From Paraburkholderia megapolitana (lineage in GTDB: Bacteria; Pseudomonadota; Gammaproteobacteria; Burkholderiales; Burkholderiaceae), in NCBI RefSeq assembly GCF_007556815.1, contig NZ_CP041743.1:496001-560000 (forward strand): DNA of 64,000 bases, written 5' to 3'. Shown one piece after another: positions 1 to 64,000 of this stretch. The translations under genes and the position numbers were made by a program. The notes below the pieces were generated by a model. The model did not search any database, was not told where the DNA came from, and saw only the letters and a program-made list of their open reading frames with translations. Position 1 is the stretch's first letter; the number at the start of each line of letters is the position of its first letter.

Positions 1-341
1 TTGATTCGCGCGAGCAGGATGCGCGGCTCGACCGGCTTGTGGACGTAATCGTCGGCGCCGAATTCGAGGCCCAGCAGTTCGTCGAACTGCTCGTCGCGCG
101 CAGTCACCATGATGATGATGCCGTCGTAATGTTCGCGGGCCTCGCGGCAGATCTGGAAGCCGTCCTTACCCGGCAGGTTCACGTCGAGGATCACGAGATC
201 GGGTTGGCGCTTCAGGATGGCGGGCACGGCGTCGTTGCCGTGCAGCACGACGTCGACCTCGTAACCGTGCTTGCTGAGGTAGCCGGCGACGAGTGCGGAC
301 AGTCGATTGTCGTCTTCGACGAGCAGAATCCGGAAAGACAT
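1..341 (-). CDS. OmpR/RstA-type response regulator, receiver domain (3' end outside window)
   Basis: The visible 113 residues form a complete CheY-like receiver domain. It opens with a hydrophobic strand and an acidic pair (LVEDD), has the phospho-acceptor Asp in LVILDVNLPGKDG, the conserved Thr in MMVTARD, and the conserved Lys in DDYVHKPVEP. The DNA-binding half lies beyond the window edge, so the OmpR/winged-helix assignment is inferred from the receiver, which resembles RstA. A sensor kinase would be expected downstream, outside the window. The start ATG at 341 is the one that places the domain correctly at the N-terminus. It is divergent from the VirK/YbjX gene at 688. Confidence 0.85.
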   Translation of the reverse strand, partial: MSFRILLVEDDNRLSALVAGYLSKHGYEVDVVLHGNDAVPAILKRQPDLVILDVNLPGKDGFQICREAREHYDGIIIMVTARDEQFDELLGLEFGADDYVHKPVEPRILLARI

Positions 342-687
342 GGGCGAATCGTTCAAGGCTGACTGGGTTCGGAGGCCGGCATGGTTCGCGCTGCCAGGTA
401 CCGCGGTGCTTGTGCGCCACGGCCGCTGCGCGGCGCGAAAACGCGCAGTCGGCGTACATGATACCGGGCCGGACCGGTTATCGGTTATCGCGAGTCGGCC
501 GTGTTGGCCGCCACGCGCTTCGACGTTTTTTATGCAGCGCGCAATGGCCGGGCGCGACAGCTTAGCGGAAGCGCCTGGCCCGCTTCGGGCGCCCCCACAA
601 AACTCGACAATTCTGCGCTCAATTCGACAGCCGCAGGTGACATGCGTCGCTAGCATCCACCCCATCGCTATATCGGGAGGACCGCGC
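342..687. other. Divergent intergenic region between response regulator and VirK/YbjX gene
   Basis: About 346 bp without a credible gene. Forward frames are open across it in phase with the VirK/YbjX gene, but they lack a ribosome site and overlap the response-regulator start, so I leave them out. A clear ribosome binding site (GGGAGG, 675-680) precedes the GTG at 688. Promoters for both flanking genes should be here, but I cannot name a convincing hexamer pair. Confidence 0.5.
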
Positions 688-1653
688 GTGACGCCTTTTC
701 TGGTCGCAAGACTTGCCGCGTGCTCGCTCTGGATCGGCGACCTCCTGCGCTCGTTCTCGATGATCCGGCACGCCGGACGCAAGGTCTATCCGGACGCCAC
801 GCTGTTTCATCGCTGGCGCCGGGTGCGACTGTGGCTGCGCTCGATCCTCTGGTGGAAAGCCACGACGGTCTGGCTCAGGCGCTGTTCGATTTCGCCGCTG
901 CGCGAGCTCATCGTCCGTCATCCTGGCGCGCTCGAACGGCCGCACCGGCCGTTCCTGCATGGCGGCTTCAATTCCCGCGAACGGCTCGCTGCGAGCCTCG
1001 ATCACCAGGCGCTGACGCTCCAGCGCGTGCCGCATCTCGCGCAGCAGATTGCCCGCGAAGGCCACGCGGCCATCGCCAGTTTTTCGGTCGGCGCGGAACG
1101 CTGGCTGATCACGCTGGAATCGCTCGAGCAGTTCCAGAGAGAAGGCGACTGGACGCTGTGTATTCGCGATGCCAGTGGAAGACGTGCCGTGTCGTGCACG
1201 TTCAGCATTGCGTACCTCGGCGGCAAGCGGCGGCGCCCGCGCCTGTGCGTCGGCTCGGTCCAGGGACCGGACGCCTCGGTGAACGGTCGTGAGCTGTTTC
1301 GCGCGTTGACGAAGCGCTGGTACGGGCTGCGCCCGAAGATCTTCATCGTCTACCTGGCGCAATGCGTCGCCGCGGGACTGGGGACCGGCGGGACCTTCAT
1401 CGTGTCGCAGCAGGCGCATATCTATGGCAGTTGGCGCTACTTCCTGCGCAAGCGACGCGTGGCGGCCGACTACGACGGGCTGTCGCGCGAATGCGGCGCA
1501 GTGGCGAGCTGGAACGGCTGGTTCGTGCTCGCGCCGCCGTCCCGCTATGCGTCGCGAGCCGACAGTGTGACGGCCGGCAACGCGTTGCGGCGCAAGCGCC
1601 AGACGCTACGCGAAGATGTCGCGCGGCAGATTCAGCGCAGCCTGGCGGGCTGA
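688..1653 (+). CDS. VirK/YbjX family protein (DUF535)
   Basis: This 321-residue protein belongs to the DUF535 family, which includes Shigella VirK and Salmonella/E. coli YbjX; these are linked to cell-surface stress and virulence, but the biochemistry is not established. Family hallmarks visible here are the central FSVGAERWLITLE-type segment, a TKRWYGLRPK stretch and the C-terminal SQQAHIYGSWRY followed by ADYDGL. The GTG start at 688 is chosen because GGGAGG sits 7 bases upstream; reading further upstream gives a low-complexity Arg-rich extension typical of noncoding GC-rich frames. In enterics VirK/YbjX respond to PhoPQ, and a response regulator gene is divergent here, which is suggestive only. 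Confidence 0.82.
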   Translation: MTPFLVARLAACSLWIGDLLRSFSMIRHAGRKVYPDATLFHRWRRVRLWLRSILWWKATTVWLRRCSISPLRELIVRHPGALERPHRPFLHGGFNSRERLAASLDHQALTLQRVPHLAQQIAREGHAAIASFSVGAERWLITLESLEQFQREGDWTLCIRDASGRRAVSCTFSIAYLGGKRRRPRLCVGSVQGPDASVNGRELFRALTKRWYGLRPKIFIVYLAQCVAAGLGTGGTFIVSQQAHIYGSWRYFLRKRRVAADYDGLSRECGAVASWNGWFVLAPPSRYASRADSVTAGNALRRKRQTLREDVARQIQRSLAG

Positions 1654-1721
1654 ATACCGCCACACCCGATACGCAAACAAGCGAGCCCCTTGAACCTTAC
1701 GAAACTTTTTCGATAATTACA

Positions 1722-1748
1722 TAAAGTTTCATGAAAGGGCACCGTAAA
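1722..1748 (+). promoter_or_regulatory. Putative sigma-28 (FliA) promoter of fliD
   Basis: TAAAGTTT (1722-1729) matches the enteric sigma-28 -35 consensus in full. After 11 bases comes ACCGTAAA (1741-1748), an imperfect match to GCCGATAA. The 11-base spacing is canonical, and fliD is a typical class 3 flagellar gene. It lies about 80 bp upstream of the start codon. Confidence 0.65.
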
Positions 1749-1826
1749 CCATAAAAGAGGGTCGGCATCCGGCTTCAATCTGCGGAGACCGCCCGGAGAT
1801 CACGCCGCACACGCACGGAGCTTTGC

Positions 1827-3251
1827 ATGGCCAGCACAACCCCGACTTCCACCGATACCAGCAACCTGCTCGCCCAGGCGGCGCAGTCCATCATCAGCGG
1901 GTCGACCAACTCGTCGCTCGATGTCGACAATCTCGTCAAGGCGCTCGTCACGGCAAAGACCGCCGGTCGCAACGCGCAGATCACCAACAAGCAGACGCTC
2001 GACAACACCCAGTTGTCGGCGATCGGCAAGCTGAAAGCGGCGCTGTCCGCGCTGCAAAGCGCGGTCAGCGGTCTTGCCGACGGCTCGGCGCTGGCGAAAT
2101 TCTCGGCGACGGCGAGCGGCAACGGACTCACCGCGACGACCTCGACCGGCGCGACGGGCGGCAACTACGCGCTCGATATCTCGACGGTTGCGACCGCACA
2201 CAAGCTGTCGTCGAACGCATTTGCTAAAGACACGACGTTCGGCAGCGGCACGTTGACCGTGGCCGTGGGCGGCAAGTCGATGGACGTCAACCTCGATGCG
2301 TCGAACCATACGCTCGCGGGCGTTGCCGCGGCGATCAACGGTGCGTCGAATAATCCGGGCGTAACGGCGACGGTCGTCAGTGCCGCCGACGGACAACACC
2401 TCGTCGTTACGTCGAAAGCGACGGGCGCCGCGAACACCGTCTCGCTCACGGCAGGCAGCGGTGTGGATGCACGACTCAATTCGTCGGGTTTCAGGGAAGT
2501 GAGCGCGGCACAGGACGCGCAGTTGACGATCGACGGCAACCCGGTCAAAAGCGCGACCAACACCATTTCGGATGCGCTGCCGGGCGTCACGATCAACCTT
2601 GCGCCTGGCGCTGCCAACACGAAGCAAACCCTGACGGTCGCCGCCGATGACACCGCGAGCACCACCGCACTGAACAACTTCGTCACGGCATACAACGCGT
2701 ATGTCACTACCGCGCATTCGCTGTCGACCTACACGCCCAACGCGACGGCCGGCTCGCAGGCGGGCCCGCTGCTCGGCGACGCGATGCTGCGCGACATCAC
2801 CAACGGTCTCGCGGACACGCTAAGCCGCGGCGTCGCGGCGGGCGGCAAGACGCACAGCCTGTCGGCGATCGGCATGGATCTGCAGCACGACGGCACGCTC
2901 AAACTCGACAACGCGAAGCTGCAAACCGCGTTGACGTCGCACGATGGATCGGTGGCTGCGCTGTTCAACACGTCGAACGGCATCGGCAAGTCGCTGAACA
3001 AGTTCGCGACGAACTACGTGCAGACGAGCGGTCTTATCGACACGCGCACGCAAGCGCTCAACTCCGATCTCTCCACGTTGCAGGATCAGGCGAAGCAGTT
3101 GCAGACCTATTCGACTACGCTGACCTCGCAGTACAACGCGCAATTCACCGCGCTAAACAAGCTGATGACGACGATGAATAACAACAAGAACTATCTGACG
3201 CAGCTATTTGGCGGCAATAACAATGCAGGGGCGCTTGCGCGTAACAAGTAA
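1827..3251 (+). CDS. fliD: Flagellar hook-associated protein 2 / filament cap (FliD)
   Basis: FliD caps the growing flagellar filament and promotes flagellin folding. The 474-residue protein has the FliD_N signature near the N-terminus (SSLDVDNLVKALVTAK, where family members have a similar short motif followed by a helix), a Thr/Ala/Ser-rich central region of repeating beta strands (roughly 90-330), and a C-terminal helical FliD_C region ending in a coiled segment (roughly 390-460: LSTLQDQAKQLQTYSTTL). It has no cleavable signal peptide, as expected for flagellar type III export. No flagellin gene, fliS or fliT is adjacent, so it is a solitary flagellar gene in this window. GGAG lies 8 bases before the ATG. 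Confidence 0.9.
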   Translation: MASTTPTSTDTSNLLAQAAQSIISGSTNSSLDVDNLVKALVTAKTAGRNAQITNKQTLDNTQLSAIGKLKAALSALQSAVSGLADGSALAKFSATASGNGLTATTSTGATGGNYALDISTVATAHKLSSNAFAKDTTFGSGTLTVAVGGKSMDVNLDASNHTLAGVAAAINGASNNPGVTATVVSAADGQHLVVTSKATGAANTVSLTAGSGVDARLNSSGFREVSAAQDAQLTIDGNPVKSATNTISDALPGVTINLAPGAANTKQTLTVAADDTASTTALNNFVTAYNAYVTTAHSLSTYTPNATAGSQAGPLLGDAMLRDITNGLADTLSRGVAAGGKTHSLSAIGMDLQHDGTLKLDNAKLQTALTSHDGSVAALFNTSNGIGKSLNKFATNYVQTSGLIDTRTQALNSDLSTLQDQAKQLQTYSTTLTSQYNAQFTALNKLMTTMNNNKNYLTQLFGGNNNAGALARNK

Positions 3252-3324
3252 GGTGAGTGGGACTCGCCTGTTCTCTCGCGCTTTTCGATCGGCAAGTTTG
3301 AACTGGGAATGATGGCGTTGGTTA

Positions 3325-3354
3325 TGGCGGTGCGCGATGTACTGCGCACGGCCA
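3325..3354. terminator. Hairpin between convergent fliD and pcaF (possible weak terminator)
   Basis: The arms TGGCGGTGCGC and GCGCACGGCCA pair apart from one G-G mismatch around an 8-base loop. It lies between two convergent genes where a bidirectional terminator would be expected, but there is no adjacent T-run on either strand, so termination is only a possibility. Confidence 0.3.
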
Positions 3355-3373
3355 CCATTACGCCGCATGCGCC

Positions 3374-4576
3374 TCAGATCCGCTCGATCGCAAGCGCAAT
3401 GCCCTGCCCCACGCCGATACACATCGTGCACAGCGCGAAACGTCCACGCGTGCGCTCCAACTGGTACAACGCGGTCGTGACGAGACGCGCGCCGCTCATC
3501 CCGAGCGGATGACCGAGCGCAATTGCGCCGCCGTTCGGATTCACGCGTGGATCGTCGTCCGCGACACCGAGCAGGCGCAACACTGCGAGTCCCTGCGAGG
3601 CGAAGGCTTCGTTTAGTTCGATCACGTCGAACTGATCGATGGTCATGTTCAGGCGCGCGAGCAGTTTCTGCGTCGCGGGTGCGGGACCGATACCCATCAC
3701 GCGCGGTGCAACGCCGGCAGTCGCAAGGCCCAGCACGCGTGCGCGCGGCGTAAGACCGAAGCGTTTCGCGCTTTCCTCGTTGGCCAGCAGCAAGGCCGCC
3801 GCGCCGTCATTGACACCCGATGCATTGCCGGCCGTCACCGTGCCGTCCGGACGGACGACGCCCTTCAGCTTCGCCAGTGCCTCAAGACTGGTTTCGCGCG
3901 GATGCTCGTCTTGCGACACGACGAGCGGATCGCCCTTCTTTTGCGCGATCGTTACCGCTGTGATTTCCTGCGCGAGCGTACCGTCGCGCTGCGCACGTGC
4001 CGCCTTCTGCTGACTGCGCAATGCAAACGCATCCTGATCGGCCCGGCTCACGCCGTATTCCTGCGCGACGTTCTCGCCGGTTTCGGGCATCGAATCGACG
4101 CCGTATTGCTGCTTCATCAGCGGATTGATGAAGCGCCAGCCGATCGTCGTGTCGAAGATATTGGCCTCGCGCGAGAACGCGCTGGTCGCCTTGCCCATCA
4201 CGAACGGTGCACGGCTCATGCTTTCGACCCCGCCCGCAAGCATCAGCGATGTTTCGCCGGACTTGATCGCCCGTGCCGCGATGCCCACCGCGTCCATGCC
4301 CGAGCCGCACAGACGGTTCACCGTCGAGCCCGGCACGCCCTGCGGCAAGCCTGCCAGCAGCAACGACATACGTGCGACGTTGCGATTGTCTTCGCCAGCC
4401 TGGTTCGCGCAACCGTAGATCACGTCGTCGATTGCGCTCCAGTCCACTTCCTTGTTGCGCTCCATCAGCGCCTTCAACGGCACGGCGCCGAGATCGTCGG
4501 CGCGCACCTGCGACAGCGAACCCGCATAGCGGCCGATCGGCGTGCGAATCGCGTCGCACAGAAAAGCTTCGGTCAT
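3374..4576 (-). CDS. pcaF: 3-oxoadipyl-CoA thiolase (beta-ketoadipate pathway)
   Basis: Cleaves beta-ketoadipyl-CoA with CoA to succinyl-CoA and acetyl-CoA, the last step of the protocatechuate/catechol branch. The 400-residue length is typical. Nucleophile Cys90 lies in RLCGSGMDA, the His of [11 protein letters not shown] is the second catalytic residue, and the C-terminal [10 protein letters not shown] carries the acid/base Cys. The N-terminus ([16 protein letters not shown]) matches PcaF/PaaJ rather than PhaA-type thiolases. The start at 4576 is the conserved one; an upstream in-frame extension is rejected. pcaI/pcaJ are not adjacent. A palindrome at 4738-4752 lies in its promoter region, and a PcaR-like regulator is encoded about 10 kb away. 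Confidence 0.88.
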
Positions 4577-4737
4577 GAGATGTCTCCAGTTGATGGGCAA
4601 CGCGCAGCGCCATGCGTTGCCGCAACGAGCGCACATGCGCAGTGGCCATGCCATGCACGAGTGGCCTTGGGCCACAGCACGTATGGAACGAGCCTGGCGC
4701 AAGGCGTTGATGAACAGGTTCGATGTCGACGCAAATT

Positions 4738-4752
4738 GTTCTATATAAGAAC
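4738..4752. promoter_or_regulatory. 15-bp palindrome upstream of pcaF, putative operator
   Basis: GTTCT-ATATA-AGAAC is a perfect inverted repeat about 160 bp upstream of the pcaF start. On the minus strand a TTAGAC / TATAGA hexamer pair with 16-bp spacing overlaps it, so a bound regulator would sit on the -10. IclR-type regulators of aromatic genes (PcaR, PobR) bind short A/T-centred palindromes; assigning this one to the PcaR-like protein at 14061 is inference. Confidence 0.5.
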
Positions 4753-4814
4753 AACGAGATCGTCTAACGAACATTTAGGTCGATAATAGGCGCACGCGGG
4801 AAAGACTGTCAACT

Positions 4815-5795
4815 TCAGCGAATCTGAATGCACTCGTCATCGATATAGGCACGAATCACCTCGGCGAACGTCCGGTCGCCGGTCAGGCCGAGCCGTTCCG
4901 CGCGCATTGTGTCCCAACGCCCCGGCCAGCTACTGACGATTTTCTCCGTACGCGCATCGGGCTCCCAGACGATCCGCTGCGCGACGGTATCGCCGGCCAC
5001 TTCTCGCAGCGCCGCGACCATCTCGTCGACGCTCACCGAGATGCCAGGCAGATTCAGCGCGCGTTGCATACCTAGCAACGCCGCATCGATTTCGAGTCCG
5101 GCAATCAGGCTCTCGATCGCCTTGCGCGGAGACAGTAGCCACACACGTGTGATGCCCGCAACCGGACACACAGCGGTAACACCGTTCAGCGGTTCACGAA
5201 CGATTCCGCTCGCAAACGACGATGCCGCCGCATTCGGCTTGCCCGGCCGCACGCTGATAGTCGGTAACCGCAACACGCGACCGTCGATAAAACCGCGTCG
5301 TGTGTAATCGTTCAGCAGCAGCTCCGCGATGGCTTTTTGCGTACCGTACGACGACTGCGGATTCAACGCAGTATCGTTCTGCACGATCTCGGGCATGTCA
5401 CCGCCATACACCGCAACCGAACTCGTGAACACCACGCGCGGTCGATGTCCGCGCTGCCGGCACGTCTCGAGCAGCAGGCGCGACGCATCCAGATTGATCC
5501 GCATGCCGAGATCGAAATCCGCTTCCGCCTGACCACTGACGATCGCCGCCAGATGGAAGATCGCCGCTGTGCGCTCGTCGATTGCGCGCTCCAGCACATT
5601 GCGATCCGCGATATCGCCGACTTCCGTGCGCACGCGGCTGTCGCCGGCATCCGCGGCACGTACGACGTCGAGCAGAACCAGTTCGGTAATCGATTGCGGC
5701 TTGCCCTCCGCGTCCTTCAGCGTGCCGCGCGCCAGCAGTTCGCGTGCAAGGCGCTGGCCGAGAAAGCCGGCGCCACCGGTAATCAGTACTTTCAT
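4815..5795 (-). CDS. denD: D-erythronate dehydrogenase (extended SDR, NAD-dependent epimerase/dehydratase family)
   Basis: Oxidises D-erythronate to 2-oxo-tetronate in the four-carbon acid sugar pathway. The 326-residue protein begins with the NAD(P)-binding Rossmann motif GGAGFLG (residues 7-13). The catalytic Tyr-x3-Lys is YGTQK, preceded by the serine-rich VFTSSVAVYGG. The pairing with otnI just upstream (19 bp gap, same strand) distinguishes DenD from generic epimerases. The pathway kinase (OtnK/DenK) and decarboxylase (OtnC) are not in this neighbourhood. The gene follows otnI in an apparent two-gene operon. Confidence 0.82.
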   Translation of the reverse strand: MKVLITGGAGFLGQRLARELLARGTLKDAEGKPQSITELVLLDVVRAADAGDSRVRTEVGDIADRNVLERAIDERTAAIFHLAAIVSGQAEADFDLGMRINLDASRLLLETCRQRGHRPRVVFTSSVAVYGGDMPEIVQNDTALNPQSSYGTQKAIAELLLNDYTRRGFIDGRVLRLPTISVRPGKPNAAASSFASGIVREPLNGVTAVCPVAGITRVWLLSPRKAIESLIAGLEIDAALLGMQRALNLPGISVSVDEMVAALREVAGDTVAQRIVWEPDARTEKIVSSWPGRWDTMRAERLGLTGDRTFAEVIRAYIDDECIQIR

Positions 5796-5814
5796 GACGG
5801 AGTTCGTCCTTCAA

Positions 5815-6603
5815 TCAAAGTGCGTCCCGCAGATATGGCTTGAGCCAACCCAGTCCCGCCGAAGTACCCGCGCGCGGCCGGTACTCGCAGCCGATGTAGC
5901 CGTCGTAGCCGAGCGAATCAATCAGATCGAGCAGGTACGGGTAATTCAGTTCGCCGGTATCCGGTTCGTGGCGCTCGGGCACGCCGGCAATCTGGATATG
6001 GCCGATGCCGGCAATGTCGCGTTTCAGCTTCACCGCGAGATCGCCTTCAACAATCTGACAGTGATAGCAATCGAACTGCACCTTCAGGTTCGGCGCGCCG
6101 ACCGCCGCGCACACCGATTGCGCATCGTCCTGGCGGTTCAGGAAGAAGCCCGGGAAATCGCGCGTATTGATCGGCTCGATGACAATCGTGATGCCTTCGG
6201 CCTGTGCGACATTCGCGGCATACGCGAGATTCTGCAAATAGACCTCGCGATGACGTTCGCGCGATTCACCCGCGGCAATCAGGCCGGCCATCACATGCAG
6301 CCTGCGGTTGCCGAGCACACGCGCATAGCCGAGCGCGGTATCGATGCCGCGGCGAAATTCGTCTTCGCGTCCCGGCAGCGACGCGATGCCGCGCTCGCCA
6401 CCGGCCCAGTCGCCGGGCGGTGCATTGAAGAGCGCTTGCGTGAGACCGTTTTCGTCGAGACGGGTCTTCAGTTCGGCGGCGGGGAAATCGTAGGGAAACA
6501 GGTACTCGACAGCCTTGAAACCGTCTTTAGCCGCGGCGGCGAAGCGGTCAAGAAAGGCGTGCTCGGTGTACATCATGGTGAGGTTCGCAGCGAAGCGAAG
6601 CAT
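5815..6603 (-). CDS. otnI: 2-oxo-tetronate isomerase (hydroxypyruvate isomerase family)
   Basis: A TIM-barrel xylose-isomerase-like enzyme of 262 residues that interconverts 2-oxo- and 3-oxo-tetronate; older annotations call the family hydroxypyruvate isomerase. The family features visible are [13 protein letters not shown] at the start, the metal ligand Glu in [11 protein letters not shown], the QFDCYHCQI segment and the C-terminal GCEYRPR. It is the promoter-proximal gene of the otnI-denD pair. Substrate is assigned by analogy and by the denD neighbour; hydroxypyruvate itself is the alternative. Confidence 0.82.
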
Positions 6604-6657
6604 GAGGACAACTCCTTTGAGACGATGACATTTGGCGTGTACAGCTTCAGCGGCTGA

Positions 6658-7806
6658 TCAGTTCGGCGTCGCTTTTAACGGCACGAGCTCCTGTAGCTGC
6701 GATTTGAATCCGGCAACCCGGTCGTCGAGCGTCTGGATTGCCCGTGCGGTTTCGTGCGCTCCGGCAGCACCGATGAAGAAGAAATGGTCGCCGTTCATCT
6801 CGATGGACAGACGTTGCGGCGCGCTGCGGACCAGGTCGATCAATGCGAGCCAGCGGGCACGCGGCATCGCGCTCAGATCGACTTTGCTGGCTTCGATGGT
6901 GGCCTGAATCTTGTTCGTCATCACGAACCCCCAGTTCGCCTGATCCGTCAACGCGTGTCTTGCGTCAAGCGGCTCGTTCGGCATGAGCGCTGCGATGTAC
7001 GGCAGTTTGTCGTATGCGTAGACCCTGAATTCTTCTTCGTCGGCCCAGTTGTCGCGCACGAACCGACCGTCGCGATAGTGCAAGCCGTAACCTTCGAGAT
7101 TCACTGGCATGTCACCGACGTAATCGTTCAGATAGCTCGTGGTGTCGATAATCGTGTGGCCGTTCATCGCGTTTTCTAGTGCGATCTGCTTCATGAACAT
7201 CGGGTAGATGTTGCTGCGGTCCGCGTATCCACTTGCCGTCATCGGGAAGTTCGCATTCATGTCGACGAGCCCCATGATGCCCGGCGTCGCCGAAAACGAG
7301 GTGAAGAACTCAAGGTCTAGCCCTTGCTCCTTCGCAGCCTCTGCGATCGGCTCTGCGCTGCGACCACCCATGCTCCAGCCGATCACGATGATCTTGCGTG
7401 TCAGATGGTGCTCATCGATCGCGCGACGTGCAGCGGCCGCGACCTGTTTGCCCCAGTCGCGCGCATCGTAGTTCGGGTAGGTGTCGGTGATCACCGGGTT
7501 GTGGGTGGTCAACGGATACGAGACGCCAAGAAAGTTGTAGCCTTCGCGCACCAGCCAATAAGCAACGAAGTCGTCGTCGTGACTGCCGGTGTGGCCACCA
7601 TAGGCAATCCGCGCGTTGTGATGCGCGCCCGGGACGAAGACCACGAGCGGTCGGCCTGGGTCGCCCGGGATAAATTTCGTCAAGGTTGGAAAGCCGGCGT
7701 CTGTTTCGATTTGCTCGCCGGCGAACAGCGCGGCAACAGAAGCGTGCGACAGGATCGCGCCAACGAGTAAGACCACTGTTTGTAGCAGTCGATGCCACCG
7801 CTTCAT
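6658..7806 (-). CDS. Secreted alpha/beta hydrolase
   Basis: A 382-residue protein with an N-terminal signal peptide (basic MKRWHR, a hydrophobic stretch to about residue 25, cleavage probably after ASVAA). The nucleophile elbow is GWSMGGR, and a strand-turn VVFVPGAHHN upstream would supply the oxyanion region. Substrate unknown; esterase or lipase chemistry is expected. The start at 7806 is supported by AAGGAG 8 bases upstream; an upstream ORF extension to 7833 would bury the signal peptide. It lies 36 bp downstream of a second secreted hydrolase gene, probably one transcript. Confidence 0.72.
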   Translation of the reverse strand: MKRWHRLLQTVVLLVGAILSHASVAALFAGEQIETDAGFPTLTKFIPGDPGRPLVVFVPGAHHNARIAYGGHTGSHDDDFVAYWLVREGYNFLGVSYPLTTHNPVITDTYPNYDARDWGKQVAAAARRAIDEHHLTRKIIVIGWSMGGRSAEPIAEAAKEQGLDLEFFTSFSATPGIMGLVDMNANFPMTASGYADRSNIYPMFMKQIALENAMNGHTIIDTTSYLNDYVGDMPVNLEGYGLHYRDGRFVRDNWADEEEFRVYAYDKLPYIAALMPNEPLDARHALTDQANWGFVMTNKIQATIEASKVDLSAMPRARWLALIDLVRSAPQRLSIEMNGDHFFFIGAAGAHETARAIQTLDDRVAGFKSQLQELVPLKATPN

Positions 7807-7842
7807 CGATGTCTCCTTGAGGTGACGACGCAAGACAGCGTC

Positions 7843-8979
7843 TTACCGTGAACCTGCAGCCCCGAACAAGTAGTCCCACGCTGCAGTGATATCCGTGAGA
7901 TATGCGCCGTTGACCGCTGTATTGTCGTGGCACGCGAGATCGGCGATAGCGTTGTTGGCGCAGGTTGGTCCGGTCGTGACGAGGCGATGCGCACCAAGAG
8001 GCGCACCGGCTCCGTCGGCAATTTGAACTGTCGCCGTGTTGGCGGGCGAACCGATTCCCACTCCGCCCAGATCGGCCCAGTTCGTGGCCACCGCGGAGCT
8101 GTAGCCGTTCGACGCCAGATCGCTCTCGTTGACGAGCCCCCAGTAACGGGCAAGCGGCGTCACCGACGACGCGGTGATCCAGCTCGCACTCGCACCGGCG
8201 ACGTTATCGTTGACGGACGAAAACATGATCGCGCCGAGAACAGAAAGATGAAACGCGACAAAGGCCGCGTGCCCTCCGCCCTGCGAGTGCCCAGCGATGG
8301 CGATTTTCGACCAGTCGGGATACACCGGTCCCTCGTTGGCAGTGACATAGGGTGAAGTGCGATCCGAAATCAGGAACTGGCTCCAGTAGCTGCTGCGAGC
8401 TGTGTCCGTATGGACCAGATAGTCGAGCAATCCGACCAGACGATTAACGACGGAGTTGGCTAGCGTGACCGACACGCCAAGCGAACTCCATTTTGTCGAG
8501 CCAGACGCGTACGCCACGCCGCTGCCGAAAATCGTCGCACCGCGTTCATTCGCAAAGCAGGCGTTCTTGAGAGCGGGTGTCAGCGATAACGCGCAGGACG
8601 TGCCGATTATCGTGCTGTCGGGATAACGTAGATCGATCGCGCCGTAACCGTCGCTTGCGGCTTCCGCGGTAATGCTGGTGTAGCTGGACGGCGTCGAAGT
8701 CGAACCACCGAGGAATACGACGAGCACATTCTGTCGCTGGCTTGCTGTCGTCGGTACGTACACGTAGTCATATGCGTCGCTGCTCGACTCGGATGTGATG
8801 CCCGTGCCGGTGCTGGCGGGCTGGATCGGCGAGAGTGCGGTGACCGGTATCGTTCCGGCCCAGGCGCTTGCTGTGAAGATGGCGGGGGTGAGTAGCGCGG
8901 CGATCAGTTTGCGGGTTAGTGTCGATCGCTGGTTAGTCGATGATCCAGTGTGCCGTGTGGGAACGCTTGAAGGGTGCAT
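7843..8979 (-). CDS. Secreted alpha/beta hydrolase, second of a tandem pair
   Basis: A 378-residue protein. After a polar lead of about 22 residues there is a signal-peptide-like segment (LIAALLTPAIFTASAWAG, cleavage likely after AWA). The nucleophile elbow is AGHSQGGGHA, typical of serine hydrolases of the alpha/beta fold, and several Cys (in SCALSLTPALKNACFANE and TCANNAIADLACH) could form disulfides in the periplasm or outside. Ser/Thr/Ala-rich composition also fits an exported protein. An internal Met is absent near the signal region, so the true start may be a non-ATG codon closer to it. Substrate not recognisable. Confidence 0.7.
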   Translation of the reverse strand: MHPSSVPTRHTGSSTNQRSTLTRKLIAALLTPAIFTASAWAGTIPVTALSPIQPASTGTGITSESSSDAYDYVYVPTTASQRQNVLVVFLGGSTSTPSSYTSITAEAASDGYGAIDLRYPDSTIIGTSCALSLTPALKNACFANERGATIFGSGVAYASGSTKWSSLGVSVTLANSVVNRLVGLLDYLVHTDTARSSYWSQFLISDRTSPYVTANEGPVYPDWSKIAIAGHSQGGGHAAFVAFHLSVLGAIMFSSVNDNVAGASASWITASSVTPLARYWGLVNESDLASNGYSSAVATNWADLGGVGIGSPANTATVQIADGAGAPLGAHRLVTTGPTCANNAIADLACHDNTAVNGAYLTDITAAWDYLFGAAGSR

Positions 8980-9043
8980 GGTTTCCTCCTGTCGCGATGC
9001 TGTAACGGTGGGTGGATCCTCGTGGATTACGGTTCAGCGATGA

Positions 9044-9256
9044 TCATCGGTGTGCTGCTGGCAACACATCGCGCCGGCGACGCGGCGCTCCCTTGATTCC
9101 TTTCTGGCTACCGCCAAGATTGGCGAGTCGTTTTGCGGCTTCACGCTCGATCAATGCCTTGAGCGCTTCGCGCACAAGTGCTGTTTTTTCCTCCAAGCCT
9201 GTATAGGCTTGGGCTCTCTCGATCAAATCGTCATCGATAGTAACGGTAGTGCGCAT
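9044..9256 (-). CDS. VapB-family antitoxin, apparently orphan
   Basis: The 70-residue product has the classic VapB (DUF2191) form: a ribbon-helix-helix start MRTTVTIDDDLIERAQAYTG, a helix KTALVREALKALIEREA and a short basic tail with LGGSQ and PRRRR. In most genomes a PIN-domain vapC follows directly; here the next gene downstream is the secreted hydrolase. The PIN toxin immediately upstream (9281-9718) already has its own overlapping antitoxin of a different type, so this VapB looks orphaned, or it is a third component of the same transcript. Confidence 0.78.
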   Translation of the reverse strand: MRTTVTIDDDLIERAQAYTGLEEKTALVREALKALIEREAAKRLANLGGSQKGIKGAPRRRRDVLPAAHR

Positions 9257-9280
9257 GATTTCCCCCTGTTTGCTGTGCCG

Positions 9281-9718
9281 TCAATCAAACGGGTTCAATA
9301 CACGAACCCCCGTGGGCGAAAAATCATCGACGTTCCGCGTCACGACAGTCAGATCGTGAATCAGCCCCGTCGCCGCGATCAGCTTATCCAACGCATGCTC
9401 CGGGTGCGGTACGCGTAGTCTCCCCCACAATTGCCCAATGTCCTCGTCCACCGGGAGAATGTTCTGCGCGAACTCGTTGAGCACCGCCGTCAACCACGCC
9501 TCGAGGGATGCGGCTTGCGCCACATCTCCCCGATGTCGAACTATCTCGACGCCACGCCTCAGTTCACCAATGGTGACCACGGACAGATACAGATCGATAT
9601 CCGACTTCACTGCTTGCCGGAAGAAAGCGCGCACGCCTTTATTGCAGCGCTCTTTCTTTCTTATTTCGCTCACGATGTTGGTATCAACCAAATACACGCG
9701 CGGCCTCACCTGAATCAT
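9281..9718 (-). CDS. PIN-domain ribonuclease toxin, FitB/VapC type
   Basis: A 145-residue PIN nuclease that would cleave RNA. The acidic active-site residues expected for the fold are visible: Asp in YLVDTNIVSEI, Glu in SVVTIGELRRG, Asp in HALDKLIAATG and Asp in VTRNVDDF. It overlaps the upstream antitoxin gene by 35 bp, implying translational coupling. FitB-like toxins partner with FitA-type ribbon-helix-helix proteins, as here. Confidence 0.85.
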   Translation of the reverse strand: MIQVRPRVYLVDTNIVSEIRKKERCNKGVRAFFRQAVKSDIDLYLSVVTIGELRRGVEIVRHRGDVAQAASLEAWLTAVLNEFAQNILPVDEDIGQLWGRLRVPHPEHALDKLIAATGLIHDLTVVTRNVDDFSPTGVRVLNPFD

Positions 9719-9920
9719 TCACGCGTTCAAAGTCCGCATCCTCACCCACGTCCGGCATACTCATCAACACCTCGGCAAAGCTGCGCTTTCTCGGGCGACG
9801 TAATGCATGCGCGAGGATTTCCCGGTGCTCAGCCTCCGCGCTGCGCCCATGTGCAGCAGCCTGCTCACGCAGGCTCTGCACCAGTGCATCATCAATCCCA
9901 CGAACCAGAAGATTTGCCAT
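9684..9920 (-). CDS. FitA-type ribbon-helix-helix antitoxin
   Basis: The 78-residue product begins MANLLVRGIDDALVQSLREQA followed by AHGRSAEAEHREIL, the FitA/Arc-type DNA-binding ribbon-helix-helix, and ends with an acidic segment (SMPDVGEDADFER) that would thread into the toxin. The ATG at 9920 is preferred over a TTG 15 bases upstream because GGGAG is suitably placed before it and the length then matches FitA. It precedes and overlaps the PIN toxin gene. It probably autorepresses through the palindrome at 9941-9955. Confidence 0.83.
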   Translation of the reverse strand: MANLLVRGIDDALVQSLREQAAAHGRSAEAEHREILAHALRRPRKRSFAEVLMSMPDVGEDADFERVNDSGEAARVFG

Positions 9921-9940
9921 TTCACGCTCCCGCAAAGAAT

Positions 9941-9955
9941 GCTATCAATGATAGC
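9941..9955. promoter_or_regulatory. Operator palindrome of the FitAB-type module
   Basis: GCTATC-AAT-GATAGC is a perfect 6-3-6 inverted repeat 21 bp before the antitoxin ATG. It overlaps a plausible -10 (TATCAT, minus strand) whose -35 TTGCAG lies 16 bp upstream. A further half-site GCTATCA occurs at 9981-9987. Autorepression by the FitA-like protein is the simplest reading. Confidence 0.6.
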
Positions 9956-10210
9956 GTACTCACGAAGAACTGCAAGCAGTGCTATCACCCGTACCCGATG
10001 TTTTTTACCTTTGTTTATCGGACAGCTTCAAAACCGTGCCCGCTTGACGCTTAAGATTGCCTTCGCTAGGCTTTCACCCCTACAGCGTTGCAAGCCGCTT
10101 CCGGGCCCGCGGAAAGGGTTGAACCCACTTGTGTTGATCGAGGACAGCAGCCAGAACCTTTGTGCCGCCGGTATCGCGGGCCTTCGGCGATCTAACGCAC
10201 GGAGGTTTTC

Positions 10211-11854
10211 ATGCAACTGTTACCCCATCACCCCAATCTCGAGCATCTGAAGAAGCAGGCAAAAGATCTGCTTCGTCTCTATAGAGCCGGCGATAGCGAT
10301 GCCATCGCACGGTTCGCACGCAGTCTTCCATCCGCCAGAAACCGGCGCCCTGAAAATACTTCGGCGCAGCCACTGCGTTTGCACGACGCGCAGTCGTGCA
10401 TCGCGCGCGAATATGGCTTTCTCTCGTGGGCAGATCTCGCGGATCATGTCGAGGCGCTGCGGCTGCGGCAGGACGAGCCGACGGTCCGTTTGAGTCGCTG
10501 GCTTGCAGTGGTCTACGGCGGAGACGTGGCGGGCCATTCCGGTCTCGCCCGGCCACACCTCGCCGCCCGCATCTTGCACGAGAACCCCGGTCTTGCAAGC
10601 GACGACCCCTATGTCGCCTGCGCGATTGGAGACGAAGCCATATTGCGGCAGGCGACAGCGGTCGACCCGGCATGGCTCAATCGTCCAGGCGGCCCGTTAA
10701 AGTTGCCGCCCCTCGTCGCAGTCGCGCATTCCCACTTAGCGCAGTTACCTGAATTCCAGGAACGGCTTTACCGAAGCGCACGCTACCTGCTGGAAGCCGG
10801 CGCCGATGCGAACCAGAAAATCTTCAACCGGCACCCGGGGGCATCGCTGGGAGCGCCTGGTGAAAACGCGCCTCTATCCGCGTTGTACGGCGCCGCCGGA
10901 ATCAACCGCGATCCCGCGTTGACAACCTTGCTACTCGATGCCGGCGCCGATCCCAACGACGGCGAATCCCTGTACCACTCGCTGGAGAACCCGGAGTGCA
11001 CACGCCTGTTGCTATTGCATGGTGCCCACGTCGCGGGAACCAATGCGTTGCGCCGCTCGCTCGACATGGCACACGCCGAGGCACTCGAACTCTTGCTCGC
11101 GCACGGCGGCGATGCCAACGAGCCAGCCAGCGGCCCACCGACCAGCGACTGGGGCGCCCCCTTGCTGCGCGCGATCGCACTTCGACGCTCGCCTCGCCAT
11201 ATCGAAGCGTTGCTGGGTGCCGGCGCCGACGCATCAGCACGCACGCCCGGCGGCATCGGCGCATACAGGCTCGCGCTGCAGGTCGGCATGCCGGACGTGG
11301 CTGACGTATTGAGTCGCGCAGGCGCAGCCGAGCCGCTTTCGCTCGATGAGCAGTTCGTCGCTGCCTGCGCACGCGCCGACGCTGCCGAAGCGCGCCGCAT
11401 CAAGGCGCTACGTCCCGATCTGCCCGGTTCGTTGCAGGAGGCGCAATTGCGCGTGCTTCCCGACACCATCGCCTGGGGATCGTCTGACGCGGCCGTTCGC
11501 GTGATGGTCGAGCTTGGCTGGCCGATTGCCACGCCCGGTGGCGACTGGGGTGCATCGGCGTTGAACCAGGCCGTGTTTAACGGTAACGCCGATCTGGCCG
11601 CGTTCCTGTTAGCTCATGGAGCAAGCTGGCAGGAAAAACACGGCTATGACTCGGACGTAATCGGCACGCTGTCGTGGGCGTCCGTCAACGAGCCGGTCGC
11701 GGACGGCGATCTGGTTGCCTGCACTCGCGCGCTGCTCGCACATGGCATGCCGGCAGCGCAGCGCGATCCGGACAATCCTGAGCTTGTGCTGATTGCCGGT
11801 CGTAAGGCGCAATTCTCCGAAGAAATCGCGAACATCCTGCTCGAAGCGGGATGA
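10211..11854 (+). CDS. Ankyrin-repeat protein
   Basis: A 547-residue protein with several ankyrin-type repeats recognisable from helix-turn-helix units ending in LLxAGADPN-like turns: ARYLLEAGADANQ (about 195), TLLLDAGADPNDG (about 240), RLLLLHGAHVAG (about 265), ELLLAHGGDANEP (about 290), EALLGAGADAS (about 330) and AAFLLAHGASW (about 465). The N-terminus (LLPHHPNLEHLKKQAKDLLRLYRAG) matches the start of a family of bacterial ankyrin proteins. There is no signal peptide. Partner and function unknown. GGAGG lies 6-10 bases before the ATG. Confidence 0.8.
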   Translation: MQLLPHHPNLEHLKKQAKDLLRLYRAGDSDAIARFARSLPSARNRRPENTSAQPLRLHDAQSCIAREYGFLSWADLADHVEALRLRQDEPTVRLSRWLAVVYGGDVAGHSGLARPHLAARILHENPGLASDDPYVACAIGDEAILRQATAVDPAWLNRPGGPLKLPPLVAVAHSHLAQLPEFQERLYRSARYLLEAGADANQKIFNRHPGASLGAPGENAPLSALYGAAGINRDPALTTLLLDAGADPNDGESLYHSLENPECTRLLLLHGAHVAGTNALRRSLDMAHAEALELLLAHGGDANEPASGPPTSDWGAPLLRAIALRRSPRHIEALLGAGADASARTPGGIGAYRLALQVGMPDVADVLSRAGAAEPLSLDEQFVAACARADAAEARRIKALRPDLPGSLQEAQLRVLPDTIAWGSSDAAVRVMVELGWPIATPGGDWGASALNQAVFNGNADLAAFLLAHGASWQEKHGYDSDVIGTLSWASVNEPVADGDLVACTRALLAHGMPAAQRDPDNPELVLIAGRKAQFSEEIANILLEAG

Positions 11855-12015
11855 AGCGCCCGGGATGATCGCCGGCGGGGCTTCGTTGACTGGCGGTCCG
11901 CGTACGCCATGTCGAACGTAGTCCCGCCACGTTCTTGTCGATTTAGCCTGTTCCCATTCGTCGTAGCTGCAGGAGCACAGCAAACCGCACCGAAACCCCA
12001 CGAACGGAGCGACCC

Positions 12016-13290
12016 ATGACCCCTCAACACGACAAAACGCTTTCAGCCGATCCTGATAGTTCGTCAGCCGACCGGTATCGCTGGACCATCGTCGGCGCCG
12101 GCGCGGTCATGACGTGCATCGCGATCGGCGCGATGTTCTCGCTGGCAATCTTCCTGCAACCGATCTCCGCGGATACCGGCTGGTCCCGCGCAGGCATCTC
12201 GAGCGGCATGACGCTGAACTTCGTCGTAATGGGCGTGAGCGGATTCGGCTGGGGCGCGGCAAGCGACCGCATCGGCGCGCGGCCCGTCGTGCTGACCAGC
12301 GCGGTACTGCTCGGCGTCGCGCTTGCACTCGCGAGTCGCGCCACGTCGTTGCTCCAGTTTCAGCTCACTTACGGCATCCTCGTCGGGCTCGCGGCCAGCG
12401 CCTTCTTCGCACCGATGATGGCGATCACCTCGAAATGGTTCGACCGTCAGCGCGGTCTGGCGGTCTCGCTGGTCTCGGCGGGCATGGGTGTCGCACCGAT
12501 GACCGTTTCGCCGTTTGCGCGCTGGCTGGTGTCCACGTACGACTGGCGGACCGCGATGCTGTCGATCGGCGTACTCGCCTGCGCGATCCTGATTCCGGCG
12601 GCGCTGCTGGTGCGCCGACCGCCGGCCGCCGAGGCAGCGGCTGCGCTCGACAGCAACGTGCCCGCCCACCACGCCGACGCCACAGGAATGCGCGTCTTCG
12701 ATGCGCTGCGCAGCCGCCAGTTTCTTGCGCTCGGACTCGCCTACTTCGCCTGCTGCGCCGCCCACTCGGGGCCGATCTTTCACATGGTGAGCTACGCGAT
12801 CCTGTGCGGTATTCCACCGATGGCGGCGGTCAGCATCTACAGCGTCGAAGGACTATCGGGGCTGGGCGGCCGTCTGCTGCTCGGCGTGCTCGCGGACCGC
12901 TTCGGCGCGAAACGCGTGCTCATTGCAGGACTGTTGATACAGGCGCTGGTGATCAGCGGCTATCTGTTTGCGCATCGTCTCGAGCAGTTTTATTCGCTCG
13001 CATTGATTTTCGGCGCGGCCTATGGCGGCGTGATGCCGCTCTATGTGGTGCTCGCACGCGAGTACTTCGGCACGCGGATCATCGGCACCGTACTCGGTGC
13101 TGCGACGATGCTATCTAGCCTGGGGATGGCGCTAGGGCCGGTTATCGGCGGATGGATCTTCGATCTGTCCGGGCGCTATACGTGGCTCTATATCGGATCG
13201 TCGATCGTTGGGCTCGCTGCAGTGGGCATTGCGTGCGCGTTTGCGCCGGTGCCGGTGTCGCAACGACAGGCGCCGGCGGCGCTTCCGTGA
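12016..13290 (+). CDS. MFS transporter, monocarboxylate-porter-like
   Basis: A 424-residue inner-membrane carrier with about twelve hydrophobic segments in two halves, separated near residues 200-220 by a polar, Ala-rich loop. The MFS loop 2-3 motif appears as GAASDRIGARPV and its repeat in the second half as GVLADRFGAKRV. Overall form (MFSLAIFLQPIS near the start, TGWSRAGIS) resembles the monocarboxylate/oxalate-formate branch of MFS. Substrate not identifiable. It stands alone between the ankyrin gene and a convergent lipoprotein gene. Confidence 0.78.
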   Translation: MTPQHDKTLSADPDSSSADRYRWTIVGAGAVMTCIAIGAMFSLAIFLQPISADTGWSRAGISSGMTLNFVVMGVSGFGWGAASDRIGARPVVLTSAVLLGVALALASRATSLLQFQLTYGILVGLAASAFFAPMMAITSKWFDRQRGLAVSLVSAGMGVAPMTVSPFARWLVSTYDWRTAMLSIGVLACAILIPAALLVRRPPAAEAAAALDSNVPAHHADATGMRVFDALRSRQFLALGLAYFACCAAHSGPIFHMVSYAILCGIPPMAAVSIYSVEGLSGLGGRLLLGVLADRFGAKRVLIAGLLIQALVISGYLFAHRLEQFYSLALIFGAAYGGVMPLYVVLAREYFGTRIIGTVLGAATMLSSLGMALGPVIGGWIFDLSGRYTWLYIGSSIVGLAAVGIACAFAPVPVSQRQAPAALP

Positions 13291-13299
13291 GATTGCAGT

Positions 13300-13668
13300 T
13301 CAGTTCGCCGGCGGCACTCGTGCGCTTTCAGCACGGCACGCACCTTTCATGCTTGCATAGAGCTCCAGCGCCGTGATGTGGCTTTGATAGGTCGTATCGA
13401 TGCCTTCCTGCACGCGCTCCTTGTAGTCGTCGGGTGCCCGCATCGGTGTGAGGACGGCGTCGAGTCGCGCATGCGCTTCGCTGACGGGAACGCCGTCATC
13501 GCGCCAATGCGCCGCGGCCGACGCGGTCTGGGCCACGAGATAGCATTTCTGCTGCTGCGACATCAGCGACATCGCCGGCCCCATGCTGTCGTATCGCACG
13601 GTCGTCCCGGTTGCACACCCCGTTAGAAGCGTGACGCCGATCAGCACCACCTGGTACCCTCTTTTCAT
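13300..13668 (-). CDS. Small lipoprotein of unknown function
   Basis: A 122-residue protein with a lipoprotein signal peptide: basic start (MKRGYQ), hydrophobic core and lipobox LLTGC with the lipidated Cys at residue 18. The mature part is helical and polar (MSQQQKCYLVAQTASAAAHW, later AHARLDAVL and YKERVQEGID) with two further Cys. No family recognised with certainty. It converges on the MFS gene end with a 9 bp gap. Confidence 0.68.
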   Translation of the reverse strand: MKRGYQVVLIGVTLLTGCATGTTVRYDSMGPAMSLMSQQQKCYLVAQTASAAAHWRDDGVPVSEAHARLDAVLTPMRAPDDYKERVQEGIDTTYQSHITALELYASMKGACRAESARVPPAN

Positions 13669-14060
13669 TGCAGCTCCCCGAATGTCAGTCGAACAACTCG
13701 ATTATTCCTGCTGAATCGATCCTCGCCGCTTCACGTATACGATCCGCCGATGATTCAGTTCTCGTGCGTGCCTTCGCAAAGCGTAGCACATGGTTAGCGG
13801 TCGAATCAGCGCGACATGGGGACCACTCGGGCCATCTCCGCCTACGAGACGGCAACGCCCTTCAAGACAACAAATTATTTATAATCAAGCGCTTGGCCGC
13901 TGCGCGCAAGTCGGTTTCCGATGTCGGCAAGCCAGCGGGAAAACGCGGCAAGGTTGGCGAAAGACCACTCATAAGCTATCGTCACGGCTTTCGGCTACGC
14001 CTTGTATGCAGGCGAGCCGCCCTGCACTCACTCTCTCGCGAACGCGATTCCTACAGGCCC
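13669..14060 (+). other. Upstream region of the IclR-type gene
   Basis: About 390 bp between the divergent lipoprotein gene and the regulator start. The forward frame is open across it, but composition and lack of family similarity argue against translation. A perfect TATAAT (13880-13885) lies about 175 bp before the regulator ATG; the sequence 17 bp further upstream is a poor -35, so it would need an activator. Confidence 0.4.
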
Positions 14061-14885
14061 ATGAGCAAAGCCCTGCCGCCGTCCTCTGCCGTTCCTGTCA
14101 GCGCCGAACCGCTCCCCGAGAAACCGGGCGACTCCTACGTGCAGTCGTTCGCTCGCGGTCTTGCCGTGATCCGTGCGTTCAATGCAGAGCATCCCGCGCA
14201 GACACTCACCGACGTCGCATCCGCGACCGGGCTGACACGCGCGGGCGCACGCCGGATTCTGCTCACGCTGCAAACGCTCGGCTATGTCGAAGCCGAAGGC
14301 CGGTTGTTCCGCCTGACGCCGAAGATTCTCGACCTCGGCTTCGCGTATCTGACCTCGATGCCGTTCTGGAATCTCGCCGAGCCGGTCATGGAGAACCTCT
14401 CTGCGCAAGTTCACGAGAGCTGTTCGGCGGCCGTGCTCGATCGCACCGAGATCGTCTATGTGCTGCGCGTGCCGACGCACAAGATCATGACGATCAACCT
14501 GTCGATCGGTAGCCGGTTGCCCGCGTACTGCACATCGATGGGACGCGTGTTGCTGGCTGCCCTCGACGACGACACGCTCGATGCGACGCTCAGTTCCGCG
14601 CCGCTCTATGCGCATACGCCGCGCACCGTCGTCGACAAGGAAGAATTGAAGAAGACGATCGTGCAGGTGCGCCGCCAGGGGTGGGCTATCGTCGATCAGG
14701 AACTCGAAGTCGGACTGATCTCGCTGTCTGCGCCGATCCGCAACCGCCAGGGTCGTGTGATCGCTGCGATGAATATCAGCGGCAACGCGCAGCGCAATTC
14801 GGCAAAGCAGATGGTGAAAGCATTTCTCGAACCGCTGCAGCAAGCGGCGCAGAGCGTATCGGAGATGATTGCACTGCGCAGTTGA
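14061..14885 (+). CDS. IclR-family transcriptional regulator, PcaR/PobR-like
   Basis: A 274-residue regulator. The N-terminal winged helix-turn-helix (about 25-95: SFARGLAVIRAF, TLTDVASATGLTRAGARRILLTLQTLGYV) is followed by an IclR effector-binding domain (TSMGRVLLAAL, WAIVDQELEVGLISLSAPI). The segments VQSFARGLAVIRAF and IVYVLRVPTHKIMT are typical of the PcaR/PobR/PcaU group that controls beta-ketoadipate genes. The ATG at 14061 gives the expected family length; the open frame runs 390 bp further upstream without similarity. It converges with the MHS carrier gene with a 6 bp gap. Its targets may include pcaF at 3374-4576; this is inference. Confidence 0.82.
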   Translation: MSKALPPSSAVPVSAEPLPEKPGDSYVQSFARGLAVIRAFNAEHPAQTLTDVASATGLTRAGARRILLTLQTLGYVEAEGRLFRLTPKILDLGFAYLTSMPFWNLAEPVMENLSAQVHESCSAAVLDRTEIVYVLRVPTHKIMTINLSIGSRLPAYCTSMGRVLLAALDDDTLDATLSSAPLYAHTPRTVVDKEELKKTIVQVRRQGWAIVDQELEVGLISLSAPIRNRQGRVIAAMNISGNAQRNSAKQMVKAFLEPLQQAAQSVSEMIALRS

Positions 14886-14891
14886 ATGCGG

Positions 14892-16187
14892 TCAATCCGC
14901 AGCAGCCGTTGTCCGCGCAGTTTCGCGCAGCAGCGATATGGCAACCAGCGATATCAGTACACACGTCGCGACATACCCGGCCGGCGCCAGCGGATTGCCG
15001 GTCACGCGAATCAGCCACGTTGCGACCAGTTGCGCCGTTCCGCCGAATACGCACACGCTCAACGCATACGAAATCGAAATGCCGGTCGCGCGTACATGGC
15101 GCGGAAACGACTCGCACATCAGCGCGAATTCCGACGCCGATCCCATCGCAAAGAACAGCAGCATCAGCCCGGTCAGCGGCATGATCGTGGCCAGCGACGG
15201 AAACCGATCGATCAGGATGAACGCCGGAAACAGCAACAGCACCAGCACGCCGCGACCGATCAACATCGGCCGCTTGCGACTGCCCATACGATCCGACAGC
15301 AGACCGAACAGCGGACACGCGATCAACGTGACGCAACCCGACGTGACGCCGACGAGCATCGACAGCGACATCGGTAGCCCGAGCGTGTGGATCGCGTAGG
15401 TCGGCATGTAGAACGTCAGGATGTAGGTCGAGACCGTGCCGCCCATCACCGTCAGCGTGAGCAGAATCAGCGTGCGCAGATGGTCGGAGAACAGTTCGCG
15501 CAACACGCCGCGCTGGATGCCGTGCGCATCGCCGGCGGGATCGTCGGCGAGACGACGACGCAGATAGAGACCAACCGGCGCGATCAGCAGACCGATCACA
15601 AACGGCACGCGCCAGCCCCAGCTTTCCAGCGACTCCTTCGACAACACCGCCGACAGCGTCGCCGCAATGCCCGAGCCCATCAGCGCGGCACCGCCTTGCG
15701 TCGCGAGTTGCCAGCTCGCGCGAAAACCGCGTCGCGCGCTATTGCCCTGCTCGAGCAGCGTCGAAGTCGCCGCACCGAACTCGCCACCCTGCGAGAAACC
15801 CTGCACGAGCCGCGCGAACACGATCAGTATCGGCGCCGCTGCGCCGATCTGCGCATACGTCGGCGTAATCGCGATCAGACCGGTACCGAACGCCATCAGC
15901 ATGATCGTGAGGTTCAGCGCGGCCTTGCGGCCCTTGCGGTCCGCATAGACGCCGAGCAGCACGCTACCAAGCGGCCTTGTGAAGAAACCCGCCGCAAACG
16001 TCGCCACCGACAACAACAACGACGTCGTCGGATTGGACGACGGAAAATACAGCTTGCCGATGATCACCGCAAAAAAACCATAGACAGTGAAATCGAAAAA
16101 CTCGAGCCAGTTGCCGATCACCGCAGCGGCGATCGCGCTGCGGCTCGTGGGTCGTGATACGTCCAGGGCGTGGGTGGCCGTGTTCAT
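14892..16187 (-). CDS. MFS transporter, metabolite:H+ symporter (MHS) family
   Basis: A 431-residue carrier with the MHS-family start (IAAAVIGNWLEFFDFTVYGFFAVIIGKLYFP is the first membrane region; key pieces are GNWLEFFDF and FFTRPLGSVLLG). The motif VYADRKGRK follows TM2-3, and GFSQGGEFGAA is the characteristic TM4-5 loop. Relatives carry citrate, tricarballylate, shikimate or ketoglutarate, so an organic acid is the likely substrate. It lies 89 bp downstream of the amidohydrolase gene in the same direction and may import that enzyme's substrate or be fed by its product. Confidence 0.83.
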   Translation of the reverse strand: MNTATHALDVSRPTSRSAIAAAVIGNWLEFFDFTVYGFFAVIIGKLYFPSSNPTTSLLLSVATFAAGFFTRPLGSVLLGVYADRKGRKAALNLTIMLMAFGTGLIAITPTYAQIGAAAPILIVFARLVQGFSQGGEFGAATSTLLEQGNSARRGFRASWQLATQGGAALMGSGIAATLSAVLSKESLESWGWRVPFVIGLLIAPVGLYLRRRLADDPAGDAHGIQRGVLRELFSDHLRTLILLTLTVMGGTVSTYILTFYMPTYAIHTLGLPMSLSMLVGVTSGCVTLIACPLFGLLSDRMGSRKRPMLIGRGVLVLLLFPAFILIDRFPSLATIMPLTGLMLLFFAMGSASEFALMCESFPRHVRATGISISYALSVCVFGGTAQLVATWLIRVTGNPLAPAGYVATCVLISLVAISLLRETARTTAAAD

Positions 16188-16276
16188 CGGTGGTCGTCCT
16201 TGTCGCTGGATAGCGTGTGATTGTTGTTGCGTTTTTGTCGGGATGGCGGCGGTGACGCGCTCCCCTAGCGGTTGAC

Positions 16277-17503
16277 TCAGTGACTCAGATAACGCTCGAC
16301 GAGCCGCGTCCAGAATGCCGCACCGATCGGCAGGTTGTGATCGTTGAAGTCGTAGTGCGGGTTGTGCACCATGCAGCCGTCTTCGCCCACGCCGTTGCCG
16401 ATGCGCAGAAACGTGCCCGGGCGCTTCTGCAGCATGAACGCGAAATCCTCGCTGCCCATCAGGATGTCGGTCTGCGCAACGACCTTGTCGTCGCCGACCA
16501 GTTCGCGTGCGACGTCGATCGCGAACTGCGTCTCTTCATCCGAATTGACGACGACCGGATAGCCTTCGATGTAATCGACCACGGCCTCGCCGCCATAGCT
16601 CTGCGCCTGGCTCTGAGCGATCTCGACGATGCGTTTTTTCAGCAGTGCGCGCACTTCCGGGCTGAACGAGCGCACGCTCAGTTCGAGCTTCGCGGTACTC
16701 GCGATCACGTTGTTCGCCGTGCCCGCATGCAGCGAGCCGACGGTCACCACCGACGGTTGCGACGGGTCCACGTTGCGTGCCACGACGGTCTGCAGCGCCA
16801 TGACGATGCTCGATGCGATCACCACCGGGTCCACCGTCAGATGCGGCCGCGCTGCGTGACCACCCACGCCCTTCACCGTGATGAACACCTTGTCGCCCGC
16901 GGACATGAACGGCCCCTTGCGGAACAGCAACATGCCCGGCTCGGCGCCCGGATGGTTGTGCAGGCCGAACACGGCATCGCATGGAAAGCGTTCGAACAGA
17001 CCGTCATCGATCATCTTCTTCGCGCCGCTATCCACGCCACTTTCTTCGGCCGGCTGGAAGTACAGATGCACGGTGCCAGAGAAACGGCGCGTCGCGGCGA
17101 GGCGTTGCGCGGCGCCGAGCAGCATCGTCGTGTGGCCGTCGTGGCCGCATGCGTGCATCTTGCCGTGCGTCTCGCTTGCATACGGCAGGCCGGTTTCCTC
17201 GATGATCGGCAGCGCGTCCATGTCCGCGCGAATGCCGATGCGGCGCGTGCCGTCGCCCACCTTCAGCGTACCGACCACACCGGTGCGGCCCACACCGCGC
17301 GTGACCTGCCAGCCCCACTGTTCGAGCTTCTCCGCGACAAACTTCGCGGTCTCCACTTCCTCGTAGGCGAGTTCCGGATGACGGTGGATGTGATGGCGGA
17401 TCTCGCGCAGCCCTTCTGCGGCGGGCGCCAGATCGGCGATTTCGGTCAAACCGGCCGCAGAACCTGCGGTAACCGGGGCGGCGGCGTGGGGTGCTTCGCT
17501 CAT
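16277..17503 (-). CDS. M20 family amidohydrolase (hippurate hydrolase/N-acyl amino acid deacylase type)
   Basis: A dinuclear-metal peptidase-like enzyme of 408 residues that would release an amino acid from an N-acyl conjugate such as hippurate. Metal-binding motifs are visible: ADMDALPI, HACGHDGHTT, the PAEE pair in YFQPAEESG, HNHPG and the C-terminal GSEDFAFM. The dimerisation 'lid' lies roughly at 205-320. The ATG at 17503 is chosen because GGAG sits 9 bases upstream; an in-frame ATG 12 bases earlier lacks such a site. Divergent from a LysR gene, with a dyad in between, and followed by the MHS carrier. Confidence 0.85.
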   Translation of the reverse strand: MSEAPHAAAPVTAGSAAGLTEIADLAPAAEGLREIRHHIHRHPELAYEEVETAKFVAEKLEQWGWQVTRGVGRTGVVGTLKVGDGTRRIGIRADMDALPIIEETGLPYASETHGKMHACGHDGHTTMLLGAAQRLAATRRFSGTVHLYFQPAEESGVDSGAKKMIDDGLFERFPCDAVFGLHNHPGAEPGMLLFRKGPFMSAGDKVFITVKGVGGHAARPHLTVDPVVIASSIVMALQTVVARNVDPSQPSVVTVGSLHAGTANNVIASTAKLELSVRSFSPEVRALLKKRIVEIAQSQAQSYGGEAVVDYIEGYPVVVNSDEETQFAIDVARELVGDDKVVAQTDILMGSEDFAFMLQKRPGTFLRIGNGVGEDGCMVHNPHYDFNDHNLPIGAAFWTRLVERYLSH

Positions 17504-17600
17504 CAGGGACTCCATGGGTGGATTCGGATATCTCGCGTGCCGCGGCCAGCGGGAAGGCACGGCAAACTCGCCAGCACTATATCGGCGCCGTTTTGTTCGA

Positions 17601-17640
17601 ATAAGATGCTGTTTTTTTCACCGTGATTAACAGTGTTTAT
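17601..17640. promoter_or_regulatory. Dyad between amidohydrolase and LysR genes, putative LysR site
   Basis: ATAA-N4-CTGTT (17601-17613) faces AACAG-N3-TTTAT (17629-17640), an imperfect inverted repeat of about 40 bp in the 152-bp divergent spacer. LysR regulators usually bind such dyads between their own gene and the target. It ends 15 bp before the regulator ATG, so autorepression is plausible. Confidence 0.5.
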
Positions 17641-17655
17641 CTCCGGGAATACCCT

Positions 17656-18567
17656 ATGAAATTCCAGCACCTGCAGGCGTTCGTCGCGGCCGCCCACCAT
17701 CGCAGTCTGCGCGCCGCCGCGCGGGAGATGGGTATTACGCAGCCGGCCGTGACGCACACGATCCGCGAACTGGAAACCACGCTGAACGCGGAACTGATGA
17801 TCCGCAGCGTGCGCGGCATCGAACTGACCGCATGCGGGCTTGCGCTGCTGCCGCGTGCCGAACAGTTGCTCGGCGACATGCAGCGCACCGTCGAAGCAGT
17901 CGAACAGGTGAAGGGCGAACTGGCCGGAAAGGTCAGCCTCGGCACGACGCCGTCAATCGCACTGACGATGTTGCCGCAAGCCGTATCGACGTTTCGTCGC
18001 GCGATGCCGCTAGTGAGTCTGCATCTGGAAGAGGTGACGTTGCCCGAGGCGCTGGCGAAACTGCGCAACGGCACACTCGATATCGCGACGACTCACCACG
18101 TGCAGGCGCTCGACGCGGATCTCGTGCAGACGCCGTTGTTCTCGACACAGTTCGTGGTTGCGATGCGCACGGGTCATCCGCTTGCTAACGCGCGGCGGCT
18201 ACATGAACTGCTCGATAGCGAATGGATCGTGACCGTCGGTACCGACGACGTGCCGCACAGCGTGGTGCATGCGATGTTCGATGCGCACGGGTTGCCCGTA
18301 CCGAAGCGTGTATTGCGTGCGCCATCGTCGTTTGCCGTCACGCTCGGACTCATCTCGCAGACCGACGTGATTGCCTGCTTCACGCGACCGCTCGCGGCCG
18401 CGGTCGCGCCGCTCGGCGTGCGTGTTGTGGAGATCGAAGAAGCGTTGCCGGGTTATGACATCAGTGTGCTGTCACGCCGTGACCTGCTGCCTACGCCGGC
18501 GGCATTGCAATTCGTGTCGTGTCTGCAGGATGCGGCACGCGAGCGGATCGGTGGGTTGACCACCTGA
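17656..18567 (+). CDS. LysR-family transcriptional regulator
   Basis: A 303-residue LysR protein. The helix-turn-helix covers about residues 1-60 (MKFQHLQAFVAAAHH, SLRAAAREMGITQPAVTHTIRELE), followed by the linker helix and a periplasmic-binding-like effector domain from about 90. The ATG at 17656 gives the standard start; an in-frame ATG 33 bases upstream would add residues not typical of the family. Divergent from the amidohydrolase-MHS pair, its probable target. Effector unknown, perhaps an aromatic or acylated amino acid. Confidence 0.83.
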   Translation: MKFQHLQAFVAAAHHRSLRAAAREMGITQPAVTHTIRELETTLNAELMIRSVRGIELTACGLALLPRAEQLLGDMQRTVEAVEQVKGELAGKVSLGTTPSIALTMLPQAVSTFRRAMPLVSLHLEEVTLPEALAKLRNGTLDIATTHHVQALDADLVQTPLFSTQFVVAMRTGHPLANARRLHELLDSEWIVTVGTDDVPHSVVHAMFDAHGLPVPKRVLRAPSSFAVTLGLISQTDVIACFTRPLAAAVAPLGVRVVEIEEALPGYDISVLSRRDLLPTPAALQFVSCLQDAARERIGGLTT

Positions 18568-18589
18568 AACGGGAAGTTCAGTGGCCGGG

Positions 18590-19150
18590 CTATACGCGCT
18601 CGCTTTCGATCGCACCGCGCAGCGCATCGACAAATGCGTCACCCGCTTCTTCGAGCGTGCCTGAGTTGTCGATGGTCGTGACGCGTACGTGGTCCGCTAC
18701 CGCGAACGGCGCCTGGCGCGCAAGGCGCGCTGCGACTTCATCCGCCGTTTCGCGCGCCCGTGCGCCGAGTCGCGCAGCAAGAATATGCGGCTCGGCAATC
18801 ACGTGAACCAGTTCCGTCTGCGGATAACGCGCCAGCGCATGCGGCACATGCTGTCGCGAGCCGTTGACGACAACCGTACAACCGCGCGCCAGCCACGCAT
18901 CGAGTTCGACGCCGATGCCATAGCGCAATGCGTGACTCGACCACTCGAGTGCGAAGAGGCCTAGTGCGGAACGCACGTCGAACTCATCGGCGGACAATGC
19001 GATGTGATTCTCGCCGCTACCGGCGGCCCGTGTGATGTAACGATGCGTGAACAATACCGGGTCGCCTGCCAGACGGTTGCGCGCAAAACCGAGCAGCGCA
19101 TCCTTGCCCGCACCCGAAGGTCCCATCACATAGATCAAACGACCCTGCAT
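18590..19150 (-). CDS. phnN: Ribose 1,5-bisphosphate phosphokinase
   Basis: PhnN phosphorylates ribose 1,5-bisphosphate with ATP to PRPP, the salvage step after C-P lyase. The 186-residue protein has a guanylate-kinase-like fold with Walker A GPSGAGKD at residues 11-18 and the segment FTHRYITRAAGSGENH that is typical of PhnN. It is the last gene of the minus-strand phnF-DUF1045-phnN group, 12 bp after the DUF1045 gene, and converges on the LysR gene with a 22 bp gap. Confidence 0.9.
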   Translation of the reverse strand: MQGRLIYVMGPSGAGKDALLGFARNRLAGDPVLFTHRYITRAAGSGENHIALSADEFDVRSALGLFALEWSSHALRYGIGVELDAWLARGCTVVVNGSRQHVPHALARYPQTELVHVIAEPHILAARLGARARETADEVAARLARQAPFAVADHVRVTTIDNSGTLEEAGDAFVDALRGAIESERV

Positions 19151-19162
19151 CGATGCTCCGTA

Positions 19163-19894
19163 TTACCTGTCGCGCGTGTGAGAAAACGTCAGCCGCTGCC
19201 AGAGCGCGAACGGTTCACCGGGCGCCGGCTCGACGAACAGCGCTGCGCCCTCTACCCGCAACGGTCCGAGGTGCATTGCTCGCGCATGCCACCACGCGAG
19301 CAATGCATCGCGCTCGTCGGCTAGATCGAGCGAATTCGACAATGTCATGTGAAAGCGGAATTCGTCGAACACGTACGGATAGCCCCATTCGATCAGCAAC
19401 GTGCGCTGACGTTCGGTCAATGGGGTTTCGAGGCGGCGCGCGAGATCGGCGGGGGTCGGTGCAGCACGTAGCGCAGCGAGCGCGTGCAAGGCGGTGGCGG
19501 CCAGGTCGCGCATCTGTTCCTCAGCCGTGGATGTCGCCGGTCGCAACGCCACGAAATCGCCGAGCCGGGCCGCCTCGACCGGCAGCGCAAAACTGCTGCA
19601 CGTTTGTGCCCAATGACGCGCAACCGTGAGCACATCGTGCTGCGTCACACCGTCGGCGAGACGAAACGGCGCGACGAGCGTGCCGTGCCAGCCGTAGCGC
19701 CTGGGCGCCTGCGTGAGATCGGCTAGTGGTCCCTGCAATCCATCCGGCTGCGGCGTCGTGCAAGACACGCCGCTTTCCGCATCGCGACCCAGCCACTCGC
19801 AACCCGCGCGCCACCACGCCGACTCTCGCGGCGGTGCGTAGTACAGCGCGAAACGCGCCGTCGCGGGCCACTCCGCTTCCCCCGCTGCGCTCAT
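19163..19894 (-). CDS. DUF1045 phosphonate-metabolism protein with 2H phosphoesterase motifs
   Basis: A 243-residue protein of the family regularly found in C-P lyase operons. Two H-x-T motifs are visible, HGT at 70-72 (in RYGWHGTLVAPF) and HMT at 182-184 (in DEFRFHMTLSNS), each next to a strand. This is the signature of the 2H phosphoesterase fold (LigT/cyclic phosphodiesterase), so a role on a cyclic ribose phosphate intermediate is reasonable. No phnP gene is present in this locus. The ATG at 19894 overlaps the phnF stop by 4 bp, indicating coupling; a longer upstream reading would run through phnF. Confidence 0.8.
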   Translation of the reverse strand: MSAAGEAEWPATARFALYYAPPRESAWWRAGCEWLGRDAESGVSCTTPQPDGLQGPLADLTQAPRRYGWHGTLVAPFRLADGVTQHDVLTVARHWAQTCSSFALPVEAARLGDFVALRPATSTAEEQMRDLAATALHALAALRAAPTPADLARRLETPLTERQRTLLIEWGYPYVFDEFRFHMTLSNSLDLADERDALLAWWHARAMHLGPLRVEGAALFVEPAPGEPFALWQRLTFSHTRDR

Positions 19895-20649
19895 AGGTCG
19901 TGTTCCACCATCAGTTGCACGCGGTCTGCGGCAAAGTGCGTAAAGCCATACTTGATCGCGACGCCATTGAGGTCGACGTCGACGTTCTCGACCCACAGCA
20001 CCGGCTGCTGACGATTGATGTTAAGACGCCGCGCTACATCCGCATCGGGTAGCACGCTACCGATGCGACTCCATTTGCGCAGATAATCCGCGACACCGAA
20101 TTCCGCCAGCGCCTTCGTGATACCTCCGGTTCGCTCGAGCACAGCGGGCAGATCTGCAAAACGTGCAGCCGGATACCAGTTGCGCGCGTAAAGGAGCGGC
20201 ACGTCATCCATTTCGTTCAGCACCTCGATCCGGTACACGAGCGCCCCGGCACGCAGCCCCAATGCCTTCGCCACGCCCGGTTCCGCCTTCACGCGCACGG
20301 CCGACAGTATCGTGCCCGCCGCCGCATGATTCTGGCGACGCAAGTTCTCCGTGAAGCGGGTTCGCTTGCCGATCGAGTAGTCGATCGCGCCGGGCTGCAC
20401 GAACGTGCCGCGTCCCTGCTCGACAGTCACGAGTCCGAGCGCAGCTAGACCGAGCATCGCGCGTCGCACCGTGTGACGGTTAACATCGAAGCGCTTCGCC
20501 AGTTCGCCCTCACTGGGCAGACGACCCTCTTCTCCAAAACCGCTGGCGGCGATCTCGGCCGCGAGTATCTGTTCGATCTGTCGCCACACGGCAACGCCAC
20601 CCCCTCGCTCCACCGTCGTGCCGGGTGTTGCCCCGTCGTTCGATGTCAT
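19891..20649 (-). CDS. phnF: GntR/HutC-family regulator of the phosphonate operon
   Basis: A 252-residue regulator. The N-terminal GntR winged helix has GRLPSEGELAKRFDVNRHTVRRAMLGL with the wing LVTVEQGRGTFV, and the C-terminal UTRA domain (from about 90) ends with YGFTHFAADRVQLMVEHD, as in PhnF. The ATG at 20649 gives a short polar lead before the DNA-binding domain; an in-frame start further upstream (20748) is in a promoter-like region. It is divergent from phnG, with a 22-bp palindrome between them, and most likely represses both directions when phosphonate or its product is absent. Confidence 0.88.
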   Translation of the reverse strand: MTSNDGATPGTTVERGGGVAVWRQIEQILAAEIAASGFGEEGRLPSEGELAKRFDVNRHTVRRAMLGLAALGLVTVEQGRGTFVQPGAIDYSIGKRTRFTENLRRQNHAAAGTILSAVRVKAEPGVAKALGLRAGALVYRIEVLNEMDDVPLLYARNWYPAARFADLPAVLERTGGITKALAEFGVADYLRKWSRIGSVLPDADVARRLNINRQQPVLWVENVDVDLNGVAIKYGFTHFAADRVQLMVEHDL

Positions 20650-20754
20650 GGTGCTGTCATTCCTTTCGGTTTCAATAACGTTGGATGCATTGTAGTGCGC
20701 AAGCCGTGATGGAATTATGAAATGTCCATCGCGCGAGATACGGCGCATTTTAAC

Positions 20755-20776
20755 TCTAAACGTCTAGACGTTTAGA
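20755..20776. promoter_or_regulatory. 22-bp perfect palindrome between phnF and phnG, putative PhnF operator
   Basis: The half TCTAAACGTCT is followed directly by its exact reverse complement, centred on TCTAGA. It is the only such element in the 174-bp divergent spacer and lies 47 bp before the phnG start and about 105 bp before phnF. HutC-type GntR regulators bind perfect palindromes of this kind, so it is the natural PhnF site. Confidence 0.75.
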
Positions 20777-20823
20777 TGAATAGATGCTCAAATGGCGGTA
20801 CGCTGGATCGACAGGACATCTTC

Positions 20824-21321
20824 ATGAGCGTTGCTTCCCCTTCTTCCGTTTCGCCACCTGCATCGGGCGCTGCCCGGCGCGCATGGATGGCGGTGTTCGC
20901 GCGCACGCCGCGCGCCGCACTCGAAGCTGCATTTGAACGCGCGCTGGAAGGCACAGCAGCGCCCGCATTCGACTGGCTGCGGCCGCCCGAAATCGGCCTT
21001 GCGATGGTGCGCGGACGTATCGGCGGCAGCGGCGATCCGTTCAATCTCGGCGAGGCCACCGTGACGCGCGCAACGCTGCGTCTGCGCGAACCGGAGGGTC
21101 AAGCGCCGGTCGGCGTTGCGTGTCACCTCGGCCGTGACCGCCGGCGCGCCGAACTGGCTGCGCTGGCCGATGCACTGCTGCAACTGCCGGAACATCATGC
21201 GCGCTTGCATGCGCAACTGGTTGCCCCGCTAGCTGCGCAACTGGCCGCGGCGCGCGCGGAAAAACAAGTCGACGTCGCATCGACGCGCGTCGAATTTTTC
21301 ACGATGGTTCGAGGCGACTGA
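20824..21321 (+). CDS. phnG: C-P lyase core subunit PhnG
   Basis: PhnG is a structural subunit of the PhnG2H2I2J2 core that converts alkylphosphonate and ATP to a ribosyl 5-triphosphate phosphonate and then cleaves the C-P bond. The 165-residue protein shows the family segments RRAWMAVFARTP near residue 20 and FNLGEATVTRATLRL near residue 75. The start at 20824 is supported by conservation of length; an upstream ATG at 20776 lies in the operator. It is the first gene of phnGHIJKLM, and its last base is shared with the phnH start. Confidence 0.9.
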   Translation: MSVASPSSVSPPASGAARRAWMAVFARTPRAALEAAFERALEGTAAPAFDWLRPPEIGLAMVRGRIGGSGDPFNLGEATVTRATLRLREPEGQAPVGVACHLGRDRRRAELAALADALLQLPEHHARLHAQLVAPLAAQLAAARAEKQVDVASTRVEFFTMVRGD

Positions 21322-21968
21322 TGAACGCTACATCAACCGATGCGCACATCGCGCTCTCCACGCTAACGCCGGGGTTTGCCGATCCGGTGCATGACACGCA
21401 GGCGGTTTTTCGCACGCTGCTCGATGTGTTGTCGCGTCCCGGCACCGTCGGCACGATCGATCATGTCTTGCCTGCGGCGCGTGCCTCGGGCGCTTCGCAT
21501 ACACGTGCCGATCTTGCCGCCTTCGCCGCCCTGCTCACACTGTGCGATTACTCGACGCCGGTCTGGCTCGCGCAGCCGGACACAGCGCTCGGTTCCGCAT
21601 TGCGTTTTCATACTGGCGCACCGCTCGTCGACGAACCGCACGAAGCGGCATTCGCCTACGTGCACGACGCAGACGAACTGCCCGCGCTTGCCAGCTTCGC
21701 GCTCGGCGAACCCGAAACGCCTGAACAGTCGGTCACGCTGCTCGTGCGTGTCGATGCATTGACCGGCGGCTCGCCAGTCGTGTTGCGCGGGCCCGGTATC
21801 AAGACGATCGCGACCATCGCGCCGCTCGGCTTACCCGCACGCTTCTGGGAAGAACGCGCGGCGCTTGCCCCGCTCTTTCCCTGCGGTATCGATTGCTATC
21901 TGGTGTGCGGCGATGCCGTGGTCGGCCTGCCGCGTACGACCCGTGTGGAGGTCAGCACATGTATGTAG
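21321..21968 (+). CDS. phnH: C-P lyase core subunit PhnH
   Basis: A 215-residue PhnH with the PLP-transferase-like fold that has lost cofactor binding; it forms part of the core complex. Family segments visible are LTPGFADPVHDTQAVFRTLLDVLSRPG (start and end of this N-terminal stretch), GTVGTI and the C-terminal FPCGIDCYLVCGDAVVGLPRTT. It overlaps phnG by 1 bp and phnI by 10 bp, which indicates tight translational coupling along the operon. Confidence 0.9.
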   Translation: MNATSTDAHIALSTLTPGFADPVHDTQAVFRTLLDVLSRPGTVGTIDHVLPAARASGASHTRADLAAFAALLTLCDYSTPVWLAQPDTALGSALRFHTGAPLVDEPHEAAFAYVHDADELPALASFALGEPETPEQSVTLLVRVDALTGGSPVVLRGPGIKTIATIAPLGLPARFWEERAALAPLFPCGIDCYLVCGDAVVGLPRTTRVEVSTCM

Positions 21969-23125
21969 CCGTCAAAGGTGGCGAGCGCGCGATCGAGGCA
22001 TCGTGGCGTTTGCTCGACAAGGCACGTCGCGGCGACACGCGGTTTTCCGCGCTGACCGTCGCGCAGATTCGCGAACAGTTGCGGCTCGCAGTCGCGCGCG
22101 TGATGACCGAAGGTTCGGTGTACGACGAAGATCTGGCCGCGCTCGCGATCAAGCAGGCCGCAGGCGATCTGGTCGAAGCGATCTTCCTGCTGCGCGCATA
22201 TCGCACGACGTTGCCGCGTTTCGGCTACACGTGCGCGATCGAAACGGAGCATATGCAGGTTGCACGGCGCATCTCCGCGACCTTCAAGGACGTGCCCGGT
22301 GGCCAGTTGCTCGGCGCGACCTACGATTACACGCAACGTCTGCTCGATTTCGCGTTGCTCGCGGAGAGCGACGCGGGGTCAACCGAAACTACAACAACGC
22401 ATGCCGATACTGTCGTAGATAAATCCACAGACGCACGCTCCGAACCGATGCCGCGCGTCGTCACGCTGCTCGATCGCGAAGGACTGATCGAACAGGAAAC
22501 GCCGTCGCCCGATGCCCCCGAACCCGGCGATCTGTCACGCGAACCGCTCGCGTTTCCGGCCAGCCGCGCAACGCGCCTGCAAAATCTCGCGCGTGGCGAT
22601 GAAGGCTTTCTGCTCGCGATGGGTTACGCGACGCAGCGCGGCTACGCGCATTCGCATCCGTTCGCAGGCGAGATCCGGTTCGGCACGATTGCAGTCGAGA
22701 TGGAACTCGACGAACTCGGCGAAGCGGTCGAGATCGGTGAGATCGACGTCACCGAATGCCAGATGATCAACCAGTTCGCCGGTAGTTCGAGCGTGCCGCC
22801 CGCATTCACGCAGGGCTACGGCCTCGCGTTCGGACACTCGGAGCGCAAGGCGATGGCGATGGCGCTGGTCGATCGCGCGCTGCGTGCCGACGAACTCGGC
22901 GAAACGCTCGCGTCCCCCACGCAGGACATCGAATTCATGTTGTCGCACAGCGATAACGTCGAAGCGTCGGGCTTCGTGCAGCATCTGAAACTGCCGCACT
23001 ACGTCGATTTTCAATCCGAACTCGAACTCGTGCGGCGTCTGCGGGCACGGCATGAGGCAGGCGAGGCCAGCCACAAACACGACAACGACCGCGACGAACC
23101 GATCAACGAGGACCAAGCCGCATGA
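21959..23125 (+). CDS. phnI: C-P lyase core subunit PhnI (purine nucleosidase activity in the complex)
   Basis: PhnI provides the glycosyl exchange that links phosphonate to ribose 5-triphosphate from ATP. The 388-residue protein starts MYVAVKGGERAIEAS as in the family, has AIKQAAGDLVEAIFLLRAYRTTLPRF (only parts quoted) and the conserved FAGEIR, MINQFAGSSSVPPAFTQGYGL segment (about 270-290) and the C-terminal YVDFQSELELVRRLR. The linker at about 140-190 is Thr/Asp/Pro-rich and likely flexible. Start is inside the end of phnH, stop overlaps phnJ by 4 bp. Confidence 0.9.
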   Translation: MYVAVKGGERAIEASWRLLDKARRGDTRFSALTVAQIREQLRLAVARVMTEGSVYDEDLAALAIKQAAGDLVEAIFLLRAYRTTLPRFGYTCAIETEHMQVARRISATFKDVPGGQLLGATYDYTQRLLDFALLAESDAGSTETTTTHADTVVDKSTDARSEPMPRVVTLLDREGLIEQETPSPDAPEPGDLSREPLAFPASRATRLQNLARGDEGFLLAMGYATQRGYAHSHPFAGEIRFGTIAVEMELDELGEAVEIGEIDVTECQMINQFAGSSSVPPAFTQGYGLAFGHSERKAMAMALVDRALRADELGETLASPTQDIEFMLSHSDNVEASGFVQHLKLPHYVDFQSELELVRRLRARHEAGEASHKHDNDRDEPINEDQAA

Positions 23126-24048
23126 ACGCGACCGACACCCCGTCCATGGCACCGGCAGCAAGCGAATACGATCGCGCCGCCGAAGGCTACAACTTCGCCT
23201 ACCTCGACGAACAGACGAAGCGGATGATCCGCCGCGCCCTGCTAAAGGCCGTCGCAGTACCAGGCTACCAGGTACCGTTCGCGGCACGCGAAATGCCGCT
23301 GCCGTTCGGCTGGGGCACGGGCGGTATTCAGGTCACCGCCGCGATCATCGGTCGCACCGACACGCTGAAGGTGATCGACCAGGGTTCCGACGAAACGACC
23401 AACGCGGTCAACATCCGCCGCTTCTTTGCGCGCACGACCGGCGTCGCAACGACGCAACGCACCGTGGACGCCACCATCGTGCAGACCCGTCACCGGATTC
23501 CCGAAGCACCGCTCACCGACAAACAGATTCTCGTCTACCAGGTACCGATGCCCGAGCCGTTGTACAAGCTCGAACCGCGCGCTACCGAATGCAAGAAACT
23601 GCACGCGCTCGCGGACTACGGTCTGATCAGCGTGAAGCTCTACGAGGACATCGTGCGCCACGGCAGCATCGCGACGACCTACGACTACCCGGTGATCGTC
23701 AATGGCCGCTACCTCGCCTCGCCATCGCCGATTCCGAAGTTCGACAACCCGAAGATGCACATGAACCCCGCCTTGCAGTTGTTCGGCGCGGGCCGCGAGC
23801 GGCGCATCCACGCGATCCCGCCGTACACCCCGGTGCGCAGCCTCGACTTCGACGATCATCCGTTCGAGGTGCAGCGCTGGGAGCATGCGTGTGCGCTGTG
23901 TGGATCGAAGGAAAGCTTTCTCGACGAGATGATCGTCGACGATGCGGGCACGCGCATGTTCGTTTGTTCCGATAGCGACTACTGCCACGAGCGACGCGAC
24001 GCGGATACCGCCGGCACCGATGAAGCCCATCACGGAGACGCCGCATGA
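23122..24048 (+). CDS. phnJ: Carbon-phosphorus lyase, radical SAM subunit PhnJ
   Basis: PhnJ is the radical SAM enzyme that cleaves the C-P bond to give alkane and a 1,2-cyclic phosphate. The 308-residue protein carries four Cys at 257, 260, 282 and 288 with the C-x2-C-x21-C-x5-C spacing that binds the 4Fe-4S cluster in PhnJ, and the highly conserved YNFAYLDEQTKRMIRRAL start region and PFGWGTGGIQ. The glycine-radical region (PGYQVPF) is also present. All residues expected for activity are there. Overlaps phnI and phnK by 4 bp each. Confidence 0.93.
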   Translation: MNATDTPSMAPAASEYDRAAEGYNFAYLDEQTKRMIRRALLKAVAVPGYQVPFAAREMPLPFGWGTGGIQVTAAIIGRTDTLKVIDQGSDETTNAVNIRRFFARTTGVATTQRTVDATIVQTRHRIPEAPLTDKQILVYQVPMPEPLYKLEPRATECKKLHALADYGLISVKLYEDIVRHGSIATTYDYPVIVNGRYLASPSPIPKFDNPKMHMNPALQLFGAGRERRIHAIPPYTPVRSLDFDDHPFEVQRWEHACALCGSKESFLDEMIVDDAGTRMFVCSDSDYCHERRDADTAGTDEAHHGDAA

Positions 24049-24815
24049 ACCCGCTGATGAGCGCCCGTGGCATCACGAAACAGTTCGGCGGCCGCAATGG
24101 CTGCATCAACGTCAGCTTCGATCTATATCCTGGCGAAGTGCTGTGCATCGTCGGCGAATCGGGTTCGGGCAAGACGACCTTGCTGAACACGCTCGCGCTG
24201 CGCACCGAAGCCGACAATGGCACGCTGCACTATGCGGCGTCGCACGGCGACACGCTCGATCTGTTCGCGCTGTCCGAACCGCGCCGCCGCATGCTGATGC
24301 GCACCGAGTGGGGCTTCGTCCAGCAGAACCCGCGCGACGGATTGCGCAACGGCGTGTCAGCCGGCGCGAACATCGGCGAGCCGCTGATGGCGGTCGGCGC
24401 GCGCCATTACGGCCGGATTCGCGACACAGCAACCCAATGGATGCAACGTGTCGAACTCGACGCGACGCGCATCGATGAGCTGCCTGCCGCGTTTTCGGGC
24501 GGCATGCAGCAACGTCTGCAGATCGCGCGCAACCTGGTAACCGGGCCACGTCTCGTGTTCATGGACGAACCCACTGCCGGGCTCGACGTATCGGTGCAGG
24601 CGCGCCTGCTCGATCTGCTGCGCACGCTGACGGCGACGTTGCATCTGTCGGTGCTGATCGTCACGCACGATATCGGCGTGGCCCGTCTGCTCGCGCACCG
24701 GTTGATGGTGATGCAAGGCGGCGAGGTGGTCGAAGCCGGCCTCACCGACCAGGTACTCGACGACCCGCAGCATCCCTATACGCAAACGCTGGTGTCGTCG
24801 GTTCTGCCGGTCTGA
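24045..24815 (+). CDS. phnK: C-P lyase ATP-binding subunit PhnK
   Basis: An ABC-type ATPase of 256 residues that docks on the core complex rather than on a membrane permease. Walker A is GESGSGKTT (about 38-46), Q-loop FVQQNPRDGLR, signature FSGGMQQRLQ, Walker B LVFMDEP and switch His in IVTHDIG. The QQNPRDGLR segment is characteristic of PhnK. Start overlaps phnJ by 4 bp; phnL follows after 21 bp. Confidence 0.92.
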   Translation: MNPLMSARGITKQFGGRNGCINVSFDLYPGEVLCIVGESGSGKTTLLNTLALRTEADNGTLHYAASHGDTLDLFALSEPRRRMLMRTEWGFVQQNPRDGLRNGVSAGANIGEPLMAVGARHYGRIRDTATQWMQRVELDATRIDELPAAFSGGMQQRLQIARNLVTGPRLVFMDEPTAGLDVSVQARLLDLLRTLTATLHLSVLIVTHDIGVARLLAHRLMVMQGGEVVEAGLTDQVLDDPQHPYTQTLVSSVLPV

Positions 24816-24836
24816 CGCCAGCACTCGAGACTAGCC

Positions 24837-25604
24837 ATGTCCTCCATCGAATTTCGCAACCACACGCGTGCTTTCGCCGACAACGCGGCGCTGATGCTGC
24901 GCGCCGTCGATCTCGGCAAGACCTTCACGCTGCACGGCCAGGGCGGCGTGCGCATCGATGCGCTGGCGGGCGTATCGCTCGACGTCGAACGCGGCGAATG
25001 CGTGGTGCTAGTGGGGCCATCCGGCGCCGGCAAGAGCACGCTGTTGCGCTGCCTGTACGGCAACTATCTGGCGAGCCGCGGCACGATTGCGATTCGCGAC
25101 GACTCGCAGGCAACGCAACACATCGCGATCACCGCGGCCGAGCCGCACGACGTCTTGCATTTACGGCGCAGCGTTGTCGGCTATGTGAGCCAGTTTCTGC
25201 GCGTGATTCCGCGCGTACCGACGCTCACGCTCGTCGCCGAGCCGCTGGTGTCGCGCGGTGTCGAACCTGAAGAAGCCGAGGCGCGCGCCAGCGCATTGCT
25301 GGCGCGCTTGAACGTGCCGCAGCGACTATGGCTGCTCGCCCCCGCAACATTCTCCGGTGGCGAGCAACAGCGCGTGAATATCGCGCGCGGGCTGATCGCC
25401 GGGCATCCGTTGCTGCTGCTCGACGAACCGACCGCCTCGCTCGATGCGGAAAACCGCGCTATCGTGGCCGAATTGATCGTCGAAGCACGCGAACGCGGTG
25501 CGGCGATCGTCGGCATTTTCCACGACGAGGACACGCGCGCACAGGTCGCGACACGCCGCCTCGAACTGCAGCCGCGACTGCGCGACACCGCCGCGCTGCA
25601 CTGA
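24837..25604 (+). CDS. phnL: C-P lyase ATP-binding subunit PhnL
   Basis: The second ABC-type ATPase of the operon, 255 residues. Walker A GPSGAGKST (about 61-69), signature FSGGEQQRVN, Walker B LLLLDEP and switch His in GIFHDED. The segment VGYVSQFLRVIPRV and the YGNYLAS stretch fit PhnL. PhnL pairs with PhnK on the core complex. The gene ends in an unusual run of in-frame TGA stops (see the repeat at 25601-25632). Confidence 0.92.
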   Translation: MSSIEFRNHTRAFADNAALMLRAVDLGKTFTLHGQGGVRIDALAGVSLDVERGECVVLVGPSGAGKSTLLRCLYGNYLASRGTIAIRDDSQATQHIAITAAEPHDVLHLRRSVVGYVSQFLRVIPRVPTLTLVAEPLVSRGVEPEEAEARASALLARLNVPQRLWLLAPATFSGGEQQRVNIARGLIAGHPLLLLDEPTASLDAENRAIVAELIVEARERGAAIVGIFHDEDTRAQVATRRLELQPRLRDTAALH

Positions 25605-25632
25605 ATACGCTGAATACGCTGAATGCACTGAA
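25601..25632 (+). repeat. 9-bp tandem repeat with four in-frame TGA codons at phnL end
   Basis: CTGAATACG is repeated with slight decay (CTGAATACG, CTGAATACG, CTGAATGCA, CTGAACACC). Because the unit is 9 bp, TGA recurs in the phnL frame at 25602, 25611, 25620 and 25629. The repeat ends 17 bp before the phnM start. Confidence 0.7.
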
Positions 25633-25649
25633 CACCACGGAGCCTGTCG

Positions 25650-26783
25650 ATGTTGATCAAGAACGCTCGCATCGTGACGCGAGACGAAGTATTCACCGGC
25701 ACGGTACGGATCGAAAACGGCACGATTCGCGACCTCGAACGCGGCACGACGTCCGCTCCCGAAGCCGAAGACTGGGACGGCGACTACCTGCTGCCCGGTC
25801 TGATCGAACTGCATACGGACAATCTCGAGAAGCATCTCGCGCCTCGACCTGGCGTGCTGTGGAACACCGACGCCGCGTTCGTGATTCACGACGCGCAGGT
25901 CGCCGCAGCGGGCATCACGACTGTGTTCGACGCGCTCGCAATCGGTTCGCGTCCGGGCGCCGGCATCCGCGGGCGCGAAGTGCAGACGCAATGCGCGCAG
26001 GCACTGAGCCGCTTTTCCGAGCGCGGCCTCTTGCGCGCCGAACACTTCCTGCATCTGCGCTGCGAGATCGCCACCGCCGACGTCGTCGAGTTATTCGAGT
26101 CGCTGTGCGCTCACCCGCTGCTGCGACTCGCGTCGGTGATGGATCACACGCCGGGGCAGCGCCAGTGGCACGACCGCGACCAGTGGCGCCGCTTCCAGGA
26201 ACGCAACGGCAAGTGGACCGACGAGCAGACGGCATCGATGCTCGTCGTCCTCGAGGAAGAGCAGCAGCGTTTCGCCGATGCGCACCGCCGCGAAATCGTC
26301 GCGCGCTGTGCGGCGCTCGGCGTGCCGCTCGCAAGCCACGACGACACACTCGTCGAGCACGTCGAACAGGCAGCCGCCGAAGGCATCGTGCTCGCCGAAT
26401 TCCCCACCACGCGCATCGCCGCCGAAGCCGCGCACGCGCACGGCATCGCGACGATCATGGGCGCACCGAACATCGTGCGCGGCGGTTCGCACTCGGGCAA
26501 CGTGTCCGCCCTCGAACTCGCGAAGGCGGAACTGCTCGACATCCTGTCGTCCGATTACGTACCGTCGAGCCTGCTCACCGCCGCCTTCGAACTCGTCGAC
26601 AAGGCCGGCTGGACCTTGCCGCGCGCCGTTGCGACGGTATCGGCGGAACCGGCGCGCACCGCCGGCCTGCACGACCGCGGCATGATCGCGCCGGGCCTGC
26701 GCGCGGATTTTGTGCGCGTCACGATGCTCGATTCATTGCCGGTGCCGCGCGCGACTTACCGCGCGGGCACACGTATCGTCTAG
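25650..26783 (+). CDS. phnM: Alpha-D-ribose 1-methylphosphonate 5-triphosphate diphosphatase
   Basis: PhnM removes pyrophosphate from the ribosyl 5-triphosphate phosphonate before C-P bond cleavage. It is an amidohydrolase-superfamily metal enzyme of 377 residues: the first metal motif region is PGLIELHTDNLEKHLAPRP, then VMDHTPGQRQ, PLASHDDTLVEH and GAPNIVRGGSHSGN, all PhnM hallmarks. It is the last gene of the plus-strand operon. Neither phnP nor a phosphonate ABC transporter (phnCDE) follows; a hairpin with 11-bp arms lies 24 bp after its stop. Confidence 0.92.
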   Translation: MLIKNARIVTRDEVFTGTVRIENGTIRDLERGTTSAPEAEDWDGDYLLPGLIELHTDNLEKHLAPRPGVLWNTDAAFVIHDAQVAAAGITTVFDALAIGSRPGAGIRGREVQTQCAQALSRFSERGLLRAEHFLHLRCEIATADVVELFESLCAHPLLRLASVMDHTPGQRQWHDRDQWRRFQERNGKWTDEQTASMLVVLEEEQQRFADAHRREIVARCAALGVPLASHDDTLVEHVEQAAAEGIVLAEFPTTRIAAEAAHAHGIATIMGAPNIVRGGSHSGNVSALELAKAELLDILSSDYVPSSLLTAAFELVDKAGWTLPRAVATVSAEPARTAGLHDRGMIAPGLRADFVRVTMLDSLPVPRATYRAGTRIV

Positions 26784-26806
26784 CGGCGACGTCCAGTCGA
26801 ACTGGA

Positions 26807-26842
26807 TGCGCCTGCGCGGCACGCGGCGCGAGCGCAGGCGCA
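26807..26842 (+). terminator. Perfect hairpin after phnM (T-run absent)
   Basis: TGCGCCTGCGC and GCGCAGGCGCA form an 11-bp perfect stem with a 14-base loop, 24 bp downstream of phnM. There is no following T-tract, so it may be a weak or Rho-assisted terminator or an mRNA-stabilising 3' end. The rest of the 302-bp gap to the next gene holds a smaller hairpin (GCCCGG/CCGGGC, 27004-27022) and the ribosome site of the following gene; no other gene seen. Confidence 0.45.
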
Positions 26843-27085
26843 CAAGATTACGCATCGCTTACGAAAGCCCGCCTTTCGCTGCGTCGCAGCACGCAATTAG
26901 AACCCGATTCCCCCACCATCCGGTGTTTCACCGACTCCGCGAGCATTTTGAACTGGTAAGCTTGGCGCGCGCTGCCGGCCGCCGGTCGGCAGCCTTAAAC
27001 CAAGCCCGGTCCTCGCGCCGGGCAATGTCGCGCAGCGGCACAAGCGCATGCGCGACCACCTGAACCACTCCGAGGAGTAAAAACA

Positions 27086-27868
27086 GTGAAAAAACTGCTA
27101 GCGGCTTTGACGGTTGCCCTGCTCGCCACCGTTTCGATCGGCGCACACGCAAAAGACTGGACCACGGTCCGCTTCGGTGTCGACGCCAGCTACCCGCCGT
27201 TTGAATCGAAGGGCTCGGACGGCAAGCTCGTCGGTTTCGATATCGATCTCGGCAACGAAATCTGCAAGCGCATGAACGCAAAATGCGTGTGGGTCGAAAA
27301 CGACTTCGACGGCATGATCCCCGCACTGAAGGCGAAGAAGTTCGACGGCGTGCTGTCGTCGATGTCGATCACGCCGCAACGCGCCGAGCAGATCGGCTTC
27401 TCGGCGAAGCTGTTCAACACGCCGACGCGCCTCGTCGCCAAGAAGGGTTCGGGCATCCTGCCGACCGCCGATTCGCTGAAGGGCAAGTCGGTTGGCGTCG
27501 AACAGGGCACGATCCAGGAAACGTACGCGAAGGCTTACTGGGAACCGAAGGGCACGAAGGTCGTGCCGTATCAGAACCAGGATCAGGTCTATGCCGATTT
27601 GCTGTCGGGTCGTCTTGACGCCACGCTGCAAGACGCCGTGCAAGCCGACATCGGCTTCCTGAAGACGCCGCGCGGTGCGGGCTTCGAATTCGTCGGCAAG
27701 GATCTCGACGATCCGAAGACGCTTGGCACCGGTGCCGGCGTTGGCCTGCGCAAGGAAGACACGGATCTGAAGGCGAAGATGGACAAGGCGATCGCCGACA
27801 TGATCAAGGACGGTACGTACAAGAAGCTCGAACAGAAGTACTTCACGTTCGACGTGTACGGCAGCTGA
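27086..27868 (+). CDS. Periplasmic lysine/arginine/ornithine/histidine-type substrate-binding protein
   Basis: A 260-residue solute-binding protein. Signal peptide: MKKLLAALTVALLATVSIGAHA, cleaved before KDWTT. The mature part shows the family 3 pattern: VDASYPPFESKGSDGKLVGFDID near residue 35, WVENDFDGMIPALKAKKFD and the LGTGAGVGLRKED region. It fits the ArgT/HisJ branch. The start is GTG (27086) with GAGGAG upstream. Its permease and ATPase genes (hisQ, hisM, hisP) are not next to it, although they usually are; a terminator follows instead. Ligand within the basic amino acids cannot be decided here. Confidence 0.87.
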   Translation: MKKLLAALTVALLATVSIGAHAKDWTTVRFGVDASYPPFESKGSDGKLVGFDIDLGNEICKRMNAKCVWVENDFDGMIPALKAKKFDGVLSSMSITPQRAEQIGFSAKLFNTPTRLVAKKGSGILPTADSLKGKSVGVEQGTIQETYAKAYWEPKGTKVVPYQNQDQVYADLLSGRLDATLQDAVQADIGFLKTPRGAGFEFVGKDLDDPKTLGTGAGVGLRKEDTDLKAKMDKAIADMIKDGTYKKLEQKYFTFDVYGS

Positions 27869-27910
27869 TGCTTCGACCGGCGCGGTTCTCCGCGCCGTGC
27901 AGGCAACCTG

Positions 27911-27946
27911 AACGGGCTCCGCTACACGCGGGGCCCGTTTTGTTTT
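27911..27946 (+). terminator. Rho-independent terminator after the binding-protein gene
   Basis: ACGGGCTCCGC and GCGGGGCCCGT pair with one or two mismatches around a short loop, followed by TTTTGTTTT. It lies 42 bp after the stop codon and would separate this gene from the AstE-like gene. Confidence 0.8.
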
Positions 27947-28121
27947 AACGCCATGATTCGCCTGTGTGCAGACCGGCTGCAGGGCGCACATCGGCGGGAT
28001 CGGCTAAGATCGTTCCGTTCCGCATGCGCGGAACGGCCACTGAGCAGCCACCGTGCCGCCGCTTTCCATTTTCGTAACCGCTCATTCGTGCGGCCCGCTG
28101 TGAGCGCCGCGCCCCGACACC

Positions 28122-29237
28122 ATGCAAACCCAGACCCATCCGCTGATTTCCCCGACGCTTGGCACCGCACGCCATCTGACGAGTTTCCACTACGGTCCCG
28201 GCGGCGGACAGAAGATCTACATCCAGTCGTCGCTGCACGCCGACGAACTGCCAGGCATGCTGGTCTCCTGGGCGCTGCGTCGCAAACTGGCCGCGCTCGA
28301 AGCCGCCGGCAAGCTGCAAGGCGAAGTGATCGTCGTGCCCGTCGCCAATCCGATCGGCCTGAACCAGCATTTCCTCGGGCATATGATGGGTCGCTTCGAA
28401 TCGAACTCCGCGACGAATTTCAACCGCAACTTCTACGATCTGTCGGCACTGGTGCTGCCGGTCATCGAAGAACGGCTATCCGCCGACATCGACCGCAATC
28501 GCACCGCCGTCCGCACCGCGATGCGCGAAGCGCTCGACGCGCAGAAACCCGTCAACGAACTCGAATCGCAACGCCTCGCGCTACAGCGCCTGTCGTACGA
28601 CGCCGACGTCGTGCTCGACCTGCACTGCGACTGGGACGCGGCGATGCATATCTATACGAACCCGGACCTGTGGCCCGAAGTCGAACCGCTCGCGCGCTAT
28701 GTCGAAGCGAAGGCATCGTTGCTGGCGCTGAACTCGGTGGGCAATCCGTTCGACGAGATTCACAGCTTTTGCTGGTCCGATCTGCGCGCCCGCTTCGGCA
28801 GCCGCTTCCCGATCCCGAACGGTTCGATCTCGGTGACCATCGAACTGCGCGGCCAGACCGACGTTTCGCACGAATTCGCCGAACACGACGCGCAGGCGAT
28901 CATCGAATATCTGACTCATCGCGGGGTGGTCGCCGGAACAGCCGCGCCGCAGCCGCCACTCGAATTCGCTGCGACGCCGCTTGCGGGCACCGAGCCGATC
29001 GTCGCGCCGGTCAGCGGCGTGGCGGTATTCCGTGCCGAAGTGGGGCGTTGGGTCGAAGCCGGCCAGCCGATCGCCGATATCGTCGATCCGCTCACCGACA
29101 CCGTCGTCACGCTGCCCTGTACCGTGGCCGGTGTGCTGTACGCGCGGCATCTGTCGCGCTTCGCAACGGCCGGTATGGAAGTGGCCCGCGTTGCGGGAGC
29201 CAAGGCGTTTCGCACTGGCTCGCTGCTGTCGCAGTGA
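28122..29237 (+). CDS. Succinylglutamate desuccinylase/aspartoacylase-family zinc deacylase
   Basis: A 371-residue protein. Zinc ligands expected for the AstE/AspA fold are visible: the H-x2-E motif in SSLHADELPG (about residues 36-45), DLHCDWD with a His (about 165-175) and a general-base Glu in VTIELRGQTD. A C-terminal lipoyl/biotinyl-like beta domain (from about 290: VAPVSGVAVFRAEVGRWVEAG) follows, as in many bacterial relatives. In related genomes it travels with basic amino acid transport genes, as here, suggesting deacylation of an N-acyl amino acid. True substrate unknown; AstE proper is less likely since astCADB are absent. Confidence 0.8.
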   Translation: MQTQTHPLISPTLGTARHLTSFHYGPGGGQKIYIQSSLHADELPGMLVSWALRRKLAALEAAGKLQGEVIVVPVANPIGLNQHFLGHMMGRFESNSATNFNRNFYDLSALVLPVIEERLSADIDRNRTAVRTAMREALDAQKPVNELESQRLALQRLSYDADVVLDLHCDWDAAMHIYTNPDLWPEVEPLARYVEAKASLLALNSVGNPFDEIHSFCWSDLRARFGSRFPIPNGSISVTIELRGQTDVSHEFAEHDAQAIIEYLTHRGVVAGTAAPQPPLEFAATPLAGTEPIVAPVSGVAVFRAEVGRWVEAGQPIADIVDPLTDTVVTLPCTVAGVLYARHLSRFATAGMEVARVAGAKAFRTGSLLSQ

Positions 29238-29255
29238 CGGCGGCATGCAGACGCG

Positions 29256-30077
29256 TCAGAACGCCGGCACGATCGCGCCTTTGAACTCCGAGTCGATGTA
29301 GCGGCGCACTTCATCCGACTCATACGCCGCGACGAGCTTCTTCACCCAGGGCTTGTCGCGGTCCGCGGCGCGCACGGCGATCAGGTTCGCGTACGGGCCC
29401 TTCAGATCCTCGATGGCGATCGCGTCGCGGGTCGGTTGCAAACCCGCCTTCACGGCATAGTCTGTGTTGATCGATGCGGCCTCGAGATCGTCGAGTGCTC
29501 GCGGCAACTGCGCGGCATCGAGTTCCACCAACCGGATCTTCTTCGGATTCTCCGCGACGTCGAGCGGCGTCGCGTTCACGCCGTTCGTACCGACACCCGC
29601 CTTCAGTTTGATCACGCCGTACTTCTGCAGCAGCAACAGCGCGCGGTTGCCGTTCGACGGATCGTTCTGGATGCCCACCTTCGCGCCCTCGGGCAAATCC
29701 TTCAGCGATTTTATTTTCTTCGAGTAAAAGCCCATCGGCGACGTATAGGTCAGGCCGACGTTGACGATCTTGTAGCCGCGCTGGCGGATCTGGCTGTCCA
29801 GAAACGGCTGATGCTGAAAACCATTTGCATCGAGATCGCCGGAGTCGAGCGCGGCGTTCGGCTGGACGTAGTCGTTAAACTCGATGACCTTCACGTTCAG
29901 ACCTTCGCGCGCCGCGACCTTCGTTACGACCGACCAGATCTGCGCGTCCGGGCCGCTCATCGTGCCGACTTTCAGGGTCGGGTCGGCGGCATGTGCTGGG
30001 CTAATGGCAAACGAGGCGGCCAACGCCGTGCCGGCCGCGGTAACGAAAAGACGTCCAAGAATGGTTCTGCGTTGCAT
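29256..30077 (-). CDS. metQ: MetQ/NlpA-family methionine-binding protein
   Basis: A 273-residue solute-binding protein of the D/L-methionine ABC family. The mature part shows MSGPDAQIWSVVTKVAAREGL, FNDYVQPNAALDSGDLDANGFQHQPFLD and GYKIVNVG, all typical of MetQ. The leader (MQRRTILGRLFVTAAG ... SPAHA, cleaved before ADPT) ends in an A-x-A site and has no lipobox, so the protein would be soluble rather than lipidated; the twin Arg is a weak Tat hint. No metN or metI is adjacent. It converges on the AstE-like gene with an 18 bp gap. Other related ligands are possible. Confidence 0.83.
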   Translation of the reverse strand: MQRRTILGRLFVTAAGTALAASFAISPAHAADPTLKVGTMSGPDAQIWSVVTKVAAREGLNVKVIEFNDYVQPNAALDSGDLDANGFQHQPFLDSQIRQRGYKIVNVGLTYTSPMGFYSKKIKSLKDLPEGAKVGIQNDPSNGNRALLLLQKYGVIKLKAGVGTNGVNATPLDVAENPKKIRLVELDAAQLPRALDDLEAASINTDYAVKAGLQPTRDAIAIEDLKGPYANLIAVRAADRDKPWVKKLVAAYESDEVRRYIDSEFKGAIVPAF

Positions 30078-30372
30078 GCGGCCCCCGTTACGACTGGATA
30101 TGAATGGACGCGCATCGTCGCATGCACCGCGAGCGGGCATAACCAATCGTTTCTGCTACGCATATGGGGACCGGGCTACCAAGCATATGCGGCGGGCGCT
30201 TGCGATATTTCCCCGGCTTTCGCCACACTGATGTAGCGCCCAAACGACACATGGCGCATATAACTTACCTGTCACAATCCTTTCGCTTGTTTTACTTTAC
30301 ATTTGCGGCCAATCGCCCGACCGGCCGCAGAGCATGGCGTCGCGATTGCATCTTTTTAATCGGAGAAACGCC

Positions 30373-31539
30373 TTGAACAAGAAAGTATTGACCACCGCCA
30401 TCCTCGCTACTCTCGCGGGAACCGCGCACGCACAAAGCAGCGTGACGCTTTACGGGCTGATCGACGCGGGTATCAGCTACGTCAACAACGCCAAGGCTGG
30501 CACCAGCCACGACAGCCTCGTCAAGTACGACGACGGCGTCGCACAGGGCAGCCGTTGGGGCCTGCGCGGCACCGAAGACCTCGGTGGCGGCCTGAAGGCA
30601 CTGTTCGTGCTCGAAAACGGCTTCAACAGCGGCAACGGCACGCTGGGCCAGGGCGGCGCGATGTTCGGCCGTCAGGCTTACGTCGGGCTGTCGAAAGACG
30701 GCATCGGCTCGCTCACGTTCGGTCGTCAGTACTCGTTCTCGACCGACTACCTCGGCGGCAGCTACTCGAACGGCGGCCAGTCGGTGGCCGGCAACTACGG
30801 TTACCACATCAACGACGTCGACCAGCTCACGTCGAGCCGGATCAACAACGCGGTCAAGTTCAGCAGCGCGAACTTCTCGGGCTTCACGTTCGGCGCGTTG
30901 TACGGCTTCTCGAACCAGGCAGGCGCTTTCGCAGGCGCACCGGCAAGCGGTACGTCGACGAGCCCGGTTGCCGGTTCGTCGCGCGCATACAGCGTCGGCG
31001 CGAACTACGCGAACGGCCCGTTGAGCATCGGTGCGGCATTCACCGATATCCGCTACCCGAGCCAGTCGGCACCGGCGTTCACGACCGCAATCTCCAACGT
31101 CAGCACCGGCACGATTCGCGATCTGCGCACGTACGGTATCGGCGGTCGTTATCTGATCGGACCGGCAACGCTGTGGGCGTTGTGGACGAACACGCGTCTC
31201 GAAGCACTGACGGGCGCAGCAACGTCGTTCAACGCGTATGAAGCCGGCGGCAAGTACGCGTTCACGCCGGCACTGACGGCAGCGCTCGGCTACACGTACA
31301 TGCGTCTGTCGAATGCGAACACCGGCCACTTCAACCAGGTCGATGCAAGCGTGGACTACGCGCTCAGCAAGCGCACCGACGTGTATCTGCTCGGTGTTTA
31401 TCAAGGCGCGGCCGGCAGCAACAAGGGCGTGGACGTGCAGGCACAGATCGGCTCGAGCCCGACGTCGTACTTCGGTACGTCGGGTAACGGCGCGGACAAT
31501 CAGGTTGCAGTGCGCGTCGGTATTCGCCACAAGTTCTGA
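30373..31539 (+). CDS. Outer-membrane porin, burkholderial OmpC-like family
   Basis: A 388-residue trimeric porin: signal peptide (KKVLTTAILATLAGTAHA), then the Gram-negative porin start QSSVTLYGLIDAGISYVNNA, repeated amphipathic strands, the GSRWGLRGTEDLGGGLKALFVLE region (split here), a long loop 3 with GRQYSFSTDYL and the terminal aromatic strand VRVGIRHKF ending in Phe. The start is TTG at 30373, 7 bases after GGAG; an upstream in-frame ATG would place extra charged residues before the signal peptide. Transport of small hydrophilic solutes. The 295-bp upstream spacer contains A/T-rich tracts consistent with a strong promoter. Confidence 0.9.
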   Translation: MNKKVLTTAILATLAGTAHAQSSVTLYGLIDAGISYVNNAKAGTSHDSLVKYDDGVAQGSRWGLRGTEDLGGGLKALFVLENGFNSGNGTLGQGGAMFGRQAYVGLSKDGIGSLTFGRQYSFSTDYLGGSYSNGGQSVAGNYGYHINDVDQLTSSRINNAVKFSSANFSGFTFGALYGFSNQAGAFAGAPASGTSTSPVAGSSRAYSVGANYANGPLSIGAAFTDIRYPSQSAPAFTTAISNVSTGTIRDLRTYGIGGRYLIGPATLWALWTNTRLEALTGAATSFNAYEAGGKYAFTPALTAALGYTYMRLSNANTGHFNQVDASVDYALSKRTDVYLLGVYQGAAGSNKGVDVQAQIGSSPTSYFGTSGNGADNQVAVRVGIRHKF

Positions 31540-31601
31540 TCGTTGCGATGTGATCATGGCGGCGGGTGGGCCTCGTGCCTGCTGCCGCTGTCGTGAACCG
31601 G

Positions 31602-31625
31602 AAAACGCCCTGCGGGGCGTTTTTT
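31602..31625 (+). terminator. Rho-independent terminator of the porin gene
   Basis: AAAACGCCC-TGC-GGGGCGTTTTTT: a perfect 7-bp G/C-rich stem with a T-run, about 60 bp after the porin stop. Confidence 0.88.
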
Positions 31626-31753
31626 GCGTTTACGCGTGCTGCTGCTTGGCTTGCGCGGCGGCGCGCGAGCACCACTGTGTCATAGGGCCTCTTCCAGCGC
31701 GGGTGCCGCTTCTGTTACGCTGCGGCCTTTACACCGTCTGCATATCCGAATCG

Positions 31754-32158
31754 ATGGAAATTCCGTTCAACGAACGCGGCGTCTCGGTGACGCGCAATGC
31801 GCTGTCCGCCGCCGGCCAGGTTTTTCAGCTGCGCGACATCCAGGATGTGCGTGTCGTGACCATCCCCAAGAACAAGATTGTCCCGATCGGTATTTCCGTG
31901 CTGGGTTTGATCGGCGCGATTATCGGCGGCGTGCTCGGCTCGGGCGGCGGTCTGGTGTGCGGCATCATGCTGACCGTGGTGGGCGGGCTCGCGTGGACGA
32001 CTCAGGATGTCACGCACCGGTTGATGGTCGACAGCAATGGGCAAACGCGTGAAGTGCTGTCGAGCCTCGAACGCGCGTTCGTCGAAAAGGTCGAGCAAAC
32101 GGTGCGCGTTGCGATGTCCGAGAGCGCCGCCCCGCCGAAAGTGCAAAAAACGCTGTAA
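31754..32158 (+). CDS. Small membrane protein, DUF6232-like
   Basis: A 134-residue protein with two adjacent hydrophobic segments (about 52-70 IGISVLGLIGAIIGGVLG and 73-90 GLVCGIMLTVVGGLAW) between an N-terminal beta-rich domain (VSVTRNALSAAGQVFQLRDI) and a C-terminal domain (HRLMVDSNGQTREVLSS ... KVEQTV). This arrangement matches a small family in which a PH-like fold flanks a membrane hairpin. The ATG at 31754 is chosen from this architecture. Function unknown. Confidence 0.7.
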   Translation: MEIPFNERGVSVTRNALSAAGQVFQLRDIQDVRVVTIPKNKIVPIGISVLGLIGAIIGGVLGSGGGLVCGIMLTVVGGLAWTTQDVTHRLMVDSNGQTREVLSSLERAFVEKVEQTVRVAMSESAAPPKVQKTL

Positions 32159-32315
32159 TACCCACGCGGAAACATCGGGTATGCCGGGTACGCTGCGCTC
32201 GGCGTTAACACAATGTTAATACCCTTCCCGTGAGCTTTTGCAGCGGCTTGATACGCGCGGCTATAGAGTGAAGTCATCTCAACAACGCGCCGTCATCTGC
32301 GATACCGGCGCTCCC

Positions 32316-32660
32316 ATGATGCTCCACCAGTCAGTCCTCGCTCGAGAGAGCACCGTCCCGCGCACCTTGCGCATGCCCCATGCACAACCCACCCAGGTTT
32401 CTTTCGTCACACTCGACGTCACGGTGCCCGGCACATCGTCGGCGGATGCGCGGCGGGCACTGCAGGCCGCACTCGGTGACGATCTGCGCCTCTTTATCGT
32501 GACGATCGACAAACGCAACGAATACACGACCTTTCGCGTCGAAGTGACCTCGCACACGCTTGACGAGGTGATCGTCGCCCTCACCCGCACGCTGTCGCAG
32601 GCGACGCTCGGCCGTGCCGCGGCTTCGGTCGAGCGGCGCCCCGCACTGCACGACGACTGA
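32316..32660 (+). CDS. Hypothetical protein with ferredoxin-like alpha/beta pattern
   Basis: A 114-residue product. Alternating strands and helices (VSFVTLDVTVPG, ADARRALQAAL, LRLFIVTID, YTTFRVEVTS, LDEVIVALTRTLSQATL) suggest a small alpha/beta fold similar to ACT or ferredoxin-like domains. No family recognised. No convincing ribosome site precedes the ATG at 32316; other in-frame starts lie upstream (32238) and 3 bases downstream. The frame's residue use looks like real coding sequence. Confidence 0.55.
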   Translation: MMLHQSVLARESTVPRTLRMPHAQPTQVSFVTLDVTVPGTSSADARRALQAALGDDLRLFIVTIDKRNEYTTFRVEVTSHTLDEVIVALTRTLSQATLGRAAASVERRPALHDD

Positions 32661-32714
32661 CTCAGCTTGCACACGAACCGCGCATAAGCCACCGATAAGC
32701 CGCCCGCAGCCCAC

Positions 32715-35168
32715 TCAGCTCATGTCGAGCGGCTTCACGTGCCAGATACCGCGCGCGTATTCGCCGATCGTGCGATCCGCCGAGAATTGCCCCATACCCG
32801 CCACGTTGGCAATCGCGCTCCGCGTCCAGGCATGCGGATCGCGAAAGCGCGCATCGACGTCGTTCTGCGCCTGCGCAAACGCCGCGAAATCGGCCAGCAC
32901 CATGTACTGATCGCCCCAGTCGACGAGCGTGTGGAAAATGTCCGCGAAACGCAGCGGGTCGTCGGGTGAAAAGAAACCGGTGCGGATCTGATCGAGCGCG
33001 ACGCGCAGCTCGGGGTTTTCTTCGTACAGCTGACGCGGCCGGTAGCCCGCTGAGCGTAGTGCGTCCACTTCGTCTGCGGTATGGCCGAAGATGAACATGT
33101 TCTCGCGCCCCACCGCATCGCAGATCTCGATGTTCGCGCCGTCGAGCGTGCCGATGGTCAACGCGCCATTCAGCGCGAGCTTCATGTTGCCGGTGCCCGA
33201 CGCTTCGGTGCCCGCCGTCGAAATCTGTTCGGACAGATCGGCGGCGGGAATGATCAACTCTGCGACGCTCACACCGTAGTTCGGCACGAACACCACCTTC
33301 AACCGATCACCGACCAGCGGATCGTGATTGACCTTCGCGCTCACGTCCCCGATCAACCGGATGATCGTCTTCGCCATCCGGTACGCCGACGCCGCCTTGC
33401 CCGCGAACATCACGACGCGCGGCACCCAGTCCTTCTCAGGTTCTGCGCGAATCTGGTTGTAGCGGACGATCACGTGCAGCACGTTCAACAGTTGCCGCTT
33501 GTATTCGTGAATCCGTTTGACCTGGAGATCGAACAGCGCGTCGGGATCGACGGTTACCTTGAGTTGTTGCGCGAGACGTTGCGTGAGCCGGATCTTGTTC
33601 TGCCGCTTGGCCTCGCGGAACGCTTCGGCAAACGAGGCATCGTCGGCCAGATCGCGCAGTTTCGCGAGGTCGAACAGATCGCTACGCCAGTGCGTGCCGA
33701 TCCGTTCGTCGATCAATGCGGAGAGCGGCCGGCTTGCCTGCGCAAGCCAGCGCCGCGGCGTGATGCCGTTCGTCACGTTGGTAAAGCGCTCGGGGAACAG
33801 GCGCGCGAAGTCGGCGAAGATGTCGCGCGTCATCAATTGCGAATGCAGCTTCGATACGCCATTCACCTTGTGACTCGCGACGATCGCGAGATGCGCCATG
33901 CGCACGCGGCGCTGGCCATACTCGTCGATCAACGAAATGCGGCGGATCATTTCCGTGTCGTGGCCCGACTGCTCGCCGACACGCTTCAGGAACTGCGCAT
34001 TGATCTCGAAGATGATCTCGAGGTGGCGCGGCAGCAGCCGCGCGAGCATCTCGACGTCCCATGTTTCGAGCGCTTCTGGCATCAGCGTGTGGTTCGTGTA
34101 CGAGAACATCTGCTCAATGGACTGCCACGCCCGCTCCCACGGCACGTGATGCACGTCGACGAGGAGCCGCATCAGTTCGGGAATCGCGAGCACCGGGTGC
34201 GTGTCGTTCAGATGCACGGCCACTTTCTCGTGGAAGCGGCCGAACGTACTGTGCGTGCGCATGTAGCGGCGAATCAGATCCTGCATCGTCGCCGACACGA
34301 AGAAGTATTCCTGACGCAGCCGCAGTTCGCGGCCGGCCGACGTCGAGTCGTCGGGATACAGCAGGCGCGAGACGTTCTCCGACATGTTCTTTGCATCGAC
34401 GGCGCGGCGGTAGTCGCCCCGGTTGAACGCCGACAGATCGAGTTCTTCGGTTGCGCGCGCGGACCACAGTCGCAACGTGTTCGTCGCGCTCGTCGCGTAG
34501 CCGGGAATCACCGTGTCGTAGGCCATCGCGTTGACGTGTTCGGTATCGATCCACTCGACATGTTCGTCGCGCTGCACGGTACGTCCACCGAAGTGCACGA
34601 GATACTGGATCTCGGGCCGCGGAAATTCCCACGGATTGCCGGCGCGCAGCCAGTAGTCCGGCGTCTCGACCTGCTCTCCGTTGACGATCTGCTGACGAAA
34701 CATCCCGTACTCATAGCGGATGCCGTAACCAAAGCCGGGGATGCCGAGCGTCGCCATCGCATCGAGAAAACACGCGGCAAGCCGGCCCAGGCCACCATTA
34801 CCGAGCGCGGCGTCGGGCTCGAGTTCGGTCAGCACGTCCATGTCGACGCCGAGACTCGCCAGCGCCTCTTTCATCTGGTCGTGAATACCGAGCGCGAGCA
34901 ACGCGTTCGTGAACGTACGACCGATCAGGAATTCCATCGACAGGTAGTACACGCGCTTCACATCCTGCTCGTATTGCAGGCGCGTGGTTTTCATCCAGCG
35001 CGCGACGAGCCGGTCGCGCACCGCGAGGGCCGCAGCATGCAGCCAGTCGTGCGGGTGCGCCGTGACAGCGTCCTTACCGACGCCGTACATCATGCGATTG
35101 GAAATGGAGCGCCGTAGCGCGTCGACGGTACTGTTGAGCTGGTCGAACTCCAGGTCCACGGTTGTCAT
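32715..35168 (-). CDS. glgP: Glycogen/alpha-glucan phosphorylase
   Basis: An 817-residue PLP-dependent phosphorylase that releases glucose 1-phosphate from alpha-1,4-glucans. The N-terminus has DWLHAAALAVRDRL, RVYYLSMEFLIGRTF and LGNGGLGRLAACFLDAMATL. The PLP lysine is in EASGTGNMKLALNGAL near the C-terminus, followed by IGTLDGANIEI. The length matches MalP/GlgP. The ATG at 35168 has CCGGAGG upstream; the open frame extends 260 bp further but into a region without family similarity. No other glycogen or maltodextrin gene is adjacent, so it is a solitary glgP. Confidence 0.93.
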   Translation of the reverse strand: MTTVDLEFDQLNSTVDALRRSISNRMMYGVGKDAVTAHPHDWLHAAALAVRDRLVARWMKTTRLQYEQDVKRVYYLSMEFLIGRTFTNALLALGIHDQMKEALASLGVDMDVLTELEPDAALGNGGLGRLAACFLDAMATLGIPGFGYGIRYEYGMFRQQIVNGEQVETPDYWLRAGNPWEFPRPEIQYLVHFGGRTVQRDEHVEWIDTEHVNAMAYDTVIPGYATSATNTLRLWSARATEELDLSAFNRGDYRRAVDAKNMSENVSRLLYPDDSTSAGRELRLRQEYFFVSATMQDLIRRYMRTHSTFGRFHEKVAVHLNDTHPVLAIPELMRLLVDVHHVPWERAWQSIEQMFSYTNHTLMPEALETWDVEMLARLLPRHLEIIFEINAQFLKRVGEQSGHDTEMIRRISLIDEYGQRRVRMAHLAIVASHKVNGVSKLHSQLMTRDIFADFARLFPERFTNVTNGITPRRWLAQASRPLSALIDERIGTHWRSDLFDLAKLRDLADDASFAEAFREAKRQNKIRLTQRLAQQLKVTVDPDALFDLQVKRIHEYKRQLLNVLHVIVRYNQIRAEPEKDWVPRVVMFAGKAASAYRMAKTIIRLIGDVSAKVNHDPLVGDRLKVVFVPNYGVSVAELIIPAADLSEQISTAGTEASGTGNMKLALNGALTIGTLDGANIEICDAVGRENMFIFGHTADEVDALRSAGYRPRQLYEENPELRVALDQIRTGFFSPDDPLRFADIFHTLVDWGDQYMVLADFAAFAQAQNDVDARFRDPHAWTRSAIANVAGMGQFSADRTIGEYARGIWHVKPLDMS

Positions 35169-35506
35169 CGAAGCCTCCGGGTTGTGCGATGCGACGCGAT
35201 GTTGCTGTCGACCGCTAATCAATATGCAAGGTAGGACATCTGGCGACCTACCGTTCTGAGCACGCACAACACACGCAGTGCGCTTGTCGGCAATGCAATC
35301 GTCCCGCCACTGTACCGCACGATGTCGGTGCGGCCGGGTTCGATCGCGGGTCACCGGTTCTTTGTGGACGCGCGGCGACGGTGCATGGTTCCGTGCGTCG
35401 TCGCGTGAACTAGTATGAGAGAGGAACAAGGCGGAGCCGCGACAGCACCGTGTGGCCCGCGCTTGCCCGATGGGCTCTCCGCTTCATCGCGCCGATGGAG
35501 GTCGAC
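35169..35506. other. Divergent intergenic region upstream of glgP
   Basis: 338 bp between glgP and the small gene at 35507. I see ribosome sites for both neighbours but no hairpin with a T-run, no clear operator, and no small gene with coding character. Confidence 0.4.
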
Positions 35507-35734
35507 ATGAACGCACAATCCATGCTCGGAATGATGCATGCCCAGGAACTGCTGATGGTGTCGATGATTCGCGCGCTGCCGCCCGATACCCGGCGCCGGA
35601 TCTCCGACGAGTTCCAGGATCAGGTGGAACTGGCGGAAGCGCCGCACCTGGGCGCGGGCCACGATCGCGAAACCGCCGAGGCATTCAAGGCGCACATTCG
35701 CAAGCTATCGATTCTGCTCGCGACTTGTAGTTGA
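35507..35734 (+). CDS. Small conserved-looking hypothetical protein
   Basis: A 75-residue soluble, helical protein (MLGMMHAQELLMVSMIRAL, TRRRISDEFQDQVELAEA, TAEAFKAHIRKLSILLA). GGAG lies 7-10 bases before the ATG, and the frame has the third-position GC bias of its neighbours. No family recognised; the short acidic/basic helical make-up could suit a regulator partner or adaptor. Confidence 0.6.
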   Translation: MNAQSMLGMMHAQELLMVSMIRALPPDTRRRISDEFQDQVELAEAPHLGAGHDRETAEAFKAHIRKLSILLATCS

Positions 35735-36269
35735 GTTTGCCGGGTCGACGATTCTGCAGTAGCTGTGGCGCTGGCACTTGCAGGTCATTGCACAGGCCCG
35801 GGCCTCACGCGGCACGTCCAGATTGCGGACACTATCCATGCCACCCACGCGCGTTGGGTTGTGGCATGCTCCGCCGCCTTCTTCTGCAAACGGATTTCAC
35901 TGTCGCCCGTAAAGATTCGCTACCCGTTGTGCTTGCTGGCGTTTGCCGAGGCAGACAGTTAGTTGCACTTTCCGCACGCACGACGGACTGCACATAGCGC
36001 TGCTGGCTGCAGGATTTCTCCGGCTCTGCAACAATCGCGAGGTTCGCCGCGCGATTTGCCGCGGTTTGCTATAAAGCGGCCACGCTGTCAGCTCATCGAA
36101 AGCGTACGGCCCGAGATATCCCTGCATCGTCTTGCAACTGGCCGCCCTGCGGCGCTTTCGCGACCCCTACGCACCCGACGCACCGATACATCAATACACA
36201 ACCCCGACGAGTCCCACCTTGTCCGACCCCACCGCCGCCACCGACAGTCCCCGTACCTTCGACGAACCG
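35735..36269. other. Intergenic region before the DHA2 exporter
   Basis: About 480-530 bp with no supported gene. Short open frames on both strands (for example 35731-35997, 35897-36127) have Arg/Ser/Cys-rich compositions of noncoding frames and no ribosome sites. One imperfect hairpin (CCACCCA ... TTGGGTTGTGG, around 35848-35871) is present. The upstream limit of the exporter gene is uncertain, which affects the right border. Confidence 0.4.
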
Positions 36270-37637
36270 ATGTCCGCGAGCAGTCGCCGTGCGATGGCGG
36301 CGATCATGCTCGCCGTCGCCCTCGCGACACTCGATACCGCGATCGCCAATACCGCGCTGCCCACCATCGCCGGCGATCTGCATGCGGCACCGGCCGCGTC
36401 GGTCTGGATCATCAATGCGTATCAGCTCGCGATGGTCGCAACGCTGTTGCCGCTTGCGGCACTCGGCGACATAGTCGGACATCGGCGCATCTATATCGCC
36501 GGCATCGCGCTCTTCACGCTGGCATCGCTCGCGTGTTCGCTCGCGGACACACTGCCGCTGCTCGCCGCCGCGCGCGTGCTGCAAGGACTCGGCGCGAGCG
36601 CGATCATGAGCGTCAACACGGCGTTGATCCGCTTTCTCTATCCGCCGCATCGGCTCGGCCGCGGGGTGGGTCTGAATGCGTTGATCGTCGGGGTATCGTT
36701 TGCCGTGGGTCCGACCGTGGCATCGCTGATTCTGTCGGTGGCGACATGGCCGTGGCTCTTCGCAGTCAACGTGCCGCTCGGCGTACTCGCACTCGCCTTC
36801 GCGCTGCCCGCGCTACCGCACACGACGCGCGGCACGCATCACTTCGATCGCGTCGCGGCGATGCTCAACGTGATCACGTTCGCCGCGTTGATCTTCGCGC
36901 TCGGCGAAGCGGCCCAGCGTGCCCCGGCTCATGTCGTGCTGATCGCAGCAGCAGTCGCGATCGTCTTCGGCTTGCTTCTGATGCGCCGCGAAGCCGGTCA
37001 TCCCGCGCCGATGCTGCCCGTCGATCTGTTCAAGCTACCGGTGTTTGCGCTCTCGGCGGTGACCGCCGTCTGTTCGTTCGCGACGCAAGGTCTCGCGTTC
37101 GTCTCGTTACCGTTCTATTTCGAAGACGTCCTGCATCGCAGCCAGGTGGAAACCGGCTTCCTGATGACGCCGTGGCCGGTCGTCGTGGCGCTGGCCGCGC
37201 CCATCGCCGGTCGGCTGTCGGACCGCTATCCACCGGGCCTGCTCGGGGCGATAGGACTCGCGGTGTTGTGTGGCGGGATGGCGTCGCTGGCTTCGCTGCC
37301 GCCGCATCCGCATGTGCTCGACATCGCGATACGGATGTCGATCTGCGGCGCGGGTTTCGGTTTCTTCCAGTCGCCGAATCTGAAAGCACTGATGGCGAGC
37401 GCGCCGCCCGAACGCAGTGGGGGTGCAAGCGGCATCATCGCGACAGCGCGCCTGCTCGGGCAAACCACCGGCGCCGCGCTGGTCGCGTTGAGCTTCAGCA
37501 TTGCGGGGCGGCATGGTCCGACGCTGGCGCTTTCCGCGGGCGCGGTTTTCGCAGGGGCGGCGAGCATCGCAAGCGGGTTGCGGCTATTCGCACCGTCGCA
37601 TCGCGCCGGTACGTTGCCCAAGACATCGCGCAACTAG
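36270..37637 (+). CDS. MFS multidrug-type exporter, DHA2 (EmrB/QacA) family
   Basis: A carrier of about 455 residues with 12-14 predicted membrane segments. Family motifs: LDTAIANTALPTIAGDL in TM1, VWIINAYQLAMVATLLPLAALGDIVGHRRIY (parts of motif A and TM2), and VLQGLGASAIMSVNTALI (motif C region). Export of drugs or small organic toxins is expected. The ATG at 36270 is the first Met in frame; TTG codons at 36219 and 36132 are alternatives that would add a Pro/Thr-rich lead, and none has a good ribosome site. Confidence 0.8.
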   Translation: MSASSRRAMAAIMLAVALATLDTAIANTALPTIAGDLHAAPAASVWIINAYQLAMVATLLPLAALGDIVGHRRIYIAGIALFTLASLACSLADTLPLLAAARVLQGLGASAIMSVNTALIRFLYPPHRLGRGVGLNALIVGVSFAVGPTVASLILSVATWPWLFAVNVPLGVLALAFALPALPHTTRGTHHFDRVAAMLNVITFAALIFALGEAAQRAPAHVVLIAAAVAIVFGLLLMRREAGHPAPMLPVDLFKLPVFALSAVTAVCSFATQGLAFVSLPFYFEDVLHRSQVETGFLMTPWPVVVALAAPIAGRLSDRYPPGLLGAIGLAVLCGGMASLASLPPHPHVLDIAIRMSICGAGFGFFQSPNLKALMASAPPERSGGASGIIATARLLGQTTGAALVALSFSIAGRHGPTLALSAGAVFAGAASIASGLRLFAPSHRAGTLPKTSRN

Positions 37638-37682
37638 TCGCGCTGCGCGAAGCGCCCGTGAAGGACGCAACGCGAAAAAGCG

Positions 37683-38687
37683 TCAGCGCGCGAAGTAACC
37701 TTTGACGGCGGCGATAAACGTATCGATATCGGCGCGCGACACGTCCTTGTGCGTGACGAAGCGCGACGTGTACAGCATCAGGACGAGGATGCCGCGCTCC
37801 TTGAGCCACGCCTGGAGCGGTGCGCTGTCCTGCTGCGGCAGTTGCGCGAACACCATGTTGGTCGCGTGCGACTGCACCTTCACCTGATCGATCTGCGCGA
37901 GCCCTGCTGCGAGATGCGCAGCGTTCTCGTGATCTTCGGCAAGCCGTTCGACATTGTGTTCGAGCGCATACAGACACGCCGCGGCCAGTACACCGGCTTG
38001 CCGCATCCCGCCGCCCAGCACCTTGCGCCAGCGGCGCGCACTCTCGAGCAACTCCTTGCTGCCGACCAGCACCGACCCCACCGGCGCGCCAAGTCCCTTC
38101 GAAAAACAGATCGACACGGAATCGAACGGTGCGCACAACGCGGACAGCGGCCGACCCGATGCGACCGCGGCATTGCAGACCCGCGCCCCGTCGAGGTGGG
38201 TGGATAGCCCGTGCTGACGTGCAAGCTGCACGGCTTCGTCGACATAACCCGCCAGCAGCACCTTGCCGTTGATCGTATTTTCGAGCGCGAGCAGACGCGT
38301 GCGGGCAAAGTGATCGTCGAGCGGTTTGATCGCGGCGGCGATCTTGTCGAGCGGCAGCGAACCGTCGAGCGCGTTTTCGATCGGTTGCGGCTGGATACTG
38401 CCGAGCACCGCCGCACCGCCGCCTTCGTACTTGTACGCGTGTGCCTGCTGCCCGACGATGTATTCGTCGCCGCGCGCGCAATGCGCCACCAGCGCCGCGA
38501 GATTGCTCTGCGTGCCGCTCGGGAAGAACAGGCCCGCTTCCTTGCCCGTGCGTTGCGCGACTGCCGCCTGCAGGCGCAGTACGGTCGGGTCGTCGCCGAG
38601 CACGTCGTCGCCGACTTCGGCAGTGGCCATCGCGGCGAGCATCGATTGAGAGGGGCGGGTAACGGTATCGCTGCGCAGGTCGATCAT
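37683..38687 (-). CDS. ltaE: Low-specificity L-threonine aldolase
   Basis: A 334-residue PLP enzyme that splits L-threonine/L-allo-threonine to glycine and acetaldehyde. The start [20 protein letters not shown] is the family signature. The PLP lysine is in [18 protein letters not shown] (about residue 197), and [15 protein letters not shown] carries the cofactor-binding Asp. Monocistronic; converges on the exporter gene with a 45 bp gap. Confidence 0.92.
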
Positions 38688-38800
38688 CAGGCGGTCCTAT
38701 GGGAGTGGGCGCGCGGCCTGCGCACATCGTCAGGTATCGCGATGCGCGCAGCGGCCGCTGGGAAGTCGAAAGGAGATACAAGCGGAAAGTGTATGCGATA

Positions 38801-38825
38801 CGTAAATAAGGCGCCCAAGGGCGCC
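38801..38825 (-). terminator. Terminator of the LytM-domain lipoprotein gene
   Basis: GGCGCCC-AA-GGGCGCC, a perfect 7-bp stem with a 2-base loop, followed on the minus strand by TTATTTA. It lies 36 bp after the stop of the gene at 38861 and before ltaE. Confidence 0.65.
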
Positions 38826-38860
38826 GCAGTGTTGGTGCATTACTTGATGCCAGCCACCCG

Positions 38861-39610
38861 CTAACCGCCCGCCTTCGGCAGCCACGCAAGCGGATCGACC
38901 GGATGACCGTCGCGCCGCACTTCGAACTGGATCGACGCGACCCCGCGTGCATCCACACCGACTTCGCCGATCGGCTGTCCTTGCGTGACCACGTCGCCTT
39001 CCTTCACGAGCAGCTGGCTGTTCTGTCCATACGCGGTGATCACGGTCGCATCGTGCTTGATGATGACGAGCGGCCCATACGCCGGGATACCGGTGCCCGC
39101 ATACACCACGCGACCGCCCGCCGCCGCCCGCACCTGATCGCCCGGCTTGCCGCCGATCACGATGCCATTGTTCTTGCCGGCGACGAACGACCGCAGAATC
39201 GGGCCGCGCAACGGCCATGCGAGATGCACGGTGGATGCCTCGGCGGTACCTGCACCGGCCGGTGACCCAGGCGCCGCACCCGGCGCCGCGTACGGCGTGC
39301 CGTATGCGCCCGGCGCCGGCGGTGCAACCCGCAGCACCTGTCCGACGATCAGCACCGCGTTCGTGGGCAACACGTTCCAGGTGGCGATGTCCTGCGGCCG
39401 CTGGCCGAATGCGGAGGCCACGCTCGCCACGGTATCGCCGGAATTGACGCGGTAGTAGCCGGCCGGCACCGCCGCCGTGCTCGACGAGGTCGGGCCGCCT
39501 GTGGCGCCGGGTTCGCTGGGCCACGGAGTCAGCGTACAGCCGCCGACGGCGGCCGCGATTGAAAGGGCAATCAGGAACTGCGTGCGTGTCTGCAGCGGTT
39601 TTCCAGTCAT
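38861..39610 (-). CDS. Lipoprotein with LysM and degenerate LytM (M23) domains, NlpD/EnvC-like
   Basis: A 249-residue envelope protein. Lipobox VGGC puts the lipidated Cys at residue 25. A LysM domain (about 52-95: YYRVNSGDTVASVASAFGQ ... LIVGQVLRV) binds peptidoglycan, then a Pro/Gly/Ala linker, then a LytM domain (about 130-245). The metal ligands of active M23 peptidases are missing: the first H-x3-D region reads GIVIGGKPGD without His, and the H-x-H position reads QFE. Such degenerate LytM proteins activate cell-separation amidases in place of cutting peptidoglycan. Its upstream spacer also faces the gene at 40035. Confidence 0.83.
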   Translation of the reverse strand: MTGKPLQTRTQFLIALSIAAAVGGCTLTPWPSEPGATGGPTSSSTAAVPAGYYRVNSGDTVASVASAFGQRPQDIATWNVLPTNAVLIVGQVLRVAPPAPGAYGTPYAAPGAAPGSPAGAGTAEASTVHLAWPLRGPILRSFVAGKNNGIVIGGKPGDQVRAAAGGRVVYAGTGIPAYGPLVIIKHDATVITAYGQNSQLLVKEGDVVTQGQPIGEVGVDARGVASIQFEVRRDGHPVDPLAWLPKAGG

Positions 39611-40034
39611 CTTGTGATCCTCGACACGTGGGTCAATCGACGTTCAATCGTCAGTTTTCCAGGGTGTGAAGCAAAAAACGATGCTTATTGGCGCCGTCGT
39701 TCGATCGGCATCCTCGCGATGCGTTCCGGGTCAATCGAACCGAAACGGATCGTGCCGATACCGGCCGTAGCGGCGTACCCCAAGGGCCTCCCGCCCCTGC
39801 AGCCGCCGCCGGCAGCGCGACAACCAGGCCCTCACCCGGTTGCGCGCTCCCCATTATAGGGCTGCTTTCTTTACAAACCTCGGTGCGAGCCGCGCTGGAA
39901 GCCGCTCTGCGGGCAACCCGCCAATTTTATCGGAGCATTGATTCCACGAAACGCTCGCCTATACTGGTCCTTGCTGCCACACGTCCAGCAGGCGAGCCTG
40001 TCGCCGCGATGTCCCGTCCTTAAGGAGTACGACG
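39611..40034. other. Divergent intergenic region, LytM lipoprotein / gene at 40035
   Basis: 424 bp without a supported gene; open frames are G/C-skewed shadows. A good sigma-70-type promoter lies at 39938-39965 for the plus-strand gene. An A/T-rich patch around 39845-39885 (TTATAGGGCTGCTTTCTTTAC) could serve the minus-strand gene. Confidence 0.4.
39938..39965 (+). promoter_or_regulatory. Sigma-70-type promoter of the gene at 40035
   Basis: TTGATT (39938-39943), 16 bp spacer, TATACT (39960-39965), ending 69 bp before the start codon. Four of six and five of six matches to consensus. Confidence 0.6.
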
Positions 40035-40355
40035 ATGAACAAAGCTACGTTTCTGGCCGTGCAGCTGAACGTCGAGGATGTCACGGCGTCGCCGGGCCTC
40101 GTCGAACTGTTGAATGCCCACCTCGTTTTTTCCGCGGATGTCGCCGAGGCGGCCGATGCACTGGTCCAGCTGGCCAGCGTGACCCGACTCACGGGCGGCA
40201 CCGAGGCGACCGTCGAAATTTCCGCTCTGGCGATCGAAAAACTCCGTGAAGCGCTCGATACGCTGAGCAGCTACGACGAATCGTGGCTGTTCGCGCTCGA
40301 ACCGAGCCGCGCGCTGTTCAACGACCTCTCGAATCGCCGCCGCACGCTGCACTGA
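40035..40355 (+). CDS. Small hypothetical protein
   Basis: A 106-residue acidic helical protein without signal peptide (VQLNVEDVTASPGLVELLNAH, AADALVQLASVTRL, ISALAIEKLREALDTLSSYDES). TAAGGAG stands 7-13 bases before the ATG and a promoter is recognisable upstream, so expression is likely. No family recognised. The DUF2968 gene follows after 123 bp on the same strand. Confidence 0.65.
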   Translation: MNKATFLAVQLNVEDVTASPGLVELLNAHLVFSADVAEAADALVQLASVTRLTGGTEATVEISALAIEKLREALDTLSSYDESWLFALEPSRALFNDLSNRRRTLH

Positions 40356-40478
40356 CTCGCGCGACAACAAACACGCGGGCTGCTGCCCGCTGCGCTACGC
40401 ACCGCTTACCGGCTCGACGCCGGGCTTGAACGCCGCCAGGCCAAGAATTTCGAGGGCACGTCACTTAGAGGAACTGCG

Positions 40479-41216
40479 ATGAAAAATCTCCTGAACCGGC
40501 GTAGCGGATTGCTCGCCAACGGCACAGCTCACCTGGTCCCGGTCACGCGGGAAGACGCGCCGGCTGCCGCCGAAGAAGAGGCCACCGGAGCCAGCCGGGC
40601 CACCGTGCATCTGCCCGCGACGAGCGAGGCCGTCCGCCCCGTGACGACGCTGCGGCCGGTTCCGGTGGTGCCGTCGCAGGTGAATGGCCGCGCGGTGCTG
40701 ATGGCCGACAGCGCCGAAGTCGAATGGCTCGCTTCCGAAGAAGCGCTCACGCCGTTCAGGGTATTTCGCAGCTTCGATTATTCGGTCAGCCTGCTGTTTC
40801 ATGCGAAAGAGCTGACCTACTACATCGCGCTGTACCAGGACAACTCGCTGTGGCGCGCCTTGAAGACCGTCGAACTCGAGACCGCCGAGTCGGTGTTCCA
40901 TCACTTCGAAGAGCAGGCCGCGCGTCTCGCCGACGGGGAAACGCGGCGGGCCCAGCTTGAAGCGCAGAACGAGCAGTTGGCGCGCGCGATCGCGCAGTCG
41001 GAACAGCAGGCGGAGCGGTTGCGCAACGATCTGCAGCGCGGCAGCGCGCAGGAACAGACTGTGTCGAACCGGCAGCATCAGGTGCGCAAGGAAGTCGCGC
41101 AGCTCGAGGCGCAGCGGGTTGCCGCGCAGGCACAGTTGAACAAGGCGCACCGGCAGATCCATCAGCTCAATCTGACCAATAACGAAGTGCTGCCGCATCT
41201 GCCGACTAACCGCTGA
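40479..41216 (+). CDS. DUF2968-type protein with C-terminal coiled coil
   Basis: A 245-residue protein. The middle (about 75-145: VEWLASEEALTPFRVFRSFDYSVSLLFHAKEL is its start) is the DUF2968 core with a beta-rich globular pattern, and the C-terminal third is a long coiled coil (about 145-230: RRAQLEAQNEQLARAIAQSEQQAERLRNDLQ). The N-terminal 60 residues are polar and low complexity and show no signal peptide. Function unknown for the family. GAGGA precedes the ATG; a very strong terminator follows after 62 bp. Confidence 0.7.
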   Translation: MKNLLNRRSGLLANGTAHLVPVTREDAPAAAEEEATGASRATVHLPATSEAVRPVTTLRPVPVVPSQVNGRAVLMADSAEVEWLASEEALTPFRVFRSFDYSVSLLFHAKELTYYIALYQDNSLWRALKTVELETAESVFHHFEEQAARLADGETRRAQLEAQNEQLARAIAQSEQQAERLRNDLQRGSAQEQTVSNRQHQVRKEVAQLEAQRVAAQAQLNKAHRQIHQLNLTNNEVLPHLPTNR

Positions 41217-41278
41217 GCCACGCTTCCCGGCTATCGCGCGCCGATACCGGGTATAGCGCAATCTGGCGCGTCAGACGC

Positions 41279-41321
41279 AAAAACGGCGCCGCCCGGGGAG
41301 TCCCGGGCGGCGCCGTTTTTG
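41279..41321. terminator. Strong bidirectional terminator
   Basis: ACGGCGCCGCCCGGG and CCCGGGCGGCGCCGT form a 15-bp perfect stem with a 4-base loop, flanked by AAAA on the left and TTTTT on the right, so it can end transcripts from both sides: the DUF2968 gene (+) and the DUF4148 gene with its repeat-containing 3' region (-). Confidence 0.9.
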
Positions 41322-41620
41322 TGCTTGCTGCTTCGTTTCGTCGGCGTGGACCATTGCATGGCTGCCCGCGCGGGCGCTACGTTTGTTGCCTGATTTCATG
41401 CTTGCTGCTTCGTCCCGTCGGCGCTGACCACTGCAGGGCTGCCAGCGCGGGCGTTACGTTTACTGTCTGATTTCATGTTTGCTGCTTCGTTTCGTCGGCG
41501 CTGACCACTGCATGGCTACCAGCGCGGGCGTTACGTTTGCTGTCTGATTTCATGCTCGCTGCTTCGTTTCGTCGGTGCGGACCACTGCAAAGCTGTCCGC
41601 GCGGGCGTTACGTTTGCTGC
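41322..41620. repeat. Four tandem 77-bp repeats with a conserved hairpin
   Basis: Units start at 41322, 41399, 41476 and 41553 (exact 77-bp period); the fourth decays after about 68 bases. Units begin TGCTTGCTGCTTCG or close variants and end with TGATTTCA. Each can form a hairpin: an outer CGTC/GGCG stem, a G-G mismatch, then an inner 6-bp stem GCGTGG/CCGCGC (unit 1), GCGCTG/CAGCGC (2 and 3), GTGCGG/CCGCGC (4). The T-A pair of units 2-3 becomes G-C in 1 and 4. 77 is not divisible by 3, and stops occur in all frames, so it is not a protein repeat. It lies between the bidirectional terminator and the DUF4148 gene end. Confidence 0.85.
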
Positions 41621-41684
41621 TTTAGGGTGCTGCGTAAGCGGCGCGCTCGACTGTGCTGCATGAGCGCGCTGCCTCGTGACCAGC

Positions 41685-42014
41685 TTAGTGACCGAAGTAC
41701 ACCGACGACGGGCCAGTAGCCGCAGCCGGGATCGCAGCGCGGACACCCGCTTGCGACGAACCGTTGCTCGCAGCACCGTAGCCGCTCGTGTCGGCTTGCG
41801 CGACCGCGTTTTGTTCGTCGACGCGGCGTTGTGCTGCCTGGATGTTGTTCGGGTATTCGGTCTGGTCGCCGACCGGGTTGTAGCCGGCCTTTTCGAGCTG
41901 GACCAGTTGGGCGCGCACTTCTGCACGGGTCAGCGGTTGGTTCGATTGAGCGAACGATGCAACCGGAGCGGCAAGAAGGGTGGCAACGACGAGAGCGGGG
42001 AACAGGGATTTCAT
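41685..42014 (-). CDS. Secreted DUF4148 protein
   Basis: A 109-residue protein with a clear signal peptide (KSLFPALVVATLLAAPVASFA, cleaved before QSNQ). The mature start PLTRAEVRAQLVQLEKAGYNPV, followed by a proline/asparagine turn and a Ser/Gly/Ala-rich tail, is the DUF4148 signature, a family abundant in Burkholderia. Function unknown, probably periplasmic. GGAGG lies upstream of the ATG; further upstream TTGATT and AATCAA (42065-42088) form an inverted repeat that may be a regulatory site. Confidence 0.85.
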   Translation of the reverse strand: MKSLFPALVVATLLAAPVASFAQSNQPLTRAEVRAQLVQLEKAGYNPVGDQTEYPNNIQAAQRRVDEQNAVAQADTSGYGAASNGSSQAGVRAAIPAAATGPSSVYFGH

Positions 42015-42211
42015 GATTAACCTCCAGACTTTAGTTAGTTCGCTTCGACTCGTGTCTTAAGCGATTGATTACAGTCTAGGCAAATCAACCTCTAGGGAAA
42101 ACCCCCGTTTCATTGATTCTCTGTTCCCCGATTTGCAACAATAAGGCCGGAATTCGCTATCGGTTGGATAGCAGGCTGCAATAATGCCGCCCGATCAAGC
42201 CCGCCAATGCG

Positions 42212-42247
42212 AAACGGCCGGGCGGCGCGCGCTGCGCCGCCCGGCCG
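42212..42247 (-). terminator. Terminator of gnd
   Basis: CGGCCGGGCGGCGC and its exact complement form a 14-bp stem with a 5-base loop, followed on the minus strand by TTTCG. It sits 28 bp after the gnd stop; the T-run is short, but the stem is very stable. Confidence 0.65.
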
Positions 42248-42275
42248 CCTGGACGTCAATCGTAAAACCGCTCGC

Positions 42276-43685
42276 TCAGGACCAGTTTGCGTGGAAGCTG
42301 CCCGGCTTGTCGGTACGCTCGAACGTATGCGCGCCGAAGAAGTCGCGCTGCGCCTGCACGAGGTTGGCCGGCAAACGTGCGGAGCGATAGCCGTCGAAGT
42401 ACGCCACCGCCGACGAGAACGTCGGCACCGGCACGCCCGCCGCAATCGCCGCGCTCACCACATCGCGCAATGCCGCCTGATAGTTCGAGGCGATATCGCG
42501 GAAGTACGGATCGAGCAGCAGGTTCGCGAGTGCCGGGTCTTTCGCATACGCATCGGTGATCTTTTGCAGGAAGCGCGCCCGGATGATGCAACCCGCACGG
42601 AAGATCTTCGCGATCGTGCCGAACTGAAGATCCCACTTGTACTCTTCCGAAGCCGCGCGCAGTTGCGCGAAGCCTTGCGCGTAAGAGATCACCTTGCTGA
42701 AGTACAGCGCACGACGCACCGCTTCGATAAACGCCGCCCGGTCGCCGCTGAACGGTTTGATGACCGGCCCTTCGATCACCTTGCTCGCCGCGACGCGCTG
42801 ATCCTTCAGCGACGACAGCACGCGTGCGAACACGGATTCTGTGATGAGCGGCAGCGGTACGCCGAGATCGAGCGCGTTCTGGCTCGTCCACTTGCCAGTG
42901 CCCTTCTGGGCGGCGCGATCGAGGATCACGTCGACCAGATCCTGACCGGTTTCATCGTCCTTCTTCGCGAAGATCTTCGAGGTGATCTCGATCAGATAGC
43001 TGTCGAGTTCGCCCTTGTTCCACTCGGTATAGACAGCGCCGAGTTCCGCATTCGACAGGCCGACTACCTGCTTGAGCACCGCATAGCTTTCGGCGATCAG
43101 TTGCATGTCGCCGTACTCGATGCCGTTGTGGACCATCTTCACGAAGTGCCCCGCACCGTCCGGCCCCATGTAAGCGACACACGGCTCGCCGTCCGGCGCC
43201 TTCGCGGCGATTTCGGTGAGGATCGGGGCAACCAGATCGTAGGCATCGCGCTGGCCGCCCGGCATGATCGACGGGCCTTTGAGCGCGCCTTCTTCGCCGC
43301 CCGACACGCCCGTGCCGATGAAGTGCAGACCGGCTTTCGCCAGCTCCTGGTTGCGGCGGATCGTATCGGTGAAATGCGTGTTGCCGCCGTCGATCAGGAT
43401 GTCGCCCTTCTCGAGCAGCGGTTTGAGCGACGCGATGGTCGCATCGGTCGGCTCGCCGGCCTTCACCATCAACAGAATGCGGCGCGGCTTTTCGAGCGAC
43501 TCGACAAATTCTTCCAGCGTGTATGCCGGCACCAGCTTGCGATCGGGAAACTCAGCGATCAGTTCCTCGGTCTTCTCGCGGCTACGGTTGAAGACGGAAA
43601 CCGCGTGCCCACGGCTTTCGATGTTGAGCGCCAGATTGCGGCCCATGACCGCCAGCCCCACCACGCCGATTGCCTGCTTGCCCAT
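42276..43685 (-). CDS. gnd: 6-phosphogluconate dehydrogenase, decarboxylating (NADP-dependent)
   Basis: Converts 6-phosphogluconate to ribulose 5-phosphate with CO2 release. The 469-residue length is that of the long (E. coli-type) enzyme. N-terminal dinucleotide motif [16 protein letters not shown] with NRS after strand 2 (NADP preference), the substrate signature [24 protein letters not shown] (around residues 120-143) and the catalytic [21 protein letters not shown] with Lys and Glu. The C-terminus ends [11 protein letters not shown]. No zwf or other pentose phosphate gene is adjacent. Confidence 0.95.
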
Positions 43686-43904
43686 GTGAACTCTCCAGAT
43701 TCCAGAAAACGGGATGCCCCGTCGCGTATAGCGGTCGCGGGGCGTCGAGGATGAAAGGATAAAAGAAATGGCACGCGGCCGCTTGCTTCCTGGCAGGATC
43801 GCGGGGCTTTCTGCGGCGAAAGGTCGGGTGTGCTTCGGGCTGAATGACGGCCCGCATCGCGCCGCGGCGGCGCTGAGCGGGTTGCGGATGGGTTGCGGGC
43901 AGAC

Positions 43905-44519
43905 TCAGCTGCGACGCAATACCAGGCTGAAATTGTTGGCCGGCATTGCCAGCGGTTCGTCGCAGGTAAAGCCTGCCGCAGCGCCAAGTGCCACGACCGC
44001 TTCCATATCGCGCACACCCCATGCGGGATCGCGGCTACGCAACTGATAATCGAAGGCTTCGTTGCTCGGCGCCGTGTGGGCGCCGTTGCGCCGGTACGGA
44101 CCGTACAGAAACACGATCGCGTCACGCCCGAGCAGGCGGGACGCACCGTCGAACAGTGCCTCGGCGGCGCTCCATGGCGAAATATGCAGCATGTTGATGC
44201 AGACGATCGCATCCGCACGCTCGATACCCCACGGCACGCGGCGCACGTCGAGATCGAGCGGCGCGCGCACGTTCGACACGCCCGTATGCGCGATCCACGC
44301 GGCAATCGACGCACGCGCCGCCGCATCCGCGTCGCTCGGCTGCCATTCGACGTCGGGCAACGCGGTGGCGAAATGCATCGCGTGTTCGCCGGTACCGCTC
44401 GCGATTTCGAGCACGTGTGCGCTCGGCATGAGTACGTCGCGCAGTACCGCGAGGATCGGCTCGTGGTTGCGTTGTGCCGAAGGCGAGTGTTGTCGTGCGT
44501 CTGGGGGCGAAGCAGTCAT
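43905..44519 (-). CDS. DUF938-type SAM-dependent methyltransferase-like protein
   Basis: A 204-residue protein. Motif I of class I methyltransferases appears as VLEIASGTGEHAMHFA (about 36-51), and the start SPSAQRNHEPILAVLRDVL fits DUF938. The acidic DADAAAR after strand 2 would bind the SAM ribose. Substrate unknown. It follows the flavoprotein gene after 9 bp in the same direction, so both are probably co-transcribed. Confidence 0.82.
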   Translation of the reverse strand: MTASPPDARQHSPSAQRNHEPILAVLRDVLMPSAHVLEIASGTGEHAMHFATALPDVEWQPSDADAAARASIAAWIAHTGVSNVRAPLDLDVRRVPWGIERADAIVCINMLHISPWSAAEALFDGASRLLGRDAIVFLYGPYRRNGAHTAPSNEAFDYQLRSRDPAWGVRDMEAVVALGAAAGFTCDEPLAMPANNFSLVLRRS

Positions 44520-44528
44520 CGGTCACGC

Positions 44529-45134
44529 TCAGTAGAGGGTCGCGCGTACGCGTTCGGGTAGATCGCGGTCGTAGGCAGCGGCGTCGAACGCCGGATCGCT
44601 GAGTCGTCCAAGAATTGCGCCGGTGCTCGGCAGCCGTGAACGCTCCACGTAGTGCGAGGGGTCCCACAGTTTCGAGCGCACCAGCGCCTTCGAACACTGA
44701 AAATACACGGCATCGACGTCGACCAGCAGCACCGTGCGCGGCAGCTTGCCGTCGATCGCAAACAGTTCGAGCCACTCGGAATCATCGGTGATGCGTCCGC
44801 AGCCATTCACGCGCAACGTTTCGCCGACGCCCGGCACGACGAACAGCAGCGCGAGATGCGGCTCCCTGACGATATTGCGCAGACTGTCGATGCGGTTGTT
44901 GCCGAGACGATCGGGAATCGCGAGCGTCCGTTCGTCGACGATCCGCACGAAACCCGGTGCGTCGCCGCGCGGCGAGCAGTCGAGCCCTTCCGGGCCGGCT
45001 GTTGCGAGCACGACGAACGGCGCATGCTCGATAAACGCCCGGTAGTCTTCGTTGACGAACGGAATCTCTTTGCGCAGCGAGCGTTCGTGAGGTTGACCGT
45101 AGATGGCTTCGAGTTGTTCGAGCGTCGTCAGCAT
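44529..45134 (-). CDS. Pyridoxamine 5'-phosphate oxidase-family FMN flavoprotein (MSMEG_1061 type)
   Basis: A 201-residue split-barrel flavoprotein. Features: FVVLATAGPEGLDCSPRGDAPGF (about 37-59), DRLGNNRIDSLRNIVREPHLALLFVVPG with the FMN phosphate-binding Arg/Asn region, GRITDDSEWLE, and the C-terminal KLWDPSHYVER. This matches the FMN-dependent PPOX subfamily often annotated as MSMEG_1061-like, which reduces or binds small compounds rather than making PLP. The ATG at 45134 gives the family start. Confidence 0.82.
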   Translation of the reverse strand: MLTTLEQLEAIYGQPHERSLRKEIPFVNEDYRAFIEHAPFVVLATAGPEGLDCSPRGDAPGFVRIVDERTLAIPDRLGNNRIDSLRNIVREPHLALLFVVPGVGETLRVNGCGRITDDSEWLELFAIDGKLPRTVLLVDVDAVYFQCSKALVRSKLWDPSHYVERSRLPSTGAILGRLSDPAFDAAAYDRDLPERVRATLY

Positions 45135-45245
45135 GGGCGGCTCCGGATGCGGGTCGTGATCGTGAAAGCGCTGTGAAGCGTTTGGGTGCACGGGTGCGTC
45201 ATTATCGACGATCTGGCGTGTGCCGCGCGCAGTGCGCGAACGCGC

Positions 45246-46103
45246 TCACGCCGCGGCGAGCCGCTCGGCCAGCGCCGTCAGCGTCGGTGCACACGGCGCC
45301 TCGACCTTCAGCGCAAGCAACGGATCGGCCCGCGTACGCCCGAGATTCAACGCGGCAATCGGCTTGCCCATCTTCTGCGCCCACACGCAGAAGCGGTAAC
45401 CGGAATACACCATCAACGACGAGCCGACCACGAGCATCGCGTCGGCGGCTTCGAGCGCTGCGCTCGCCTGCTCGACACGTTCGCGCGGCACGCTTTCGCC
45501 GAAGAACACCACCGACGGTTTCAGCAACCCGCCACACACCGGACACGGCGGAATCCGAAATCCATCGAGATCGTGCCATTCGAGATGCGCATCGCCGTCG
45601 GCGGCCGGCTCGGCAATCGCATCGAGCAGGCCGGGATTGTCGACGACGAGCGTGTGCTGGATCGCCGCGCGATCATGCTGCGCCCCACAATCGAGGCACG
45701 TCACCCCATTTATCCCACCGTGCAATTCGATCACCTCATGACTGCCCGCGCGCTGATGCAGGCCGTCGACATTCTGCGTGACGAGTGTCGGGACGTACCG
45801 CGCCGCTTCGAGCCGCGCGAGCGTGCGATGCGCATCGTTCGGTTGCGCGTCGGCGACGACGGGCCAGCCAACCGTGCTGCGCGCCCAGTAGCGCTGACGC
45901 GCGGCGACGGAGCCGAGGAATTCCTGCAGGGTGATCGGCGGTGAGCGCTTCCATGCGCCGTTCTCGTCGCGATAACCGGGGATGCCGGAGTCGGTGCTGA
46001 TGCCGGCGCCGGTCAGCACGAACAGACGCGGATGGCGTTGCACGAAGTCGTACAGGTCGGCCAGCGTCGATGTATCGGCAAACGCGGATTGCGATTCGGT
46101 CAT
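45246..46103 (-). CDS. Sir2-family NAD-dependent protein deacylase
   Basis: A 285-residue sirtuin. NAD-binding GAGISTDSGIPGYRD (about 36-50), the TQNVDGLHQRAG motif, catalytic His in IELHGG, a zinc site of two pairs (CLDC and CPVC) and the VVGSSLMVYSG segment near the end. The full set of catalytic residues is present. Class II/bacterial (SIRT4-like) by the GIPGYRDENGAW motif. The ATG at 46103 is chosen from family length; the open frame extends 267 bp upstream without similarity. Downstream of a small Cys-rich gene (46159-46428). Confidence 0.9.
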   Translation of the reverse strand: MTESQSAFADTSTLADLYDFVQRHPRLFVLTGAGISTDSGIPGYRDENGAWKRSPPITLQEFLGSVAARQRYWARSTVGWPVVADAQPNDAHRTLARLEAARYVPTLVTQNVDGLHQRAGSHEVIELHGGINGVTCLDCGAQHDRAAIQHTLVVDNPGLLDAIAEPAADGDAHLEWHDLDGFRIPPCPVCGGLLKPSVVFFGESVPRERVEQASAALEAADAMLVVGSSLMVYSGYRFCVWAQKMGKPIAALNLGRTRADPLLALKVEAPCAPTLTALAERLAAA

Positions 46104-46158
46104 GGTCTCGAGCTTGGGCTTGCAAAAACCGGCGGATGGGGCAACGGCGCGCGCATGT

Positions 46159-46428
46159 TCATCGCCGTGACGTAGATGCCTGGCGCGCCTGCCACGCTGC
46201 AAGTGCCGCGCGATAACGCTCGACGGCTTCGTCGTACAGATCGAAGACGCAAGGCTCGCAGCCGCTGCGGCAACAGTCGTCCGGTTCGGGGCGCCTCGGC
46301 GGTTGCGGCGGTGGATCGTCCGCGGACGAATGGTCGGGTGATGGTTTCGACACAGCGACAAAAACAGCAACGTGCGCAGGAAGCCAGCAGTATAAGTCGG
46401 GCGGCTGCAGCATGCCGCGCGCCGCCAC
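46159..46428 (-). CDS. Small Cys-rich 'oxidoreductase-like' domain protein
   Basis: An open frame of up to 89 residues whose C-terminal half carries the signature of the oxidoreductase-like N-terminal domain family (Pfam PF09791): PDDCCRSGCEPCVFDLYDEA followed by a helix. The four Cys may bind metal or an Fe-S cluster. The N-terminal third is hydrophobic and uncharacteristic, so the real start may be the GTG at 46353, giving a 64-residue protein; neither start has a good ribosome site. Lies 55 bp upstream of the sirtuin gene. Confidence 0.65.
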   Translation of the reverse strand: MAARGMLQPPDLYCWLPAHVAVFVAVSKPSPDHSSADDPPPQPPRRPEPDDCCRSGCEPCVFDLYDEAVERYRAALAAWQARQASTSRR

Positions 46429-46443
46429 GACTCAGGCCAAACG

Positions 46444-47220
46444 TCAGCCGCGGCCGACGAACGGCATCTTGCTCGCCATGATCGTCATGAACTGCACGTT
46501 CGCCGACAGCGGCAGTTCGGCCATATGCAGTACCGCATCGGCGACATGTTCGACGTCCATCAGCGGTTCGATGGCGATCTCGCCGTTCGCCTGCGGCACG
46601 CCGCGCGCCATGCGCGCCGCCATCTCGGTGGCTGCATTGCCGATATCGATCTGGCCGCACACGATGTCGTACGGCCGGCCATCGAGCGACACCGACTTCG
46701 TGAGCCCGGTGATCGCGTGCTTGGTCGCCGTGTAGGCGATGCTGTAGGGGCGCGGCGCGTGCGCCGAGATCGAGCCGTTGTTGATGATCCGGCCACCTTG
46801 CGGCGACTGCTTCTTCATTATCCCGAACGCTGCGCGCGTGCACAAAAAAACGCCCGTCAGATTGGTGTCGACCACGGCGCGCCATTCGTCGACAGGGATC
46901 TCGTCGATCTCGACCGGCGGCCCGCTGCGGCCCGCGTTATTGAACAGCACATCGAGCCGCCCATAGCGCTGCCGGATCGTATCGAACAGTGCGGTCACGC
47001 TCGTGTCGTCGGTCACATCGCATGCGACGGCCAGCGCATCCTCGCCGCGCTGTCGCGCCGCGTCGGCGACTTCGTCGAGCAGCGCCTGACGGCGCCCGGC
47101 CAGCACAACCGTATAACCATGCGCAAGCAACTTACGGGCACATGACAGGCCGATGCCGCTACTGGCACCGGTCACGAGCGCAATCTTCTTCGTCTTCTTC
47201 GAATCGGCAACCTCGGTCAC
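46444..47220 (-). CDS. Short-chain dehydrogenase/reductase
   Basis: A classical SDR of 258 residues. Cofactor motif TGASSGIG (about 18-25), NNAG (about 91-94), catalytic Ser in [13 protein letters not shown] and Tyr-x3-Lys in YTATKHA, then the [14 protein letters not shown] loop. An acidic or basic residue after strand 2 (GRRQ) suggests NADP. Substrate unknown; sequence resembles serine 3-dehydrogenase/YdfG-like enzymes. It lies 15 bp upstream of the small Cys-rich gene on the same strand. Confidence 0.82.
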
Positions 47221-47425
47221 AACATGTCTCCTTGCAGACGTAGGCCATCCGCGTCCGGCGATGCGTGCGACAGTCGATTCAATCGATTCGGTCGAGCGCG
47301 CAGTGGTTGGGGTTCGCGAACAGCGATTTCAGATCCGCCGACAGCGGATCGTTCAGTCGGGATCCGACTGCTTCGCCTTCGCACCATACAACAGCGGCTC
47401 GTTCGTCACAAATTCCAGCGCCCGG

Positions 47426-48367
47426 TTAAGCCGGAACACCGTCGCCCGATTGCAGGTTTTCGCGCACCCAGTCTTCAAGCCCGCAAACCGTCATCCCACG
47501 TTGCGCGTTGAAGGTCTGCTTCTTGTCCCACGACACCCCACACCCTTCGGCGAATACGACCCGGTACTTTCTGATCGCATCGTGCGGGTCTTCGGCGAGC
47601 TGACGTCTCAGTTCCGGCACACTCCATTCCGTGCGACGAAGGTTCAGACCCAGCAATCTGTCGACCGTATCCGCGAGCTGACGATAAGTCACCGTATCGC
47701 CCGCGACGCGCACAACCTGATTCACGATTGCCGGCTCCGAGAACACGATGGCGGACGTCAAGGCACCGATGTCTTCGGCAGTCGTCACCGTTACCGCGTT
47801 GTCCCAGCTACCCAGTGCATGCACGACGTTCCCTGCCAGATCCACGACACCGAACGATGGCTCGAACAGGAAGCTCGTAAACATCCCGGTCGAGACGATG
47901 ATCCATTGCGTCTGTTCTTGCGAGCGAAGCAGGTCGCGCACGTCGAGTTGTTCGTCGAACAGGTCCTGTGCGCTTCCCCTGCCGATGACGTCATAGTCCA
48001 CACCGAATTGCCACGGTACGTACCGTTTAACGCCTGCGTCCAGCACCGCCTGTGTGATCTTGCGTTGCGTATCCTGTCCGCCGGCAAACCCGCTGCAGGA
48101 GATGATCGTGTCGAAGCGGGCGAAGATATCGGCGAGCGCGGATACCGATTGCTTGGCCAGATCGCCAGGAACCAGTTCGACGCCCAACGCGCGCAATTCT
48201 GCGATGTCCTTCTGTTTGACGGCATCGCTGGAGTCGATCGTCGATGGACGAAGCAGCACGGCGATAGAAATGCTCGCGTCGAGATCGGCGCGTCGGACAA
48301 GATTGCGCAGCACGGCCATGCCGAGTTCGCCTGCGCCTAGAACGAGAATTGTCTGGTTCCGCGACAT
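47426..48367 (-). CDS. NmrA-like/isoflavone-reductase-type NAD(P)-binding protein
   Basis: A 313-residue atypical SDR. N-terminal Rossmann motif VLGAGELGMAVLR (about 8-20) and a PFGVDYDVIG-type segment near 130 (QFGVDYDVIGRG) without a classical YxxxK. It resembles aromatic-alcohol reductase and isoflavone reductase-like proteins, which reduce a small substrate with NADPH, or act as redox-sensing NmrA proteins. Divergent from a LysR gene, which is its probable regulator. Confidence 0.78.
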   Translation of the reverse strand: MSRNQTILVLGAGELGMAVLRNLVRRADLDASISIAVLLRPSTIDSSDAVKQKDIAELRALGVELVPGDLAKQSVSALADIFARFDTIISCSGFAGGQDTQRKITQAVLDAGVKRYVPWQFGVDYDVIGRGSAQDLFDEQLDVRDLLRSQEQTQWIIVSTGMFTSFLFEPSFGVVDLAGNVVHALGSWDNAVTVTTAEDIGALTSAIVFSEPAIVNQVVRVAGDTVTYRQLADTVDRLLGLNLRRTEWSVPELRRQLAEDPHDAIRKYRVVFAEGCGVSWDKKQTFNAQRGMTVCGLEDWVRENLQSGDGVPA

Positions 48368-48620
48368 GTGTGTTTTCCTCGCAGGGAAGAAGATCGTTGA
48401 AAGAGAGTGCATTCGCATCCCGCTGCAATAACAGCGGAGAGAAGGCCCGATGAACGAGCTGGAGTGTAGTGGCGCACGCGTGCCGCATTGTTCGCCATGG
48501 CGGAATACAGATTGCGTGAGCGCCGAACCGCAACGGGTCCGCCATGCGGCGGCGGTAAGACGAGTCTCTCTTCGGGAACCCTGCTACCGTCTGTCAATGA
48601 ATCCGCTACGTGTGCCCCTC

Positions 48621-49523
48621 ATGGACAAACTTCAGGCAATGACCATCTTCGTGCGTGTCGTCGAAGCACAGAGCTTCAGCAAGGCAGCGGAGACCTTGTC
48701 GATGCCGCGCTCGTCGGTGACAACGACGATAAAGAATCTGGAGAAGCATCTTGGCACTCCGCTGCTCAGACGAAGCACGCGAACGCTCAGTCTGACCGAC
48801 GCAGGCGCGCGTTACTTCGCATCGTGTCAGGCCATTCTGTCCGACATTGTCGAGGCGGAAAGCGGTTTGTCGACGGATGCGAAAAATCCGCACGGACGTG
48901 TACGAGTGGATATGCCCGGCGTAATCGGTCGTGCGATCGTGTTGCCGCGACTGCTCGAATTCGAGGAACGCTTTCCGGACATCGAACTCGTGCTCGGTCT
49001 CAGCGATCGTCCCGCGGACCTGATCTACGACGGGATCGATTGCGTCATCCGCAGTGGGGAGCTGATGGACTCGACGCTCGTTGCGCGCCGGCTCGGTCAG
49101 TTGAACTGGCTGACCTGCGCGGCGCCGCGCTACCTCAAGCAGCACGGCGAGCCCGATTCTGTGAACGCCCTGGGCACTCATCGTGTCGTCAATTACCTGG
49201 CGAATGCGACGGGTCGTCCACTGGATTGGCGGTTTAGCGTCGATGGCGAGGACGTCGCCATGACGATGCAAAGCCGGTTTTCGGTCAACGAAACCGAGGC
49301 TTATCTGCAATGCGGCCTGGAGGGGTTGGGACTGATCCAGTTGTCGGAGTTTGCCGCCCGCCCCTATCTTCAAAGCGGGCGTTTGAAAGAGGTCCTGGCA
49401 GATGCGCGATGTTCACCCGTGCCGGTTTCCATCGTCTATCCGCACGGGCGAAACGCGAGCGCCGCGGTCAAGGTGTTTATCGACTGGATCGTCGAGATCA
49501 CCGCATCCGGTTTGTTCCAGTGA
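48621..49523 (+). CDS. LysR-family transcriptional regulator
   Basis: A 300-residue LysR protein of the 'MDKLQAMTIFVRVVEAQSFSK' type (start of the helix-turn-helix domain), with AAETLSMPRSSVTTTIKNLE as the recognition region and an effector domain from about 90. The ATG at 48621 matches the usual start of this subgroup; an in-frame ATG 24 bases upstream is possible. Divergent from the NmrA-like gene (253 bp spacer). Confidence 0.83.
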   Translation: MDKLQAMTIFVRVVEAQSFSKAAETLSMPRSSVTTTIKNLEKHLGTPLLRRSTRTLSLTDAGARYFASCQAILSDIVEAESGLSTDAKNPHGRVRVDMPGVIGRAIVLPRLLEFEERFPDIELVLGLSDRPADLIYDGIDCVIRSGELMDSTLVARRLGQLNWLTCAAPRYLKQHGEPDSVNALGTHRVVNYLANATGRPLDWRFSVDGEDVAMTMQSRFSVNETEAYLQCGLEGLGLIQLSEFAARPYLQSGRLKEVLADARCSPVPVSIVYPHGRNASAAVKVFIDWIVEITASGLFQ

Positions 49524-49541
49524 GCCGACGTGCGCCAGGAT

Positions 49542-49994
49542 TCAGGACGGTCCTCGATACTTGACGCAGATCGGATCGATACGGCTCACGCGCAGCATGA
49601 CGCGCTCGCCTCGGCGCGGCATGTTCCCGAGATCGATCAGCTTGCGCAGCCGTACGACGATGGGTCCGTCCGGTGCGTCGAATCGTATCTTCATTGACAT
49701 GACCGGCGTCCGGTTTATCTGGAGACCCGATTGTCTCAGGCTCTCTATGACGCCGACGGTATCGTATGCGTCGCGCAGCAAAAAGTAGCGCAGCACGGTG
49801 TGCAGAACCCACAGCGCCAATGCAGCCGCGACGGAGTATTCGAAGAGCAAGGCCGCGACGTAGCTGATGACGGACATGAGGGAGCCGATAGTCACTGGAT
49901 CAGGGTCGAACGTCCGCACGATCGCGGTGTACAACCAGTGGAATGCGGGGCCACCGGTACCTTGAACGTAAAGCGAGAGCAGCATGAACGCCAC
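49542..49994 (-). CDS. Hypothetical membrane protein
   Basis: A product of about 150 residues. One or two hydrophobic segments at the start (MAFMLLSLYV, then about 35-70: IGSLMSVISYVAALLFEYSVAAALALWVLHTVL), followed by a soluble C-terminal domain with a beta-rich pattern (VMSMKIRFD, PIVVRLRKLIDLG, ERVMLRVSRIDPICVKYRG). The frame is open for about 30 more codons upstream (with a hydrophobic KVSGILWVAF stretch), so the true start is probably a non-ATG codon further upstream. No family recognised. Confidence 0.55.
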   Translation of the reverse strand: MAFMLLSLYVQGTGGPAFHWLYTAIVRTFDPDPVTIGSLMSVISYVAALLFEYSVAAALALWVLHTVLRYFLLRDAYDTVGVIESLRQSGLQINRTPVMSMKIRFDAPDGPIVVRLRKLIDLGNMPRRGERVMLRVSRIDPICVKYRGPS

Positions 49995-50110
49995 CCAGAG
50001 GATGCCGGAAACCTTCCAGACGATTCCGCATACGCCGCGAAGTGCAGTCAGCGCCCGATTACAAAAAAAGAGAATTGTTTTCAGTTCGTGCCTCGCGCAG
50101 CGTAATAACG

Positions 50111-51520
50111 CTAAACCCTGAAATCCGCCGCCATATCATCATCGGTACGCGCCTCGATCTCCCCGCTGCGGCACGCCTTCATGAAGCGATCATAGTCACG
50201 CTCCACCTGGTCCGCATAACTGCACGCATAGTCGGTCAGCGCTTCGGCAAACGGGTCATTGCGTCCCATGTAGGCGCTCAGCTCGATCGCCTGGCCGCTT
50301 GCTTTCGCATGCGCACGCGCGACGATCCAGCCGCACAGCCGCGCATACCCTTGCAACAAGCTGCTATCGAACAGTTCAATCGAAGCCGACAGCTTCATGT
50401 CGCGTAACTGCCGGAAGTAGAAGTGTCGTCCCGCAGGGCCGGTGGCCCAACCGAGGAAAATATCGCTGGCCGCCTGCAGCAGACGCTGGCCGTACACGAC
50501 GCGCTCGCCCTCATGCCGCGGTGCGGCCGCCGCGAAATACTGCGCGACGACGGATCGCCGCGCTTCCTTTGCCTGCAGAAACAGCGGCTTGTCGTGATGA
50601 TCGACGCCAAGCAGCACGAGACAACGCGTACCGACACTACCCACCCCAACCACCTTGAACACGAGGTCCTGCAGCGCAAACTGGTCGAGCAGTTCGCAAC
50701 GCTCGTGCGACAGCGTCTTCCGATAATCGCCGTACATCCGCGCAATGAGCTTTTGCCAGCCACCAACCTTGAGCCAGTCGTCGCCGGCATCGAACAGCGT
50801 ATTGGCGCCATGCACATGAAACAGACCCGGCGGCGCATCGCGAATCTGCCACGTGTCGCCGTCGCGCTCGGCCATCTTGTCGAGCATGCTTTCATGCGTG
50901 CGGCCCGCCGCTTTCTCCATGCCGCGACGAATTGTGCGTCGCCCTTCCGGCGTCAACGCGGATTCGATCATCCGGTCGAACGTGATCTTTTCATACCAGA
51001 GTTCGAGCGCGCCGCACTCCGCATACTGGGCCATGCGGTCGCGGTATTCGTTGATCGCAGTCATCACCAGTTCGGCGGCCGTGCCGCGGCTGAAGCGCAT
51101 GTGCCGCGCGGCCACCACGAGGCTCGCGGCAAGCCGCTTGAGATCCCATTCGAAGGGACCCAGCGATACTTCGTCGAAGTCGTTCAGATCGGCGACTAGC
51201 TGCCGTTCCGGCGTGGCGAAACCGCCGAAATTCAGCAGATGCGCATCGCCGCAAATCGGCATCACGAGGCCGGTATGTGGCACCTTGCTGAGATCGTGAG
51301 CCTGCAGGATCGCGCTGCCGCGAAAGAAGGCGAATGGCGAGGCGGCCATGCGCCCGTAGCGCAGCGGCACCAGCCGTTCGACGCGGCCCTCGCTGCTCAG
51401 GCGCAGCAGGTCGAGTGGATCGCGATGCAGCTCGCCGACGGCGCGATGACTCGAGCGTTTCGAATGTTCGCGCGCGGCGCGCCCGGCTGCCTGTCGGTCC
51501 GCGATGGTACTGGCCTTCAT
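50111..51520 (-). CDS. DUF2252 family protein
   Basis: A 469-residue soluble protein of a family with a distant protein-kinase/aminoglycoside-phosphotransferase-like fold. Characteristic segments: PLRYGRMAASPFAFFRGSA, ICGDAHLLNFGGF (HGDxxxxN-like), DLNDFDEVSLGPFEWDLKRLAASL (in parts) and KVVGVGSVGTRCLVLL. Activity is not established. The ATG at 51520 is chosen because the upstream extension is Arg/Pro-rich and unlike the family. It stands alone on the minus strand. Confidence 0.85.
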   Translation of the reverse strand: MKASTIADRQAAGRAAREHSKRSSHRAVGELHRDPLDLLRLSSEGRVERLVPLRYGRMAASPFAFFRGSAILQAHDLSKVPHTGLVMPICGDAHLLNFGGFATPERQLVADLNDFDEVSLGPFEWDLKRLAASLVVAARHMRFSRGTAAELVMTAINEYRDRMAQYAECGALELWYEKITFDRMIESALTPEGRRTIRRGMEKAAGRTHESMLDKMAERDGDTWQIRDAPPGLFHVHGANTLFDAGDDWLKVGGWQKLIARMYGDYRKTLSHERCELLDQFALQDLVFKVVGVGSVGTRCLVLLGVDHHDKPLFLQAKEARRSVVAQYFAAAAPRHEGERVVYGQRLLQAASDIFLGWATGPAGRHFYFRQLRDMKLSASIELFDSSLLQGYARLCGWIVARAHAKASGQAIELSAYMGRNDPFAEALTDYACSYADQVERDYDRFMKACRSGEIEARTDDDMAADFRV

Positions 51521-51779
51521 GCTCTGCTCCGTGTTTGAGTCGTCATGAACCGCCTGTGCCGGCGCTTGCGCGGCGCGCCACGAACCTCCGCGGCACCGCG
51601 CTGAATCGTTTTCAGCCGTGGCCCGGCCGGGCAATTGCCGTGGCTGCACCCGCCATGGCAGCCCGTATTAAATCCTGCGTTGCACGCCCGCGCAAGTACG
51701 TCGCGACGTACCGCGCGAACCCGCATAACACGTCGCGCTCCGCCTCCTTCACGCGAACCGCGACGCTACCCGCCTCGCC

Positions 51780-52235
51780 TTACTGCGTGGACTGCCCCAG
51801 TGTGGCCGGCGACTTGATCGCGCAGTTCGCGGTCACCTTCGAGCCGTCATCGAAGCTCAACGTCAGCGGCAACGTCGAACCGATTTTCAGCGCATGCGCC
51901 GGTTGTTCGAGCATCACGTGATACCCCTTCGGCGCAAAGCTGACCGACCCGTGCGCCGGCACGGGTAACGTATCGACGTCGACCATCGTCGACGTGCTGC
52001 CGTTGCTTTCCGTGCGATGCATCATCGCCATGCCGAACGCCGGCGTCGCGATGTCGGTCAGCGTGCGCGGCGCATCGCTGTCGTTGACCACCACGAGATA
52101 TCCCGCCGAAGGCACAGACGCCGGCATGGCGCGAATCCAGCACTGTTCGGCGTGCACGCCGGCCGCGTGTGCATTGGCTACGATGCATGCGGCGCCGATA
52201 GCCACACCCCATTGAATGATTTTGTTGGATGTCAT
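51780..52235 (-). CDS. Periplasmic copper chaperone PCu(A)C
   Basis: A 151-residue exported protein that binds Cu(I) for cytochrome oxidase assembly. Signal peptide through about residue 25 (AACIVANAHAAG). The cupredoxin-like domain shows IRAMPASVPSAGYLVVVND, then MMHRTE and after about 30 residues GYHVMLEQP, reproducing the M/H ... H-x-M spacing of PCuAC copper sites. It lies downstream of a DUF2946 gene on the same strand, which is the usual context for copper genes. Confidence 0.87.
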   Translation of the reverse strand: MTSNKIIQWGVAIGAACIVANAHAAGVHAEQCWIRAMPASVPSAGYLVVVNDSDAPRTLTDIATPAFGMAMMHRTESNGSTSTMVDVDTLPVPAHGSVSFAPKGYHVMLEQPAHALKIGSTLPLTLSFDDGSKVTANCAIKSPATLGQSTQ

Positions 52236-52369
52236 GTTCGACTGCTCCGTCACTGTGCGCGATACGAAACGGCGCGTGCAATTCGTTTGCCCGAGCGCCG
52301 CCAGTTCGCAAGATTTCGAAAAAGGATGAGCGCCATGTGCGTGATGCGCACCGGTCTGCCCTAAACCGT

Positions 52370-52753
52370 TCATGAAAGCCGTGCAATGGCAGGCGGAGCA
52401 CGCGGCTGGGCCGGCGTGCGTACCGTTTGCGCACGCGTGTCCGCACTCATGCGGACGACAAGATGTGTCGAGAACGTCGAGACCTGCACAGGCGCAGCAA
52501 CAGCGCCAGGCACGACAGGCAAATGGGACAGCAGGCTGCAATAGCCGCATGCCTGCCAGTGGAACCCCGTCGAATCGGGTGTGCTGCGCCCGGTACCGTC
52601 CGCAGGCGTCTGCACCGAACAGTAATGGCGCAACGCCGTATCGAGCCGGCCATGCGCTTCGAGCGCCTGCGAAATCGTGGGCGCGACCGTCGCCAGCAGC
52701 ATGGCGAACAACGCAAGGAAACTGCCGATCCTCTGAAAACGGCGATGCGGCAT
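52370..52753 (-). CDS. DUF2946 protein, probably copper-related
   Basis: A 127-residue protein with an N-terminal hydrophobic leader (IGSFLALFAMLLATVAPTIS) and a conserved Cys pair in WQACGYCSLLSHLP plus a second Cys upstream in HYCSVQ, the DUF2946 pattern. Family members are found with PCuAC and TonB-copper receptors. A His/Cys metal site is plausible. The C-terminus is Arg/Pro-rich. Upstream on the same strand as the PCuAC gene with a 134 bp gap. Confidence 0.75.
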   Translation of the reverse strand: MPHRRFQRIGSFLALFAMLLATVAPTISQALEAHGRLDTALRHYCSVQTPADGTGRSTPDSTGFHWQACGYCSLLSHLPVVPGAVAAPVQVSTFSTHLVVRMSADTRAQTVRTPAQPRAPPAIARLS

Positions 52754-53029
52754 GCGGAGAGCGGGTGTGGAACACCAGGAAACGCGACCGCGGGATTATG
52801 CCATGCACACAATGTGCCGCCGCGCAGTGCTGCGCGATCTACCACACCGTCATCCGGCCCGCATGGACTGACGGGCAATGGGCACGGTACCATCCGCTTC
52901 GGACGCACGTCATGTCCAGGCCCTGCTACCGGGCGCGCTCGAAACCTCGTGTGTGGTGTGCGGATCGCAGCAAGACGCGCATCGTGCACATCGCGCACAT
53001 GTTTTCCCAGTTCGAACCGGCCCGCTACC

Positions 53030-53587
53030 GTGAAACTGCTTTTCTCCACCCCCTGCCGCATTCTCTGCGCGGTCTCGATGCTGTCGCTGCTGCCGGCCTG
53101 CTCGTTGTTCGGCTTCTGGCACCATCGTTCGCACGCGGTGCCCATTACCGGCTCGCTGCATATCGCACCCGCGGAGGACTTCGTCTACCTGCCGGCGCAA
53201 ACCCTCCATCAGTCGCCCCACCGGATCGAGAACACGGCTGTCAGCGGCATCCTGCTGAAGCAGGAGGTACGCGCCGCGGTGCGCGATGCGGTCGCCGCGC
53301 AACTGCAACTCGCTGGCTTCGACGTGACCGGGCAAAGCAGGGTATTGAGCGGGCAGATCGAGAAATGCTCGGTTGATGACGAGCAGTCGCCTGCGCGGTG
53401 GACACTGCGCATTCGTTACATCGTCACCGATACGCAAACGGGCCGCGTGGTCTTCTCGTCGGCGAAGACGGTCCGGCACGAAGCGCCGAAATTCACCAGC
53501 AACCCTATTGCGCTCGAAGACACGGTGAGAGAAAGCGTGAACGTGTTGATCGACGACGCGGCGTTTGCGCGAGCGCTCGGTAACTAG
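53030..53587 (+). CDS. Lipoprotein of unknown function
   Basis: A 185-residue lipoprotein starting with GTG at 53030. The signal peptide ends in the lipobox LLPAC with Cys at residue 24. The mature domain has an alternating beta/alpha pattern (TGSLHIAPAEDFVYLP, VRAAVRDAVAAQLQLAGFDV, WTLRIRYIVTDTQTG) seen in YajG/DUF330-like envelope lipoproteins. A longer upstream reading from 52427 overlaps the DUF2946 gene and is rejected. Function unknown. Confidence 0.72.
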   Translation: MKLLFSTPCRILCAVSMLSLLPACSLFGFWHHRSHAVPITGSLHIAPAEDFVYLPAQTLHQSPHRIENTAVSGILLKQEVRAAVRDAVAAQLQLAGFDVTGQSRVLSGQIEKCSVDDEQSPARWTLRIRYIVTDTQTGRVVFSSAKTVRHEAPKFTSNPIALEDTVRESVNVLIDDAAFARALGN

Positions 53588-53673
53588 CGGGGAGAATCGC
53601 GACCACAGCGCCCGTTCGCTACAATCGGGCTCGATCCCCCAGTTCCCGCTCAACCCTTTCGCCGCGAGTCGCC

Positions 53674-54294
53674 ATGTCCGTTACCGCCTGGTTGTTCTTT
53701 CTGCCCGCATGCTTTGCGATCAACATGGCGCCGGGCCCAAACAACCTGCTGTCGATCAACGTCGCGGCGCGCCACGGTTTCATGACCGCCTTCGTGGCGG
53801 GCACGGGCCGTCTCGTCTCGTTCGCATTGATGCTGGTGCTGGCGGCGACGGGCCTCGCGGTCGTCCTGCACGCCTCCGAAGTATTCTTCCTCACGATCAA
53901 GCTGACCGGTGCCGCTTATCTCGTGTGGCTCGCCATCCAGTTGTGGCGCTCCGACGCCAGTCCAATGGACACACCGAAGCAGGATGATGCGTCGCTGTGG
54001 CGCATCGCGCGTCAGGAGTGCCTGGTGGCGGCCGGCAATCCGAAGGCGATCCTGGTGTTCACCGCGTTTCTGCCGCAATTCGTCGACATCGCGAAGCCGA
54101 TGCTGCCGCAGTTCACCGTGCTGGGGGCGAGCTTCCTCGTCCTTGAATGTGTCGCGATCGCACTCTATTCGTGGGCCGGCATGTACCTCGGCAAGTGGCT
54201 CACACGCAGCAAGGTGCGGCGCTGGTTCAACCGCTGTTGCGGCACGTTTCTCGGCGTGATCGGCATCAGCTTCCTGCTGGTGCGACGCGCCTGA
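53674..54294 (+). CDS. LysE/RhtB-family amino acid exporter
   Basis: A 206-residue inner-membrane translocator with about six hydrophobic segments. The N-terminus AWLFFLPACFAINMAPGPNNLLS carries the family motif (PGPN), followed by GFMTAFVAGTGRL. The segment GNPKAILVFTAFLPQFVD near residue 120 is the second family mark. Substrate (amino acid or homoserine lactone type) cannot be predicted. Confidence 0.87.
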   Translation: MSVTAWLFFLPACFAINMAPGPNNLLSINVAARHGFMTAFVAGTGRLVSFALMLVLAATGLAVVLHASEVFFLTIKLTGAAYLVWLAIQLWRSDASPMDTPKQDDASLWRIARQECLVAAGNPKAILVFTAFLPQFVDIAKPMLPQFTVLGASFLVLECVAIALYSWAGMYLGKWLTRSKVRRWFNRCCGTFLGVIGISFLLVRRA

Positions 54295-54393
54295 CGCCCG
54301 CTCCGGCACGCGGCTTTCCACACGTTTTGCACGTGTCGCCGCATCGTTGAAAGCACGCATCGACCATAAACGATCGATAATGGTTTTCGCGAG

Positions 54394-54432
54394 AAACTTT
54401 AACTGTCGTCAATCGTAGGCTCCCCCTATTCT
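54394..54432 (+). promoter_or_regulatory. Shared oxalate-island promoter motif, copy A (panE-like gene)
   Basis: Motif AAAC+TTTAACTGTCGTCAATC at 54394-54414 and the -10-like TATTCT at 54427-54432, 76 bp before the gene at 54508. The same motif occurs upstream of oxlT and of the gene at 60594 with the same 12-14 base distance to the -10. Confidence 0.55.
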
Positions 54433-54507
54433 GCAACCATGGCCCGCCCCGGTCGCGAGACGTGCACGGGCAGGCGAGCAGTTTTTAATCGTCAGGGGGC
54501 GGCAATC

Positions 54508-55488
54508 ATGAAGATCTGTATCTTCGGAGCAGGAGCGATCGGCGGCATGATGGGCGTGCAGCTCGCGCGTGCAGGAGCCGATGTGAGTTTCGTCGCGCGC
54601 GGCGCCCATCTCGCAGCAATGCGGGAACATGGCGCGCGGCTGCAGATCGACGGCGAAGAAGTCAGCGCACGCGTGCGCTGCACGTCCGACCCGGCTGAAC
54701 TCGGCGTGCAAGACTATGTGATCGTCACGTTGAAAGCGCATTCGCTGCCGGGCGTCGTCGACACGATGCAGCCGCTGCTCGGTAAACACACCGCGATCGT
54801 CACGGGCGTCAACGGCATCCCCTATTGGTACTTCTACCGGCACGGCGGCAAGTTCGAAGGTACGCGTCTAGCCAGCATCGATCCGGACGGCGCGCAATGG
54901 ACGAAGCTCGGTCCCGAACGGGCTATCGGCTGCGTGCTGTACCCGGCGGCCGAAATCGTCGAACCGGGTGTGATCAAACACGTATACGGCAAGAAATTTC
55001 CGATCGGCGAACCGGGCAACGAGCGGACGCCGCGCATCCAGGCACTGCACGAGATCATGCAGGTCGCCGGTTTCGATGCGCCGATCCGCGACAACATTCG
55101 CGACGAGATCTGGCTCAAGCTGTGGGGCAATCTGTGCTTCAACCCGATCAGTGCGCTTACGCATGCCACGCTCGATGTACTCACCAGCGATCCCGGCACG
55201 CGCGCCGTCTCGCGCACGATGATGACGGAAGCGAAGCGGATCGCCGATCGCTTCGACGTGCATTTTCGCGTGGATATGGAGAAGCGTATCGACGGCGCAG
55301 GTTCAGTCGGCGCGCACAAGACATCGACACTCGTCGATCTCGAGAACCGACGGCCAATGGAAATCGATCCGCTGCTGACCGTCGTGCAGGAAATGGGCCG
55401 ACTGGTCGGCGAACCCACGCCGGCCATCGATGTCGTGCTCGCGCTGATCAAACTGCGCGAGCGGATGGCGTTGCAGGGCGATCACTGA
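54508..55488 (+). CDS. Ketopantoate reductase (PanE) family; candidate oxalyl-CoA reductase
   Basis: A 326-residue NADP(H)-dependent reductase with the PanE start ICIFGAGAIGGMMGVQLARAG (GxGxxG at 7-12), the LKAHSLPG segment, and the C-terminal domain with KLWGNLCFNPISALTHATL containing the catalytic Lys/Asn. Annotation as panE is by family. In Methylobacterium a PanE paralogue (PanE2) is an oxalyl-CoA reductase used to assimilate oxalate through glyoxylate. Here the gene lies near oxlT and frc and shares their upstream motif, so that role is a strong alternative to pantothenate synthesis. AGGGGG precedes the ATG; the end overlaps the convergent aldehyde dehydrogenase gene by 7 bp. Confidence 0.78.
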   Translation: MKICIFGAGAIGGMMGVQLARAGADVSFVARGAHLAAMREHGARLQIDGEEVSARVRCTSDPAELGVQDYVIVTLKAHSLPGVVDTMQPLLGKHTAIVTGVNGIPYWYFYRHGGKFEGTRLASIDPDGAQWTKLGPERAIGCVLYPAAEIVEPGVIKHVYGKKFPIGEPGNERTPRIQALHEIMQVAGFDAPIRDNIRDEIWLKLWGNLCFNPISALTHATLDVLTSDPGTRAVSRTMMTEAKRIADRFDVHFRVDMEKRIDGAGSVGAHKTSTLVDLENRRPMEIDPLLTVVQEMGRLVGEPTPAIDVVLALIKLRERMALQGDH

Positions 55489-56933
55489 TCGAGCGCAAGC
55501 CACACTGTTTTCGGTTCGGTGAAGTTGTCGATGGCGACGTCGCCGTGCTCGCGTCCGAAACCCGAATCGCCGGAACCACCCCACGGTAGACGCACATCGG
55601 TATAACCGTAGGTATTGATCCACACGGTGCCCGCGCGCAGCTCGCGCGCGACCCGATGCACGCGGCCGATGTCGGCGCTCCACACCCCCGCTGCGAGACT
55701 GTACAGCGTGCCGTTGGCGATCCGCACTGCGTCGGCCTCGTCGTCGAACGGGATCACACTCGCCACCGGCCCGAAGATCTCTTCCTGAGAGATGCGCATC
55801 TCGTGTTCGACGTTGGCGAACACGGTTGGCTGCACGAAGTAGCCCTTCTCGCCGATGCGCGCGCCACCCGCCACCAGCGACGCGCCTTCGCTGCGGCCAA
55901 TGTCGACATAGTCGAGTACCGTCTTCATCTGCGCCGCCGAAACAAGCGGCCCCATCGACGTTTCGCGCCGCGACGGATCGCCAACCTTGATCGCGTTCGC
56001 ACGCACGGCGAGCCGCTCGACGACTTCGTCGTAGATCTCGCGCTGCGCCAGAATGCGCGAGCCCGCGGAACAGACCTGGCCGGTATTGAAGAAGATGCCC
56101 GACGCGGCCGCGCGCGTTGCGTTGTCGAGGTTCGCATCCGCGAAGATCACGTTCGCCGACTTGCCGCCGAGCTCCAGCGTGACGCGCTTGAAGTTACCGG
56201 CCGCCCCTTGCAGGATGCCGCGCCCAACCGATGGCGAACCTGTGAACGTCACCTTGTCGACGCCCGGGTGCGCGACGAGCGCATCGCCGACCACGCGCCC
56301 CTTGCCCGTCACGATGTTCAATACGCCCGGCGGCACACCGGCTTCGAGCGCCAGTTCGCCGACGCGCAGCGCGCTAAGCGGCGTGATTTCCGCAGGCTTG
56401 ACGATCAGCGTGCAACCGCAGGCAAGCGCCGGGGCGATCTTCCACATGCCGATCATCAACGGGAAATTCCACGGCACGATCGCCGCCACCACGCCGACCG
56501 GTTCGCGCACCGTGTACGTCAGCGCATCGGGGCGCACCGGCACGACCTGCCCTGTGATCTTGTCGCACCAGCCCGCGTAGTACGCGAGCGTATCGATCGC
56601 GGCGGGCAGGTCCTGGCGCAGCACGGCGGCAATCGGCTTGCCCGCGTCGCGGCTTTCGAGTTCGGCCAGTTCGTCTTGATGCGTACGCATCAGGTCCGCG
56701 AGGCGGTTGAGTATGCGTCCACGCTCGGCCGCACGCATGCCGTTCCACACTTTCAGCGCGGCGCGTGCAGCGAGCACGGCGGTATCGACATCGGCGGCAC
56801 TGCCCTGTGCGACCAGCGCGATCGTCTGCTCAGTGGCCGGGTCGATATCGACCGAGTATTCTCCAGTGCCGGGCGGCAGCCGTTTGCCGTCGATCAGCAG
56901 ATCGTGGCGCTTGAGATCCGTTTGCGTGTTCAT
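55482..56933 (-). CDS. Aldehyde dehydrogenase (NAD(P)-dependent, ALDH superfamily)
   Basis: A 483-residue ALDH. Catalytic Cys in FFNTGQVCSAGSRI, general-base Glu in VTLELGGKSANVIF, cofactor region PWNFPLMIGMWKIAPALACG and the glycine motif FTGSPSVG are all present. Nearest relatives are broad betaine/phenylacetaldehyde-type ALDHs. Beside the oxalate genes a glycolaldehyde or glyoxal substrate is imaginable but not shown. The LysR gene 50 bp upstream is on the same strand. Confidence 0.88.
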   Translation of the reverse strand: MNTQTDLKRHDLLIDGKRLPPGTGEYSVDIDPATEQTIALVAQGSAADVDTAVLAARAALKVWNGMRAAERGRILNRLADLMRTHQDELAELESRDAGKPIAAVLRQDLPAAIDTLAYYAGWCDKITGQVVPVRPDALTYTVREPVGVVAAIVPWNFPLMIGMWKIAPALACGCTLIVKPAEITPLSALRVGELALEAGVPPGVLNIVTGKGRVVGDALVAHPGVDKVTFTGSPSVGRGILQGAAGNFKRVTLELGGKSANVIFADANLDNATRAAASGIFFNTGQVCSAGSRILAQREIYDEVVERLAVRANAIKVGDPSRRETSMGPLVSAAQMKTVLDYVDIGRSEGASLVAGGARIGEKGYFVQPTVFANVEHEMRISQEEIFGPVASVIPFDDEADAVRIANGTLYSLAAGVWSADIGRVHRVARELRAGTVWINTYGYTDVRLPWGGSGDSGFGREHGDVAIDNFTEPKTVWLALDQ

Positions 56934-56983
56934 CGTCGTGCTCGGTCATGGAAATTCTGAACGGCAGGCATGTAAAACGTGCC

Positions 56984-57967
56984 TCAGGCCGTGCGTAGCG
57001 TTGCGTCGTCGAGCGGACTGTCCACGCTCGCGTCGTCGATGTCGGGGTGGGCGTGTTGTGCGTTGCCGGCGCGTCTCACTTGCTTGCTGCCAGTGGCGAA
57101 CTGCGACCACACTGCCTCGGCATTCGGTCGCAACGAGCGGTTGCGGCGCCGCACGAGCATGGCTGTCAGCGTCGCTTCCGGATGCAACGGCCGCGCAACG
57201 AGCGTGGCGGCGAGAGTTTCGTGGTCGTCGACTGGCAGCACGCCGACACCCAGTTCGAGCTCGACCATGCGCAGCACTGCGGCAGCGTGTGCGAGCTCCT
57301 GCACTGCGCGCGGCCGCACGCCATGGGTCCGCAATGCGCTGTCCACCGCCACGCGAACGCCGGACCCGGCATCCAGCGTGATGAGCGGCAGATGACTCAG
57401 CGCCTCCCATTCGATCGAAGCGCGGTGTGCCAACGGATGCGCGATGGGCAACAACGCCCGCAGCGGCGTCGCAAACAACGGCTGCACATGCAGCGTTTCG
57501 GGCCCTGGCAAGGTCATCGCGGAGATCACGCCGAAGTCGGTCTCGCCCTGCTCGACGCTCTCGATCACCGCGTCCTGCGACCAGTCCTTCACTGCCACGA
57601 TCAGTTCCGGAAACGCGGCTGCGCAGCGTGCGAGCGCATCCGGCAACCAGCTCGACGACAGCACCGGGCAGCACGCGATCACGACCACGCCGGTGTGCCC
57701 TTCGTTCGCGGCGCGCTCTTCGCGCAGGGTGAGCTCGATCTCATCGAGCAGGCGGCCGATGCGTCGCTCGAGACTCGCGCCGGCGCTCGTCAGTTCGACC
57801 TGGCGGGTGGTGCGATCGAAGAGCCGCAGGTCGATGGCTTCTTCGAGTTCACGCACGCAGCGGCTTACCGCCGACTGCGTCAAATCGAATTCGCGCGCCG
57901 CGCGGGTAAAACTCCGCTGACGCGCGACGGCGATGAAAACCCGCAACTGCTGCAGCGATACGTTCAT
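56984..57967 (-). CDS. LysR-family transcriptional regulator
   Basis: A 327-residue LysR protein: MNVSLQQLRVFIAVARQRSFTRAAREFDLTQSAVSRCVRELE is its start (helix-turn-helix residues about 1-60). Effector domain from about 92 (VVVIACCPVLSSSWLPDAL). The C-terminal tail after residue 300 is Asp/Ala-rich and longer than usual. Located between the aldehyde dehydrogenase gene downstream (50 bp) and oxlT upstream (40 bp), all on the minus strand. Targets unknown, likely a neighbour. Confidence 0.82.
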   Translation of the reverse strand: MNVSLQQLRVFIAVARQRSFTRAAREFDLTQSAVSRCVRELEEAIDLRLFDRTTRQVELTSAGASLERRIGRLLDEIELTLREERAANEGHTGVVVIACCPVLSSSWLPDALARCAAAFPELIVAVKDWSQDAVIESVEQGETDFGVISAMTLPGPETLHVQPLFATPLRALLPIAHPLAHRASIEWEALSHLPLITLDAGSGVRVAVDSALRTHGVRPRAVQELAHAAAVLRMVELELGVGVLPVDDHETLAATLVARPLHPEATLTAMLVRRRNRSLRPNAEAVWSQFATGSKQVRRAGNAQHAHPDIDDASVDSPLDDATLRTA

Positions 57968-58007
57968 CGGGTTACCTGTCGGGACTACGGTCGCGATTCA
58001 CTATTCG

Positions 58008-59339
58008 CTATTCACCGGTCTGCTCCGGCCAGTGGCTCAGACGCGAGGGGTTTCCGAGCGTACTGACCGCAGGCTTATCGCTCGCTTCGATCAGCCGTGT
58101 GCGCATCGGCGCCAGGATGAACTTCGCGGCGACACCGGCGGCTATCGTGATGACCGCCGACGCGACGAACACCGCATTCCACCCGCCGGTCGCGGATAGC
58201 ACCGACGCGATCGGCACGAGCAGCGCAGCCGTACCCTTCGCGGTGTACAGCGTGCCCGCATTCGCCGCGGCGTATTTGCTGCCGAAGGTGTCCGCGCAGG
58301 TTGCGGGGAAGATCGAGAAGATCTCGCCCCAGAACAGGAAGATCAGCGCGGCGAATGTCATGAACGCGTACGGGTTTGTGCCGAACTGCATCATCCCGAG
58401 CAGCGCGAGCCCTTCGCCGATGAAGATCATGAACATCGTGTTCTCGCGACCGATCTTGTCGGAGATGAATCCGCACAGTGGCCGCGTGAAGCCGTTGCAG
58501 ATGTTATCGATGGAGAGCGTCATGGTGAGCAGCGGCAACGTCATGCCGAAGAAGCTCATCGGAATGCGGGCGAGGCCCCAGTCCTTCGCGATCGGGCCGA
58601 TCTGCGCGGTCGCCATCAGGCCACCCGCGGCGACCCCGACAAACGATAGATAGAGCACCCAGAACACTGGTGTCTTGATCATCTGGCCCGGCGTGTAGTC
58701 GATCTTCGTCACCGCGAAGCGCTTCTTCACGGCCGATACCTTGCGCACCACGGGTTTTTTCAGCAGCAGGGCCAGTACGAAAATGCACACGCCCTGCAAG
58801 ATGCCAAAGAAGAAGAACGTGTGCTCGTAACCGGAGCGCGTAATCATGTTGGCAATCGGAATCACGGTGACTGCGGCACCGGCGCCGAAGCCGGCCGCGG
58901 TCAACCCCGCGGCGAGACCGCGCCGGTCCGGAAACCACTTCAACGCGTTGCCGACGCACGTGCCGTACACACCGCCCGCTCCGATCCCGGCAATCACCGA
59001 AGCGGTGTACAGCTCGGCCAGCGACGTGGCCCAGGAATACATCACCCATGCGATGCCCGCGCACAACGCGCCGCAAGCGACGACCGGTCGCGGGCCGAAC
59101 TTGTCGACGAGCCAGCCTTCTACGGGTACGAGCCACGTTTCAGTCAGAATGAAAAGAGAAAACGCAAGTTGAATGGACGCTTCGCCCCAGTGATGCCGCG
59201 TGTTCATCGGTGTGACGAAGAGTGTCCACGCGTACTGCAGATTCGCCACGAGCGCCATACACAACATACCGATGACGAGTTGCGACCACCGGTTCGATAG
59301 CCATGCAGCAGCCGGAACCGGCTGGGTATTCGCGTCCAT
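58008..59339 (-). CDS. oxlT: Oxalate/formate MFS antiporter
   Basis: A 443-residue carrier with 12 membrane segments exchanging oxalate for formate. Motifs resembling OxlT: SNRWSQLVIGMLCMALVANLQYAWTLFV at the start (pieces SNRWSQLVIG, NLQYAWTLFV), VDKFGPRPVVACGALCAG in loop 2-3, GIGAGGVYGTCVGNALKWFPDRRGLAAGLTAAGFG (pieces) and FTRPLCGFISDKIGREN in loop 8-9. The frc gene 4 kb away supports the substrate. Other small dicarboxylates are possible. Divergent from the LysR gene at 59556. Confidence 0.87.
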   Translation of the reverse strand: MDANTQPVPAAAWLSNRWSQLVIGMLCMALVANLQYAWTLFVTPMNTRHHWGEASIQLAFSLFILTETWLVPVEGWLVDKFGPRPVVACGALCAGIAWVMYSWATSLAELYTASVIAGIGAGGVYGTCVGNALKWFPDRRGLAAGLTAAGFGAGAAVTVIPIANMITRSGYEHTFFFFGILQGVCIFVLALLLKKPVVRKVSAVKKRFAVTKIDYTPGQMIKTPVFWVLYLSFVGVAAGGLMATAQIGPIAKDWGLARIPMSFFGMTLPLLTMTLSIDNICNGFTRPLCGFISDKIGRENTMFMIFIGEGLALLGMMQFGTNPYAFMTFAALIFLFWGEIFSIFPATCADTFGSKYAAANAGTLYTAKGTAALLVPIASVLSATGGWNAVFVASAVITIAAGVAAKFILAPMRTRLIEASDKPAVSTLGNPSRLSHWPEQTGE

Positions 59340-59473
59340 GCGTTGTCTCCGCTATGTATTCAGGGTTGCCGGCGTTATTGCCGTGCTAGATGCGCCCCAC
59401 CTTATAGTTGTGCCCGCCATTGGCGGCCCCGCTTGTTCAACCGCGTATTGAACCGATACAAATTCATCGATTC

Positions 59474-59512
59474 ATCCTAGGGTCTATGCTGAATTAACGA
59501 TAATTAAAGTTT
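59474..59512 (-). promoter_or_regulatory. Shared oxalate-island promoter motif, copy C (oxlT / LysR divergent region)
   Basis: On the minus strand AAAC+TTTAATTATCGTTAATT (59512-59492) precedes the -10-like TAGGAT (59479-59474), 135 bp before oxlT. The inner part is a dyad (ATTA-N4-TAAT), as for a LysR site. On the plus strand a CTATGCT (59484-59490) lies next to it, which may be the -10 of the LysR gene 66 bp downstream, allowing autorepression. Confidence 0.6.
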
Positions 59513-59555
59513 GTTAGTATCAGGATTCACATCTGCTTATACATCGGGCATCACG

Positions 59556-60497
59556 ATGAGAAACGCCACGCTGCGCCAGTTGAAGGTGTTCGAGACCGTG
59601 GCTCGTCATCTGAGCTTCTCGCGTGCCGCAGAGGAACTCCATCTCACACAGCCCGCCGTCTCCACCCAGGTGCGCCAGCTCGAAGAACACGCAGGGCTGC
59701 CGCTCTTCGAACAGCTCGGCAAGAAGATCTACCTGACGCCCGCCGGGACCGAGATGCTGCATTACAGCCGCGCGATCATCCAGCAGTTCCACGAAGTGGA
59801 CGAAGCGATGAGCCAGCTGAAGGGCATCTCCGGCGGCAAGCTCAACGTCGCGGTGATCAGCGCAGGCGACTATTTCTTTCCGCGCCTGCTCGCGGAATTC
59901 ACGCGACGTTATTCCGGCGTGGTGCTGAATCTCGCGGTGCACAACCGCGAAGAGCTGCTGCATCAACTGGCGAGCAACCAGACCGATCTCGCGGTCATGG
60001 TGCGTCCGCCGCACGAAATGGATGCGATCAACGAATCGTTTGCGCCGCATCCGTACGTGATCGTCGCCGCGCCGAATCATCCGCTTGCGCACAAGCGCAA
60101 CATCAAGATGAGCCAGCTCGCGAATGAGGCGTTCATCGTGCGCGAGCGCGGCTCGGACACGTGGAATTCGATGGAAGAAGGTTTTGCGGGGCGGCTCACC
60201 AATCTGAAGATCGCGATGGAGATCAAGAGCACCGAGACGATCAAGCAGGCGGTGATCGCCGGTATGGGCATTGCGTTTCTGTCCGCCCATACCATCAGCC
60301 TCGAACTGCAGGTGGGACACCTCGTCGTGCTCGATGTCGAAGGCTTCCCGGTGATGCTCAACTGGTATGTCGTACACCGGAAGAACAAGCGGCTGCCGCC
60401 GGTCGCGGTTGCGTTCAAGCGCTTCCTGATGGAGGAAGGGGCGAAGCTGATCGAACAGATCACGAGCGTGAAGTCGTTGAGCGTTCATAAGCAATAG
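59556..60497 (+). CDS. LysR-family regulator, CbbR-like, probable regulator of oxlT
   Basis: A 313-residue regulator starting MRNATLRQLKVFETVARH; recognition helix region SFSRAAEELHLTQPAVSTQVRQLEEHAG. The length and the segment MSQLKGISGGKLNVAVISAGDYFFPRLLAEF (pieces) place it with the CbbR/CysB-like group. The ATG at 59556 gives the standard start. It lies between two copies of the shared motif (59492-59512 and 60515-60535), divergent from oxlT and directly upstream of the small gene at 60594. Confidence 0.86.
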   Translation: MRNATLRQLKVFETVARHLSFSRAAEELHLTQPAVSTQVRQLEEHAGLPLFEQLGKKIYLTPAGTEMLHYSRAIIQQFHEVDEAMSQLKGISGGKLNVAVISAGDYFFPRLLAEFTRRYSGVVLNLAVHNREELLHQLASNQTDLAVMVRPPHEMDAINESFAPHPYVIVAAPNHPLAHKRNIKMSQLANEAFIVRERGSDTWNSMEEGFAGRLTNLKIAMEIKSTETIKQAVIAGMGIAFLSAHTISLELQVGHLVVLDVEGFPVMLNWYVVHRKNKRLPPVAVAFKRFLMEEGAKLIEQITSVKSLSVHKQ

Positions 60498-60514
60498 GTT
60501 ATGAAATTCCAATA

Positions 60515-60553
60515 AAACTTTAACTATTGCAAATCCATCGCGGACTCTATGCT
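60515..60553 (+). promoter_or_regulatory. Shared oxalate-island promoter motif, copy B (gene at 60594)
   Basis: AAAC+TTTAACTATTGCAAATC (60515-60535) and TATGCT (60548-60553), with the same spacing as copies A and C. It begins 17 bp after the LysR stop codon and lies 40 bp before the small gene. Confidence 0.6.
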
Positions 60554-60593
60554 GGAGTCGAGTTCATTCACTCGTCCACAGAGGAGTCCGACC

Positions 60594-60896
60594 ATGAATC
60601 ACGCTTCGACGGTGTCTCATGTCACCACGCGTGCCGCTCGCGTTAGCGCGGACAGTCCCGACGATGCGCATCTGAGCGCTTACAACGCCGCGTTTAGCGA
60701 CCTTGGTCTGCGCTTCCGCTGGGATCGCAGTACGCTCGATGCGCTCAACGAATTCCCGAGCGAAACGGCGCGGATCACGGCGTATATCGAGCGGTTTCAT
60801 GCGCATCTTCATAAGGCCTATGACGCCGATTTTCTGGCGCAGTTAATCTTGCACAAGAAGACCCTGTACTACTGCGAGTCCGCTTCCGGCTTCTGA
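60594..60896 (+). CDS. 100-residue orphan protein linked to the oxalate island
   Basis: A soluble protein of 100 residues without signal peptide. It is helical (AHLSAYNAAFSDLGLRF, STLDALNEFPSETARITAYIERFHAHLHKAYDADFLAQL in pieces) and ends in KTLYYCESASGF. GAGGAG lies 8-13 bases before the ATG at 60594 and the upstream promoter has the same layout as oxlT and the panE-like gene, so it is very likely expressed in the same condition. No family recognised; a metal- or CoA-adaptor role cannot be excluded. Confidence 0.75.
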   Translation: MNHASTVSHVTTRAARVSADSPDDAHLSAYNAAFSDLGLRFRWDRSTLDALNEFPSETARITAYIERFHAHLHKAYDADFLAQLILHKKTLYYCESASGF

Positions 60897-60981
60897 GCGC
60901 CTGCTTGTCTGTTTATCTGCGGCGCCCGCTGTTGCACCCTGCGCGGGCGTCGATTTTTCTCGACTATTTCTCCGGGTTCGA

Positions 60982-61611
60982 TCAACGTCGCATCGCGCGA
61001 TAACGTTGCTGCTGACGATCGCGACGCTTTGTTACGCTCCGGTGTGTATTTCGGCGGATCGCGCCGTTTATGGTGGCTTCGAGTTTCCACGGTTGCATGC
61101 AGCCATCGCCCGCGCATGCATGCGCGTCGACGTCGCGCCACTCGAAGCGCAGGCGCGACTGCACGCGTTGACCAGATGACGGGCATCGCAGATGAGCATG
61201 CGTCGTCAACGCGCCGGCCAGCACCACTCGATGCGCACCCAACGCGGCGGCAAGCGCGCCCATTGCAAGAAGCGCGGCTAGCGCAGGCATCTGGGCCGGT
61301 GCGGTGGCGAATCCATAACCGAGCCACACACACAATGCGAGCGCGGCGAAATCGACGAGACTGTCGCCGGGCTGCGCGATCGCGTGTGCCTCGAGCGTGC
61401 CGCGAAGTTTGCAAAACGCAACGAGTGAGGCCGCCAGCAGCAGTGCACCGATGAAGATCGCAGTACAAACCGCGACACGCTGCAGCGTGGGCGTCGTCGC
61501 GTCTGCGAAGTAACGAGCGAAACCACCCGCCATCGTAGCGAGCCCCGCCGAGCCGCCAAACAGCACCACGGTCCGCGACCGTCGCGTCAGATTGCCCATG
61601 CTGCGTGCCAT
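60982..61611 (-). CDS. Hypothetical membrane protein
   Basis: A 209-residue product with about four hydrophobic segments (about 14-34, 46-67, 83-103, 108-134) and a basic, Cys/His-containing C-terminal tail of 60 residues (CPSSG, HACAGDGCMQ, then Arg/Gln-rich). An ATG 12 bases in (61599) is an alternative start. Lies 12 bp downstream of the fumarylacetoacetate-hydrolase-family gene on the same strand. The membrane part looks real; the long basic tail looks less protein-like, and a shorter frame is possible. Confidence 0.5.
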   Translation of the reverse strand: MARSMGNLTRRSRTVVLFGGSAGLATMAGGFARYFADATTPTLQRVAVCTAIFIGALLLAASLVAFCKLRGTLEAHAIAQPGDSLVDFAALALCVWLGYGFATAPAQMPALAALLAMGALAAALGAHRVVLAGALTTHAHLRCPSSGQRVQSRLRFEWRDVDAHACAGDGCMQPWKLEATINGAIRRNTHRSVTKRRDRQQQRYRAMRR

Positions 61612-61623
61612 GTTCCGGCGCGC

Positions 61624-62436
61624 TCAGGCCGGCACCGCCGCCGCGTTCGCCGCAGCGACATCCTGCCCGCCCACAGCAAGCACATTGCTCAACGTCCCGA
61701 TTCCTTCGATCGACACCGCCACCGTCGCCCCGTCCTTGATCGAACCGACACCGAGCGAGGTACCGCATGCAATCACATCGCCCGGTTCGAGCGTCAGGTC
61801 CTGCGAGATCAGGCTCACCTGCTCGGCGGGCGAGAACACCATGTCCGCCAGCGGATAGTTCTGCCGCTCGACGCCGTCGAGCGTCGTCACCACACGCGCG
61901 TCGCGCCACGCGAAGCCGGACAGGATCGCGGGACCGATACAGCAGAACGTATCGAAGCCCTTCGCGCGGCACCACTGCGGAAAATGCGGGTTCTCGTTGA
62001 GGAGATCGGCGGCGGTTACGTCGTTGACGATCGTGTAGCCGAAGATCGCGGCCGCGGCTTCATCGACGGTCGCATTGCGACAACGCCGGCCGATCACGAT
62101 GCCGAGCTCGCCCTCGTAGACGATCTTTCCCGCGTAATGCGCGGGCCGACGAATCGCTGCGCCGGAACCGATCACCGAACCCGGCGGCTTCAGCAGAAAG
62201 AGCGGGTGTGATGGCACCGGCTTGTCGAGTTTCGCGGCCAGCGCATGAAAGTTGTTCCACAACGCAACGACCTTGCCTGGCGCACACGGTGCAAGCGGCG
62301 TAAGCGTGCGCAGCGAGAGCACAGCGCCGGTCGGCACCGGCTGATCGAGGCTGTCGTATTCGTGCAGATAACCATTCTCGACACGACCGAACACGACACC
62401 GCCATCGTTCGACATGAAACGCATCCATGTATCCAC
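61624..62436 (-). CDS. Fumarylacetoacetate hydrolase-family protein
   Basis: A 270-residue FAH-fold enzyme. The metal-binding E-x-E region appears as YEGELGIVIGRR (about 103-114), followed by GYTIVNDVTAADLLNENPHFPQWCRAKGFDTFCCIGP (pieces) and the C-terminal LEPGDVIACGTSLGVGSIKDG. Relatives hydrolyse or decarboxylate 2-oxo acids (for example oxaloacetate or acylpyruvates). The GTG at 62436 has GGAGAA 7-12 bases upstream. It follows frc after 25 bp, so the two are probably co-transcribed; an oxalate-side metabolite is a possible substrate. Confidence 0.83.
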   Translation of the reverse strand: MDTWMRFMSNDGGVVFGRVENGYLHEYDSLDQPVPTGAVLSLRTLTPLAPCAPGKVVALWNNFHALAAKLDKPVPSHPLFLLKPPGSVIGSGAAIRRPAHYAGKIVYEGELGIVIGRRCRNATVDEAAAAIFGYTIVNDVTAADLLNENPHFPQWCRAKGFDTFCCIGPAILSGFAWRDARVVTTLDGVERQNYPLADMVFSPAEQVSLISQDLTLEPGDVIACGTSLGVGSIKDGATVAVSIEGIGTLSNVLAVGGQDVAAANAAAVPA

Positions 62437-62461
62437 AGCATTCTCCTCGCGGCGTGGCCGC

Positions 62462-63709
62462 TCAAATCGCACCGGCCGCGCGCAATGCGCCGATCTGTTC
62501 CGTCGAATAGCCCAGTTCGGCCATCACCTCATCCGTGTGTTCGCCGAGCAGCGGCGAACGTTTCACCTCGGTTGGGCTGTCGGACAGCTTGATCGGATTG
62601 CCGACCGTCAGATACTTGCCGCGCACCGGATGATCGACTTCGACGATCGTGCCGGTCTTGCGCAGCGAAGGCTCTTCGGCAATCTCCTTCATCGACAGGA
62701 TCGGGCCGCATGGAATGTCGTAGCGGTTGAGGATGTCCATCGCCTCGAACTTGGTTTTCGTCATCGTCCAGCGTTCGATCTCGGCGAAGATGTCCTTCAG
62801 ATGCGGCAGACGCGCAGCGGGCGTCGCGTAGTCGGGATCGGTGGCCCATTCCTCCCTGCCGATCACGTTGGAGATCTTTGCCCACACCGGGGCTTGCGTG
62901 ATGAAATAGATGTACGCGTTCGGATCGGCTTCCCAACCCTTGCACTTCAGGATCCAGCCGGGCTGACCGCCACCCGATGCATTGCCCGCGCGCGGCACCG
63001 CTTCGCCGAAGGTGCCGTTCGGATATTGCGGATACTCCTTCATCACGCCCGTGCGTTCGAGCCGCTGCTGATCGCGCAACTTCACGCGGCACAGGTTCAG
63101 CACACCGTCCTGCATCGCCGCGAGCACCTTCTGCCCACGCCCGGTCTGCACGCGTTGGTACAGTGCGGTGACGATGCCGAGCGCGAGATGCAGGCCCGTG
63201 CCGCTGTCGCCGATCTGCGCACCGGTGACGACCGGCGGACCATCGTCGAAACCCGTCGTCGAGGCCGCGCCGCCCGCGCACTGCGCAACGTTCTCGTAGA
63301 CCTTGCAGTCTTCGTACGGGCCGGGACCGAAGCCCTTCACCGAGGCCACGATCATGCGCGGGTTCAGTTCCTGGATGCGCTCCCAGGTGAAGCCCATCCG
63401 GTCGAGCGCGCCCGGCGCAAAGTTCTCGACCAGCACATCGCACTTCTGGATCAGCGTTTCGAGCACCTGCTTGCCTTCCGGGTTCTTCGTGTCGATCGTC
63501 ACCGAACGCTTGTTGTGATTGAGCATCGTGAAGTAAAGGCTGTCCGCGTCGGGGATGTCGCGCAACTGTTCGCGCGTGATATCGCCGGCGCCGGCCCGCT
63601 CCACCTTGATCACATCGGCGCCGAACCACGCCAGCAATTGCGTGCAGGTCGGCCCCGATTGCACATGCGTGAAATCGAGGATGCGCACACCGTCGAGTGC
63701 TTTGCTCAT
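62462..63709 (-). CDS. frc: Formyl-CoA:oxalate CoA-transferase
   Basis: A class III CoA-transferase of 415 residues that makes oxalyl-CoA from formyl-CoA and oxalate. The start [23 protein letters not shown], catalytic Asp168 in [11 protein letters not shown] and the glycine loop ASGGGQPGW are typical of Frc (catalytic Asp169 in the E. coli and Oxalobacter enzymes). The oxalyl-CoA decarboxylase gene (oxc) is not in the window; it could lie beyond the right edge. Downstream on the same strand is the FAH-family gene. CAGGAG is placed before the ATG at 63709. Confidence 0.92.
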
Positions 63710-63813
63710 GTCGTCTCCTGGCCAATCGGTTGAATAACGGTTGTCGACGGACGTGCCCGCGTTAGCGACGCCCCGCCACTGGGCGGCTGGCCTGTCCAAG
63801 GCAATTCAGAATG

Positions 63814-63823
63814 TGATATATCA
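63814..63823. promoter_or_regulatory. Palindrome TGATATATCA, putative operator near frc
   Basis: Perfect 10-bp inverted repeat, extended by G/C-rich flanks (ATG-TGATATATCA-GCT), 105 bp upstream of the frc start. The same sequence recurs at 63970. Confidence 0.5.
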
Positions 63824-63969
63824 GCTGCGTTCAGGCTCGATCTCAGCCACCAGATGCCGTTGCAGATGGCGCCTCTGCCCGTCCTGCCTGGGTTTCGGCG
63901 GTTAATCACCAAATCCCGACGACCTGCCGTCGGGAAAAATATCGAGTATCTTCATGCATTCTGCGTCGT

Positions 63970-63979
63970 TGATATATCA
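63970..63979. promoter_or_regulatory. Second TGATATATCA palindrome
   Basis: Identical to the site at 63814, 156 bp away centre to centre, in a TTGATATATCACA context. Two copies around a divergent promoter region would suit a GntR or other dimeric repressor of frc and of a gene beyond the window. Confidence 0.5.
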
Positions 63980-64000
63980 CATACTACATTCCATTCTGCG

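Follow-up and report, generated by a model that had tools for sequence, protein, structure and literature searches.

We identified three promoter elements in a 64,000-nt stretch of Paraburkholderia megapolitana DNA that are very likely the operators of a single oxalate regulon, under a LysR-type protein (LysR1) whose binding is predicted from the sequence of the element. The stretch, hereafter the window, corresponds to positions 496,001-560,000 of the forward strand of NZ_CP041743.1 (GCF_007556815.1), in the 7.63-Mb genome of this soil bacterium. Oxalate use is described as a trait that, save for a single exception, sets the tested Paraburkholderia and Caballeronia apart from Burkholderia sensu stricto (PMC13184526). 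Our literature search, run on titles and abstracts, returned none naming a regulator of oxlT, panE or the frc-oxc genes, and a LysR gene found with a cupin gene in another cluster had been guessed at as a regulator, without a test (PMC5209427). The present work names a predicted regulator, a precise operator and a list of targets for oxalate genes, and ties to LysR1 an unannotated gene family that we recognize as a cap-only derivative of CbbY. The features are the following:

54365..54382, + strand: panE recognition box (RBS) CATAAACGATCGATAATG; ATAA at this offset in 67/67 panE promoters
54394..54414, + strand: panE activation box (ABS), the motif of the earlier reading; pattern match
54427..54432, + strand: panE -10 hexamer TATTCT; TAnnnT at offset 33 in 67/67
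54508..55488, + strand: panE-like gene, probable oxalyl-CoA reductase (ApbA2/PanE2 type); PF02558/PF08546, NF005089
58008..59339, - strand: oxlT, oxalate/formate antiporter; TIGR04259, 626.2 bits, above the curated cut-off of 335
59474..59479, - strand: oxlT -10 hexamer TAGGAT; TAnnnT at offset 33 in 80/81
59492..59512, - strand: oxlT activation box, the motif of the earlier reading; pattern match
59524..59541, - strand: oxlT recognition box TATAAGCAGATGTGAATC, also in front of lysR; ATAA in 80/81
59556..60497, + strand: LysR-type regulator LysR1, the proposed regulator; PF00126 and PF03466, closest solved relative 5y2v, co-occurrence
60486..60503, + strand: small-gene recognition box CATAAGCAATAGGTTATG, a perfect palindrome that runs across the end of lysR
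60515..60535, + strand: small-gene activation box, the motif of the earlier reading; pattern match
60548..60553, + strand: small-gene -10 hexamer TATGCT; TAnnnT at offset 33 in 118/119 family members
60594..60896, + strand: cap-only CbbY-like mini-protein, 100 aa, previously an "orphan"

The 21-base motif AAACTTTAAYTRTYGYNAATY had been noticed in a sequence-only reading of the window and matches exactly at the three places reported there, namely 54394-54414 (+), 59492-59512 (-) and 60515-60535 (+), all within 6.2 kb. A pattern search of the whole genome with up to three mismatches returned these three sites and no other; the reversed pattern, used as a control at the same tolerance, gave 2 matches. 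Shuffled versions of the window contained on average 0.01 matches with up to three mismatches, and none of 100 shuffles reached three. The same reading placed a -10-like hexamer (TATTCT, TAGGAT and TATGCT) 33 bases after each motif start, as is indeed the case, and judged the equal spacing to be unlikely by chance. This judgement was borne out in the collected promoters, those of the window included, where TAnnnT stands at offset 33 in 67/67 panE, 80/81 oxlT and 55/57 small-gene promoters and at none of the offsets 29-32 and 34-37; the single deviating promoter among the 119 of the mini-protein family has TAnnnT at offset 32. Statements on whole genomes derive from pattern searches, while matrix scoring was confined to the fetched stretches, with the 64-kb window as background and each matrix match classified individually. 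After the three sites, the next matrix score in the window is -12.3, and the scan placed no element at the frc-FAAH genes, the aldehyde dehydrogenase gene or the second lysR gene. Segments upstream of other ORFs were not a valid control, 61 of 1557 scoring above 25, presumably through overlap with true sites.

The motif turned out to be the downstream half of a longer element: it is a shared promoter signal, as had been proposed, but not a complete operator, the earlier reading having missed a second conserved box, whose start precedes that of the motif by 29 bases in each case. At all three sites this upstream box reads CATAA-N8-TTATG or close to it (site 1 shows TAA-N8-TAA as well as T-N11-A, site 2 shows T-N11-A, and site 3 has CATAA-N8-TTATG), and the equivalent T of the two boxes are each time 32 bp apart, i.e. 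three helical turns. The arrangement displays what is looked for in an LTTR promoter: a dyad-symmetric upstream box (T-N11-A or TNA-N7/8-TNA), a second box near -35 on the helix face of the first, and an adjacent regulator gene divergent from its target (lysR1 on the + strand, oxlT on the - strand). We thus read the element as a LysR-type recognition box and activation box with a fixed -10, with predicted binding. A LysR1 tetramer would occupy the recognition box CATAA-N8-TTATG, centred at about -65, together with the activation box AAACTTTAAYTRTYG..., at about -34 in the usual place of the -35 hexamer, these positions relative to the start being deduced from the -10 hexamer. In response to an inducer, which is probably oxalate itself or a C2 product close to it, LysR1 would recruit the sigma-70 polymerase to the fixed -10; that it activates rather than represses is suggested by the geometry of the element. 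Its targets would be oxlT (uptake), panE (oxalyl-CoA to glyoxylate), the mini-protein gene and, weakly, the oxlT2-oxc-frc2 operon, which lies 2.1 Mb away and has only a degenerate copy of the element (13.3 bits). Because the oxlT operator covers the lysR promoter region, where its recognition box overlaps a possible -10 (TATACA, 59538-59543), LysR1 probably limits its own synthesis.

LysR1 belongs to the CbbR/CcmR/CmpR branch. Its nearest solved relatives are 5y2v ("Rubisco operon transcriptional regulator"; 263.7 bits), which we take to be CcmR/NdhR, and 5z49 (CmpR; 162.2 bits), while it scores 263.6 bits against the NCBIfam CbbR model NF045990, below the cut-off of 450. CcmR/NdhR and CmpR sense 2-phosphoglycolate or other Calvin-cycle metabolites; these cyanobacterial proteins differ from LysR1 in their targets. 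The closest LysR1 paralog in the same genome (60%) is clustered with mntH and a gene of the oxalate-decarboxylase family. The CbbR operators of cbb operons are described as consisting of TNA-N7/8-TNA or T-N11-A boxes with separate recognition and activation regions and divergent promoters (PMC2942843). The LysR1 element has the same box forms, the two regions and the divergent promoters, whereas the predicted LysR1 targets are oxalate genes and not cbb (Calvin cycle) operons. The panE-like protein scores 504 bits against family PRK06522.1-4, whose cut-off is 223. It is probably an oxalyl-CoA reductase, by analogy with the Cupriavidus necator protein ApbA2 and with PanE2 from Methylobacterium extorquens, the likeness being drawn from the ketopantoate-reductase family and the oxalate gene context. 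Deletion of apbA2 in C. necator is reported to slow growth on oxalate (PMC7486775).

In our sample of 80 Paraburkholderia/Burkholderia loci, the element was found upstream of oxlT in 80/80 and upstream of panE in all 70 loci that keep this gene, and the distance from the site to the downstream lysR1 start is 44 nt in 77 of these loci and 43 or 45 nt in the remaining three. The helix-turn-helix of LysR1 is near-invariant in 135 locus entries, some genomes being counted repeatedly. Outside the genus, an element of at least 12 bits precedes only 2 of 11 panE genes (23.6 bits in locus L167 and 32.0 in L221; none in L155-L160 and L164-L166); the constancy of panE as a target is limited to the genus. 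In six stretches of genus g3 the mini-protein site alone reaches 12 bits, and no site of 12 bits was found in L168 (genome G037), where LysR1 is at 59%. The most constant target of the element is the mini-protein gene, all 119 distinct copies of which are preceded by it, including those on other contigs; 118 of these elements score above 27 bits by the matrix and one has its upstream box shifted by one base. Mini-protein genes away from lysR1 keep the element as well: of the 12 14-mer places remote from it, found in ten genomes of the same genus and in G034, this holds for 11. Across 249 genomes of the family, the mini-protein occurs in 116 of the 118 with LysR1, two showing none, and in 0 of the 131 without. 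Genus-wide conservation, the element following the small gene and this co-occurrence together support the earlier proposal of one regulon under the LysR protein encoded at 59556, although another regulator always inherited with LysR1 may also fit the co-occurrence. As a marker, the 14-mer by itself is inferior to the mini-protein, being found in 58/118 genomes with LysR1 versus 8/131 without; these eight are 0.2-3.7 Mb in size. A mini-protein gene stands behind the site in 16 of the 20 regions fetched around 14-mer places, and was absent from the other four (L206, L217, L218 and L219). The search with three mismatches gave matches in 191/249 genomes, many by chance according to the control columns.

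The window encodes a second LysR protein, LysR2 (56984-57967), whose gene adjoins oxlT here, as it does in the majority of the 80 loci, and which could on this ground be taken for the regulator. We consider this highly improbable: LysR2 is not listed at E <= 1e-50 in four g25 genomes that carry LysR1 and the element (G059, G068, G097 and G114), 45-46% relatives turn up where both LysR1 and the mini-protein are lacking (e.g. in G095 and G150), its helix-turn-helix is more variable among loci than that of LysR1, and in L047 all three sites are present in a stretch from which LysR2 is absent. The fixed distance of the -10-like hexamer and the overlap with the -35 position would also suit a shared promoter bound by a sigma factor or global regulator instead of a pathway-specific LysR protein. 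This is likewise highly improbable, given a motif with only three matches at up to three mismatches in 7.63 Mb, a palindromic upstream box three turns off, which is LysR-type geometry, and a small gene found in none of the 131 sampled genomes lacking LysR1. As for the promoters resembling each other through recent duplication or DNA homology, an idea prompted by three copies so close together, its probability is close to negligible: the sequence separating the boxes is variable, whereas the boxes themselves and their spacing stay constant from genus to genus and also upstream of small genes located on other contigs, and such selective conservation already speaks against it.

For the third gene of the proposed LysR1 regulon, the promoter motif proposed earlier stands, but its status as an orphan does not. 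Profile search, genome searches and VIA-align identify its product as a relative of the phosphatase CbbY that is reduced to the cap and has no catalytic motif. CbbY serves a role for Rubisco, and the ligand of PDB entry 4uat agrees with its acting on xylulose-1,5-bisphosphate. Unlike CbbY (4uat, 4uav), the mini-proteins (85-166 residues) lack the Rossmann core and the D-x-D-G motif, which is absent from 106/106 distinct family proteins; the CbbY-type cap is present. A Pfam search with the mini-protein gave nothing convincing (best E 0.02, scattered families), and with Foldseek none of the matches fell below E 0.001, CbbY coming first at 0.25. The family illustrates an unusual route from an enzyme to a small accessory protein. 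A speculative and rather unlikely role would be that of a sensor or co-regulator derived from CbbY, the cap binding a C2/CoA metabolite or LysR1 and tuning oxalate induction, which would account for the regulon keeping the mini-protein more constantly than the transporter. If so, the CbbR-like regulator and its CbbY-like partner would both derive from Calvin-cycle gene sets.

The sequence-only reading had placed one motif before the panE-like gene, oxlT and a 100-residue "orphan" gene, and predicted a single regulon under the LysR protein encoded at 59556. We found the three copies where it had located them, each exact to the consensus and each with a -10-like hexamer 33 bases from the motif start. 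The features concerned are:

54394-54414 (+), motif in the panE promoter
56984-57967, LysR2, second LysR protein
59492-59512 (-), motif in the oxlT promoter
59556-60497 (+), LysR1, LysR-type regulator, proposed regulator
60515-60535 (+), motif in the small-gene promoter
60594-60896 (+), small gene (the former orphan), 100 amino acids, cap-only CbbY-like

With up to three mismatches allowed, the whole 7.63-Mb genome contained only these three matches (two for a reversed-pattern control), and the shuffled window gave a mean of 0.01. The motif is only part of a larger element: promoter alignment revealed a second box, also conserved, that runs from 29 to 12 bases upstream and reads CATAA-N8-T(T/A)ATG or close to it. 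Each of the three sites in the window has this box (CATAAACGATCGATAATG, TATAAGCAGATGTGAATC and CATAAGCAATAGGTTATG, the last being a perfect palindrome). Among the promoters collected, window included, ATAA at the second-box offset and TAnnnT at offset 33 were each found in 67/67 panE, 80/81 oxlT and 55/57 small-gene promoters, and TAnnnT never occurred at offsets 29-32 or 34-37. From one box to the other, the distance between equivalent thymines is 32 bp, or three helical turns, and assuming a transcription start 7 bases after the -10, the box centres lie near -65 and -34. Such two-box spacing is the geometry of LysR-type promoters. PMC2942843 describes CbbR sites with boxes of the TNA-N7/8-TNA and T-N11-A forms and with a recognition and an activation region. 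The interval 54300-61000 contained no consensus sigma-70 promoter, against 1.6 in shuffles; the absence fits activator-dependent promoters and is not significant on its own.

Conservation was examined in 80 Paraburkholderia/Burkholderia loci around LysR1 orthologues, the best 80 of 374 relatives. With up to four mismatches, the motif preceded oxlT in all 80 and lay 100-206 nt upstream of panE in 66; four further panE genes (loci L004, L006, L030 and L080) carry the element at 45-62 bits by position matrix, so that every one of the 70 loci keeping panE has it. In the other ten, three of them short, panE was not seen within the stretches covered. At the same tolerance, the motif occurred downstream of lysR, at the small-gene start, in 56 loci: all 55 with the small gene behind lysR have the site, which is missing in 24 of the 25 others, L011 having a remnant without a -10.

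We looked for the small-protein family, ignoring the motif, across 249 genomes belonging to the bacterial family. The small protein exceeded 100 bits in 116 genomes, every one with LysR1 at E <= 1e-100, and in none of the 131 genomes without LysR1. Only two of 118 LysR1 genomes lacked it, namely G037, whose LysR1 (59%) carries a stop codon, and G038, which is 70% complete. Among the loci of the surveyed genomes, 119 distinct small-gene copies with at least 150 nt upstream were available; all are preceded by the element, 118 scoring above 27 bits (10.6 in L216, where the upstream box is displaced by one base), and 118 have TAnnnT at offset 33 (32 in L221). The matrix derives from loci of the window's genus and its close relatives, which leaves the more distant genera independent of it. 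In genus g11 a diverged copy of the small gene follows the element. In relatives without the small gene beside lysR1, the exact 14-mer was found on other contigs, and at 11 of 12 such places (in ten same-genus genomes and G034) a small-protein gene comes next, with frc in the stretch at four of them. The sequence examined, 0.97 Mb at most, yielded 142 distinct matches above 25 bits, which precede the small gene (107), oxlT (31), panE (2) or something else (2), a breakdown that shows specificity rather than genome-wide frequency because the loci were chosen for the regulon.

Outside the genus, an element of at least 12 bits precedes 2 of 11 panE genes (L167, 23.6; L221, 32.0) and none in L155-L160 and L164-L166. 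For oxlT it is strong in L161, L164-L167, L220 and L221, weak (about 17 bits) in L158 and L160, and below 12 bits in six g3 stretches, L155-L157 and L159; L168, from G037, has no site of 12 bits. The small gene is therefore the constant regulon member, and panE a target in the window's genus. A 51-bit element at L167:10610 (-) precedes an ORF that, judged by eye, encodes a membrane protein of the HPP family and may be an additional target in genus g25. In one g10 genome, a 16-bit element (L159:3896, +) precedes an aldehyde dehydrogenase.

These patterns support LysR1 as the regulator of the three predicted operators. LysR2 is a less likely regulator, as a search at 1e-50 did not list it for four g25 genomes having LysR1 and the element, and its DNA-binding region is more variable than that of LysR1. 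A sigma factor or global regulator acting at the element is unlikely, because the motif has just three matches in the genome. Counting against a LysR1 regulon, the matrix finds no site at the window's frc-FAAH genes, aldehyde dehydrogenase or lysR2. By sequence, the nearest solved structures to LysR1 are 5y2v, a "Rubisco operon transcriptional regulator", and CmpR (5z49); the NCBIfam CbbR model is the closest model, yet LysR1 reaches 263.6 of its 450 cut-off.

Elsewhere in the genome, the oxlT2-oxc-frc2 locus (C1:2672500-2684000, L169) carries a 13.3-bit element before oxlT2 at L169:1410, against a fourth-best matrix score of -12.3 in the 64-kb window, and it aligns with the oxlT2 promoters of four relatives (L215, L216, L223, L300). 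The oxlT2 reading frame (L169:1547-2898) appears split across two frames near 1681-1765, an error or a broken gene. The closest LysR1 paralog (60%, C1:1165697) shares a cluster (L170, C1:1162500-1170500) with mntH and a bicupin of the oxalate-decarboxylase family (TIGR03404, 555.8 bits) whose gene follows a degenerate element of -1.3 bits. This arrangement favours oxalate, or a close product, as the putative signal of this LysR branch. The bicupin has a twin-arginine-like start.

OxlT matches TIGR04259 at 626 bits (cut-off 335), and the panE-like protein belongs to PRK06522.1-4. PMC7486775 reports that Cupriavidus necator ApbA2, a protein of this kind found with Methylobacterium extorquens PanE2 as query, behaves like a CoA-acylating glyoxylate dehydrogenase and that its deletion slows growth on oxalate; by analogy, the window's protein probably plays the same role. 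Among the open-licence papers listed in our searches, titles and abstracts described neither a regulator of the oxlT/frc/oxc oxalate genes nor a CbbY-like small protein. According to PMC5209427, two oxlT and frc clusters of Burkholderia terrae BS001, one with oxc, go up near a fungus, which fits co-regulation and does not show it; the paper also conjectures that a LysR gene regulates another, separate cluster, one that includes a cupin gene. On sugarcane, Burkholderia Q208 had almost no mapped oxlT reads while other oxalate genes went up (PMC5116747), a reminder that oxalate genes need not always change together.

Public records P0030, P0037, P0048 and P0074 call the small protein a "HAD family hydrolase"; the family is without the catalytic motif. 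Second, longer copies, each with its own element, occur at L053:14396, L054:14399 and L220:9822, and LPALAGA or a similar sequence closes several longer copies found elsewhere. In g11 (L162, L163) the small gene carries an additional stretch of about 20 inserted residues. In L163, ORFs whose translations read as the NAD(P) transhydrogenase genes pntA and pntB follow it, possibly for NADPH supply.
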